Below are positions 1-64,000 of a DNA stretch of 64,000 nucleotides, piece by piece. Within the stretch, counting starts at the first letter, position 1. Each line of letters begins with the position of its first letter. Position numbers and translations under genes: made by a program. A model generated the notes under the pieces. That model had not been told where the DNA came from. It did no database searches and saw only the letters and a program-made list of their open reading frames with translations. The stretch covers positions 15,107,997 through 15,171,996 of the forward strand of contig CP099843.1 of NCBI GenBank assembly GCA_030062745.1, read 5' to 3'. This stretch comes from Capitulum mitella. Lineage: Eukaryota > Arthropoda > Thecostraca > Pollicipedomorpha > Pollicipedidae.

Positions 1-247
1 AAAAAGCATGCAAAAAATATCGAATATAAAACATTCCAAATGTTTAGAAGGATACAATACCGAATCTCGCAAATAACACCTGGTGCGGGCGATTTAGACG
101 TCCTGCCATTACACTTCGACTCGCCGCGCCACCATCGCGGCGCCTTACTTCGCTTCATCGCCCGACACCGGGCCGTTCCGTGGCGTCGCATGCAGGTCCT
201 ACGTCGTCCGCCAGCCTCCCCCTCCCCGTCGGCGGCGGCGCACTCAC

Positions 248-3200
248 CTGATCACCTGCGGCGCCAGGTTCACCTGCAGGCCGGCGGGGTGCAGGGTCGG
301 GTCGTACAGCGGGTTCATGTACTCGCGCAGGTGCTGGGCAGTGTAGCCCCACAGCGAGTAGGTTCGCTCGGACAGCCTGCCGCGCAGCCGGAGACGGACG
401 AGTCACGGGAAGCCAGGTCCGGGGCGGGGGGACGCGGGGCCGGCTCGGCTGGCAATCGAGAGGGGGAGCGGGAAGAGGTACCGGCCGACGGGTCGCAATA
501 CTACCGGAATTCGTCTACATTGCAGCGGTGTTGGTTGCTTATGCAAGTTAAATGACGTCCACTGATGGGACATGGGGTTCGGGCTTCCTGTGGTCTGTTC
601 GCGAACACGCCACGGAAACACTAAACAAACGAGACAGCGGCCATACTCCATCCAGCCGGCTTCCCAGGAACACAATCTGATGGAACATGCGTGTTGGTAA
701 CAGTATTTCGCTGGCCGTTTCTCGGCGATTATCCCGCTGATCGCAATTTACGTAAAAGCCAACCGCCAAGTGCAAACACCGCCAAAGTGCTTAAAACCCC
801 AAATAAATCACATCGCAGTCGTGACGACCACAAAAATACGAGATAAAAATCTGCTCGTAGTCGGACGCAAAGATGAAAGGCTTGCAAAATTTCACGAATC
901 TAACGAACTCCAGGACAAGAAGGCAAAAACCGACAGTGACCATAGGAAAAAAGCAGCTCTCACATACCAAAAAAAACGTTCTGAACCACGAACGCGTCGG
1001 TCACGCTAAAGCCACTCACACCAAGCGCAAAACATCAATCACAAAACGGCTGCGTCTTGACCATCTCCCAGACGAGTTCCCCAGCCCGGACCCACCGCTG
1101 CTGGCCCGGCTCGGAGGCTCCCACAGGGCTGCGGCACGCTGACCTGAGGTCCTGCCTGTCCTTGTGACAGTTGCCGATGAACGTGCCGAACTGGCATGAG
1201 AACACGTGGTCGTGCAGCGTCAGCAGGTAGCGCTCGTTGAACTGAAATGCCTGGGGCTGCAGCTGGGTCAGCTGCCACACCGCATCTGCGGCGCAAGGAC
1301 GGCAAGCGGTCATTGACGAGGACGTAACCACGTCCGTATTACTGGCGCTGCTGGGAGCAATTTTGGGCTCATTCTTTCATGTACTGTCATCGGCCTAATG
1401 TTCAAGTTCGGGATTACTTGTGCTGCATGGGGAACGTCAAAACCATTACTGGCTCCACTCCTTTTCAGCCACGACGGCACACGCTCAGACCGCCAACAGA
1501 CCGCTGACCAGAGGGACAGACAGCTCTGCCTAACACGGCAGCTGTAAATGGAAGAGGCGAGTCCGTGTCCACTGCACACCTGGCAACGTGCAGGGATAGG
1601 CCGACCGCCCGCAATCGATATGCCAATCGATATGCAAAGGGTCCGGCGAAATACAACCATGGACAGGAAAAGTTCGAAAGATGCCTAAAACGCATGGCAA
1701 GTCAAAAACATTATATGTTAAAGGACAGGAAAAAGTTGTTCCTGAATGTTTTCACGATACAAATGTAAATGTAGTGAGGTGGCGAAATATTGCCCATTCC
1801 CTCCGACCCGTATACAACCCAAGCCACGCAGCTAACCGACCCACACATTCGAGAAAAAGTGGTGAATCGAGAGAACAGCCACACAGAAAAAAATGCGCGG
1901 ACAATGCGAGGTAAAGAAACAACCTAAACGATCATTCCCGGCGCAGGGACAAAGCAGTTCAGATTGTCGGGTAAAAATGCGCCCAGACGACGCAAATAAC
2001 CAGCGGATTAAAACATATCAGCATCATTCACGATCTGCGAGAAAAAGGATCCCATGCCACTACAATCTCACGACACAGACACTGGGGCAAGCCCAAACAT
2101 TCTCACCGACAAACTGTGTGAAGATGGGCGAAATCTCCTTTGGGTCCACCTGAATGAAACCACAGCGATCTGTGAACTTGTGTCCGTGCGCCAACCAGCA
2201 CTTCTCGATGAGTGCCTGCAGAACAGAGGCATAAGTATAAGCAGACAGGGTGGTTGTTTCTTCTGAGACGCTTGTTACGTCGAACTCACTGCTACAAACT
2301 CTCAAGTCTGTGGAAGAGGGCAGGGAAATTAATGACAAAATTATCGCCTGATGGCCAGAAATGCCCAACAATCACCAATTTAATGAATAAACATGGCAGA
2401 CGTACTAAAAATGGTGGAAACAGAAAGCTTCATGAGCGCCTATCGCCCGTGCGTGGTGTTCAGAGGCCACCTCAGCCGCGCCTTAGCCGCCTCCGAGCCG
2501 GCAGATACGCAAGATGAGATGGGACGGCCACGCGATGCTGCCGCGCGTCCGACCTTGAAGCTATGCAGGGCGCAGCACGTGGGTCACGAAGGTATCTTCC
2601 CCCCCCCCAGCCTCTGATCTGGAATTTCGGCACACAAGCCTCTGACCTGGGAGCCGTGCAGTGTACAGTAGTAGAGCACTCTGACCTGGAAGCCGTGCAG
2701 TCTGCGGCATGGCTTAGTGTACTGTGACCTGGAAGCCGTGCAGTGTGCGGTAATGGGGTACCCCCTAACCTGGAAGCCGTGCAGTGTGCGGTGGTGCAGT
2801 ACCCCTGACCTGGAAGCCGTGCAGTGTGCGGTAGTAGGGATCCAGCAGGAGCTCGGCCAGAGCGCAAGTCTGCGAGGTGCGGTCCCAGCCGTCGCTGCAG
2901 TGCACCAGCACGGTGACGCCCTCCTGCACTGAGGTCGCCACGAACTGGGCCGCCTCCAGTGTGGAGCGCACGTGACGCAGCCAGCCGCTCGACTCCAAGC
3001 CGGAGAGGAACGTCGACATGGCCGAGGTCTTGCTCTCGCACGCTGCCGGAGAGCACGGCCGCGGCGTCACCGGAAGCGGACACATCGGCCCGGCCGGCCA
3101 TCGACCGCCACCAGTTCAGAGAAACGGTCCGGATTTGAGCGATGTCACGAGAGGCGCCATTCACCACAACAAAGCGGGAATGACTGTTGTTCAGATGGAA

Positions 3201-6200
3201 CAGGCTGAAGTGCATCAAACCTGGTCAGCTCAATTTACCTTCTGGGAACCATGCTCTCCATGACACATCTAACTTCACCTTACGTCACCAGGTGAATTTG
3301 TAAAATAGCGCACAAAACTTATAGATAGGCCTTAAATATCATGAAACTACTATCACTGCAGAAAAAAGTCCACGATCATGTAAAAACACTATGGAATAGG
3401 TTCATGCTACGCACGTTTCTCATTCCAGAAATAAAGTTGCGAACAAAAGAGCAACAATGAAATCAATACATGTGGAGACAACGCCGAAAATCTGTCAGGT
3501 ACACTGCAGTCTGTCTACAAAAAAACAACGCTCAGTTGCCACGTCCAACACTAAAAGGAAACTAAATTTTAGAAATAAGGAAAACAACAGAGTACCGTAT
3601 ACAAGCGGAACTCACTTTCGACTAGTTTACACAAGCTATTGCGCATGACGTGGATGTTTTCTATACCGAAGAAGTAGAATTTCATGTTCTGGTAGAAGCT
3701 CTCATTTTCATAGCCCTTTCCCGACGCCCTGTTTGCCATGGCATTTATCTGAAAACACACACAAACATGTAAAGCATAGGCTGACTTTACTAAAAAAAAC
3801 AAAGAAGACCTTCGTGTAAGAGTCCAGACACACGCAGCGATGTTAAAGGTTTTACATCGAGAACGTTTTGGGAGTATTTAAACAGCAAGTTGTTGGAAAT
3901 TGCAAGTAATCATTAAATGGGAAATGCGAACAACGCATAATATGCCTAACAAAGAACGGTATGATGATCCGTAGCTGCTGACCAAATTGTGCATCAACAA
4001 CAGTAGAATGTCCGGAAAACCTATAAAGAAGCCCAACCGAAGTCTGACCTCAGCTGGCCTTGCCATTACGCCACAGCGGACCTTAAAGACGCGGAACGCA
4101 GCTGATGGAAAAGCACGGACGCGAGAACGCCCTCACTTCGCCTGAGCACGGCTCACCTTGGGTCGCGTGTCGACGACATACATGAGCTTGTCGGACGGGT
4201 TTGTGGCGCGCACCAGGGCCAGCATCTGCTCGTCCTCCAGACAGCGCGCCTTGAATCCGGACAGCGGCTGGCTGCACCGGCAGATGGTCGCCTGAAGGAC
4301 GGCCGGGGTGGTCACACACGCTCGGACACTGGCTCACCGCACCCAGCTACTTGTCCGTGCTGCGCACGAGCACAGCAGACCACTACGAGAAAAGCTCACG
4401 TGACACAATGGAAGACGATGTATTATCTTGATGTTCTGGTTGCCTGAATACCTTAATGAAAACTGCAAATTAATCCCAAAACGACAGCAGTGCAAATGTG
4501 ATCTGAATCCCCATAAAGCAGGTTCGACACCACGTCTGACGCAGATCCACCTTGCTTCTCCTCTCAATTAAAACCACCTTAACAAGGCCACCAGTCCAGG
4601 ACTGCCGAGCCGGGCGACAGCCACCTGCGCGCGTTCCACACACGTCCGGCGCACGGGCGCCGCCCTGTCGCCGCGCCGCACCTGGTTGGAGTGGCGGTAG
4701 CTGAGGACCGGCAGCCTGCCCTTGCTCCGGAAGCGGGCGCACCCGAGCAGGACGGCAGTGCTGGCGGCGGCCGGCACGCACAGCAGCGGCGGGTACGTGT
4801 CGCACACGTCGTACTCGGCGTTGATGTCGGTCACCACCCAGGCCGAGTTGGGCACGCCCATCCGCCTGCCGGCCGGCGACGACCGTCACACGAGCACATC
4901 CGCACGCCGCGGAGACGGCGGGCCGATCACGGGACGGCTAACGAGGTCAGGCTCCGATAAAATTGGAACAGTGGGCGTCCCATCACCGACTGATGTCGCC
5001 ACTGGGAATTTCCATTAAGCCATTCCAATCCAATCCAATCCAACCCAACGCGAGCAAGGCTGGATCAAAGCCACAGATTCGGTCTCTGGCAACACTCGTG
5101 ACCGGCTACATGGTTGGTTCTGGGTTGTCCTCCTCCTCCTCCCCATCCCCCCCCCGCCCCGTTCCAGGCAAGGTGGGCTCGAATCGCTTCGACGTTCGCT
5201 ACTTCCCTGAGGATCAGCCGGTGACTTGCCAGAAGAGAGCAACTGGTTATTCACGAGCGTGTCGTAAACGGTGGCACGTTCAACTTTCAACAAAATGAGA
5301 ACCGTCAACTTGCACATGCACGACAGTGTGCCGGGCTTACAGTCCGTACAATAAGCAGATCTCAACAGAGATTCCGACGTCATACCCCTTGAAAACAGCC
5401 GGATAAAATGTATTACAATACTAGGGGAACTCACCGCAAACGAGCTCACCCGACCGCGTGACCCTCATTCCCAGGAGAAGGAAACCTCATCCTAGGCAAG
5501 ACAGTCTATTCGGTACTGGGTTTACAGACACCTTCGACAACCAACGACTTCGAGTCACTGCTATCATGGTGGTTTTCGCGAGGGACACGGACATGACGCT
5601 ATGAGCAGGGTTCCAGCCGCGGACCTGTCGATCAGTGGTTAGTCTTGATCACTGCGCCGTAACGTCACCCACCAGGTGCTTCAAACACTCCCAAACCTGG
5701 CAGCGCAGGACCGTCGGAGACAGCCTTCCTCCTGCTCTCCTTTCCCGAAATGCAAACCTGTCATCTCTTCGCATTAACGGCCGCAAAACATGGCTCTGGT
5801 ATTCGTACGATGATCCGCTCGTCCCGAACTCCAAGCGAAGCGAAAACCTGTTTTATCTTGTTTCTTGAACAAAAGGATCAATCCCGTTCTCCTCAGTCTT
5901 GAATGAGTTTCGTTTTTTCCTTTCGTGTTATCTCATCAGTCCCATAGCGACTCACTAAAGCCCATCACCGTATCCGATGACCTGCCCAGCCCTGTATGCA
6001 GCACATCACTTCCCCCCCCGTCGGCTGCCCCCGCAATAAGCTGCGTTACTACCCGGAGCGTGCTTTTCATGACTGTTTCATCTCCCAGCATAGTATGTCT
6101 TATCCCTCTGCAGCAAATAGGGCATGCCACAATTCCCTTGTGATGGCCTGTCCAAGACTGGCACCCCCCCCCCCCCAACCCCTCACGTCCGGTCCATTGC

Positions 6201-7708
6201 TCACCTGAAGTCGTCACGCAGATCGTACATGTCCCAGCCGTCCGGCTGAGCCAACTCTGTACTTCTGGGCGTGTACTGGAAGCAGTACAGGTCCAGCAGC
6301 TCCACTAGAAATATCCATAAGAGGTGAGCAGGCTTCCTCAGTTACGAACCTCCTCAGGTTCCAATGACAGTCGAGGAACAAGAATGGACATGTCATCCAC
6401 GGACAACGGTACGCATGAACTACATACATGGACGAATACGTAACTAAAAACAACTACATACAACAACCACACATAAATAACTAAAAATACGGGCGACAAA
6501 ACCAGGTTCAGGAAGTACAGAATATTCATGTAAATTCCTGCAGGATGGAAACTCCATTTCCATTTCAATTTACTTCAATTTCACTTTCCTCATTTGCATT
6601 TGCATTTCAATTTCAATTAGCATTTGCTAATTTGCAATTCAATTTGCTTCTTGGACTGCTTCTATGAGATGTAGTGCGACTGTTGGCACCGTTACACGGG
6701 TTACACTTGCACTCTGAGCGAGTGCTTTAATTTCCATCGGTCTAAAACACCTCACGGTCGTGGCATCACGGTCGGCACGGCAGAATACACTAAGCCCTGG
6801 GAAAACGAAACAGAGCGCACCTGGCTGCGACAGCTGCTGCAGCGACATGAAGATGTCGTGGCAGTCGGGCTCCCGCTGGATGACGAAGGTGGCCGAGCGG
6901 AAGTTCTTGCAGCGCACCAGTAGAGGCGAGCCGGCAGGTGTCAGTGGCAGCTTCTCCACGGACGCAATGTGCATATGCGATATCTGCAGACGGTGGCGGT
7001 GGTGACGTGGGGTCTGGTGAACGAGACGACGGCGTCGGCTCCGCGTGATGGTGACAAGATACGGAGAGGTGACAAGATACGCAAAAGGCAAACCTGGCAG
7101 CCGCGGGCACCCCACGGCAGAACAGCTGTGTGATCGAGGAACAGCAAGGCTTTTTTCGCAACTCAACGGCGGGGCCTTAAAACGTGCCTGACCAAATCAC
7201 AACTAAAACATGGTTCGAAGAAACCGAGAAGAAACGAAGAAAAACAAATTAATTCGTGTTTCCTCGCCTAAGAACACAGCGCAACGTTAGCAGAGCAATT
7301 CACGGATCTCGTGTTGCCAGAAAAACAGCAAAATACTTTTTAACTTGGTGCCAAATTAATTTTTCAGACAATAAAATGCACAATGAATATACAGAGGCAC
7401 CAACCCAAGTCTCCTTTTTATTTCTTGGGTCGACGAAGATCAGGTGGGTGGCTGTGAGGTAGAGCGTTCCAGGGGCCGGTTCTGCCGAGGTGAATCGCTC
7501 CAGCATGCGGACCTTCTCCACCTGCAGCAGCATGGTAACCACCCATCAGAGAACATCATATATGCCATCCAACGAAAACCAGCCACATGTCTGGCACAAT
7601 CACTGGTTCTCTACCAAAGTTCTTCAACAGAAATTGGCATGAATCCAGGGCCTTGCTATCCTAGCATGTTGCCAGGGCACCAACCTTGGGCTTTTTGATG
7701 ATCTCCAT
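248..7708 (-). CDS. MTMR6: Myotubularin-related phosphatase, MTMR6/7/8 group (11 coding exons, C-terminus off window)
   Basis: By family, this enzyme removes the D3 phosphate from PI3P and PI(3,5)P2 on endosomal membranes. Exons in transcript order: 7708-7685, 7521-7405, 6983-6821, 6304-6205, 4865-4682, 4291-4157, 3748-3616, 3042-2810, 2215-2107, 1285-1144, 376-248. All junctions are AG/GT and phases agree, giving about 489 residues of the roughly 620 usual for MTMR6. The PH-GRAM domain starts at VEKVRMLERF. The phosphatase domain includes VPNSAW, ICRCSQPLSGF, NAMANRASGKGYEN and SGLESSGWLRH. The catalytic CX5R loop is HCSDGWDRT, with Cys at about residue 334, so the enzyme should be active, unlike MTMR9. 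The start MEIIKKPK fits the MTMR6 N-terminus. The last exon could instead stop at 256. The coiled coil and C-terminus are not in the window. MTMR6, 7 and 8 cannot be told apart here. Confidence 0.95.
2615..2832 (-). repeat. Minisatellite copied from an exon end plus its splice donor
   Basis: About 5-6 tandem copies of a 39-43 bp unit. On the plus strand the shared word TGGAAGCCGTGCAG begins at 2811 (the true exon end), 2771, 2730, 2687 and 2648, with a decayed copy at 2620. On the coding strand each unit is the last 23 or so exon bases (codons RTLHGFQ) followed by about 17 bases of intron. Copies 1 to 5 keep CAG/GT at the junction and copy 6 has lost it. Reading past the true donor reaches a stop inside the second unit. 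Confidence 0.9.
2810..3042 (-). other. MTMR6: Catalytic exon of the myotubularin gene
   Basis: This is coding exon 8 (233 nt, entering in phase 1 and ending in phase 0). It carries SGLESSGWLRH and the active-site loop VLVHCSDGWDRTSQ, and ends at YYRTLHGFQ before a GTCAGG splice donor. Its final 23 or so bases plus the donor are repeated several times in the intron that follows (see the 2615-2832 repeat). Confidence 0.93.
5021..5049. repeat. CCAAT-type microsatellite in a myotubularin intron
   Basis: A short imperfect TCCAA pentamer run lies in the intron between coding exons 4 and 5. The rest of this 1.3 kb intron shows no coding signal; it also has a TCCTCC/CCCCCC run near 5130-5160. Confidence 0.7.
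6545..6650. repeat. ATTTCA/ATTTGC-rich simple repeat
   Basis: An imperfect 5-6 bp repeat of ATTTC, ATTTG and CAATTT words in the intron between coding exons 3 and 4. Confidence 0.65.
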
Positions 7709-7829
7709 GGTCCTGGACTGGTCTTGCAGGCCCGTCTCCACCTCGTTATTGCCAGGCAGCAGCTGAGACAGCTGCCGCCCGACACCTTTCAAGAACTGGT
7801 CCACCGTGAACTCTGCCGGCCCACGGCCC
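7685..7829 (-). other. MTMR6: First recognised myotubularin exon (start codon plus upstream leader)
   Basis: On the minus strand CTTTGCAG precedes the exon at 7829, and AAG/GTTGGT ends it at 7685. The eight codons MEIIKKPK at 7708-7685 align with the MTMR6 start. The reading frame stays open upstream through AEFTVDQFLKGVGRQLSQLL, so the exon may encode an N-terminal extension rather than leader. The acceptor implies at least one more exon upstream, at coordinates above 7829. I could not place it, though the promoter-like stretch near 12.1-12.4 kb is a candidate. Confidence 0.7.
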
Positions 7830-7839
7830 CTGCAAAGAA

Positions 7840-9960
7840 GAAAAAGACTTGTTAGCCCACTAGGTAACCAGTCAACTGACTTCTTCAAGTGCAGGACTGC
7901 AGTGGCCTCCAGTGGTGCAGCTCTTGAACATTTACCCTCCACACAACACCAACAGCATGCCTGAAGGCTTGGACAAGCTGGTCAGTGTATTTGGCTTGAA
8001 TACAAACTGCATTTTGTTGGATTTTGTTCAGTTTACTATTTTTTGATTTCTTGTCTAGGCTGGATGCTAAATAATGTATAGTACATAGGCATACCTGGTT
8101 CAAAAACATGGCAAAAACATTTTACAGCACTAATTTGATATGTTTAAAAGCATGAATACTGTACATGTGTATGATACTAATATGTGTACAAACCCTTGCA
8201 GTAGATGGCCAACACAACCTGCCCTTCACTCTGGCCTTGTTGAATTCACACAATAGAAGTGGCACCAAGTCCTGTTTTATTGTTACAGTTTTCAAATGAC
8301 AATGTGGTGCAAAATTTAAAATGGCAAAGTCTGACAAAGACTGACTTTTTTAATCAGCCCACACTTTTGGCTTACATGGCCTTTTCAGGCATAGAGTCTA
8401 GGCAAATGGTAGCCAGTCAGAAGCAAAGCTGCAATCATTTCAAGATAGTGGCTATATTTTTTGCCTACAGTGATGACACATCCAATGACATTCACAAGAT
8501 GGCACTGAACAGTATTGAGGTACTTAACAGGCAGTCACTGAAAAGGGAGCAAGCATACGATAATCATAATATTCCTTGCCATATTACCCTGTCATATGCC
8601 AAATAACATGATATGAGTCACACAATCACAGCACACCAAGCAATGCAGCATCAGCAAATTTTCAGTACTCCTTGATACATAAATGATGCACATTTTGAAA
8701 AATGGAAATCATGAAAAATGTCACAGGTCAAGTCAAAACCATGCTGGGAGGTATGGTTGGCAACCAGTTCCCCAGAGGCAAAAGTGGTATTTCAGTAACC
8801 TGTGCATGACCATTTCCACAGATGGCATGGCCAGAACTAATTCTGGTACTTGCTATCCATGTAGCACCAATAAGATACCATTAAAATTATTCAGATTCGA
8901 TAATGCAGCTGTCAAATTGGCAGAACCACTGCCCTACCTGATTTATGGACTGTTTCATGCACTTTCATACACTACAGTCTATCACTAAAAATGGTTCAGT
9001 TGATTGGCCACTATCATACCAATAGCTATGCATACTGAACCTTGACCTAAAGACATGTGAAATGACAAGATGCATGGCAACTCAAATGTATGCTCCATTC
9101 TTCTCAGTTGGTTGAGTTCAGAATACAAGGGCTTCAAGATATAAACAAAACTGCAAACAACAGCTGTTTGTACAGCTGTGTTGCACTAGTTTTGGAGACA
9201 GTAGGATGGTGGAATTCACTTGCCTCAATTACTTGTGGTCTTAAAGGACTTTTATTGACCTTGTAATGACATTTGCTGAAATGTGTTACAATTACATGGT
9301 ATGTGAGTCACCAGAGGCCAGACACTTATGCATTCTGGTTGCTTGTAACTGGTGATTTAGTGGAAAACATTAATATTGAAGCAATTAAGAAGAATGTTGC
9401 ACAGCCACAGACAGATTTAAAACCTTGCATTTTTGGCACTGTAATGTAATTTGCATTTTGGAGTACAGAATTTTTGCACAGAGTAATTCTGCTTTAAGGT
9501 AGAATTATTGGTGTGATTCAGTTATGGCATCATACCTGCTTATAACTGAGTGGTGACAGAGCCATTTGTTTGCAGAGTTCAAAAGTTGTCAACATGGTTA
9601 TAATGTAGCATTCTGGTAGAGGCACAAGATCAAACTTTTGGAGCATAAAATGCCTTTTAGAGCACTGATCTTTTGGTGTTAATCAAAGCCAAAAAAAACA
9701 CCTTTCCCAACACTGGTAACACATATAGAAGTGGCAAGGTAATAGAAAGAAATGGTGACATTACCAGTATGGTGTCTGAAGAAAATGGAGGGTCAACAGT
9801 AAGATTTTGACTGAGCACTCACTTTGAGGAAAAATAATTGTAATAGTACTTGCATAGTGCTTGAAATGCAATACTGGTATGTCCTACTTACGATTTCAGC
9901 TGAAAAACCTGCAATTTTCCCTGAAACAGATTGCATTGTCACTGCCATGCCAATGGCCAG
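7840..9960. other. CpG-depleted, gene-poor block upstream of the myotubularin start
   Basis: About 2.1 kb with almost no CG dinucleotides and abundant TG/CA, unlike the CpG-rich exons to its left. No convincing exon is visible. It is probably the first intron or leader region of the myotubularin gene, and CG reappears near 9966. Confidence 0.6.
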
Positions 9961-10132
9961 ACAGTCACGTACGGATTTTTGACGTTTCTGCATTAAATAG
10001 TTTGTTCACGTGAGATCTTGACGCTGACTGGTCGTCGGTCGGACTCAAGGTCCGATCAAGAGTAATAAAAAGGGCTCAGAAATAACTAATATGCGATATA
10101 AATTATGTTTAAAATAAAGTATTGGTAACAAC

Positions 10133-10225
10133 ATTAATAACAATAATAATAGCAATAATAATAATAACAACAAAGTAATAATAATAATAACAATAATAGC
10201 ATAATAATAACATCATAATAGTAAT
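10133..10225. repeat. AAT/ATAATA microsatellite
   Basis: Imperfect trinucleotide repeat of ATA/AAT with a few CAA and GCA interruptions, embedded in AT-rich DNA. Confidence 0.85.
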
Positions 10226-10399
10226 AAAAATAAAAATATTACAGATATGGAAGTGAAGTTGTAATTTAAAAAAAATATCAAGAAAATAGTTAAAAAGCAA
10301 AGAAATAAAATACCTGAAAAAAGAAATGAAGGAACAAAACTGGAAATTATTAGCAAGCAGAATAAAACAATAAATAAAAATTTCCCAAACCTCACATAG

Positions 10400-10490
10400 T
10401 AACCTAACCTAACCTAACCTAACCTAACCTAACCTAACCTAACCTACCCTAACCTAACCTAACCTAGCCTAACCTGCCTAGTCTAACCTA
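10400..10490. repeat. Interstitial telomere-type array (CCTAA)n
   Basis: About 17 pentamers of AACCT, near perfect on the left and decaying to the right (TACCC, TAGCC, TGCCT). CCTAA is the complement of TTAGG, the arthropod telomere unit. A second array in the opposite orientation lies 640 bp to the right. Confidence 0.92.
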
Positions 10491-11125
10491 CTAATTCAGC
10501 AGTTCCTCCAAGTTCAGTTTGTGGCAACAGTACAGAATTTTCATATACATGACATCAATAATCACTTGAAGATGTATGTACAGTCTACACATCCTCAATG
10601 TCAATAACCTTAATGTTGGCAGCACCACATCTTCTCCCACTGAATAATGTTGCTCTCCATCAGTCAACTCCAGCACTGTAATACTGTATGGTGCATTGCT
10701 GTTACGATTTTGTTGTTATTTTTGAGAAATTCATTTGGTGGACGTATGATTAGAAACAGGATGATGCACTCTTTAAATTGGTGGCAGTCATACAAAGGAC
10801 TGTTTGGGATTTTGTCAGGCAGAAACTTACCTTTAGCCAAATGGGGCTATATTTCACTGTAAGAGAATGCCACCCAAACTGCCAGCTCCTTTGTGTTTAC
10901 CCTGCCTTTGCTCCACAATTGCCCTATGTAATACATAAGATTTAATGACCTCATCAGCAAATGATACTAGAGGCCACAGGCCAACAAAGGGACATTCACA
11001 GGGCATAATGATGAGCCAAAGGCAACCATACCAAAGGAGCAGTAAAGGATGCTAGAGGCTGCAGATTTATGAAGGTAGCAACCAGACTTGACTCCATCTA
11101 GCAGAGGCCACAATGGATATCTTAA
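10491..11125. other. Spacer between opposed telomere-like arrays
   Basis: AT-rich and CpG-poor. I see no gene, RNA or repeat that I can name. Confidence 0.5.
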
Positions 11126-11240
11126 TAGGTTAGATTATGTCAGGTCAGGCCAGGTCAGGTCAGGTCAGGTTAGGTTAGGTTAGACTAGATCAGATTAGGT
11201 CAGGTTACATCAGGTTATGCTAGGTTGATTTAGGCTAGGT
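11126..11240. repeat. Degenerate telomere-like array (TTAGG/TCAGG)n
   Basis: About 20 pentamers of AGGTC and AGGTT, running opposite to the 10400-10490 array. TCAGG and TTAGG variants are blocked: TCAGG first, then TTAGG, then mixed. Confidence 0.85.
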
Positions 11241-11900
11241 ATCTTGTTAACCTTGTTTAGTTTTTTGGCCAAATGAATAGCAATATCATTAAACATTTTC
11301 AGCTGGCTGGACTAAAAATCAGTATTCAAAATGCATGCTGGCTTATTTGCAACAGAAAAGGGCCAGGTCAAATTTCATCACTTGGAAGCTCTTGGTAAAA
11401 TTTCAGCCAAGAAATAATTGGCAGTAATAGGACAATTAGGTGCTCAAAAGCAATGAGGCAACATTCCCTACTGTCAGGTAGATGCATTCTATGCTGTTGC
11501 AGTAATAATATGTTTGCCAACACAGTATTCCTACCTCAATGTACACAATGTGTGATAAAACAATCCCAGTTCACATGAAGACATACAAGAGGAAACTGGC
11601 CATATGCTATTTAACTCATCTCATTGTTTATCACAGCAGATATTTACACAGGTCACTCTGGAATCCAGGCCTGTATAAAAAACATCAGTATCTTGCTTTA
11701 ATGCATAACAAAGCAGCACAATGAAGATCAGTTCAGTAAAACTGAATCAGAAAACCTCATTATCAGGCAAAATATGGCGACTGTCATTGCTTGCTTGCAG
11801 GTCAGGCCAAGTTCTGTGACAACGGATATATGGAAATGGGCTGCATTAAAAATACCCAGAAAATTTATGTTAAGATGCACTCGCTTTCATCACCATTAAG
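11241..11900. other. No gene seen
   Basis: AT-rich, CpG-poor, without a supported ORF. It probably belongs to the same intron or intergenic block as the DNA to the left. Confidence 0.45.
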
Positions 11901-11929
11901 TATGGAACCTTACCTACTGAGGAAATAAA

Positions 11930-12340
11930 CGGTATGAAATGCTCTTCCAAAAACACACAACGAAAAAACAGCACAACAGTCGCCGGCCCGCTTTGCAAAA
12001 CTACGGCAACGCAACAAAAATGAGCAGTGTATCTGCGTCTCCCACTCCGTGAAACGAGACTACACACTGACGGTCGTGCTGTCTGTAAATACGAAATCGA
12101 TTTAGCTTGACGCGCTGTGCATAAATAACGCCCACATGCGCAACATTTGTTTTCCAATGACGGCCTCATTCAGCTGAGCCTTGAGACCGGGGATAATTCT
12201 GAGAGAATGTACATCACGGAGTTCTATGACGTCACTGGTCAACGTTTCTTCCATTTGTTTGCTGAGGAGTGCGTGGAAGGGCAGTTGTAGATTTTGAGAA
12301 TGCTGGTCTAATGCTTTGACACACATGTATTAAAAAGCAG
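11930..12340 (-). promoter_or_regulatory. Possible promoter region with a perfect CRE
   Basis: CpG dinucleotides return abruptly here after a 1.7 kb depleted block. The region holds the palindrome TGACGTCA at 12227-12234, the full cAMP-response element bound by CREB/ATF proteins. A short minus-strand ORF (12102-12326) crosses it but resembles no family I know. The region could be the promoter or first exon of the myotubularin gene, judged only by strand and methylation pattern. Confidence 0.35.
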
Positions 12341-12349
12341 CAATAAAAG

Positions 12350-12496
12350 GGCAACGGGGGCGCACAGCCATTTGGACGCAAGCGTCCGTTGTCCAATCCT
12401 CATCACACGTGTCCCCGATCGAGAGCTAGCAGCGTCGAAATTTGAACCCAGCACCTTGCGATTATGAGTCTGAATCTTTATCCACTACGCTAAAGA
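12350..12496 (-). mobile_element. tRNA-Met-derived SINE-like unit
   Basis: Read on the minus strand from 12496, the sequence has a tRNA-like head: A-box-like TAGCGTAGTGG, a CTCATAA stretch matching the CAU anticodon loop of elongator tRNA-Met, then B-box-like GGTTCAAATTTC (12437-12448). The body, down to about 12350, contains CGGACGCTTGCG and GGCTGTGCGCC. That body recurs near 49.4 and 50.35 kb. The acceptor stem does not pair well, so this is a SINE head or tRNA pseudogene rather than a working tRNA. Confidence 0.65.
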
Positions 12497-12499
12497 TGA

Positions 12500-13337
12500 G
12501 GACAAAACCAAATAGGCTACCACGAGATACCATGGTTTGAAGCCCGTGGCAGAAACAATAAAAGCGGCAATTAGTGGTTTTTACGACATTTGACATAAGG
12601 GGCATTTCCCGAAGTGGGCAACAAGAAGCGTTAGGATGCTACAGCTAATTTATGAACTATGAAAAGGAAGAAAACTTCAGTGAATGGAGACCTCTACGAA
12701 ATAGCGCTATCGGAGAGCGGTGAACATATTATACCGATCATCTCGGGGCGGGGGCGCACGGGTGTAGTCACGGTTAAGAAACTGGGGAGAGAGAAACAAG
12801 CCGACTGCAATCCACCAAAAACAGGTAGAGCGAGGGGAATCACTTTTTTCGGGTGCTGCATGATAAACAACGGTTGATATTCGTTTGTTATATTCGAAAG
12901 TTCAAGGCTTTGTGTCGTCAATGGAAAATACCTATTTGATGCCTTAAAAATTAAGGAACAAATCAACACTTTTGGAAAACTTCAGAAGGCATGTCCCCCA
13001 CAGTTCACGCAGAGATTATACTCATGGAGGGAGGCGCGATTCATTATAGGTCATTTCTTTAGTCAACGCCATAAACACTAGGTTTAGTGCTAAATTACAG
13101 TGTTTAAGAGGACGGGAAGCACACTGCCCTAATGTAGCTATGTCCTGACATGAGGATTCTGTGGACCCAGTTTTCAAGGCAGATGGGACCACTGACATCT
13201 TGGATGGGACAACTTCTACAAAGCAGCCTCGATGACAAATGCTCTTTTTTCAGAACAGTTTCCACAGAAATATGAACTCTGAAAACAATGGTTTTAATGA
13301 TCATGAATGATGTTTCTGAATGATATGAAACTTAGTA
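12500..13337. other. No gene seen
   Basis: Mixed composition with no supported ORF, RNA or named repeat. It ends at the TTAA of the piggyBac-like element. Confidence 0.45.
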
Positions 13338-13341
13338 TTAA

Positions 13342-14560
13342 CCCGCGCACGACCGTCGGTCCGTTTCGAACATGGGCGACTGGGGGGGGGGGGCAGTTGG
13401 CTACCCCCGTCTAACTCACGAACGGTTTGTCGCACGATAAAAATAAGCTTACCGTTGGAAAGCTCGTGACGAGTAGAGCTCGAAACTGGTCTTATTTTTA
13501 GTTTTAGATAATATGTAGGCCAATTTACGCCCTATATATGTTTTTTTCATAGCCGACTGCATGAGACCGAGAAATGGCCTGAATCTCAAGGGCTGTGACT
13601 AATAACGCATAGGTAAAGGCACCAGCGCACAAGGAAAGGTCCGTGGATGGCGATACACGTCTAATTTCCCAGATTTATTCAATATATACGCCGAAGCGTT
13701 GAGTTAGACACAGCAATTTGCGCGCTAGCTGTCGGTGTGCGCCGCTGCCGTATGCGGTACCAACTTGATGGGAACTAATTTTAGCGTTCCTTTGTTTTCG
13801 CGAAAAAAGACGATCTGTGTCAATTTTATTGATCTTTGTGGTTCCTGTGATGGTTTCTTCTGCTTAAATTTTGAAAAAATCGATTAGTTACCAATCTACA
13901 AAATTGGCGAGCTTTATTCGCGAGAGCCTGTTTATTTCCAAAATATGCTACTTTTTCAAACTTTTTGAGGTTCCTGATATTGCTTACATCTCTGCAAGCT
14001 AGTTCTGCCATTTTCTACCCATTCTGAGTAATTCATCGTCGATTTTGACGGTGGTACATTTTGGCTCACTACAGTTATTCGTGACCTGACATCAGGTCAA
14101 TGGCTGAAAATCATTGATACTTTGCCCAATGACGGTGACTAGATGTCTGCTTCACTCCGCACTAAAAATGCTATGAAATATTCCGTCAATTTGCGAAAAA
14201 AACGGCGACATGTCTTAAAAATGGGCTTCACCTTAGGTCAATGAAGCGGAAAATTCCGAAAAATCTGAGATAGCAGATTTGTTGCATCTATCACGATCAC
14301 TAAACCCTGAAAGTATTATTGAGATATCTTGTTTTGCGAGAAAATTAGAGGGCGCTAAACTTTTTTGACATAGGTCTGTTTGACCTAACCTAGGTCAGAC
14401 ACCTGACGTGGCCTGAGGTCAAAATTTTTATATGAGATGTAAAATTGATGGAGCAATAGAGACACAAAGTTTCGTGACTCTGTGTTTGTTAGTTCTCTCG
14501 CAATCCCAGAAAAACCTCAGGGGGGCAGTCAACTGCCCCCCCCCCGCAGTCGGGGACGGG
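13342..14560 (+). mobile_element. Non-autonomous piggyBac-like element, copy A
   Basis: A 1219 bp unit flanked on both sides by TTAA (13338-13341 and 14561-14564), the piggyBac target site. The ends are inverted: the left reads TTAACCCG then CGACTGGGGGG and CAGTTG, and the right complement reads TTAACCCG then CGACTGCGGGGG and CAGTTG. No transposase ORF is present. A second copy in the opposite orientation lies at 33237-34456 and is similar throughout. The internal part has several AGGTCA/TGACCT words. Confidence 0.85.
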
Positions 14561-14564
14561 TTAA

Positions 14565-15660
14565 CACACATGGGCGTTGCTTGGGGTGGAATGAAGGTTG
14601 ATCCTTCAATGGGGATAGGACTTCAGAAGGGAGCCTTCACGGAATTCATTTCAAAGATGGCTGGCAATGCACTTGATGTTCCTGATACCAGGAATGTTTG
14701 AGGAAACTTATGACTATTGCAATACAAATTTGATGAATAATTATGGAGGTTGTGGTCTGCTCTCATTTGCACTCCCCCACCCTGGGTTGGGGGTGGTGGA
14801 TTAGGAGGGGGGGCATCTCCCTAATCCATGCCCCCATCTCCATTCAGAATTTAACATTAACCCTATGACATTGCATGGAAAGACACAAGTTAAAAAATTA
14901 GCTTGCCCCCCATCTTTGGAGAGGCTTCACCACCACTGCTTGGGGCATCCATTTGCTATGATAAATGTTGCCAAAGTGTTGCCAGGGACCAGTCCAGACA
15001 GGCCACTGGATTGCAAAGTCTTTATGAGAAAAATGGACAATATTTTTCAAATAGCAAATATACACCTAATACAAATATGCATTGTAAAATGCCTATTGCA
15101 TTATACTGCAGGGTATTGAACCTTTTCCTTGGGCAGCTTAGTCCTGCCCCAAGTTGAATATATCTGCTGTTCTATCACATGCTGGGCACCACACAAAACA
15201 ACACTGAGTCTTTTAGCCCCAAATTTGCACATGGCACAGACTGTTACCTCCTTCATGCAAACTAAGTTTTTTGTTGGGCTGGAGGTTTTTATCACCCAGA
15301 CTGACCAGTCCCAAATAAATAATGATGGCAAAAAGTAATGAAGGATTATTACATACCAATACCAATGTCAAACAAGGCTTGATAAGGGTACAATGAGGGG
15401 CTTCATGTAACTTGAACCAAACAGCAGACTATAATATGTAACCCTTTTGCCTTTTTGAAGATATATTTGGCTATAGAACCCTTACATGACTGCTGCATGA
15501 GTCAGTGAAGCCAGACTGATTACTAGCAGTTCAACTGGTGCCAACAAGACCTCACTGAATCCAAGCTGCTGAGGCACTGAACAATGAAATGAAACAATGG
15601 ACTGAACAGTGTTAATGAAAAGCACCTGTCAACACCAATTAAGAGTGTTGAAAAAATGAG
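14565..15660. other. CpG-poor flank downstream of PTRH2
   Basis: Nearly free of CG from the transposon edge to the PTRH2 3' end. It contains C-rich and G-rich strings near 14775-14840 but no gene that I can support. Confidence 0.5.
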
Positions 15661-15664
15661 GGAC

Positions 15665-15670
15665 TTTATT
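15665..15670 (-). terminator. PTRH2: PTRH2 polyadenylation signal
   Basis: AATAAA on the minus strand, about 110 bases past the PTRH2 stop codon. Confidence 0.7.
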
Positions 15671-15779
15671 TACACCACACTCACATACAAAAATTAAAAG
15701 CATTTTAACTTTAGAAATATACATTTCTGGCATACGTTGACAGTGCACAGAATGAAGCAACACCACAAAACAAGTGAAT

Positions 15780-16283
15780 TCACAAGAGCTTCAAGTGTCC
15801 AGTTATTTCATCCAAAATGGATGCTGGTGCAGGTCCCACTCCCAGCACTGTGACACTTCCAGGCACAGTCTGAGTCCTTCCTGCATCACAAATGATGGCA
15901 GTGATCAGCCCAGCTTCACGAGCCTTCCTTTCAATGTCATATAAAGACTTTTCATCATCTACCTTCACAACAACCTTTGCTTGTCCTGTTATCTTCCATG
16001 TCTTGAGGTCGCCAGGAGCTTCTGATAGTGCTCGCTTGTATGCAGCTAGTGTTGCATGTGAGCACTGAGCAGCAATTTTACCTTTTCCCATTTTCAGATC
16101 CATCCTGACCACAAGGATAAGCTTGGGCTGCCCCTGCCTTGTGCTTACACCAGGCTTTGTCACAGATGCAGGCACTGTTCCACAAACATTTGCCAGGGCC
16201 TTAGTAACCCTGCCTTGCTTTATCAACCAGCCAGCAATGATTCCGCACCCTAAGCCCGTAGCAAAACTGACGTATTCAACCAT
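15780..16283 (-). CDS. PTRH2: Peptidyl-tRNA hydrolase 2 (Bit1), complete and intronless
   Basis: 167 residues. The enzyme cuts stalled peptidyl-tRNA to recycle tRNA. In animals it sits on the outer mitochondrial membrane and is also known as the apoptosis factor Bit1. Residues 5-21 are hydrophobic and fit the N-terminal anchor. The Pth2 domain follows: KLILVVRMDLKMGKGKIAAQCSHA (about 54-77), VVVKVDDEKSL (104-114), DAGRTQTVPGSVTVLGVGP (133-151), and the usual C-terminal TGHLKL. The length is close to the human protein (179). The MVEY start is the only one that keeps the anchor. It lies alone between a piggyBac-like element and other repeats, in CpG-poor DNA. Confidence 0.97.
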   Translation of the reverse strand: MVEYVSFATGLGCGIIAGWLIKQGRVTKALANVCGTVPASVTKPGVSTRQGQPKLILVVRMDLKMGKGKIAAQCSHATLAAYKRALSEAPGDLKTWKITGQAKVVVKVDDEKSLYDIERKAREAGLITAIICDAGRTQTVPGSVTVLGVGPAPASILDEITGHLKLL

Positions 16284-16599
16284 TTTTACCTCAATGGGTG
16301 GGACTGTTCACCCTGCTCAGTAACAGCTAACAACCTGCCCCGACGCTGACTCTGGATGAAGACTTCATCAGTATCCTACTACCTTGGAGCGCACACTCCT
16401 GCTGACACGTCTCCTTCGGCGTGTCTTTCTTCTAACCAATTTGGATCCCTTGCCCATAAGTGTTCAATGCTGAAAGCCTTGCGGTGCTTTCGTCTCTCCA
16501 TCGCATGTAGAGTCTTGCAGAAAGCTGTCACAATGCGGGAATCCCTTTGCTTTTCTGACAATGAAGGAATTCCTTCCCATCTCCAGTGGTGTAGGCAAG

Positions 16600-16895
16600 A
16601 GTCGGGTAATCGAGCCACTTTTCGCATCGGCGACATCATGGGCAGTAACAGTCATGATAACGATTATTTTGGCATTCTTACTAACACTTTGGTCCTTTGC
16701 GCATGTCATTGAACTGCAACTTTCAACAAACATCCATGTTTCCATTCGAAAAATGGCGCGAAAAATTACGTTACAACTGGCTCAACTTACGGATGGATGG
16801 GGTAAACTGAGCCGCCTAGTGGGGCAAGTTGAACATAAGGGGTAGGGTGGGCATGAAGAGAAACTCTTCTTTGATAGTAGCATATATTTTGTTCC
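16600..16895. repeat. Dispersed repeat R1, copy 1
   Basis: About 290 bp shared with 25524-25935. Common words include AATGGCGCGAAAAATTA, GGGGTAAACTGAGCC and GGCATGAAGAGAAACTC. It begins about 320 bases upstream of PTRH2. No ORF or clear terminal repeats were found, so the class is unknown. Confidence 0.75.
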
Positions 16896-17092
16896 ACTTC
16901 CCACCCCCTTGATGCGTTCGAGGCAGGGACGGCGGACTGCATTTTCGGCTGGGGGGGGCAAGCTCTGTCGGATCAACAGCCGACCTCACTTGGGTTACCT
17001 TCTTCCCCCATCCCGAAAAAAACAACTGTACTTCGTTCTTTTTGCTATCGCCCAATTTTTCCTTAAATAAGCAAACCTTTTTTCCAGGTTTT

Positions 17093-17097
17093 GGCGC
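17093..17097. other. Target-site duplication (left)
   Basis: GGCGC, repeated exactly at 21591-21595 on the other side of the LTR retrotransposon. Five bases is usual for Ty3/gypsy-type integrases. Confidence 0.9.
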
Positions 17098-17352
17098 TGT
17101 AGCTGTATTAAAATCCTTCTGAGCGTTCTAGGCAGCAAGCAACGCAAGCACATACACAGCCACGCCCGTCCCCCGCTGCCACTGCGCGCTCTGCCCTCCG
17201 GAGATGCTCTCTCACTGCCGCCGCGCCGGCCGCCGAGAGCTCAGATGTCACATATGTACCTCGCTGGCAGGAGCAAGCCAGCGAGACAGGTCAACCAGAA
17301 ACTAGCGAGACAGGTCAACCAGAAACTTCCCACACGACATTATCATAACACA
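17098..17352 (-). repeat. 3' LTR of the retrotransposon
   Basis: 255 bp, TG...CA ends. It matches the LTR at 21361-21590 closely but carries an extra 24-base duplication of GCGAGACAGGTCAACCAGAA near 17300, which explains the length difference. A purine tract (AGGGGGGAA on the minus strand) lies just inside, as expected for second-strand priming. Confidence 0.93.
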
Positions 17353-17405
17353 TTCCCCCCTGATTCTCCAGTATCATTCGCATTACCCGGCCCCGGCGGC
17401 GGCGC

Positions 17406-17744
17406 TTACATGTCGTCGCGCAGCACGTTATATCGATTCCGGCTAGCGAACGGCGACATCCACTCAACTTCGTCCGAATCCGAACTATTGATATCGTCAG
17501 ATCCCGGCCTCCAACTATCGTCATTACCGTGGTCATCGCTTGATACACTCTTGTCCTCAGACCCACTTGTCTCACCCTCGCCTGGCTCGCCCACGTTCTC
17601 AATCTGGTTTGTCGCGCTCTCGCTCTCATCGCCACCCCCCGACCCGTTCTCGGCCAGTTCTTCAAACCGCGGGGCCGTCCGTTTCGCCGACATCGCACCA
17701 GTCCGGTCGCAATTCGGATGGTGACGGAGCTGAAGGCACACCAT
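17406..17744 (-). pseudogene. Acidic C-terminal tail of pol in a shifted frame
   Basis: 112 codons overlapping the end of the pol reading frame and running toward the 3' LTR. The peptide is rich in Glu, Asp, Ser and Gly, including ENGSGGGDESES. It may be the true pol tail displaced by a second frameshift, or an overlapping ORF kept open by chance. No domain was recognised. Confidence 0.4.
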
Positions 17745-19752
17745 CGTCGCGGCGTCTCACATTCCGCACGTGATACGGCACCCCGTCCACATCTACCACA
17801 CAATCGGACACAAGCCGAGTGATCACCCCGGGAAGGGATCGTTTGTCGCACCTGGTTGTCCCGCGAACGCGCACCCACACCGTGTCGCCAACGCGCCAGC
17901 CGTCGCGTGCTAGCACAACAGTCGGCACCGCTCGTGTAGAATCCACCGGCAAGTCTCGGAAGACGTACCGGTAGAGCCCAACACACGGTGCGCTGTCGCT
18001 CGCACCACGTGGCGTCGCGTTATAACGATGTACCGCCTCCTGGACACCGCATCCGGTCCGAGCTATAATTACCTTAACAGTTCTGTGATTTCGCTCCACT
18101 ATGCCGTTCCCGCCGGCCTCGTACGCGGCGCGATAATGAATCGCCACCTGCCACTTGGAAGCCAACACCTGCACGGCACGGGAGCGGAATTCGCTGCCAT
18201 TGTCAAGGATCAGTTCCGCAGGGGCACCTCGTTCCCAGAAGATCTGCTCCAGCTCGCGCACGACTTCCTCGCTCGTGTTCCTACGAAGTTGTCGCCACAA
18301 CACGAACCGCGTGGGACCGCAGTCGATCACAGACAAGTACAAGCTCGCGCCCACGTGTACCACATCAGCGGCTAGGCGGGCCCACGGCGTCTCGACACCG
18401 AGATGGCCATGCCGCCACCGCACGGGAGCGGGGTCGATGGACCGGCAAACGTCGCAGCCCTGCACAACCGCCCGAGCATCCTCTCGACGAACGTTTTCCG
18501 GCAGCTCCCGCCGCGCATACCACAGAGTTTTTCGCACACCAGGGTGACCGACCTGATGGTGCACTGCCGCAACGTGTGCTCTCAGCTCGACTTGCCCCGG
18601 AGACGTCGGCGCCGCGGCTGCAACCACACGGTCACCGCGCGTCAACCATTTTTGCGGAACACGCGTGAGCCTGTCAGCGAGGTTCATCTCCGATCGAACC
18701 AGCTCAACCGCTACACTCAAGCCGTACTCATCCGTCAGTTGCGCGATCAAGCTAAGTCGTCGCCGAATCAACATTTCCGACTGCGCTTTGGTTCGCAGCC
18801 TTGCCCTCCCTGTGAGCAAGTCCTGGAGCCACTTGTGCACAGCTGCAGAGTCGACCCGCAGTGACAGCTCGTTCGCACCCCATGCGATCGCGAGATTCAT
18901 TCCACGAATGACGGCGTCCAACTCGGCCATGTTTATGTGATTCATCGAATCATGCTCCGACCGCAGCCAACAGGCGTCTTCCACGATGCTCTCATCGCCA
19001 GTTGTGAGCACAACGCCCGTCGCGATCGAGCTCGCATCAGTCCACACAACCAGCGATCTACCGCGAACCTCCCATTGACCGCGCGCCGGGTCCTCAGCGC
19101 GAGCCCGCTCCCACAGTTCGCCAACGATCGACACCACGCCCGGATCATCGATCACGTCATCCCATCCGTGGGTAACCTCGTTAGCTCGCCGCTTCAGCCA
19201 TGCCACTGCCGGTCGCAACCATCCGGCCACCGGTAAATGTCCCACCAACGAGCCAGTCCACTTGAACACCGTCCGACGCGTCATGACCGGCGGCGGCGAC
19301 GGAACCTCGCCGTCGCGCGCCCACGTCAGCACACCGTCCTGCGTGCGCACGACTCGTAGACCCAGAGCACGCACACTGCCCGTCGCCACTCGCTCGGGAG
19401 GCTTACACTCCAGCCCGAACTTGGCGAAGTGACCAATCACCTCTTCCGCGCTCACAATCGCCTCGTTCACGAGCAGGTCGTCGACGTACGCGAGTACACC
19501 GCGGCGCATCCTTTCGTCCTGGTCCAGGACTGTCCCCACCACCGCTTTCATGATCAGTGGCGCCACGTTCAGTCCGAAACCAAGCCTTGTCAGGCAATGG
19601 AGGCGACCGTCCACTTCCACAGTCTGGTATGGCCACAACGACCTGTCCATGTGAAGCTGCAAATACGCGCTCTTCAGATCCACAACGGCGATACGGTCCC
19701 CATGCCGGCGCCAGTTGCGAAGCTGTTCCGCACACATCTGCCTCCACCGCAT
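17662..19752 (-). pseudogene. Retrotransposon pol: RT palm, RNase H and integrase
   Basis: 696 codons. The region opens inside RT and carries VVDLKSAYLQL, GFGLNVAP and the YVDD active site (about residues 89-92). RNase H begins near WTDASS. The integrase has an HHCC-type zinc finger (HHQVGH...CDVC), then VDVVH-like AADVV, LILDNGSEF and GIVERNHR, giving the D,D,E triad. A basic tail follows. The frame differs from the gag part, so this open stretch has no natural start; its first Met is incidental. Confidence 0.88.
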
Positions 19753-21325
19753 GGACAGGAACGTATCCGTTCAGTTCGCGGAAGTCCAGGACAGGTCGCA
19801 CCTTGTGTTTCTGAGGCTGCTCCACGGCCATCAGAGGGATAAGAGCGCGCGCCTCACCCATTGTACCCACATCGTACGGTACGAGCCATCCTTTCTCGAT
19901 CCACCCCTGGATCTCACGATCGAACGCCTCTCGTGCCCGCGCTGGCACATTATACTGGCCCACCGCATTTGCCAGTCGCCCTGGCGGCCCCCCGCTCGCC
20001 CATTTCCACCGAACCGTCCACTTACTGCCATCGAATTCGCATGAAAAATCCTTCTCGTCGACACACAAGGCCGGCTCCAGCCGCGGGCCTCCACCCCTTG
20101 CTGCTGCTGAAGCCGCTGCTGCTGGCCGCCCACCGCCTCCACCGGTCGGCTGCACAGCGACCCTCCGCTGGCCGCCTCCAGCGGCCGGCCGGTCACCAGT
20201 GCCCTCTGCGCCGGCCGGCTCCGGCTGTCGTTCCGTCGCCGCACTGAACGATACATCTGTCGGCGAACACAACCGCACTCCCCCCAGTGCAACGATTCCG
20301 TCCATACCCAACACCAGATCGACTCCCAACGGTCGATCCTTCACCACCAAGGCGGCGAGCGTTACTCGCCTTCCTTGGCACTCGAGCTCGATGTCCGTCT
20401 CACGGTCGCACCGGAGCTGTCCCCCACTCACAGTTGTCAGCGTCACAGCCTTACCACGCCCCGCCCGACAACACCCCTGGAAGACCAGCGTGTCGGTACA
20501 ACCGGTGTCCACGAGCGCCCGACACCGGCGCCCATGAATCCAGACGTCGATCACTGGCAGTGCGCGTTTGGAGCTCCGTGAGACGGCGGTCGCGCTGACG
20601 CCGCCTCGGGATGGCCCCCCCTGCCGTCTCGGGCAGCGCGCCGCCAAGTGGCCCACCTCGCCGCAGGTCCAGCAGCGGCGCGGCGGGCGCCGCTCGGCTG
20701 GCCCTTGACGTGTAGCGGCGGCGGCGGCGGAAGGAACCGACCCGCAAACTCCAGACGACGTGATGTCGATGTCCCGAGCGAGGAGAGCCAGTTCCCGCGG
20801 CGTCTTGCGCTCCGCCCGCGTCCCGACGCGGAGACGACGGCGCGCGTCCTCTGGCAGCCCTTCGACGAACTTTGCATCCAACAAAGTGTCCGGGACCGGG
20901 CCGACGATAAACAGCGCCGCGAGCTCACGTAAAGCTTGCAGATATTCCTCCATCGTCTCCCCTGGTTGCCACTTGCGAGCCTGAAACTCGGCGTAAGCGT
21001 CCTGCCATGGCGGCGTGAACGCGTCCAGGAGGGCGGCTCGGACACGCGTGGCCGACTCCTGATCTTCCGGGGGCAGGGTTGCCCACACAGCATACGCTGC
21101 CCCGGCCAGTCGCTCCGGCAGCACAGTTATGAAGTCGACTCCTTGTCTCACACATAACGTCTTGAAACGGTCAAACCACTCTGCCACAGAGCGTCCGCCG
21201 CTGAATTCCGGCACGATCCGCGAATCAAAAGTACGGCTCTCAACTCCTACAACTCTGGCCGGCCGCCGCTCTTGCACTTCTCCACCAGCCGCTTCCACCA
21301 CCGCACTCGGCTCTGTACTCGCCAT
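19403..21325 (-). pseudogene. Retrotransposon gag-protease and RT N-terminus
   Basis: 640 codons from an ATG 35 bases after the 5' LTR. The Gag region (about 45-185) is followed by one zinc knuckle, CWTCGEVGHLAARC (218-231), then an aspartic protease with LVDTGCTDTL (about 271-280), and the start of RT (VRPVLDFRELNGY). After that the protein loses RT homology because the frame shifts near 19750. The last 110 or so codons to 19403 are out-of-frame. Confidence 0.88.
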
Positions 21326-21360
21326 TAGTCCAGTTTCACTCAGGCAGAGCCGAAATAGCT

Positions 21361-21590
21361 TGTAGTTGTATTAAAGTCCTTCTGAGCGTTCTAGGCAGCA
21401 AGCAACGCAAGCACATACACAGCCACGCCCGTCCCCCCGCTGCCACTGCGCGCTCTGCCCTCCAGAGATGCTCTCTCACTGCCGCCGCGCCGGCCGCCGA
21501 GAGCTCAGATGTCACATGTACCTCGCTGGCAGGAGCAAGCCAGCGAGACAGGTCAACCAGAAACTTCCCACACGACATTATCATAACACA
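21361..21590 (-). repeat. 5' LTR of the retrotransposon
   Basis: 230 bp, TG...CA ends, near identical to the other LTR apart from a few substitutions and the missing 24-base duplication. The 21591-21595 GGCGC flank completes the target duplication. Confidence 0.93.
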
Positions 21591-21595
21591 GGCGC

Positions 21596-21960
21596 TAGTC
21601 CATATTTGTGTTCTCCAACATGCGTCCATTTTTCTGTTCAGGTCTGTACCCATTGCCATTTTTCAGGTCTTTGACTTTGGGCATCCATCTTCAAAATGGC
21701 GAAATGATGCAAACTTCTGCTTGTTATGATGTTTGCGTTTCACATCACGAATTCAACATTATTATGAAGTACATTTGTGAACGGTTGAAAGACGGTTTCC
21801 TCCCACAACATTAAATTATAACTCGACGCTTAGTAACAAAGCTCTTACAGACTATCATACGAGAACGAAATCATTATCTCAAGCACTTGCCAAAGCAGCC
21901 TTGCCTGTCCCCCACACACACATAACGTGACAATACCTGCGCCAAATCTCTCACATAATG
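21596..21960. other. No gene seen
   Basis: Short spacer between the retrotransposon and the next repeat. No supported feature. Confidence 0.4.
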
Positions 21961-21963
21961 GAT

Positions 21964-22140
21964 CAGGGGCGTAGCCAGGATTCCGCCCAGGGGGGAGGGC
22001 AAATCGGATCAAGGGGACCCTCGAAACCAATGGGAGCCCTCGCCAAGGGCGGATCCAAGATTTCGCTAAGGCGGGAAGGGAGGTGGAGGAAAATGGTCAG
22101 CGCGGGGCCCCCATTTTTTGCCCTCCAGATATGGAAAATG
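21964..22140. repeat. Decayed DNA-transposon-like end
   Basis: Begins CAGGGGCGTAGCCAGGA and contains GGGCGGATCCAAGATTTCG, words typical of the ends of many invertebrate DNA transposons. A related sequence in the opposite orientation (GGATCCGCGCCTGGCC) is at about 24019-24034, so the minisatellite between may have grown inside this element. Another related piece starts at 37990. Confidence 0.45.
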
Positions 22141-22365
22141 ATGTAATTCTGCTTTTTGCGATATAAGGTGACCAAAAAATTCAAATGCGTCATCTCATTG
22201 GAGAAATTTCTGCGTTTTGTTTCCCAATATAGTGCCCGAAATATGACAAAAACGGCGAGATTTTAGGCGGCTCCGTCCCTCCCTTCATTTGAAATGTCGT
22301 GTCTTTATCTGGTTCAGGAGCCCGTCTGTCCCCCCCCCCTTCCAACCCCGTAGCTTCTGGATTTT

Positions 22366-22424
22366 TTTTAGTTTAGGTTAGTTTAGTCTAGTTTAGTTCA
22401 GTTTAGGTCAGTTTAGTTTAGGTT
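22366..22424. repeat. Degenerate TTTAGG/TTTAG repeat
   Basis: About 11 units of GTTTAG with TTAGGT and TCAGT variants, telomere-like but weaker than the 10.4 kb array. It abuts the left edge of a long minisatellite. Confidence 0.6.
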
Positions 22425-24000
22425 CCCTCTTGCAATTACAGGGGCACTTTTGGTGGTCTCGGGGAGTCTGCCGTGCCGGGATCCTCTAGTGGTCTCAGGT
22501 TCCTTTTACCAATCCACGTGTCCCGCGGGACGTCTCAGGTGCTCCTTTGGAAGTTTCCCATCTAGTAGTTTCAGGGACGCTTAAACCATCTCGGATTCCT
22601 TCCTGTTGTCCCTGAGACGTTTTTGCCGTCTAAGGAGCCCCTCAAGCACTAAAAAAGGCCCTGTGTAAGTCTCTCTCTGCTGTGACAGGGGCGCCTCTTG
22701 CAATCGTCTAAGTCCTTTTGGCCGTTTCACGAGCAGTCTGGACGTCTCAGGGTCCATAGTTTCAGGGGCCCCTCTGGTCGTCTCAGTGGTCCCTGTTGCT
22801 AGAGACTTTTAGTTAGCAGTCTCAAAGGTCCCTCTCTAGCAGTCTCAGTGGACCCCCTGCGGTCCTGGATACCCCTCTTATCGTGTCTGGGAAACATTTT
22901 TGCCATCTCAGGGGCCCTCTGGCAGTTACAAAACACCTTTTGACAATTGTCAGGGCCCCCGAGCAGTGTCATAGACCCTCTGAACGTGCCCGGTGGTCCC
23001 CATGGCTGTATCAGGGGTCTTCCTCTGTTACATGAGGTATATCTGGCAGTCTTTTAGCACCCCTCTAGCCGTGACAACCCTAGCCGTTTTGTTGGCGCTT
23101 CATGGGGCTCGCTGGCAGTCTCAGGGGGATCTTGCCCGTGCCAGGAGCCCACTTATGACATTTGGGGACCCTCTGTCCGCCCAGCGCCCCCATAAAGCCC
23201 AAATACCGTTTCAGAGGTACACTTATCGTCATTGTCTCGCAGAGGTTCTGCGACCTTTTTGGCGTTCTCAGGGGTCATCTGCGGTGTACAGGCCCATCTT
23301 GCCGTCCTAGGAACCACCTGACCTTCCCGGGAACCTCTGACAGCATCAAGAACCCCAAAGGTTTCAAAAAGGCCAATGTAGCCCATTTGTGGCTCCTCTC
23401 GAGACTGAGTAGATTATCGACGAATCCCCGTTCAGTGGACCCCTCTGGCTGGCCAGGGTCTCCTTATGCCGTGCCAGGCGCCATCTAAAGTTCTTTCCGT
23501 CTCAGGTGCCTCTCTGGCAATGTTAGCGGTCTCATGGACCCTTTGCCGTGTTGGGACCCCTTGCAGTCCCAGGGGCCCTCGAAGAGTTTCAAGGACCCTT
23601 CTTTCTATCTTAGGGGCCATCTTACCGTGTCAGAGTATCATTAACCTTCCCGGAGGCCCTCTGACTACATCAAGAACCTTCAGCTTTTCACTCACAGGGC
23701 CCCCCTAGGGACTCAGTCCTCATCTTGGCCGTCTCAGGGGCCCTATAAGTCATCTGGCGATCTCGGGAACAGTCTGCCGTACTGGGACCCTGTTGTGGTC
23801 TCAGAGGCCCTTTGGGAGCTTCAGGGACCCTCTATGTGTCTCAGAGGTCATCTAGCCCTCCAGGAGGCCTCTCTGACTGCATCAAGAGCATGCCAGGTTT
23901 TTATAGAGACCCCGTGAGGCTCATTCGGGGCCCCTTTGTGTCTTTTTTTAAGTCTGACAGGGGTCCCTTCTTAGTCCTCAGGGAGGAGGGGGCGGCTACC
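22425..24000. repeat. Degenerate minisatellite, CTCAGGGGCCCCTCTGGCAGT type
   Basis: About 1.6 kb in which words such as GTCTCAGGGG, CCCTCTGGC and CCGTCTCAG recur every 25-45 bases with much drift. Several ORFs cross it on both strands; all are by-products of the repeat. Confidence 0.75.
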
Positions 24001-24059
24001 CTAATTGTTCCCCCTTTGGATCCGCGCCTGGCCCTCGTAATGAGTGGGACCCCATGTGG

Positions 24060-24430
24060 TTAAAATTACTGTCGGTTTGTGAAGGTACCTCGCTGAAGTG
24101 TAAACGGGCCCATGCTCACCTGTAGACGTTCCTGGCGATCCGGCGGGTGCCTGTTACAGGTCGGCAGGGGCATCTGTACAGGAAAGCAGGGGCTCCTGAA
24201 CAATCGTTTAGGGGCACCTGTTGGCCAGGGGGCCACTGCCTATCTGTAGAGGGCATTCTGTTTGTCTGTTAGGGGCCCATGTCGACCTCTGGAGGCAGGG
24301 GCAGGGCCCTATTTCCAGACCGAAAGGAGGTCTTTTCAGAGGCTGGCAGGGGTCCTTTATGGGTCTACAGGGGGCCCTCCTGAAACAAGTTGTGAATTTC
24401 CCTACAAGCTAGCAGGGGCCTCTAAACGCT
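24060..24430. repeat. Second GC-rich minisatellite, GGCAGGGGCCCCTGT type
   Basis: Irregular repeat of GGCAGGGG, CATCTGTA and GGGCCC words, similar in style but not identical to the 22.4-24.0 kb array. Confidence 0.6.
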
Positions 24431-24639
24431 CATTTAGACCATATGCCTCTCTTCATAGCACAAAGCCTTCTTGTATATTCGGAGTACGTTTTCTTTCGGT
24501 TCGTACATCGATTTTTTTGCTTTTTTTAATAGCGTAAGGCTGATTTTTCACGACTTTGCTTGGTGCAATGACCGAAATTTCTGGGGGGGGGGGGGCAAAA
24601 ACATAGTTCTGCCCCCCCCCTTTTTCCGCCGTCGCTGCA

Positions 24640-24986
24640 CAAGAGAGCAGCAAAAATTAGCACACCTCGAGACTAAGCATCACTCAAACATTGATTTGGA
24701 TGAGCGCGTTCATCTTCACTGGGTATGAAAGCGAAGGTGGGGGAAACGTCTAGGCCAATCAGCTTGCAAGATTCCCGAGTCGGGAGAGATATCAAATGGC
24801 GGGATGCTAGCCAGCCAATCAGAGACGTGGATTTTGAATTGTGTGGGCACTCCCTGCCTTCTGCTGGCGTGCGGGCAACTTTCGCGCCATAATTTCTCAA
24901 CTTTGAGTTTTTGATGAATATTTTTGAACAATCCGCGATGTACTGAGGCCGCGATAAATGAGCCGCGAAGTAGCGAGGGATGACTG
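24640..24986 (-). mobile_element. Tigger/pogo-type DNA transposon fragment
   Basis: Read on the minus strand from 24986 the end is CAGTCATCCCTCGCTACTTC followed by GCGG repeats (ATCGCGG), flanked by TA. That is the style of Tigger-group terminal repeats. Two CCAATCAG words also lie inside. No second end or transposase is seen, so it is a truncated or non-autonomous copy with an uncertain left limit. Confidence 0.6.
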
Positions 24987-24989
24987 TAT

Positions 24990-25520
24990 AAGGTTTACCA
25001 CGTACCAAAAAAAAATATTCCGCTTATGCGGCTTTCGCTGTTTACGCTGTTTACGTTTCTCTGGTACAGCTGTCACTTTTGCCCACAAAGCGCGGGCCGA
25101 AAAAGCCCGCAGAAATTTTGTGGACTTTCCATGCCAGATAGGATGACTGGGCTTTTGTGGCCTTTTAGAAGTGAGACATGCAAGCAGAATGACAGACTGT
25201 TGAAAATTGGCAGTTTGATCATGTTTATGGTCTGAACAATGCACTTAAGCTTTCTGATATCAATGCAAAGCAAACATAGCTGTTATTTTGGGCTCAGAGT
25301 CTAGTTATGTCGTTTTTAATTGTGGACTCTGGGCTGTTCCTCTGGAAATTCCCCTGCGGGACAAGGGGGGCTTTCAGGTTTGGGTTGCAGGGCGGGGAAG
25401 GGCTTTCAGATTGGATTGCGGGAAGGGGTGGGATTTTAAAATCCAAAAGTGGTGGTTCTTATCTGTGGTCGAGCCTCGAGACTATTTTGGCAAAACTCTT
25501 ATTGCTATATCTTGTGTATA
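24990..25520. other. No gene seen
   Basis: Unremarkable sequence with no supported gene. Confidence 0.4.
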
Positions 25521-25523
25521 TTG

Positions 25524-25935
25524 TAGAGTGGGGTAAGGTGAGCCGCTTTTTGGACGGCGACATTATGGGTAGAAACAGTCATGAAGATGATGTTTTTGGC
25601 ATTTGTACGAACAGTTTGGTCCTTTGTGCATGCCGTGGTACTCTAACTTTTTGCATAACGTTCATGCTTGTACTGGAGAAATGGCGCGAAAAATTAAGTT
25701 ACATCGGCTCAACTTACTCCATGGCCGGGGTAAATTGAGCCACTTAGTAGAGAAAGTTGAGCATGGGGGGCAAAGGGGGCACGAAGAGAAAAACTCCACT
25801 TCGTAGCAGTAAGTTGCATCTGGCCCAACCTACCCCATGAGTGGGGTAAACTGAGCCACCTAGTGGAGAAAGTTGAGCATGAAGGGTAAAGTGGGCATGA
25901 AGAGAAAGAAACTCTTCTTTGATAGCAGTAAGTAT
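25524..25935. repeat. Dispersed repeat R1, copy 2, with internal duplication
   Basis: Same family as 16600-16895 in the same orientation. The right half is duplicated in tandem: GGTAAATTGAGCCACTTAGT near 25729 recurs as GGTAAACTGAGCCACCTAGT near 25845, each followed by a GGGCA(C/T)GAAGAGAAA stretch. Confidence 0.78.
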
Positions 25936-25939
25936 TCTT

Positions 25940-27600
25940 TTCCGACCTCCCACCCCGTGGTGGGTTCGATTTAGCAGCAGGGACCCCAGACCCTTCAGTC
26001 TTCAGGGTCTGGAAAGAGACATAGCTTTTGGTGTTCGGCTGCTGAGGTGGAGCCTCTTTTTGGACCCTCTGAGCCATTCTACCTCCAGCTTTTCCGATCG
26101 TGTCCAGCTTTCCGGGATGCCTACGTTGTTCTGCGCCGCAAATTCAATCGCCAACTGACAACCAGCCGCCTTTCCATATTGCATCAAAAGTCTTATGAGT
26201 AGCAGCGTGGTTTGATAACCAACACTACTGTCTCTTGGCTACAAACCGCGCCAGTGTCATTTTGTCCATCCCGTGCTTTTCCCCGCTGCTCGTATGGACA
26301 CACCCTGTGACACCTCTTGAGTTGCCTCTTCGAGAGAAAGCAAACCAGGGTCCTTTGGCGTTTTTCGACAGTACACGCATATTGCGGACAAGCAAGTATC
26401 TGGAAAAGGATACTCAAAGTTCACAACAACCAGAACAGGAAAAAAGTCCTATTGCAAGGACGGTGGGTGAGGCGGAGGGGGGGAGGGAGTACGAGGAAGT
26501 ACTGTACCGCCATAGGGGCGGGAAATAAACCCTTCGGGACCCCTCGCACATCCAGAATTTTTAGGTCATAGGCACTGCCCATCACGAACACCCTCCTCAA
26601 GACCATCATTGGTCCGAACTTGCTGGGGCTGACGGAGAAGAAGGGGAATGATCTCTTCACCTGCCAGAAATATGGGCACGACCTGATAATAGCGACCCAC
26701 ACCGGCAACCAACCTGTCCGACCTGCCAACCTGGAAATCGGGCCGGTGAACAACAGCAGATGACTGACCAGGGCCAACCGCTTCCTCGAATATGCGTATG
26801 ACTTCACGGGTTGCGGGGTAGAACGGTTAGGAGCCCCGAGACAATCTGCAAGCACATATCGCCATATATCATCCCACTTGGTTCCCGACAAGATGAAAAA
26901 TCACTGGCTGCAGGACGCCCATACCTACCTGGGCCAGATCATACCACTGGAGAAAAAGGTAGTGGTTACTTGGTATTCACATACCTGGAGTCCATTGCAG
27001 CTGGTAGGATTCGCTACATGCCCTGCTCTGCAGCGAGGACAGGACGGGCAGGAAGTTGCCGGTAGAGGAAATTCGGGATGTGCGAGGGAGGGCGAAAGAG
27101 GACGCCGAGGACCGGACCAACATCAAGAGCAGGTGCAAGGTCAGCGTCAGCAAGATGGCCCTCCAAGTTCCAGGACCTCATCTTCTTGGACCAGGGCTGG
27201 GGAAATAAACCTGTCCTCACTCCGGATGCCTGCCGACCAGACCAGGTTTACGCTTGTCCCTATGGAGATTGAGTATTTCCTCGTCCATGGCCAGAGACAA
27301 GAAGCAGCACGAAGGTCACCTTCGCCTCCTAGGCCATCTTCTGATGCGAGAGGAGGGGTGGCTTCATGAGAGTGAAACAAGCCCACGGAAAAATGACTGC
27401 AGGTGTCATGAAGACCGAGAATGACCATGCAAATATTTGCATATAAGAATGGCTTAATCTGTTTTATGCGATTTGTTTTGTCGATTTTGAAGGGTCCTTC
27501 TGCAATTAAAAAATGTACTCTTTATAACTCAGAATGTGCAAATAACACATTATCTTCGAATGGCAACCATAAACAGTCAATATTTCGCTATATACTATCA
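25940..27600. other. Unassigned stretch, possible decayed coding sequence at 26570-27370
   Basis: Several ORFs on both strands (for example plus 26878-27369 and minus 26421-26891) have even base composition. The plus-strand reading around 26580-26790 gives protein-like text but meets stops. I recognise no family. It may be a pseudogene or old mobile element. Confidence 0.3.
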
Positions 27601-27619
27601 AAACATTCTTTTCCCACCG

Positions 27620-28060
27620 AATCGGCCATTCCGGCCAGCGGCGTCTCAACAGGGTACGGCTTGGTGGGCGGCCGTCCGGCCGGGGAGCCGGGCCTGGACC
27701 TTCCGGCGCGGCGGCCTTTGTGTGGGCCGTCAGGAGGGGGTCACTGACTCCGCCGACAGCGCCGACGATGGCGCCCCCCCCCTCCGCCGCGCGGTCTGGC
27801 CACGGCTGGATTAGGTTCGGCGTCTCCCGGTGCGGCGGCCCCAGCCGGCCGCGCCTCCCGCAAAAAAAAATGTTCCGGTGCCCATGTGTGTGGCCGGCCG
27901 GCCGGCACTATGACGAGCCGACCAGCAGGCCGCTGAGCAGGCGACGCCGGGCGGGAGGGTCATCAGAGCGAGATCCCTCTCCCGTCGTCTGTGCGCTCAA
28001 ATATAGCGTCGCTGGAAGCCTGCGCCTTTGTCGGCATACGAGACGTGCAGGTGGCAACCG
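27620..28060. other. GC-rich, CpG-rich island
   Basis: Contains repeated GGCCGGCC, GCGGCGG and CGCCG strings, like the SLMAP promoter region. It may mark an unannotated promoter, but no adjoining exon was identified. Confidence 0.35.
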
Positions 28061-31000
28061 GCGACGCAACACATTCATTGACATAAAGATACTGACACCT
28101 GGACGTTTTGCTAACACCGCCTCACGAAACTCAATTTTTCAAATGGCAATATGGCCCACTGCATATCCCACTCTGTCCCAATGCCCCATGCGTAAGTAGC
28201 CATCCTGATGGAATGTCCCATTCTGTCCCAGTTCTGAAGTCACAGGCTGGCCGGCAGAGGCCAAATGACCGGACTAGATGTCCCAAACAGTATCGCATTT
28301 TTTATGTCCTAGTCAGACATGGCTATGATTGCCGTCGGACCCGGAACTGAGTCCGGGCGCATGGCGCTTTTGAACCGGACTCGGACTCATCAGTTAATAA
28401 AACAATCATCCCGGAACTAAGACTCACGACACTGTGACTCGAAGTCGTACTCGTGGTCAGGTTTTTGAACTCAGATCCGTGTCGGGTTTCAGTTGACCGA
28501 CTTGACTGAATGTCCCGCCTTTTCCCAGATCCCATTGTCCCAGTTGAGCGTCCCGGCCTCAGTTCCCGCTGAACCGGGACATTGGTCGATGAACCATGGG
28601 GGACACCGGCAAGACGACGACGAGAAATGTTTACCCTGTTCATTCCAAGAGTTAACATGCGCTTGGTTCAGATGTACTGGTTAGGGCCATTGTAAAAGCA
28701 GAAAGTGCAATCTGCGTCTCGTCAGTTCTGGAAAGAGATGGACAGAATGAGCTGGCCACCGGGTTTCAAAGAATGGGCCATGACAGCCCTGGCGTCATGG
28801 AAGGAGAAGATTGCCTGAGCCCTGAAAGGTTCGCCAGGCAAGACTTCATAAACGTATGTCCCAAATGGTTGGCAGTTTCTTACACGTCCAACGGTTCAAA
28901 CACTGCATGCTTTGGACGGCGGGCCAAGAGCCTTTGGGAAGAATCGAGGGCGAAGGCCGAGAAATGCTGTTTGAGCTCCCAGCATCCCTGATAACTGTTC
29001 GTCAAGACTGGGCCCCAAAACCAAAACATGTTTTGGATGACTTAAAGCACACACTCCGATGGACTGGAAAACATGGGGACCTTCAATGGGATGCACGTTA
29101 TTATAAACCTTTGTGGGTCTGTATTAGTTCACATAAGAACTTTTACGGGCCAGATTTAAACATTCATAGGTGTCCACTCCGTCTTATTTTAATGGTGAAA
29201 TATTGGGATAAATGTGTATTCAAATGCTTTCGAATTACCGGGATGCAATTATTAAAAATTGCGGAAATGGATCCATATCATAATCATTTATTAGATACAC
29301 ACGGAGTATTACTCGGGTCGTCTGACTCATTTGAATTAAGTTTTTTTATAGCCTCTGTCCTGCAACATCGTTGCAGAGTTTTGACTTCAGAATGATATTA
29401 TTTGGCAGATCCGCCAAAAACGGAGTCACGGCTTATATTGTGCTTCACGGTCGCCCGCCAGTTACAAAATTAAACGCCCCCCCCCCCGAATCTTAAAAAC
29501 ATCGTGGAGTTAAGAGCATTCGGCCGTGGAGGGTAATAATAGCGGTCATTCATATCCTGATATTACGCCATGCATTGGTAGGTGTGCTGCTCGCACTGAT
29601 TTAGAAGGCAAACTAATTCGTGCCCTGTCGTGGTCGTGCATTGGGAGATGCCGTGTCGGTATTGATTGGGAAAAGTGGCGTCATAACTTGTGTTCCACTT
29701 TCACAAAAATGATTAAGTGATAAAGATCAAATTGTTACGTTGCCTGCTTCATACTACATAGTGATGTGAAATTCCACACACTGTAGCATCGGCATCGGGT
29801 ACTGAATTATTGCCCTTGCAGAATTAAATTGGTTAACCCTCAACGACAAAGGACTCCCGCGTCCATGCAACTTTAAGTTTTGACATGCGTTTTCATGGCC
29901 TGTTCACCTCGTGTTAGCGAACTGCGAAAGCGCGAAAGAAAGAAATCGCGAGCGTTCCTAATGCTGTTAGTCCCTTACATCCAGCGGGTATGAAAGACGA
30001 TAGGTACTGCAGAAAGCCCAGAACCCTAGACGCGACGCATAATTTTTCCCACAAGCCTAAGACACAAGCAGCATTAGTGTCGCATGTCCTTTGTGAGTTG
30101 TTTCCTGATGAGTGTGTATTAAAATGGACCTTGTCTGCCTTTTAAAAACTGCTCTAAAGCAATTTACAGCTATTTTAAAGGAAAAATGGTTGTTTGAAAC
30201 GTCGGCACTGCGGAGTGGCAACCCCCTCGTTCAAAGAACAGCCCAGGGGTTCAGCATTTGGGTGGAGGGCAGCCCCTGCTACAACTTTAACGATCCTGAG
30301 TTGGCGATGATCGCCTTCGCGCTCGCTCATTCAGTGTTTGTACGTTCACAAAGTGTGCGCTCACAAGAGAGGCACCGGGCGATGGGGGCGTTCCTGCAGT
30401 GCTGTTTTCTGAAAATCCAAGATGGCATGCAGGTGCCGGAAAAACCCCTTCCTTCGTGCAGAAGCTGACGCAGAAAGCTGCGTTCGGTCCGCGACACATT
30501 GCGTTGTGATTCAAAAAGCTGCTAGTTTCACACCGTTTCCATGTGCGCCGTGGAAGCTCATTCCGACGGACACGGTAACTGTATATCTGACTTTAACTAG
30601 CCCATGCTCGTTAGTTATTCACGTGTTACTGTTCCAAAATATGAAACATTCCGGACGCACGAATGTGATCGCGCAGTGAGGCGCTTGCGTGATGCAGTCA
30701 TCCTGTGAACTGACATCGACGTAAGTCTTTTAACAAAGTCAGCAAAAATAATGCTGTGTCCCTTCGAAGCGTGACCCCGACACATTTGGGGCCTAGCAAT
30801 GGATTAACGAAGATGATCTGTGGGACGTCGTTCTATGTTGGCTGTGAATAGTCTTCGAAGGTTGGTTTGGACATTACAGTTATAGGCCCCTAGCGTATAC
30901 TGCGTTGCATGTTCGTTGCAGCGGATGCCTCCATGTATATCACGATTTCATGTTATCGCATCCTTCTGACCACGCTATAGGTTTCAGCCCGACCGGACCT

Positions 31001-31720
31001 GGGATCTGGTGCGTGTGGTGCGCACAGAGCGGACTCACGGTTTTGTTGAATTGGACTCGAACTCACCAGTTTAAGAGCATTGCATTGGATCTAGCCTGGG
31101 TCCTGAGTAATCAGAGACTGAGTTTACTCAGGCTCAGATTCATGACATGACTCAGACTCGGACTTGGGCCAGGCTCAATCATAACCCGTTCCATAACTGA
31201 AGGGACAATATCGAGGATTTCGGCTCTGCGGCATATGGGTTCCAGTTCCAGAGAAACTGACTGTCCGGCCCGACCACTATACCGTGACAGTTGGCAGCTG
31301 GCGGAGAGGGTTAGCCTGAAGTAGGGTGGCCGTGTCGCAGAGCAGTAAGAACCAAAAATCCCTTCGTGGTTAGGTATGGGGCGAAAAAGTCGGATGCAGG
31401 ATTATCTGTTGAACTGGAATTGTTTTGCTGTGAGGTTGATTCTGGGTGTAAGCAACGATTTGGACTGCTGGGCTTGTACTGATTGCACTGATCGCAAGAA
31501 CATGCCTAGATGCCTATTAAAGTGCATTTTGCTCAAGTTGTGTGCATGAATGGAAGCCATTCGGGTAATATTTAGATGACCAGTTTCCCAAGGCTACACT
31601 CTGCGTCTGAAATTGGTTTCATGACACACCCATATAGGAACCGAATTTTTGGTTCTGATGAACTGTCGGGTATAATACGGAATTCCAGCCGGAATGGGTA
31701 TGATTTTTATACTTCTCGGA
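28060..31720. other. No supported gene; diverged ACTCGGACTC repeat at two places
   Basis: Short ORFs such as 28856-29395 (179 codons) and 30112-30468 (118 codons) have no recognised domain. A diverged repeat is shared by about 28370-28460 and 31040-31165 (GGACTCGGACTCATCAGTT versus GGACTCGAACTCACCAGTTT). Words TGTCCCA(T/A)TCTGTCCCA recur near 28160-28240. Confidence 0.4.
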
Positions 31721-31759
31721 TTTTTTGAGCCAAGAGGTGTACCATGAGGTACCACGACA

Positions 31760-33115
31760 TTACTTCTACTCCAATATTGTTAGCGACATTATTGCTCCGA
31801 CAATGCTGCTAATGACAGAACTGCAAACGACGCCACTGCTAACGACAGTAGTTCTACATGACACTACTGCTAATGACACTTCTATTACCGACAGTTCTTC
31901 TGCACGACATCACTGGTACACGACACTACTGGTACCGGTGTTGCTGCTCCCAAAACTACTCCTACAGACAGCACTACTAAGCGCCACGACTGCTACAGAC
32001 ACTTCTGCTACCGACTGCACTGCTACACGACATTCCTAGTACACGACACTATTGCTACGGACACTGCTGGTACCGACAGTATTGCTACCGACAGTAATGC
32101 TACCGACATTACTGCTGCGCGGCGTTACTGCTACCGACACTACTGCTGTCCGACAATACTGCTACCCACAGCGCCACAGACACTACACTTCTGCTACTGG
32201 CACTACTACTATACGACTTCACTGCTACTGAGTGCCCGTACGCGACGCCACTGTTAACTACAAAACTGCTAAAGGCGAAAAACTGCTATTGTTGCCATGG
32301 GTTTGGTTTATTCCTCATATCTTCCGAACAGACTGCGGCAGATACATGAAATTTTCAGTAATTTTAAATGGATACCCACGTTACATGACGTGAAAAATGA
32401 GCACCCAGGTCAATCTGGGTCATGTTAGGTTAGGCGAGTTTAGGTTAGGTTAGGTTTTTACTAATGCTGCTAGAGTTACCAGCTAAGGGTCCGGGCGTGC
32501 AAATAACAGCAATGGCGTCAGCTGTTTTTCGCGACAGCACCTGCTTTAGGAGGTGCCGTTTAACAGTAATACCATTATGAGCGGTGTCGCAGTGTCGTCC
32601 TTCAGCAGTACTGTCGTTGACAGTACTGAAAGTACAGTACTGTTGTTAGCGCCATTGTCGTTCGCCATATTGTCGCTTAGTAGTATCGTCGCTAGCAGTA
32701 ATGTTGTTGGCAGTAGTGTTGTTAGCAGCATTGTCGTTTAGCAGTAGCGTCGTTAGCAATAGTGATGGTAGCAGTATTGTCATTTAACAGTAGTGTCGTT
32801 AGTAGTAGTATCCTTTAGCGGCAGCGCAGGTAGTAGTGGTGTCGTTCAGCAGTGGTATCGTAAGCAGTAGCGTCCTTTAGCAGCGGTGTCGTTACCACTG
32901 CTGTCATTAACAGTAATGTCGTTAGCAATAGCTTCGCGTAACGATGATGTTGTTAGCAGCAGTGTCGTGTAGAAGCACCGTCGTTAGAAGCACTGTCACA
33001 TAGCAGTGCTGCCGTTAGAACTAGTGGCGCGGATCTGTACTGTCGTTAGAAATAGTGTCGTGTAGGAGAACTGTCGACAGCAGTATTGTCGCGTAGCAGT
33101 AATGTAGTTTAGCAA
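31760..33115. mobile_element. Foldback-like palindrome 1 with 15-bp repeat arms
   Basis: Left arm (about 31760-32275) is built of a degenerate 15-mer, GCTAACGACACTACT. Right arm (about 32570-33115) is built of its complement, AGTAGTGTCGTTAGC. The 300 bp spacer contains a telomere-like core. Long inverted repeats made of short tandem units are the hallmark of Foldback elements. No ORF and no clear target duplication are visible. Confidence 0.7.
32423..32458. repeat. Telomere-like TTAGG core
   Basis: GTTAGGTTAGG followed by TTTAGGTTAGGTTAGG in the spacer of the 31.8-33.1 kb palindrome. Confidence 0.85.
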
Positions 33116-33236
33116 TAATGGCAGCAGGAATAATATGGAACTGTACCATGAAAACCATAACAGCTATTGCAATGGGTGTTAAATGACATTCATAACGTTG
33201 TTCAAATAAGCCATTTTAGTTGACTTACCCCTTTAA

Positions 33237-34456
33237 CCCGTCCCCGACTGGGAGGGGGCAGTTGACTGCCCCCCTGAGGTTTTTCTGGCATTGCGAGAGA
33301 ACCAACAAACACAGAGTCACGAAACTTTGTGTACCTTTTGCTCTATTAATTTTACATCTCGTGTCAAAATTTTGACCTCAGACCAGGTCAGGTGCCTGAC
33401 CTAGGTCAGGTCAAACAGACCTATGTCCAAAAAAGTTTAGCGCCCTCTAACTTTTTCGCAAAACAAGATATCTCAATAATACTTTCAGGGATTAGTGATC
33501 GCGATAGATGCAACAAATCTGCTATCTCAGATTTTTCGGAATTTTCCGCTTCATTGACCTAAGGTGAGGCCCATTTTTAAGACATAGCGCCGTTTTTTCG
33601 GAAATTGACGGAATATTCCGTAACATTTTTAGTGTGCAATGAAGCAAACATCTAGTTACCGTCATTGGGCAAAGTATCAGTGACTTCCAGCCAATGACCT
33701 GAGGTCAGGTCACGAATAACTGTAGTGAGCCAAAATGTACCACCGTCAAAATCGACGATGAATTACTCAGAATGGATAGAAAATGGCAGAACTAGTTTGC
33801 ACAGACGTAATTAATACCAGGAACCTCAAAAAGTTTGAAAAAGTAGCACATTTTGCAAATAAACAGGGTCTCGCGAATAAAGCTCCACCAACTTTGTAGA
33901 TTGGTAACTAATCAATTTTTCCAAAATTTAAGCATGAGAAACCATCACAAGAACCACAGAGATAAAAAAATTGACATAGATCGTCTTTTTTCGCGAAAAT
34001 AAAGGAACGCCAAAATTAGTTCCCGTCAATTTGGTACTGCATACGGCAGCGGCGCACACTGACAGCTGGCGGGAGAATTACGGTGTCTTTAACTTAACGT
34101 TTCGGCGTATATGTCTAACAAATCTGGGGAAATTAGACGTGTATCGGCATCCACGGACCTTTACTGGTGCGCTGGTGCCTTTACCTTTACCGCGTTATTA
34201 GTCACAGCCCTTGAGATTCAGGCCATTTCTCGGTCTCGTGCAGTCGGTATGAGAAAACATATATAGGGCGTAAATTGGCTTACATATTATCTAAAACTAA
34301 AAATGAGACCAGTTTCGAGCTCTACTCGTCACAGGCTTTCCGACGGTATGCTTATTTTTTATCGTGCGACCAACCGTTCTTGAGTTAGAGGGGGGACAGT
34401 CAACTGCCCCTCCCCCCAGTCGCCCATGTTCGAGACGGACCGACGGTTGTGCGCGG
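33237..34456 (-). mobile_element. Non-autonomous piggyBac-like element, copy B
   Basis: 1220 bp, the reverse-orientation partner of 13342-14560 and similar along its length. TTAA flanks the left end (33233-33236). The right flank is CTAA (34457-34460), one base from TTAA. No ORF of note. It lies between two foldback-like structures. Confidence 0.85.
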
Positions 34457-34627
34457 CTAAAAAGGGCGTTCATGGGGCCATCAAGGTTGAACGCCGCTAT
34501 CTAAAGCTGAGCCAAACGGCTAAAACGACGCCTATGTCATTGTGATACTCACCTGACGCTTTATTGAGGTCTTATTTTTGTACTGAAATTTCCGGCATTA
34601 TGGGTGGAAATATTTCTGTTTCAGTTG

Positions 34628-35405
34628 AGGACAAAAGTCCGTCGAGGGTAAAAGTTCAGCGAGGACAAAAGTTCGTCTAGGACAAAAGCTCGTCTTGCAG
34701 AAGTTCGTCTAGGGCAAGGTTGGTCTATGGCAAAAGGTTGTCTGGGACAAAAGTTCTTCTAGCAGCAGTTGGTCCAGGACATCAGATCGTATAAGGCAAA
34801 AGCTCGTATGGGGCAAAAGTTTGTCTAGGACAAAAGTCTGTCATGCAGAAGTTTGTCTAGAACAAGAGTTCGTCAGAGGCATAAGTTCGCCAAAGACAAG
34901 TTCGTCCCGCTAATGGAAAAGGTTCGTACTGCAAAAGGTTGGTATGAAAAGGTTTGTAGGAAAAAGGTTCGTAAGGGAAAACGTTCGCAAGGAAAAAGGC
35001 TCACAACCAAAGGTTCGTACATTTTAGGTTGGTATCGGAATAGTTTGGTATCGGAAAAGGGACGGATAAGATAGTAACCTAACCTAACCTTACCTTACTT
35101 TTTGCCCTAGACGAACCTTTGTCCGCAAAGAATTTCTGTAAGACGAACTTTTGTCCTCGACGAACTCTTGCCCCAGACGAACTTATGTCCTATGCGAACT
35201 TTTGTTGGACGAACTTTTGTCCTAGACGAACCTTTGTCCTATACGAACTTTAGCGAGACGAACTTTTGTCCCAGACAAGCTTTTCTCCTGGACGACCTTT
35301 GTCCATACGAACTTTCGCGAGACGAAGTTTTGCCCTAGACGAACTTTTGTCGCTACGTACCATTACCCGACGAACTATTGTCCTACGAGCCTTAGTCCGA
35401 ATAAC
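34628..35405. mobile_element. Foldback-like palindrome 2 with 17-bp repeat arms
   Basis: Left arm (34628-35065) repeats GACAAAAGTTCGTCTAG with drift. Right arm (35100-35405) repeats the exact complement, CTAGACGAACTTTTGTC. The centre is only about 30 bases and is telomere-like. The arms drift more toward the centre on the left side. Confidence 0.75.
35074..35092. repeat. Telomere-like CCTAA core
   Basis: Three CCTAA units at the exact centre of palindrome 2. Confidence 0.85.
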
Positions 35406-36000
35406 CTCTGCCCGACAACCTTCACCATGGGGGAAGCCAAGGGGCGGCCTCCATCAGGCTCGCCTTCAGTTGGAAGGGACACCTTTGGCGGTAAGATGCG
35501 CCTTAACTTAGGAAGGGCGCTTTTTATACCAGAGGCGTTTTCTGCGAGCGGGGAAACCTACCGTACGAAGTGACAGGGGCGCTTTCATTTGGATGGGGCG
35601 GTTTCGGTCGGGCAGGGGTATGTTCGTTGGAAGAAGCGCCTTTAGTCAAGTGAGTCAGTGGGGATGTTTTCCATGGAACAAGGGCGTCTTTCAGAGCAGT
35701 GGCGCTTATATGAATTGGTCGGGAGGGGCACATGCTACCGTGGTCCCCTGCATCCACGCAGAGTTTCCGCCACGTCATTTCGATTGGACGGTAAAGCAAA
35801 GGTTGCCCCAGAAGCCAGTTTAGCAAGATGGAAAAATGCAGAATTTCCGCTAAAACTGATCGGCTTTGTATTCTTACAGGTACCAGGCCGTTTTTGACAG
35901 TATTGCATCGATAAAATGCGCTTATATTTTGATAAAGATGCAATGTAAATTCCCTTCTGCTTGAAAATCATGCAATGCGGGCGAGGGTCACGTCGTAGTA
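35406..36000. other. No gene seen
   Basis: Words GGGGCG and GGCGCTT recur at 35480-35710 (a loose GC-rich repeat). ORFs on both strands overlap and have no recognised domain. Confidence 0.4.
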
Positions 36001-36240
36001 TATATATATATATATAAAGTATGGAGCGACTTCGCACCTGGCGCCGAACCAGATGGCACTGGAGGATCTTTATCGTGCCGTGCAATTCAATAACACGGCC
36101 GGTCCATGCCTGGCTGTCCCCCTCGGTCTCGGGCCAAACACAGGTGCCCGTTCTGAGTCTCGAACCCTGATACTGCTATGCACCAGATCTGTTGTCCGGC
36201 TCCTCATCTGTCAGGCTACCACGGCGCTTGACATAACCCG
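36000..36240 (-). mobile_element. tRNA-derived SINE with TA-repeat tail
   Basis: Read on the minus strand from about 36230, the head has an A-box-like TGGTAGCCTGACAG and a B-box-like GGGTTCGAGACTC (about 36156-36168). The body has CCGGCCGTGTTATTGAATTG, and the tail ends in a TA repeat at 36001-36016. This arrangement fits a tRNA-derived SINE inserted on the minus strand. Confidence 0.65.
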
Positions 36241-39200
36241 ACACTGAAGTATAATTGCAATTCGGAGGTTACATCGATGCGCTATGTTATGCGCTCACCT
36301 AGTACATTTCGGAAGTTACGGATTAAAGGAGTTTGCTAATGTCATGCATGTATTCGACCTGCATCATCTGTACAGCAACGACAGAACACCACACAATTCC
36401 ATCTCATCACAAAATGCTAAGAACTTCCCCAGATTTTGAACGTCCGCTCCAAACTGACAACTCCAAACAAATTGACCCTTTCCGTCATTGTCCAAGCTAA
36501 ATCTCATCCAAATATTTTTTTCTGTTTATTACTTACTATACATTATTTACTGTGTTTCATTATTTATTATGCAATGTCATACAGGGCTAATGTTCGAATT
36601 CTTTAACTGTTTGGAGACAAGATCACCGAAGCCAGTATAACACGAGTTGGCTTCACCTCACAAAAGGAAAACGTCACCTGAAGTTGGCGCTACCACCGAC
36701 AACTGAGCAAGTCACCACTCGCAAGCCAGATTACGTACCTGTGTCTGTTGACATCTTTTAAATGCATATTCAAACCTAATAATACCTCACCTGGCCAGCC
36801 GAACCTGCACTACACCTACTGCTACACCTACTCCTGACCTAACGCTTAAGTTTCCCGAACAGCTAAGCTTTCGTGTTGGAAAATGACGAAGGTTTGACCG
36901 CCATGACGAGTTTACTGTAAGTTCTACGCCACATTGGTTGCACTGTCGCTACTTGATGTGCAACTGTCACGGGTAATGATCTTGAATGGTGAGGTAATGC
37001 CAACTCGCAGATTACCTGCCCCATTGGCTCCGTCAGTTCCTTCCTGCCCCATCTGTCGCAAACGATATGAAAATAAGAACACAGCTTTCCGTATTTTCCA
37101 ATATTTTTTACTTATTAGTATTCGATAACACACAAAATATGGATACGTTCTCATTGAAGATATCTCTTACATCCATCCTGATCCTGGAGCCGCTGCACAA
37201 GCGCTAGTATTCAGGTGCCCATGCATAGTCCTGCCTCATGTTGCATCCTTTTTGAATAGCAGTATAGTTACCATTTACTGCCAGATTCAACTGCAGGAAG
37301 GAAAAACGCCAAATAAAGTATGTGCTTTTTCTTACAATATCCAGAAGGGGTGTCGATTTGTATTGTTTTGAGAGGGCCTTCCCCCGTATTTTATGCCGGT
37401 TTTAAAGGGAAATGAGTAATAATAACGAAAAGCACGGCCGTAATAGATAAGCGATAGGCAGGAAATAAAGAGCAAAGGCTGAAGGGATGCATCTGTCTTT
37501 TAATCTTTTCTGTATATATACATACATGTATATGTACACCTATATACATGGGGAAAAATGCAATTTTTGAACTGGTAAATAGTAGCAAGAAACTTATAAA
37601 TTTTCGTTGTTCAAAATAAAGTGGGCTAAATCCGCAAAGAAACTCACATTTGGGGGAGGTTGGGTTGTCGGGCCCTAGGCCTCCCCAATCATTTTCAGAA
37701 ATCGACGCCCATGATATCCAGCAACTGCAGCGTAAACTTTTCGGGTATAAATATTGGAACCTACACTCGGCAGTTGTTGGGGGTATAATACCCCCAATCA
37801 GATGGTTGGAAGGGACGCATCCCCCGTCGCCCCCTGTGGCGGAGCCCATGCATCCACGCCTGAACTTGCATCCACGTCTTCTTGACTCTCGTAAAGTTTC
37901 TGGATTCTTTTACATAAATTTCAAACTGGGTCTCTGTTCTGTGTTCAGAGGGACGCATCAAGCGTTCATGCTTGTGCTGTAGGCGAAGACAGGAGCGTGC
38001 AGCCAGGATTTCGTCGAGGAAGGGGCCAGGACAAGCTTAACGCTCCCTTCAAAACTGAGAACTCTCGGATTTCGGCCACTTTATTTTCGAGTTCCAGAAA
38101 TTTTCGTCCATTTTATTTTTTTTTGTGCGTAAACAAACGTGGCATTTATGGTCCCCAATGAGGGTCATGCCCTTCGCCTTGCTTTTTCTTTCTTTCTTTC
38201 TTGGCTACGTCTCGTGCGAAGACACAGTCAGGGCCTGCGTTGTCTGTTTTGGCCTTGAGTGGGACGAACTCGCGAATACCTTACGAAGTTGCAAGAGGGG
38301 CTGGGACTGGGGGGAAGGGCGTTGGTAAGATCGGTTCGTTGTATGTCCATGGTAAGCTTTCGAGCCACGATTGCCGAATGATTCAGTGTACCTACTCACA
38401 TCATTTCAGCCAAGATAAACTCAGCGAATTGGCTTGGCACTGCCATGGACCCTGAGCCAAGACGCCCAAGAACGCTAATCGGCCGCATCCATAGTACGAC
38501 ACGCTTCTCAGCATCTCGCACAAACGCTGACAATGGCTGAAACATGACGTAAATGAAACTATCATCAGTGTTATGTTGCATATACAAAAATTAAGTTGCA
38601 TGCCACATTGACGATGCGTACAGCTGTGCGTGGAAAGAGTGGATTTGAAAATGGCACTTGCGTTGCCACGAGATTTCCAAAGTTCGTACCTCGCTGTCAG
38701 ATGTAGGCTGCGATTAAAACCCCTCTGGAATCAACGGCGAAACATACTTTTGTCACACACGTTAGATGACAAGTTTTGCCTGACGTTGGTATAGGTATGT
38801 TGTGCCTGACAGCGCCTGGCATGTGCTTCAGCATTTAAGGCTGGTGATGCAGCATGCGCTCACTGACAACGCCATACTGCTAACTTAGCGGTTATTTATT
38901 TCAACACAGTTCTGGCACACAAACAAAACAAAAACTGGGCGTGATCTCCATTAAAGCATTTTCAATTGGTGCATTACCTCCCGTCAGAGCCGTAAGTGAT
39001 AAAGCAAGAGGCATAGCATCGTTGCTTCAAATGCTAAGGAAACATGTTGCACATGTAATCACAACTATCATCATCGTGCATAAGTGGATTAACTGATCAT
39101 ACTTCGATTCACAAAACTGAAATTTAATGTTCCACAAATAACTATTTTTCTTCCTGGAAAATTTTCATCTGTTCGGGATGACCCGAGGCCGGTTCTCCGA

Positions 39201-39489
39201 TACGGACACCATAAGATACAGGAAATATGCAACGCCGATCAGAAACCTTTAACACTGTAACCCCAAAACAAGACATGACTGCTCACCACTTCGGAAAACA
39301 TCACCAAATGAAGTGCACGAAATGTTTGCAAGAAACGCTATCCGTAAGAACAATTATCACAACATAGGCGGTGAGACACAACAGTCCGCGAGAAAACATT
39401 CCCCAGTGCCCGACGCAAAGATCACTGCCAACATGGCATTCACACACACGAAATATCCCCTCGAAAAAATGTCATGTCGCCAGTGGTCA
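36241..39489. other. No supported gene; downstream of ATOX1
   Basis: Mixed, mostly AT-rich. It contains a (CTTT)4 run at about 38187-38203 and a transposon-like GCAGCCAGGATTTCG piece at 37990-38030. No coding exon or RNA gene was recognised. Confidence 0.4.
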
Positions 39490-41080
39490 TCACTGCTTCA
39501 GTCCGACATATGTCACGGCTTTTCCTGTTTTCTTGATGATGTCGAACAAGTCGTCCGGCTTCAGTGTTGACGTGACCCATACTTTCTGTTGATCCAGGTC
39601 GATCTCCACCTTCTCGACTCCCTTGTCTGAAAGAAACATTCCAACATGGTACCTGCATTGGCAAATACAGTGGGATCATCGCCCCTCCCCCCTAGGTTTG
39701 AAAAGGGGCCAACATGTCTTTTGACCCCTTTTTCGGGCCGAAACGCGAATTTCTGTCTTGCTTTCGGAACATTAACAAAAAAATGCATGCTAATTTTCAA
39801 AAATGAAACCAAACAAAATGGTCAAAATCCAGGGAGGAACATCTGGGGCTTGGTAAGTTCACACAGATGGAGATCTGGTCCCCTTGGCACATGGTCTGGA
39901 TCCGTCCTTGTGTACTTGAAATGGCGGCAGACAAGGTGTGCATTCCTTTTAGTACGGCCGTAGCCACACATGAGTACTTTAATATCGGTTTACAGTAGTG
40001 TTTGTTCCGTTCAGACCGGCAATCACTAACGGAAACTGCCAGCAAGGGCATTTTGACAGCCTTTCAGTCTGCAGCCATTGTGAACGAACATCTGAAAATC
40101 CACTAGCATTCTTGAACCCGAAATTCCCTCTCTATGTGACTTGCCACCATTCACTTGCAACGCGTGTAACCGGAGGGTGAAATTCACCTCATTTGTCCGC
40201 AGAAAACTAGTGCCCGGAGCAGGGCAAAGCGTCACTTCTCGGTATACCTGCAAATTAATATCAGGCGGGCTATAAGAAAAAAAATAATACTGGAAAACGG
40301 CCGAGCAATTAAGCGCATATGACCCTTTTAGGTCCATCTTCCTGTTTGTCGGACCCAACGGGCGATGAACCTTTGCAACAATTAATGATAATATTTGAAG
40401 TTAACGCATCGAAACTGGCCACGTGGTTGACATCAACATCCTTAAACGTAAAATGAGTTTATGTCCACTTCAGGTCATCCATGATTGTTGGACAAATGGT
40501 GCGTTATATTACGTCCAAAAGCTCTGGTCGGACAATGTGATACTCCAGTTAATCGCTACAATGGCTGTCACGCATGCTCAGTCTCGATCACAGCGGCATT
40601 CTGTAATGAAAAAGATCATACACTATCACAAACCACGAGCATCTCGACGAGTTTCTGACGAGGCCATATATGGAGCTCAAACACAAAAGACGACAAATAG
40701 TGACCAGATTCTCAGATAGTATATAGATGTCATCTTGTTCACAGCATAACAATATCTCTGGAGGCAGTACAGCTTTTATCTTTTCCCATGTTTTGATGGT
40801 GATTTCCTAGTATCAGAACCCCGTTTCTCTATAGTTCCCGAAATTCCGATTTTGGAAACTGATCAAAGTGGCTGGTGTAAGCCATATGACTTTATTTCAC
40901 CTGAAAAATAGTAACCGGAAATCTTGAAATGTACGCAATGAAATTTACTCACAATGGTGTTCGTACCGGACTGGTATTGCTCACAGGAGAAACGTATATA
41001 CGTGAAGCATCTGTACATATGGATCCAGTACGTAGGCAAATGTACTTTTGACCAAAGTACGCAAGGCAAATGCGCGTATA

Positions 41081-41132
<52 letters not shown>

Positions 41133-41317
41133 ACAGTCTTTTAGTCTGCAGCCACTGTGAGCGAACATCTGAAAATCCACTAGCATTCTTAAACCCGAAA
41201 CTCCCCCTCTATGTGACTTGCCACCATTCACTTGCAAAGCGTGTAATTGGAGGGTGAAATTCACCTCATTTGTCCGCAGAAAACTAGTGCCCGGAGCAGG
41301 GCAAAGCGTCAGTTCTC

Positions 41318-41372
<55 letters not shown>

Positions 41373-41385
41373 CATAAATATATAT

Positions 41386-41450
<65 letters not shown>

Positions 41451-44400
41451 GGGCTTGACCAGCTGCGTTTGTCGGTTTTCCATGGAGCTGAGGGGGTTAC
41501 TGGGCAGTTTACTTGAATTCACAGCATTCATCCTTAGCGACTGTTTCACGGAAACCCTTCTATGTATCATTTCTACCACTACCGACGTAACGTTGGTACC
41601 ATCGATTACATCCAACATAGCCTAAGGAACAGAGAATCCACCAACTCCCTGCATATTGCGGTTCCGAAAAGTGATACTTAAGTACCTTTGTGTCTATGGA
41701 AATTTGCCTATGTCTGTGTAACATACGTACATTTGCCCATGCTTATATTTGCCTATGTGCACTTCTGCCAGAATACATTTGCGCATACGTACATTTGCCA
41801 TACATACATTTGCGCTTACGTACAATGTCCATGCATACATTTAAGGTACATAAGTTTGAGATTACGTACATTTAACGTATATAAATTTGCACCTACATAC
41901 GTTTGCGCGTACAAGTATTTTCCACATGCACATTTGCCATACGTACATTAACCTTAAGTGGATATGTGGTTACGTATTTGCCAGACATACATTTGAGCAG
42001 GCATCCGTCAAACGTAAATTGCGCTTACAGACATTTGCGCTGATATACATCTGTGCATTCCTGCATCTACCACAGCTACAGGTGGCCACACAAGTAATGG
42101 CAGGTACTACTACTACAGACTAATGCAAAATCGAGTGCAGTTGCCTAACCAACCACTGGAACTGCGACAAGAGCATTGGATATGAGGAACGGTGTCAAAA
42201 TTAGTCATTATCCCACAGCGTTATACATCTGCGAACAATGCCAAAACGCCACAACTTGTGGAAAACGTGAAATTAAGTCCGGACGCCGGTGCTCTGGGTT
42301 CCTGCTGGGCGCCCTCTGCCAATACGACCCTTCCCTGTCAGGGGAAGCTTCCGGCGCACAGGTGGCCACCTGACCATTGTAGATCAGACAGCTGATAAGC
42401 CGCACTGACGCGGGTATGGTGCATTGGTTGCGGGTTGCAGTGTCGACAGACCATTGCTGACCTCAGGCATGCGACAGAGTACGCATAAATATGGCCAGCC
42501 GAGGAGATGGTAGTGACCGAGGGGTTCCGCGGAGCGCGCAGCCGAGTCATATTGTGCTGTGCCGCGTGTTTGAGTGCCTGGTTCAACTTTTCTTATCGCC
42601 GAGTCTCATTTTCCTTGTACACACGAATCATTTTCCCATGCGCCCATAAAAAATGCAGTAATAGTAAGTTTAATCATAGAGGCACAATACAGTACGACAG
42701 AGGAGAGCAACAGGTCCCCAAAAGTTCGGGGGGGGGGGGCGACACTTTCCCGTTGCAACCTAAGGGCTAATGTTAATTCTTTTAAATGAGGGAGGCTACG
42801 GCCCCAGAAGTGCAAAAAGCCGCATATTAACCTAACATACTATGTAGCTCAAACGAAAAGCGGTCCGAGGCCTAAAATATCGCACACTAACGTTGGGGCA
42901 AATATAAGGCCGCTGTGATACCATTACATCGTTTATTTTTCGACGAATTAATAAACCAAAAGTACGTCATTTAAAGTGCACTCTCCAAAAGCATGAAAAT
43001 TGAGTAAAGCCGAACAGTATACGACAAAGGCATTACCGCAATACCACCACAACTGTATTTAGCTGCCGCATCCCCTCATGCGAAGCGCGATGTGCGATAC
43101 GAGTGCCCTTTTGCGAATTTTCTCGATGGTTCCTTGCGCCTATCGCCATGTAACGCGAGCTCTTGTAGAGAATATGCGCTTTCTTATGACCATCTTTGAT
43201 CCTTCTTTGGGAAAGAAATCAGTTTAACTTTACTTCCACATCAGTTTGGCGGTACTTTTAAGGCTGAAACGGACGAAAAGGCTCCTGACCTTGCCGTCGT
43301 TACGACCACTGCCTAAAAATACACGGAACTGTACGCAAAGCTAGAACATTTGGTAAGTTCCGCGATTTGTCGTGCATCACGAGCGCACAGGCAACGCATG
43401 GGAAAACAAAACGAGACTCTATAAACATTTATTGCATTTCAATGTTAAAAAACGTTAAAAGATTTATGACAAATAAAAAAGCAATGTTGCGTAGCTAAAG
43501 AACTTACAAGTTCTTGACACCACCGTAGTACCCATGCAGCGGTTTTAACTCTGAAACATAATTATGTGGCGCAATGGACACTTCTATCTCTGCATGACCC
43601 CCAGCTCTCACGTTCCTACTACAATGCACAGAAGGAACGAATCTGCATGTGGCGAAGGCTCCCTAGCTCATTGCTGGTGTTAAGGTGCAAACTAAGACAC
43701 CATGATTTACCTGTCCAAAATATCAACTTCAGTTAACCGAATAGCATTGCACAAAAACAATAAATATCCAGAATGGAGTAGCCGTCGCCAAGGTTTTCAT
43801 GGCTCCCTAAATTTTACCCGCTTGAAAATGGAAAACCGCGAAACGCAGTTTTTCGCTTTTTCCAAGACTCCACTTTCTATACTGTTCCTCTTACCTAGCA
43901 AAATGTCAAGACATCGGGGTGCACATGACCTCCAAATGCTACACCGAGTTAAGGGTAACTTTGGATTTGTTACTGAGTTAAGTTAACGTTCAGAGCCTAA
44001 CATGGTGAATACTACATGATGAATACCATTATTAACTCAACTCAACAATGAATTATGAGTCTTTGTACCGGGCGCGGCGGCGGGACGGCTGAAGCGACCT
44101 GTAATGGACGGTTTCTGTCGTATCCATGTTCTTACCTTCCTTTCGGAACATTTGCTATACTGAGGGCAGCACCTTACCGAAAGCAATATTCTGCTGGGCA
44201 TCCGTTGCTGTATCCTTGTCCTGTTACCCTATGTCTGGTCCTGATACCACCTCCACGTTTTTAGAAGTTTTCTTTCATGTTATTCCATCTGACATGTGTA
44301 AAGTCTCGGTCAAACGAGGATGCTTGGATCAATACGTGGAACAGTACAACATACAGTGATAAAATGCATTTTTCATATAAAATGTGCCCCACGGATAACT

Positions 44401-47400
44401 GTGTCCACCGAGTTTCCGACCAATGAGGCATCTGTACATCCTTGAAAACACTTCGCCGGCTTACATGCCGGTGAGTTCCATTTGACGCCGCGGCATAACT
44501 GGAACGCGCCGGACTTTGGGCCTCGGCTATGTGTGTCTGGAAAATATGCGCCAATGGGGTCGCAACACATTCAGCACACATGACACCAAATGACACCATA
44601 CTCCGCGAAATGCATGAAAAACTAACATTTTGATCAGTAAAGCCAAACAACGAAAACTCGCTTATGCACCTGCACCAGTTCGTTAATCAGTAGTTTCGTT
44701 TGCTTTTTCACTTTGCAAGGTGAGATACGAGCCTTACGATATGACCGATATTTACGTTTTTGTTTCCAGTTCAGCCAGCAAAAGAAGCGAAGAACCATTG
44801 TTTTAATCATACGATTGGAGAGATGACAAAGAGGGACAAATTTACAAACTAATTATCTACGTGTGTAGCGACCTTAAATGCATTTGTCTGCATGTGTTCT
44901 GCCGAGCAATATCTCAGGGAACACGTAAATCTCATGCCGTGCCAATTTCCAATGCATCATACATTTCACAGTTGCGGGAACAGTGTCACCATCGGTGAAA
45001 AGGATTCGTGTGACGAGCGAAAATGGATGGAATGAAAATCTCAATAAAATGCCGTACAGCTTCAGTATATGTATATATATATGTACGTAGTTGTATATAT
45101 ATTTTAAAGCTGCTGCTGTCACAGCTGCTGTATAGGTCTGAACTGCCCAACCGTGATTGCCACCCCGTCAGTTTTGTCCACAACACGGATCAAAGGGCAT
45201 CGCTGCGAAACTGGAATAATTGATGAATCAGGTTTCCGTCCGTGTTTGGCCATTTATCTTCAAAACACTCGGATTCTATTAGGTCACAGACTTCCATTGC
45301 AAGTTGCAACTTTTGCCTATGTATCTCGAAGTTTTCCCAGTCGCAAATCCTGTAACCTCCATCCAATGCCAGACATGACCACTCTGGAGATTCCCTGAAT
45401 GCCTCCATGGCCGATAAGCAATTCCAGGGTCCCCAAATGACAAAGATGTGTTCCAACTTAGTCCTCGCCAGTTAAAGGGGGTGCAACCCTCTTGTAGCTG
45501 TTCGAAAGTTGACCACTAACGACTGCTCTGATCGCCCTGAAGCTTCGCAATTCTGACGCTTAAATGTTGGTTGGTTATTGGGGCTGATATGCAGTCAGTG
45601 CCTTGTGATGTGGGGCTACATAATCGCCGAGTCTTTATAATTGAAGGTTCAATTAAGCCGCATGCTATTTTGTAAAGCTTGCAAAACGGCATTTTTAGTG
45701 TTACCGTGACTAGCACGCGCCACGTGCCGATCCCCAAGTGCGGTGTTTTACATGATACTCTTCTCCGGTCGATTTTCTGTCGAACAGACTAGGTTTTGTC
45801 TCTGTGCGAACCACGGCTGGCGAAAGTAGGCGCCGGGAAGGATGCCGTGTCGACGGTTGGCAATGATCTCGAGCTCACTCGAAAATGGGCGAAATCGCCT
45901 CCTGCATCGGTTCATGTGACGTATCACGGCTGGAATGGCCGCGGCGCGTCTGATTATTGTTTGGCATTATCGGAACGGCTAAAGAACTGCCTTTTCGTTG
46001 GTACCAATTCCGTGTCGGACACTGGCGCCTTTGCATTCGAAACTACAGAGTAAACCATTTTGAGTGAGCGCCACGGCTAACCCGACGACGGTACCCCGCT
46101 GTGGTTGGTCTTCGTGTTCTCGGGTCTGTATCCTTAACGTTTACCGGGATCTTGACCCCATTTTGAAACCTTGCAAAACAGGCATTTTTAGTGTTCCCAC
46201 GGCCAGTATGGGCCACGTGCCGATCCCGGCTCGGCCTCCTTCGTGCGATGCAATAGTCCAATCGATTCTTTGTCGAACGGAACCGGTTTTGTGTCGGTAC
46301 GGCCCTTGGTTTCCGACGTCGAGCGCCTGGAAGAGGCGCGCGCCTACATTTTTTGAAAAAAATGTCGGATTTCGCAGAAAATGCTTGCAAACTCTACAGG
46401 ATACTCAAGCGCATGCCGCCGTCCCCGAAATTTGAAGATCTAACAAAATGCCCTGCGCCATCAAACCCCTCAGACCGTCAAGTTCCAGCCACGTGTGATC
46501 GCTCGTCTCGCCACACCAGCCCCTCAGAACTGAGCTCCGAAATGGTAAGAGGAAACAAGGTCGGCAAAATCCCCACATTCTGTTTTTATGTTCCCCATAA
46601 TTCGACTGGTTGAAGTGCACCATAGTGATCTGCTCTCAAAATAAGCCCTAGATGACACTGGTTACATCTCAAAAAAAAAAAATGCGGAAGAATAACCGAG
46701 GCGAAAAACCAAATTGAATGAAACGTTATAAACTTCTGAACCAACAAGGATAAAAGTCAAAAGTTAAAAAGAGGCCACATTAGTTTCATTCATGTATTTG
46801 AATCCTTAGCCTTTTTGCAACTTATGACCCGTATGGAACAGTTCTTGAAATGTCCCTGCGGATCAGCACGGGTCAAGGTGACACTTTCGAGAAGTGAAGC
46901 CCTGGCTGTCGGTTTGCTATCCTACTGGATATAGATACCTTATGTTTTTTTTTTTTTTTTTGTAGGGGGCCCATTCTCATCAAGTTCGGCCCCCTATTCT
47001 TTGATTCGCGCCTGGCAACCATGCAGTTAACAACGCGCTACTGATCTGATCGTCTCAGGATAGGTACACTATTTTACTTGTTAAATAATCTCAACCACAA
47101 GCTATTCCGCTACAGGTTGCAATAGGCTGCGGGCCGTTTGCTTTTATGGAGGAGTGTCCAACAATGGTGAGGCCCTCCAAAATTACCGCGTTATCTTCTG
47201 CACCGTTCCTTCTCAGGCTAGCTTCCACTGGCGTAAATTAAGGCAAGAGACCGCCAATGGCCACTCACGCGCATTGCATTAGAGCCCCGTTCGAAAACAG
47301 CCGTTCCAAACTCATCCTGTGCCGTTATGCTCCAGAAAAGAATCGAGAGTAACGCTATTTCCTCTGGTTACCCCTTGATTCAACAACGGTCCTGTTGTCG

Positions 47401-49181
47401 CGCGCCGTTTGAGAACAACGGGTAAAGCCAGTCAGTTCTCGAATGCAGCAGAGATAACGTCATTCAGTCAAGCTTCAGGGGACCGCAGTCCACGAGGCGG
47501 GCGAGGCGTCGCGATTCCGCTCCAGCCCTCAGGTCATGCCACTTCCCTCCTTCTGCGTTATTAGCCTCTCAACAGCGTCCCATTCACCCCACTACTGATT
47601 GCTATCAGCGTGCAGGCGAGGGTCAGCGTATTGGCGTATCCAAGACAAGTGGAGGGCTTCCCCGCCGACCGTAACGAATAATAGTTTTCTTTTTTCTTTG
47701 CAAATTCTCAGTGCAAGGATATTATTTCATTAGGGCGACATGAAACACGCAAAACCACAACCTTAAAGCTCCATAAACAACAGAGATATGATAGCTTTTT
47801 TCATGAGGACCCTAGTATCTACCATTACTTCTGCAATCACCTCTACATTTGCCCTTACATACATCTGTGTACGCACATCTAAGTATGTATATTTGCGCTA
47901 TGTACATTAGCCGAGTGTACATTTGTCATGGAACCGTTCATACTAAATATCCCCCGCTAATGTTGAAAAACTATGCATTTTTATTGTTCTAGCTGTTCAC
48001 GACAGTTTCTGAGGGCAATCACCTTTATATCATGGATACTAATCGTCAATCCCCCAACCCCTTCCACTGTGGGGAATTTTCACAGGCCCTCCACTCACTG
48101 TGCATGTTAACAGACTCTGAAGGTTTTCTGTTGCCTGAAAGTGGTATAAAATGCAAACTGACACTGAGTGCAAGGCTGCAACTTGTCAGCATTATTCATG
48201 ATCAGTGAGTGACACACAAGTGATGAGAAAAATGGTATTTTCCACAAACAAAACAAGTGGCCGACAGCATCAGAAAACTGGACTGCACTGTACTGCAGCA
48301 AATTGCATTTTCTGAAGCTGAAGCAAAAGTTGCAGAATGATTTCTAGGAAAAATGGACAATGAAAGAATTATCTGGGACGTTTTTCAGACAAACCAAGTT
48401 TATTTATGGCAATTTGACCAAGGGGAGAATTCTCTTTAACCCAGCCTGTCATGGCCCTCTTGCCATCACACACCATTATCAGAGTGTCATGCATTTTTGC
48501 TCAGGTCAAGTCAAGCAGAGGTATGTTATGGTTTATGTTATAGTTTTGGTGACCATCACTTTTTTGTCTGGCTGGTGACTTTGGGTGTCTTAGTAACTCT
48601 ATTGCAGTTTATATATTCTCTTTATGGGAATGAGGTATGTGATACAACATCAAGTGAAAAACATCTTAAACTCATCCACGGTCACATTAGGTCACAGTTA
48701 TCACATGCAGGTATGCACCTTTTGATGAGTGGCAGGGTGGTGACCACCAGATTTGAGCCTCAGTAGCTCAAGAAATTACAGTCTGATTTAAAAGAAATGA
48801 AACAGCATTAGAATGGCTTGATTTTTTGCAAACATATGGTGAGTTTCAGAAATGCACATCAAATCAGCAAAAAATACTCAGGGCAATTTGGGCAGTCACA
48901 CTGACTGCTCTATGTGGCTGAATGGGTTAAAAATGCACAACCCTAACAACACACCAACCCAACCTTTCTCATGTGTTTCTGCTTAAGTTTAACACCCTCT
49001 GGGTCTTACTACCAGTGCAACAAAAATGGAAAAGGAACAAAAATAGCATAACGATGTGGATAGATCTATTTGCTACATTTTCTACTTCCTCACCTTTGTG
49101 TTTACCAAGAACTCGCTCCACTGCTCCAGAGCAGCCAGTGCAAGTCATCTCAACAGTAAACTCATGGGTTTCAGCTGACAT
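39490..49181 (-). CDS. ATOX1: ATOX1 copper chaperone, two coding exons with a 9.5 kb intron
   Basis: By family, ATOX1 carries Cu(I) through the cytosol to the copper ATPases ATP7A/B in the secretory pathway. Coding exon 1 is 49181-49094 and ends AAAG/GTGAGG. Coding exon 2 is 39626-39490, preceded by TTTCTTTCAG, with stop TGA at 39492-39490. The phases match (1 and 1), giving 74 residues (human 68). The metal site is MTCTGC (Cys14, Cys17). The C-terminal KKTGK (Lys65, matching human Lys60) and TYVGL are conserved. An upstream in-frame Met exists at 49226, but the start at 49181 (MSAETHEF) fits the family. The intron holds TA microsatellites, minisatellites and a 190 bp duplicated repeat. Confidence 0.94.
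40055..40245. repeat. 190-bp direct repeat, copy 1
   Basis: About 90% identical to 41132-41323. Shared words include CGAACATCTGAAAATCCACT, CTATGTGACTTGCCACCATT and GTGCCCGGAGCAGGGCAAAG. Inside the ATOX1 intron. Confidence 0.88.
41084..41130. repeat. TA microsatellite
   Basis: About 23 TA units directly left of the second 190-bp repeat. Confidence 0.93.
41132..41323. repeat. 190-bp direct repeat, copy 2, set between TA arrays
   Basis: Same unit as 40055-40245, here with long TA repeats on both sides. That would fit insertion at TA sites or amplification from the ends of the unit. Confidence 0.88.
41319..41447. repeat. Two TA microsatellites
   Basis: TA runs at 41319-41371 and 41388-41446 separated by a short GACATAAATATATATGGCA link. 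Confidence 0.93.
42080..45600. other. ATOX1 intron; no gene seen
   Basis: No supported exon. A minus-strand ORF at 45190-45456 (88 codons) gives protein-like acidic text with no family match. A 10-G run is at about 42729-42738. Confidence 0.4.
45660..46335. repeat. Diverged direct repeat pair
   Basis: 45675-45835 and 46166-46335 share GCAAAACnGGCATTTTTAGTG, GCCACGTGCCGATCCC, TCGATT and TGTCGAAC words in the same order and orientation at roughly 70% identity by eye. No coding signal. Confidence 0.6.
46340..47845. other. ATOX1 intron; no gene seen
   Basis: Contains a 16-T run near 46947 followed by a GGGGGCCC... GATTCGCGCCTGGC stretch that resembles decayed DNA-transposon ends. Nothing else supported. 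Confidence 0.4.
47845..47940. repeat. Short TACATTTGC minisatellite
   Basis: Five or so degenerate units of the same type as 41690-42080, 6 kb away in the same orientation. Confidence 0.6.
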
Positions 49182-50020
49182 CCTTTCCACTTGTGCAGGT
49201 TTTACTTGGAACAGTTCTGTAAGCACATTTCCAACATTAGTTTTGATTGCATCAAAAATGTAATGCTATTTGCATAAGAACAAGAATGCAACAACCAACA
49301 TATGTATTGGCCCTTCAGAGTACAGTGAGCACCCTGTATTACATCTGAGAACACCATCAAGATTGAGCAGCACAACTTTGGTTCTGTTTGTTTGTTTGCT
49401 GCGGGTTAGGACACACAGCCTCTTGGGCTCAGGCATCCATGTCTTGAGTCAAGTCTAGGGTCTCACTGGTTGTCAGTCAGTCATCTGCACAACTTTGGTC
49501 TCACTAGTGATACCAGAGCCAATCAACTCACTAGTGAAGTTCAGGGAGGAATCAGTGCAAAAACTACCACTTGGATATGCAAGGCAATGAAGTAAAACAA
49601 GGCAGGAACCTACATATTGTTTTAGTGACTTGCTTTCCCATAAGCAGTAAATTTCAAGTGGAACTACATTCTGGCTCAGGTGAAGAACATTAACTTCCCT
49701 GAGCCAACAAAAAGTGCAACATTTATTGGTGAAAATTATCTAGCAATGAAGCTATCAGGTCATACTATAATGTAACACATCGCATCCCCTATTTGAACAC
49801 TCATCACACCCAGGATACTTCAGCACATCCTGTCATTTCTCCTGTATCAGACAAATGCCCACCAAGTGAGGTGTGACTAAGTGACAAAGTAATTACTTCA
49901 CAGCATGAGATTCCTCAAAATTATCAGGGAAACCTACAAAGTACCTCAGAACACTAATGCAGCCTAAAATAGTGGGAAAATCAAGGTAAGAATAGAACAT
50001 TCTCCTTAGCCACTGTTATG
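48050..50020. other. CpG-depleted block around ATOX1 exon 1
   Basis: Almost no CG for 2 kb, spanning ATOX1 coding exon 1 and its upstream side. CG becomes common again from about 50030. ATOX1 exon 1 itself is the only gene part seen. Confidence 0.6.
49395..49470. repeat. CpG-decayed copy of the SINE body
   Basis: ACACACAGCCTCTTGGGCTC then AGGCATCCATGTCTTGAG matches the unit at 50350-50405 except where CG pairs have become CA or TG. Confidence 0.6.
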
Positions 50021-50349
50021 ACCAGATGCTAAAATCGCTAAAAAGTAGGGGACTAGACTCTCCCAAGCCCAGGATTGCCAGCCATGAAACGCATGTGAAC
50101 ACGCTTCACAAAGTGTTTACCCAATTTCCTTTTCTTTCTAGAGGTAGAGTTTCCCAATTTCCACACTATCGCTTGTATGACTGTGTTAGGAACGGCAACG
50201 CCTTGGGTTCAGGTGCCAAGTCTCGGGTCGAGTGTCTCGTCAGGGATATGTTAATCGCATATGTTTTCACATGACCGGTTGGTTGACATCGATGGCTTTC
50301 GGGCAGGGCTTGCACTGATCCAACGAGGACTTGTTCTTGTTCTTGTGGA

Positions 50350-50405
50350 GTTACGGCGCACAGCCGCTCGGGCTCAAGCGTCCGCGACGAATCTTGTCTG
50401 AAAGA
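50350..50405. repeat. CpG-rich copy of the SINE body
   Basis: GGCGCACAGCCGCTCGGGCT followed by CAAGCGTCCGCGACG. The same body is attached to the tRNA-Met-like head at 12350-12496. Confidence 0.6.
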
Positions 50406-50419
50406 CCTGGTGGTAGAAA

Positions 50420-51260
50420 CTTTAACAGGAATCTTGGGAACCAACGAGGACCACGTTTTTCAGCGAAGAACAATGTATACAGTGTGCTGTTGTTGTATCA
50501 AGGAGGAGACTCCATATTTAAGGACTTTCAGCAACAAATATCAAATATTTTAAAATATCTCCAGATGTGAAAGATCTCACGATAATCCGTTTAGTAGTAA
50601 CATCCATACAATGCTGTTTTCAGCCCCTGACCCGAATTTTTATTTGTACGTATGGAAAAATTATTTGAAGTGTATTTTGTCTTTCGGATCTCAAGAAAAT
50701 GGATAAAATTATGAAATGTTGGGACTAGTGCTGGAACATAAGCTGCATCTGCAGAAACGCGAATTAGGAGTTTCATAGGTTGTATTTTTTGCGTTGGTTG
50801 ATGGTGAGGTTCTGCGATTGAGATTGCGCGGCACGTTACGTTCTGGAGGATTATGTATGGCAATGAATTACGGTATGACATGAACAAGATATCTGCCGAG
50901 TCGCCTGAGTCCTGGATTGCTGAGTTTTGTAAGTTTTTAGGCCTTTGATGCCTGTGTTCTGTCGTGACTTCCGTCCTGTTACTGCGCATGAATTGCCTTC
51001 GTGCAAATACGTGAGCATAAATGGTACGATTTGGTGAAGTAAAGTGGTATTGTCTTGCGGTAGGTTTTGCTCGTTTTTCCATGCATTGTTATCATTGGGG
51101 TCTCAGACAGCAATTGCTTTAAATATTTCTGTAGAGTCAGCATAGACCTGTGTCTGCAGCTGCCTGTCTCGAAGTTGTTGCCAAAATGGGGATGTAAATA
51201 TATGGACTGAGCATAATCATATTGATCAGGGCATCACCGTGGTGTTTCGTTGTGATGTCA
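50420..51260. other. Intergenic, CpG-normal; possible ATOX1 upstream region
   Basis: A minus-strand ORF (50591-51082) is open for 163 codons but shows no recognised domain. The region lies between two CpG-depleted blocks and could hold promoter sequence. Confidence 0.35.
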
Positions 51261-53640
51261 CATTGCAGCTTAAACTGGAGCTATATTCTTAGTTTATTGA
51301 GAACTGTCAAAAATGGTATGCAGTGGTGAGCATGAAGATGATTGCTCCCTTACATTTTATTATGGTGTGCATTGTCTGTATTGCTCAAGTCCTTCAGTCT
51401 TTTGAAGACATAATGTGTTTAGATTCAGGGGATAACAGCATGCAAACATAACACTTATGATAGAAAAGCAAATCTAGGAAGAAGGACATGAGTATAATAA
51501 ACAGCAGGGAATGGTGGGATCTGATGGGATGTTTTGTTTTGTGAATGTCTATTGTTTTTGTGTATTGCAAGTTTTGTCTGTAATGTTAAACTTCTTTTGC
51601 TAATATCTGGGTCTGTTTAGAGTATAAATGTAATACTTTCCACAGAAATGAAAAGAAAATGGAATGAGAGAATGTGTGAGATAGCAAACAGTATGCAGAA
51701 AAGGCTAATGTATAAAAGTATGTATAGGGACAGAGTAGGTAGGTGCGAAAGTTAAGTTAAGTTGTATGATGCATTTGCTTGGGACTTCAAAAACAAATAG
51801 GCAAGGCTATCCATGAATCAAGTAAAGCATTGAAAAGATCTTGTATACATACTTGATGCTTTAACACAGTTGCAACATCATTGTCAATAATAATGATGGA
51901 TAGGAGGGGAGTAGCTAACTAATGTTGCTGTCATTCAAAAAAGATATTCTTGTTTGCAATACCCCATATTTATGTACATTGGTCTTAGCATCAGTTTTAT
52001 AAGATTGAGATTAAGACTGTAACAGGTAATAGGGAAGGAGAAGAATGTTGAGCATGAAAAAATTGGATTATCTCAGTCATCTCAAAATTGCTTAGGCAAG
52101 CAGATTTACAAGAAAAATTTAAAGTACCTCAATTATCTCAAAATTGCTAATGCAAATGGCTTTAATTTTATCTTAAGTTACTTTGAAAACATACATGGAT
52201 CTGCACAGTCTTACATAAACAAAGAAGCTGCATGAATATCCTGCATGGAAATCCTTAGTGCTATTAATTGCTAATTCAGTTGGGATGGTGTCCTGTTAGA
52301 TAATGGTTTTAGTTAAGATAATGGTCTCCTGGTCCTTGGTAAGACCACTATGAGTGACTTCTGTTATTCACTATTTGGCTAGCAGGTCTGTTGGTAACCA
52401 GACGGAAGAGCCATGCTGCCTACCATGCGGTTTTTTTTTTTGTATATTCCTGATGGTACATTCAGTTTCTGCCACAACATGAGCCACTGCTGTAAAGATG
52501 GTCTATGGCTGAAACATCAAGTCTCATGTTAAGATGTATCTTTTATGACTAGACTCAAAAGTCTCATGGCTTGAAGAAGATTGTTTATTTTCCCCAAGGC
52601 CCAGGAGCCTATTAATGCCATGATTGAACTCAAAAGTCTCATGGCTTGAAGAAGATTGTTTATTTTCCCCAAGGCCCAGGAGCCTATTAAGGCCATGATT
52701 GAGGTCTGTCTAGCCCCAGCTGTGATTCCAGACATCATCATTATGAATCATGCAGATCAGATATAGAGAATAGCATGTACTATGAATAATGCAGCAGTCC
52801 AGATGAGTTGTAGAAACTCAGGAGCAGTGCCTTGCAGGGAGTATATAAAGGTGCATTTGGAATAAAAATTTCATGTTAACCTGGTTGCAGTCATTGTGGT
52901 CTGCATTTGTTGCATGTTAACATGTCATCTGTAATCAGTAAATCCGTAATTTTAGGTATAATTAAGGCATGTAGTAATGTGCAGACATCTGTCAGGGTGA
53001 TGGCAGCTAGGCATTGTCTGAAAAGTCTGAAATTAGGGCATTCATTGATGGGACAAGTGTCAGGAAATTTTGCACACTGAGGCAACTGTAAGTTACTTAG
53101 CATTAATGTGAAGTTCTGGGGAATGTATAAATACCTCATATTTACAAAAAAATGTAAAAACTATATCTTCCAGCATAGGAGTGTGGCACTGTGTATAAGG
53201 CACTGCAACCTGTTGCACACCGTCCATGATATGATTTAGGTGTTCAGCACTACCTGGCTAAGTGAGTGGGTTCTTTTGTTGACTGTTTGTTTCCAAAGTA
53301 AAATTATTGAGTATGTTTTGTAAACATACATGTTTGTAGATTTGTAACTTGTACCTTGCATTGGACTGAACCTTGTAGTAAGATGTTTTGTAATCCAAAA
53401 TGAATTTGAAACTAACTGCTATCTTAGATTAAGCGGGACAGCCTCATCAGCTTTATCATACTGTTGGTTTAATCCATTGGATGGTGAAGTTTAGTATTTT
53501 GCTCCATACTTTAATATTGAAGTGCCATGTGTTTATTGATATTGTGACAGTCACAGAACAAAATATAACTATTGTGCAATGTGAAGGGTTATTTCATGTT
53601 GTTATGGCATTAGTTGTTACTTCAGATGTATCTGTGCATG
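51260..53640. other. CpG-depleted block without a recognised gene
   Basis: About 2.4 kb nearly free of CG, AT-rich, with a 75-bp tandem duplication inside. No convincing exon. By comparison with the blocks at PTRH2 and ATOX1 it may be a transcribed region. Confidence 0.5.
52553..52702. repeat. Exact-length 75-bp tandem duplication
   Basis: Two neighbouring copies starting at ACTCAAAAGTCTCATGGC (52553 and 52628), with only one or two differences. The minus-strand frame stays open and repeats a 25-residue peptide containing LIGSWALGKINNLLQAM, but no family is recognised. Confidence 0.9.
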
Positions 53641-55200
53641 ACCTGGTAGCCTGGCATGACAACGTAGCTGTTTTCCAAATTCGCAACGAGCGCGGATCTC
53701 AGGAGGGCTCAATCCGACTGTAATCAGGGTGCCCTTGTTCTGGATCATGCCACTTATGCAGTGGCAGCCTCCTCGGGCATCTCGGAAATTAAATGTTGGG
53801 CAACAATGTGTACAGTTGAAAAAAAACGCCTGAGCACGATTGAAAACGTATGAGTAAGATTAGAAGAAGCTCATTGATTCGGACTGAATGACTCGTCGTA
53901 GATTATGGGACCCTCACCTGGCTTACGACGCGTGCTGCGTGCCATGCACGCTTTAGCATTGGTGTTTATTGTTTGATGTTTAGGTAAAAGTTGTGAAGTA
54001 ATGTCAAGCGATTGACTTCGTAGTCACTGTTCTGTACCCACAAACTTTAGTCACCAAGTATGGGGCTGGTTGAGACCATTTCACACTCTTCACGGACAGG
54101 CACGCTGCGTCGTTCACTTTACGAACTGTGTGAGTGCATCGGTGTCCCGTCCTGGCAGCCTCAATCGGCCGGTCAGTCGCGGCCTGTCCGGGAGGTGGCT
54201 GCGTTTTGCCCGCCGTCCGGTCTCGGTCAATGCGCAAATCTGTCTGGTCACTACGGCCGAGAGCCCACGGCTGCTGGTGGCACGTGACGAGTGGAAAATC
54301 AAAGGAAACGCTCTGTTGCCGCTTCTGGATCGTGGAGATGTATTTGGGTAGCCTGCCCTTCATGCGTGTATCGTTACGCCTCCGTTCCCCTCGCAGCTTC
54401 CATGCATCGTTCGCACACGTTCCGTCAGCAGTCGGCGAGTTGAAGTGAAGGAAAAGCGGAAAAGGTCTGTTGACGTTGGAATGGTAGGGATGGATCCGGG
54501 AAAATAGTACCCAGATAGCCGTGTATGGTACCGAGTAGAAATAGTGGACTTGTTTGGTCGGTGACATCACACGTTGAAAGGTGTGTGTATATTTTTGGGC
54601 TTGTTTATTCTCTTTTGCTCAGGAATGCCGGGAATGTGACTTCTGTATTCGTTTTTTCGCCGATGTCCACACGTAAAAATATGGTCATGGGGTCATCCTG
54701 GCCTTTCTCCACGAAGCACGTATGCGAACGCGTGTCGTAGGCTCTCTGTATATACCCGTGGACCTGTATAATCGTCATTTTATTCTGGGAGTCCTGCCTT
54801 TGAGAATCGCACCTGCGTCTTCTGTCATTCACTTTTCATAAGCAAACTGTTTTTACATAGCCTCGATGGCTCGCGTCAGTCAGCCCATTTAATTAGTCAT
54901 GGGATGCGTGCTGTCAGCGTCAGAATGAGTTATCGTTCTTATTGGTATGGAGGAGTCTGAAGGACATGATCATGCCCCAGCTTGAAAAATGAAAGGGACA
55001 GATGGTCATCGTAGCCATTCATTTATCGTCAGTTTTCACTGCCAGAAGGATTGAAAGGCGTGCAGAAAGGCAACGTGGTTGAAGATATTTAGATGGTGTT
55101 CCTACAGCTTGTTACTTTGCGCAAATGAAATCGTAACTTAGCAATCCTGCCCATTGGTAAAGGACGCCAGTACAGCAGGGTGCCGTTCCCGATGGCAAAA
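53640..55200. other. No supported gene
   Basis: CpG content rises from 53.66 kb. Both strands at 54000-54570 carry open frames (188 codons on minus), but these lack recognisable domains. Confidence 0.4.
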
Positions 55201-55209
55201 ATAATAACC

Positions 55210-57205
55210 CTGCGACGTGAGCCGACCGAGATCCTCTCAGCGCCGCCGAGGTGAGCCCGTCGGTTCTCCTCCTGCCTCAGTCGGCCGGCCGGGGACGGCG
55301 CCCGACGCCGGACCGCGCGGGCGTCCGCCGCCGTGTCAGACGCCACTGACCGGCCAGGACCGGACGGCAGCGCCTGGGCCCGCTGCGGCCGGTCACTTTC
55401 ACCGGCCGACCCCGCGAGCCGGGCGCGGGTGCATTCTGCAGCGCAGTGAAGAAATGACCTCCTCCTGGCCGCTCGGAATGCCTGGGTCACGGATACCGGT
55501 GGCGTCAGAAGATGACCTTTTCCGACAGCGGTGGTGTTGTGAACAGTTTAGGTAGGAATGAGCCAGCCTTGCGCTTTTGCGCGGTTGGCTCAGTTTTCGG
55601 CTTATTTCTGTCCGGCTTGACTCGTTATTCAAGGACCCCTGTGTCCGGCACAGGAAGCTAACAGCTGAGTTTCACGTAGCAGATATAGTGATCATGTAGC
55701 ACGCCAGTTGCGGCATGTAGATCCCGAGTACGCCCGTTGTGCATTTGCGAACGCCCCAGCCGTTCTCGCCGCCCGGTCCCGGTCGGCCGGCGACGGTGTC
55801 GCCGTGGCATTCGTTCAGCTCGGCGTCACGTGGCGCCGACCGCTTTGGGCAGCGGGCCGGCTGGCGGCTGCGGCCGAGATGGCCGACCGGCGGCCGGGGT
55901 CGCCGACCGGTGCCGGCGGCGGCCGACCCGGCAGCGCCTCCGGGCCGGCGGCGGCCCGTGCACGGCCGGCCGACACGCGCCGCCCTCACGCGAGATACGG
56001 CACCGGATAGCGCAGCCTTGAGCGGGTGGTCGGGCCGGCTGGCGGCCGCGCGCCGCTGGCGGCCCGCCAGTGAGTGGCGGCGCGCTGCCGGCCGGCGTCG
56101 GTCAGCTGGCGCTCATCTCGGCTCATTGACGCCGCCGGGAAGCGGTGATTGGGCCGGTTGGGCGCCGGCCGGACGTCCTGTCTCGGCGGCGGCGGCGGCG
56201 GCCGGGACGCGCCGGCCGGCGGCCACCCGGCGCGGCAGGCCGCGTGTTGACGTTGGCCGCCAGCGGCGCCGGCTCGTGACGGCGGCCTGGCAGCGCCGCT
56301 GACCGGCTCGGGTCGCCGGCGGCCGGTCGGCGCCGCCGTCAGCTGGGCCGGCGTCTGCCGGCCAGAGACCGCCGCGTGTCCGGCCGGGCCGTTTTTACCC
56401 GGCGGCGGCGGCGGTAGAAGTGGCGGCGACCGACCGGCCCGTGCAGCGGCGACGCCGTGGACCGGTCCGGACCGCTATTGACCGGTGCTGACTCCTCGCC
56501 GTGCCGGCCACGCCCCGGCCGGGCGCCCCTCGCCGGCCGCCCTCATCCATTGACCGGCATTGGTGGCCGTCATCCCGCGGCGCGTGTCGTGCCTGCGGCA
56601 GTGACAGCGGGACGGCACGCGGCGCCGCGCGGTGGATGGCCGGTGGCAGCTCGACGCTGCCCGTTCACCGCTGGCCGGCGTTGCGCGCGAGAGACCGCCG
56701 TGTTGCACAACGGACTGCACTCGCCGTGGCTGTGACAGCGGCGAATGATAAGGCTGCGCTGTTAGCGGTGCATTATCGCGACATCTCTCTGCGCTCCGCA
56801 CTTTGTTCGCCTGTGGAAAAAGGGCAAAAATTGCCGAATGTATAGCGTGGCGGTTCCTGGAAGAGGATAACGCGATTGCTGAGTTGCTCGAGGTCTGTAA
56901 TTTGTCGACAGAGAAATGCTGCATATATGTCGCATCGTTCCAGCTTGTGTGCGGTGAGACGTCGAGTATTTCGGAACTGTCGGTTGTAATTGGTTGCCGC
57001 TCTGAACAAGCAACGACGATTGAGTGGATTTATGTGTTTTGTGAGCATAGCCGTTTTCCTGGCCGTCCATTGGTGTGGTGTTGGCGCTGCAGGTCCGTCC
57101 GGCCGCCGTCTGTTGCGTGTGCAGGGCGCTGACGCTGCTGTCTCCTCCCGCTGCCGACAGGCTGATGCGATGATGCTGCCGGCCCGGGGTTCTGCGCCCA
57201 CGTAG
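55210..57205 (+). promoter_or_regulatory. SLMAP: GC-rich CpG island upstream of SLMAP
   Basis: About 2 kb dominated by CCGGCC, GGCGGC and GCCGGC strings, ending at the SLMAP start exon. The high CG count means it escaped methylation-driven decay, as promoters do. ORFs on both strands here are composition artefacts. The true transcription start cannot be set from sequence. Confidence 0.6.
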
Positions 57206-60200
57206 ATGGTGGTCATCAATCCGGGACGCGGCCCCGGGGTCTGGCCTCGCCAGCCATTGCCCGACGCCCTCATCGACACCATGGAGTCCAACAAAATGGT
57301 GTCCCGGGCCACGCTGATCTGCCGGCCCAACTCGCACCCGTTCCAGGTCAGTTGGGGGCGCGCGCGCGGCTCGGACCGCCGGCCGGCGCCGCGCGCGAGC
57401 CGAGCTGATTGAGCCAACAGGACAATCGCCGGCCACTTGCGGTCCGCGGACTTGCGAGGTGGCCGACGGTCTCTCGTGGACGGACGGTGGCCGTCGTGAT
57501 GAGCGCTCCCTGATGCGGCGCCGTGGCGAATGTGACGGACTGTGTCGTCTGAAGGCGGTTGCGCTGGCGAGGTGTGACAGACTCGTCACAGGTCCAGGCC
57601 GCCGAACTGGTTTGCGATGCTGTTGTCCTGCCGTCTGCCGTCTGGCCGAGGGAACAGGCTTGTCGGTTGCGTACCGCCTCGGATAAATCCGCCACGGTGG
57701 GAAAGACTTGCGCGACGTTAAGCCGTCCCGTGGCTGTCTGCGGTGCTGACGTTCGAACACTGCTGTGTATTGCACGCCGGCGCTGTTCCCGTGCCGCCGT
57801 GCGGCACTGTGTTCTGTCACGGTAAGAGTGTTCGCCCTGTCCGGCCTTCCTGCGTGCCGCGCTGCGTGGCATTCCCCCACTGTCCGGACGTTGATGGATC
57901 TCGTTCCATCTCGATCTCTTTCCGCGTTCGCCGCCGGTGGCGTAACCCTAAGCTCCATTGTGTTTTCTGCCGCGTTACATACCGTGGTCCTGGCGCACCA
58001 CACGCTCCGCCAGTCCCGTGCCGTTTCGATGCCGGCATATCGATCATGCCGTGCTGCTCTGCAAATCGCGTGCTTCGTCGGGGAGAGTGCGTCGACGTCA
58101 CTCTGCATTACGGCCGGCAGGAGCGCCACCTGTCCCTGGAGAAGCCGGAGAAGATCGGCAGGTCGGTGGCCCGGGTCCGGGCGGCGCCGAACAACGCCAT
58201 TTTCGACTGCAAGGTGCTCTCGCGCAACCACGCCCTGCTCTGGTTCGAAAATGGGAAGGTGAGACGGCGGCGAAAGCGGCGCGGAACCGCGGTGGGCGGG
58301 CGGCGAATTTTGCGGCTGGTCGTCTGGTTGCCTTGCTGCGTTAACGGGATTCACCTCATTTTGTTACATTTCGTGGGGTGTTGTGTTTAGATTTGCGAAT
58401 TAACGGATGTCGGATCGATAGTTAATGTGTGCGGGTTTGCACTGGCTTGAGCTAAGGCAGAATCTTGAGTAAGGGGATATGCATCCTGAACCACTTTGTT
58501 CTTTTTTTCCTCCTCATTGGGGTTTCATTGTTACTGTATGTTTTCCTCCTGGTCTGGCGTTGGGTCTTTATCGTATCTCTTCCGCCGCCCTCGTCGCTCT
58601 TCCGTTTTTTTTTCCCCGCCCGGTCTCCATTCGTTCTCGGCTTTTGACGCGGGCCGGTCGGCGGGCGCAGTTCTTCCTGCAGGACACCAAGAGCAGTAAC
58701 GGCACGTTCGTCAACAACCAGCGGCTGGGCAAGGGCTCGGACGAGTCGCCGCCCCGGGAGCTCTGCTCGGGCGACATCGTCCAGTTCGGAGTCGACGTCA
58801 TGGAGAACTCGAAAAAGGGTGAGCCGGCGCCTCGTTTTGCGGAGGAGACTGAGGCGTCGACGGACGGACTGTTGGATTGAGGGGCTGCAGGTACCCGCTC
58901 AAGGCGCATGCAGAGCAAATGCGTGGTTTGAGGCGAACACCGGGGCATGCGCTGTGAAGATGGGAGCGTCTGGTTGAAATGGTATGTGGATTGAAGGTAG
59001 TGATATTAGAATGTGTCAAATTGTGGACTGGGGTGTACTGGCACTTGAGTCGTTAAGTTTATCAGTGGGAATATTCATGCAGGCTTTGTGTCAGCGGGTC
59101 GTTAAACCCTTGAATGGGCGTTACGATGGCATAGCCGTAAGCTTGAATTATAATAATGTTACCTAATCTGAAATCAACAATGTTATTTAAGCTAGAAGGC
59201 CGGCCAAAATCAACAGACGTTTCTGATACAAAGCACTGCAGCCTCCGTGGAAGTTGCTGGCAGTTTGCCCGCGGTCATTCAACAGGACGTTGTCCGCTGT
59301 GCGCTAGATCAGCTGACATTCCCGGTCTCTCTTTCAGTGACGCACGGCTGCATCGTGGCCACGCTCAGGCTGTATCTGCCCGACGGCAAGGAGGCGAAAC
59401 CCAGGCGAGTGTTTGTCCGTCCGTTCGTCCTTCTCCCGCTGTTTGAGCCGCCGTCACGCGCGGGGGGAACGTGTCTGATAGGGCCCTGTGGACTGGCGAG
59501 TTGCGGGGTCTGCTGTCTTCGGACCGTCGGGAGCCCTGTTGAAGGAGGTGTCGCTCTGAGGCGGCTGTGTTTGGCCCACGTATGTTGCGTCTGTTACGCG
59601 GCGAGGCTGCGTCTGCGTCCTGCCGCCTGTTGTATTATTCTGTTGTCTCTGCGTTTCAGAGAGCCCTCTCCTGAGGTTCTGATTAACGGGTAAATGGCCG
59701 GCGCTTGAGCTTAACACCACCCGGCTGGCGGCGCTGTGGGATGTGTTTGGCGTTTGAACGTTACCGCCTGTTCACTCGCTAACTTGTTTTCTGTTTGGTT
59801 CGATGTTATGCCGTGTGTGGTTATTCGTCAGCGCCAGAGGGTCACGTGATCCTCTCCTCTCGTAATCGGTGTCCGCTACCGCGCACCTTATGCCCCGTCC
59901 TGGCAAGTTCGGTAAGAATGGGGTTGGCGTTCTTGTTTGCATTCTGGGGGGAATGAGGAAGGGACTATGCTTTTTAGCTCTGTGAAATTACAAGGGACGA
60001 GTGTTTCGTCTCACTCGGTTGATATAAGTGGGCTTTAAAATCCATCCGTCCCGTTGCTAAAGGACGGCCCGAAATTAGCCACACCAGATTTCGATAAGAA
60101 CTGAAGGGACTGAATAACTACTGATGAAGCCAGGCCACATCCCGGGTTGGCATATGTAACATCAGGAACTCAGCACTTCTAGCAGCCTGCAAAACCTGTA

Positions 60201-63200
60201 CCGTCTAGCCAACTCAGCCGATAATATTCGTCTCCAGCTCATTGGAAATCTACCACCGACTAGCTAGAATGGCTGCCGGGTCCTGTGGTGGTGTGTTAGC
60301 CGATGCAATGTGTCGTGGTTGCTCATTTTCACGGAATGGCATTTCGGTTTCGACCTTTACACGAACACTGTTTTAGATCCCCTCCGAGAGCCTTGCATGT
60401 GTGGCTTATAAGTCCTCGTGTGCTCGAGATAGAGCCTGGAGCACTATTCCTGACTCCCTGGTGGAGGAGGTCATGAACTGGCAACTGCTCATGAGTCACT
60501 GGACCACGCTGCACGGTGGAACCTCGCTTTACCGTACAACTGGGACCCGTGCGTTCTTACGTGCCGCAGATCGCACATTGTAGAGTCCTTTACGGGGACT
60601 TTGATTGTCGACGTTTAGTTCGTGTTCATCTTCACCACTTCAGAGCGCACGCAAAGGCCACCGCAAATCCAAACGCGGTATAAGCTTATTTTAAAAACGG
60701 CTGAATGTCTTGAAGAGAGGAGGGTTGCCATCAGAGTCCGCACTGATTGGAACTGTTTCCATGCATCAACTTGTTTTGCCCGGCCGCTTTATCGTTGGTG
60801 CTGACTGATGTTTTTGGTGACGTGTAACTCCACGTCGCCGACGTTCCGTAACTGGTTGGCCCTGTCAGCCTCTGTCCCAATAGCGGACCCGGTCTGGGAC
60901 GGGAACCCACTGTCGGTTACGCACCGGTTGCTCTCGCTCGCTCTGTATCCACGTTGCTGAGGTGTTGACATTTGGCGTAATTGCCGTGCTTTGGTCGATG
61001 TTTGTCACCTGACTGACGAATCCTTTTGGTCCCGGCAGCGGGGCCACGCTCTCGATGAACCCGGCGTGTCCAGTCCAGTCGCCGGAGCTGTACCAGCTGC
61101 AGCAGTGTGTCCAGGTCAGTCAGGAAGTTGTACCAGTTGCAGCAGTGTGTACAGATTAGTCAGGGAGCTGCGCCAACTGCAACATGTGTCCAGGTCAGTC
61201 AGGGAGCTGCGCCAGCTGCAGCGGTGCGTACAGGTCAGTCAGGGAGCTGTACCAGCTGCGGTAGTGCGTGCAGATCAGGAAGCTATGCCAACTGCAGCAG
61301 TGTGTACAGGTCAGTCAGGGAGCTGTACCAGCTGCAGTAATGTGTGCAGGTCAGGAAGCTGTGCCAGCTGCAGCAGTGTGTACAGGTCATTGAGGGAACT
61401 GTACCAGCTGAAGCATTGTGTCCGGTTTAGTCAGAGTACCGTGCCAACATCAGCACTGTCTTTAGGAGGCCCTACTAGCTGAAACGATGGCCGGTTTATT
61501 TGGTTGCTTCTGTCTCTTCGTCAGATAATGTTGGACTTGGCAATTTACTGTTGTGCTGCCGCGCCGCCGTCGGTTGAATATGCCCAGGAAGTGCTTGGAA
61601 GCATTGCCATGAATGAAAGAGCTGACGGCGTTCCATTTAGTGAATGCGAGCCAGCCGTGCCCTGACCCGCTGTCTGCCGCTCCGTCACCGTTTGACCGGG
61701 AGACCGCCGTCCGTGGAGACGTGGTTCGGCCGCGGTTGGACGGTCCGCTCAGCTGACGCTCTTCTCCGCCGTGCCGCCAGGAGGCCGTGCACCGGGAGCA
61801 GGCCGTGGAAAACAAGCTGGCCACCCTGCAGCGACTGATGGACGGCGTCCAGGCGGCCACCAACAGCAGCTGGAAGGCGCTCATCGACGAGGACCGCCTG
61901 CTGACCCGGCTCGAGATCCTCGAGGGACAGCACGCCCTTTACTCAAAGGTCGGCCGGAGGCGGCGGCGGCGGCGTCGGCGGCGTGGGCCGTTGGCAGTGG
62001 TTCGTGTTTTGATGTGAGATGTCTGGTGCTGTGGGCTGGGCTGTAGCTGGGTCAGTGGCAATTTGAACTCCGCGACGCGTGTCCAAGAGTCATGTCGACA
62101 TCATTTTACCGCGTCAGTCTTGGCTGCTGTACATCAGAACTAACGCCACCGTCACATCCTCAGCCGTGTGGTCTTTGGACGCTTTGGTTGCCATCTGCAG
62201 GATTTGTCTGTGTCTGCGACGTGCTTGATGTGTTAATGTGAAAAGTGACTGTGCAGTATTCAGTGATTTTTTCTTCGTTTTTTTAGAACTTTCCCGAGGA
62301 CAAACTGCGGGAAGAGATAGCCCGACTCCAGGAAGATAAAAACACGTACCAGAACGTGGCTAAGGAAAGCCTCAAGAAGGTTCTGCAGGAGAAGCTAGAA
62401 GCCGTCCGAAAGTTACAAGAAGTAGAAAGGTACGCTGCCAGCGTCACCGGTGTGGTCAGTGAAAGGAATAGCTGCAGTAACAGGCGATCATTCGCGTGGT
62501 GTCTCTTCGACTTTATGCACGTTGTAATCCATCTGTTTGGTCCTTGAGACCGCGATGGAAGCGGCTGGTTTGTTGTTTCGTCGGGAGTCGGAGTGTCAGC
62601 CTGTCTCGGGAGGCGGCGCTGCGGAGGAGTCTGACGGCGGCGGACGGCTGCGCGCAGGTCGCTGTCGGCGGCCGAGGACGAGTGTCGATGTCAGACGGAA
62701 CTGCGCGAGGCGGCCGCCAGGGAGCTGGCCGAGCTGGCCGTCAAGTACGAGGCCAAGCTGGCCGCCGCCGCCGAACTGGAGGCCAAGGTCAAGGTCGGTG
62801 CCGCTCCCGTACACTGCTGGCTGAAGGGTGGTGGTCATTGTGAAAGAGGTGAATTGTGAAAGAAATGAAGCTGACGTCACGGAAAGGACTGGGCAGGAGC
62901 CACTGTCGAGTTGAGGCACGATTAATTTCGCCGTCATCGCTAGCGAGTTGAGGATGGTGGTTCTGGCCTAATGTTAACATCTGTCAAGAGAGGGTTGTGG
63001 GGTTGAGAGCAGTGCCAGGGCCGATGCTGCGGTAGGCAGAAGTGCGTGTTGAGCGGATGGTGCCAGTCTGGATCAGTAAAGGTCCGGCATGGCGCCGTCC
63101 CGTACCTCGGTAGCAGCGCGCTCCGTCGTGCAAGTTGTGACGCCGCCCTGTGGCGCCGTCAGGAGCTGGAGGAGGAGCAGGCGGCCGCCGAGGAGCGCTG

Positions 63201-63864
63201 GGAGGCGGAGCGGGCCCGCGCCGAGGCGCGCTCGGCGCAGCAGCGCAGCGAGGAGGCGCAGCAGCGCGCCCGGCTGGAGGGCCTCCAGGCCGAGAGCGAC
63301 TTCACCAAGCAGCAGCTGGTGGCGCTGCGTCAGAAACTGCAGAGCAAGGCGGCCGGTGAGCGCCGGGAGCTGGTGTGCCCACGCCTCGGAGCCGGAACAG
63401 CCGGGACGTCACGTGCGGCATGGGCGCGGCCGGCCCCCAGGGCCTTAAGCTGTGGATGCAGGGCCGCTTGAGAATACGTCGTCTCTCTGACAGAAAGAAA
63501 TGCTTTTCATGGTTTCGGTTGTTGTAGCGCTATGTTATAAAAGCACGAATGATTTGGCGGTATGCTTGCGGGCGCTGTCAGTGTTCGGAATTGCTACAGA
63601 CTGTGGGCCAGCACCATGTGTGTCGGTGTCTGTGTGCATTACCCGCCGGCCGGTGGACTTGAACGCCCCGCTGTCCCCCCCCCCCCCCGCCGGCCGGTGA
63701 CGCCCTCCGTTGCCGCCCTGCAGAGGTGACACCCAACGGCGACATCTCGCTGGAGTCGGGCGGCATGCAGCAGACCGAGCTGGAGCTGGAGAGCGTTCGC
63801 CGCCAGCTCAGCTCGGCAGAGAGCCAGCTCACCAGCGCCACACAGACGATCGGCAAGCTCAAGG
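57206..63864 (+). CDS. SLMAP: SLMAP, FHA-domain STRIPAK subunit (10 coding exons, 3' part off window)
   Basis: By family, SLMAP is a tail-anchored protein. Its FHA domain binds phosphorylated MST1/2 (Hippo) and recruits the STRIPAK PP2A complex that silences Hippo signalling. Exons: 57206-57346, 58121-58258, 58671-58818, 59338-59404, 61039-61114, 61781-61948, 62287-62429, 62658-62793, 63163-63355, 63724-63864; phases agree throughout, giving about 450 residues. [10 protein letters not shown] leads into the FHA domain (residues about 30-140) with GRSVAR (Arg61), SRNHALLWF and SSNGTFVN. The [16 protein letters not shown] strand follows. Then long coiled coil: [39 protein letters not shown]..., SLSAAEDEC, up to GKLK. 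The start codon directly follows a TAG, but Met at 57281 is an alternative. The tail anchor is not in the window. Confidence 0.95.
59405..59406 (+). other. SLMAP: GC splice donor of SLMAP intron 4
   Basis: The frame of exon 5 ([10 protein letters not shown]) requires exon 4 to end at 59404 in phase 2. The bases there are CCCAG/GCGAGT, a GC-AG intron. The nearest GT, at 59409, would leave the wrong phase. Confidence 0.65.
61085..61465 (+). repeat. Minisatellite copied from SLMAP exon 5 end plus its splice donor
   Basis: Ten copies of a 36-40 bp unit. The word GTACC/GCGCC/GTGCC starts at 61090, 61130, 61170, 61209, 61249, 61285, 61325, 61361, 61401 and 61441. The first copy is the exon end itself ([10 protein letters not shown], exon end 61114). 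Each unit is about 30 bases of exon plus CAGGTCAGTCAG donor. CAG/GT is kept in copies 1, 3, 4, 6, 7 and 8; copies 2 and 5 have CAGAT. Reading through meets TAG in copy 2. Confidence 0.93.
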
Positions 63865-64000
63865 GTGAGGGTCCGGCCCGGGGCGATGACTGCAGAGACG
63901 TAGAGATGCAGCCGGGCGCTGACCGGTCAGGCGGTGTGGACGGGCCGCGCAGCAGTGGAGAGAGGTGGACTTTAGCGCAGAAAATGGTGGAGATTGTCAC

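Follow-up and report, generated by a model that had tools for sequence, protein, structure and literature searches.

Mirage-like minisatellite arrays across 5' splice sites of a myotubularin-related gene and other genes in the barnacle Capitulum mitella

Tandem repeats running across exon–intron boundaries are known from amphioxus as 'mirages'. There they are reported to occur at both boundary types and to leave regular splicing undisturbed; they are described for Adh3 and the globin genes BflGb6 and BflGb9, with similar repeats reported in TnC and PGBD5 (PMC3087553, PMC3902484). Length variation is a further mirage feature. Judged from sequence, the structures that we describe in a myotubularin-related gene (MTMR) and in a second gene are mirages in anatomy, in an arthropod, with regular splicing presumed to proceed from copy 1. 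As in the amphioxus accounts, many tandem copies lie in the intron with AG/GT signals, but the systems differ in host (a cephalochordate, where the name was coined and which is not a structural criterion, versus an arthropod), in the boundaries involved (both types in amphioxus, only 5' or donor boundaries in the present sample), and in unit size (10–72 bp in Adh3 and ~150–160 bp in the globins, versus 23–41 bp here). An earlier note on this DNA knew of no named family of this type and thus missed the mirages, which already carry that name in amphioxus (PMC3087553). For barnacles, no title or abstract in the literature searched reports mirages, which does not prove their absence.

Ordinary intronic minisatellites have a similar period and divergence, whereas here the first unit lies partly in a coding exon. 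The AGGT model of intron gain, as set out in PMC3443670, likewise involves tandem copying of an AGGT segment, but at the locus studied here an existing intron was enlarged and no new intron was made.

The MTMR array lies on the minus strand of the window, that is, the whole 64-kb stretch of DNA analysed. Its features are as follows, with slashes marking the exon–intron junction or its counterpart in a copy.

2810..3042, minus strand: MTMR exon encoding the catalytic loop HCSDGWDRT and ending in ...LLDPYYRTLHGFQ (Pfam PF06602 188–269, translation, splice sites read)
2808..2809, minus strand: GT of copy 1, taken to be the authentic donor (frame and Pfam continuity with the exon at 2215)
2642..2837, minus strand: tandem array, period ~40–41 bp, ~5 copies, the first unit holding at least 22 and up to ~35 exon bases (TRF, unit alignment)
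2768..2769, minus strand: GT of copy 2, CCAG/GTTAG (offset +40)
2727..2728, minus strand: GT of copy 3, CCAG/GTCAC (offset +81)
2684..2685, minus strand: GT of copy 4, CCAG/GTCAG (offset +124)
2645..2646, minus strand: GT of copy 5, CCAG/GTCAG (offset +163)
2108..2215, minus strand: next MTMR exon, starting ALIEK, after an intron at 2216–2809 of 594 bp (Pfam 267–307)

The earlier note had described an MTMR exon encoding the catalytic loop whose end, donor included, is repeated into the intron with GT in copies 1 to 5, and both its coordinates and this anatomy were confirmed. The exon ends at 2810 on the minus strand as ...YYRTLHGFQ/GTCAG, the first donor GT being 2809–2808, and its tail (at least 22 exon bases) recurs, donor included, at ~40-bp intervals in the intron of 594 bp, so that, as in mirages, the first repeat unit straddles the exon–intron junction. 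Copies 1–5 all carry an intact CCAG/GT donor at spacings of 40, 41, 43 and 39 bases, and a sixth, partial copy reads CCAG/AT; TRF reports 4.7 copies of period ~41 at 2642–2837. The gene is of the MTMR6/8 type, its best solved-structure matches being MTMR6 and MTMR8 (with a query one residue off the window). The Pfam Myotub-related domain (PF06602) is matched at 188–269 in the catalytic-loop exon and then at 267–307 in the next exon, and because it runs on across the 594-bp intron, splicing from copy 1 would be in frame. Use of the donors at +81, +124 or +163 would lead to a stop, and use of that at +40 to a frame shift.

The repeated AGGT proto-splice sites recall the intron-gain model as outlined in PMC3443670, and the MTMR intron could itself have been born by tandem duplication of an AGGT-containing exon segment. 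We find this hardly conceivable. The TRF array stops more than 400 bases short of the acceptor in the 594-bp intron, and a C6 MTMR paralogue (L075) has an intron at the identical position, YRTIRGFE/gtgag, without repeats; the MTMR intron is therefore older than the array, and the shared, repeat-free position rules out intron gain by tandem duplication. None of 20 sampled donors of MTMR-family paralogues (280 bp of intron each) has an array.

A second, unrelated gene of the window, which from the appearance of its sequence we take to be SLMAP, bears out the earlier note's claim of another exon-plus-donor expansion.

61040..61114, plus strand: SLMAP-like exon, its frame continuing into EAVHREQ... 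(reading frame)
61084..61423, plus strand: second donor-spanning array, 40-bp unit, ~8.7 copies, the unit being –31 to +9 of donor 61115 (TRF)

The anatomy of this array matches that in MTMR, with five further CAG/GT sites and AT where GT is expected in copies 2 and 5. All five downstream donors tested here lead to a stop; pooled with MTMR, eight of the nine downstream donors examined lead to a stop and one to a frame shift. Five other segments of the window, namely FHA-like, Atox1-like and RT-like pieces and two exons of the SLMAP-like gene, had no match in Pfam, and these names are presumed from sequence appearance only.

The window holds further repeats. One 17-bp unit (AGGACAAAAGTTCGTCT and its reverse complement) occupies 34628–34999 and 35100–35351 in opposite orientations, an arrangement reminiscent of mobile-element arms, and 15-bp-unit arrays at 31784–32186 and 32635–33117, with consensus units that are nearly reverse complements, form a second inverted pair. 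At 52553–52702 a 75-bp segment is tandemly duplicated with 98% matches, indicating recent duplication, and degenerate pentamer arrays of GGTCA/GTCAG type and TTTAG type lie at 11126–11217 and 22367–22424. An open frame at 19261–19578 on the minus strand resembles a reverse transcriptase fragment, a name that we presume from its appearance and for which Pfam gave no match.

Selection might maintain the extra donors for a function, either as decoys or as alternative 5' splice sites, for example yielding stop-containing isoforms that lower MTMR output. MTMR copies 2–5 do all retain CAGGT (12/12 core cells), and within the MTMR intronic copies more bases are conserved in the exon-derived part than in the intron-derived part (84/88 versus 61/80, p=0.0005, a split chosen after the alignment was seen). 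Across the five arrays pooled, however, the AG/GT core matches the consensus no more often than the other columns do (84/99 versus 1115/1314 cells; in the myosin array described below, one donor was scored per 45-bp double unit), and against selection also stand the two AT copies in the SLMAP-like gene and the array-free donors of the 20 sampled MTMR-family paralogues. Splice-site bases in the copies thus change neither slower nor faster than others, giving no hint that extra donors are selected for or against, and we regard a function for them as very unlikely. The unequal conservation in MTMR is not what plain neutral decay predicts. It was not repeated in the SLMAP-like gene (p=0.71) or in the kinesin array (p=1), and L002, a further array described below, showed the opposite direction (p=0.028). 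Insertions (11 in kinesin, four in MTMR) all fall in the intron-derived part, with none in the exon-derived part.

An assembly artefact, in which a repeat was expanded or collapsed, is extremely improbable: neighbouring copies have diverged at many sites and vary in length, and so are not exact assembly repeats, and the window arrays are short (~200 and 340 bp).

Donor-spanning arrays recur elsewhere in the assembly (477 Mb, 16 contigs). Three more were found outside the window, in different genes, two of them in a sample of 112 donors drawn, blind to repeats, from exons of the myosin head, kinesin motor and myotubularin families in Pfam. A myosin exon at C2:10684129 (CCGTCCAG/GTGGGCAG) is followed by ~17 copies of 23 bp with donor CCAG/GTGGG; at C3:976365, 38-bp units follow a kinesin exon (CCGTACAG/GTCAGTG). 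The third, L002 (555–824; CAGTACG/GTAAGTAATGC, 36-bp unit, donor ACG/GTAAG), was found through a search with CAGGTCAG and hence is not an unbiased case. The first sample took myosin rows 86/86 and kinesin rows 63/129, and its 90 exon matches yielded 72 donors along with 79 acceptors (81 in the TRF coverage count) after dropping those with less than 300 bp of flank, a donor score of 1.5 or below or an acceptor score of 0 or below, matches at domain ends, duplicates, and introns shorter than ~440 bp. The second added 39 more kinesin rows and 20/32 MTMR rows, with 40 of 109 candidate donor stretches used; these 40 donors passed no score filter, and ~9 score 1.5 or below and are possibly misplaced.

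For the 72 donors, each examined over 400 bp of intron, exon-tail repeats lay downstream at least once in 3/72 and at least twice in 2/72, while the other 40, made up of 20 myotubularin and 20 kinesin donors examined over 280 bp, had none. Foreign exon-tail queries matched in just one of 1410 trials, which puts the real arrays far beyond chance similarity. Intron-internal queries gave at least one match in 12/288 and at least two in 9/288, some of these coming from the arrays already counted. At acceptors, exon-end repeats occurred at least once in 2/79 and at least twice in 1/79, both weak and ~60–120 bases upstream of the acceptor.

Other sampled loci showed repeats or unusual exon arrangements. 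In the C7:7006710 region (L068), a kinesin exon is flanked by two different minisatellites (1376–1492 and 1707–1931), one stopping 13 bases before the acceptor and the other beginning 11 bases past the donor. In the C16:5448734 region (L024, 1333–1489), a weak-donor myosin exon (HMM 379–436), possibly a decaying alternative exon, is followed by a 45-bp array resembling the donor region. The myosin loci on C14, C15 and C16 have several exons per single HMM stretch (about 377–440), which together with the 16 chromosome-sized contigs points to a crustacean, probably a barnacle. Chitin_bind_4 marks the genome as that of an arthropod: of 627 candidates 150 were scored, and all 150 passed the cut-off.

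From the two cases in the window, the earlier note had proposed a genome-wide process. The recurrence in myosin, kinesin and L002 agrees with that proposal, but specificity for donors was not established by coverage, by a seed model (P=0.10) or by octamer counts. TRF arrays cover 2/72 donors from –15 to +10, compared with 3–4/72 at +20 to +200 in the intron and 1/72 at +250 and +300, and cover 0/72 in the exon at –25 to –80 of donors. At acceptors, coverage is 0/81 from –80 to +10 and 1–3/81 deeper in the intron. Arrays in the sample therefore cross some donors and no acceptor, reaching at most ~25 bases into the exon; at least two arrays elsewhere do lie in coding-looking sequence (window 63168–63232; C1:14896276 region 3867–4017).

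In the seed model, each array starts as one randomly placed unit, and 21 arrays with summed periods of 774 in 160,447 bases give a straddling probability of 0.0048 per site. Under this model, two arrays were observed at the 112 donors versus 0.54 expected (P=0.10; ratio 3.7, 95% CI 0.45–13.4), the 72-donor subset, with 0.35 expected, gave P=0.048, and the 81 acceptors had none versus 0.39 expected. In the window alone, two donor-spanning arrays compare with 0.11–0.13 expected from its own array density (P ~0.006–0.008), a figure that assumes an estimated 17–20 donors in a window chosen because arrays showed there. The ratio of 3.7, the 72-donor subset and the window figure lean towards a donor-specific process, in which tandem duplication would begin with raised frequency at 5' splice sites, owing for instance to transcription, R-loops, U1 binding or CAGGTCAG as a slip-prone word. 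Against it, coverage at donors does not exceed that in intron interiors, and none of the 40 additional donors has repeats. There is no clear evidence of a process aimed at donors, where arrays are about as frequent as in intron interiors and no enrichment is established, although a moderate donor bias (ratio 3.7, 95% CI 0.45–13) is possible.

Octamer counts bear on the same explanation. We counted places with three donor-like octamers in tandem at gaps of 20–48 bases, a count dominated by long arrays. Raw places exceeded those of one-base controls both for CAGGTCAG (2424 versus 1229 for CAGGACAG) and for CAGGTGAG (1147 versus 345 for CAGGAGAG), as a donor-specific process would have it, and the four reversed patterns gave 337, 94, 826 and 386 places (337 for reversed CAGGTCAG, 94 for reversed CAGGTGAG). 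Distinct C1 arrays, counted by eye among the matches listed and thus weak evidence in either direction, numbered 15 for CAGGTCAG versus eight for CAGGACAG in the first 15.8 Mb, and 14 for CAGGTGAG versus eight for CAGGAGAG in the first 43.7 Mb. Single copies outside arrays in 284 kb stood at 30:16 (CAGGTCAG:CAGGACAG) and 19:11 (CAGGTGAG:CAGGAGAG). Because the array ratios track these single-copy ratios, the octamers give no clear donor effect; the one-base controls, single-copy abundance and the counting of distinct arrays mostly remove the enrichment suggested by raw counts.

The earlier note had also suggested CAGGTCAG as a seed. It is no general one, since the myosin donor is CCAG/GTGGG and the L002 donor ACG/GTAAG, but GTCAG donors make up three of the five donor-spanning arrays versus 9/112 sampled donors, so that a mild GTCAG bias among such arrays is possible and counts in favour of a donor-specific process. 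Taking both sides together, we think that process unlikely. A broader version is distinctly doubtful in our judgement: tandem duplication would start several-fold more often at 5' splice sites than at other positions in introns, perhaps via co-transcriptional donor structures or the slip-prone CAGGTCAG, and in some genes the exon copy would also re-template the intronic copies, as the MTMR conservation hints.

The MTMR array is likely an intronic minisatellite with mirage anatomy that began as a tandem duplication lying by chance across the donor and was tolerated. Introns in this genome are rich in minisatellites, and the donor-spanning arrays share their period range and divergence. After that first duplication, splicing probably stayed on copy 1; with splicing on copy 1, later copies would be intronic and therefore free to expand and decay, presumably growing by slippage or unequal exchange. 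The donor edge may simply be no barrier to arrays, and the extra donors would need no function.

With these data, exon-boundary minisatellites of the mirage type, described in lancelets, are extended to a crustacean. Wherever minisatellites abound in introns, such structures may be no more than an unremarkable by-product. Perhaps ~2% of introns carry such an array (2/112 donors), an estimate with a wide range that comes from two cases and three gene families. Mirage introns could serve as natural tests of how the spliceosome chooses a donor among near-identical neighbours, and may be a source from which new exons or isoforms arise.
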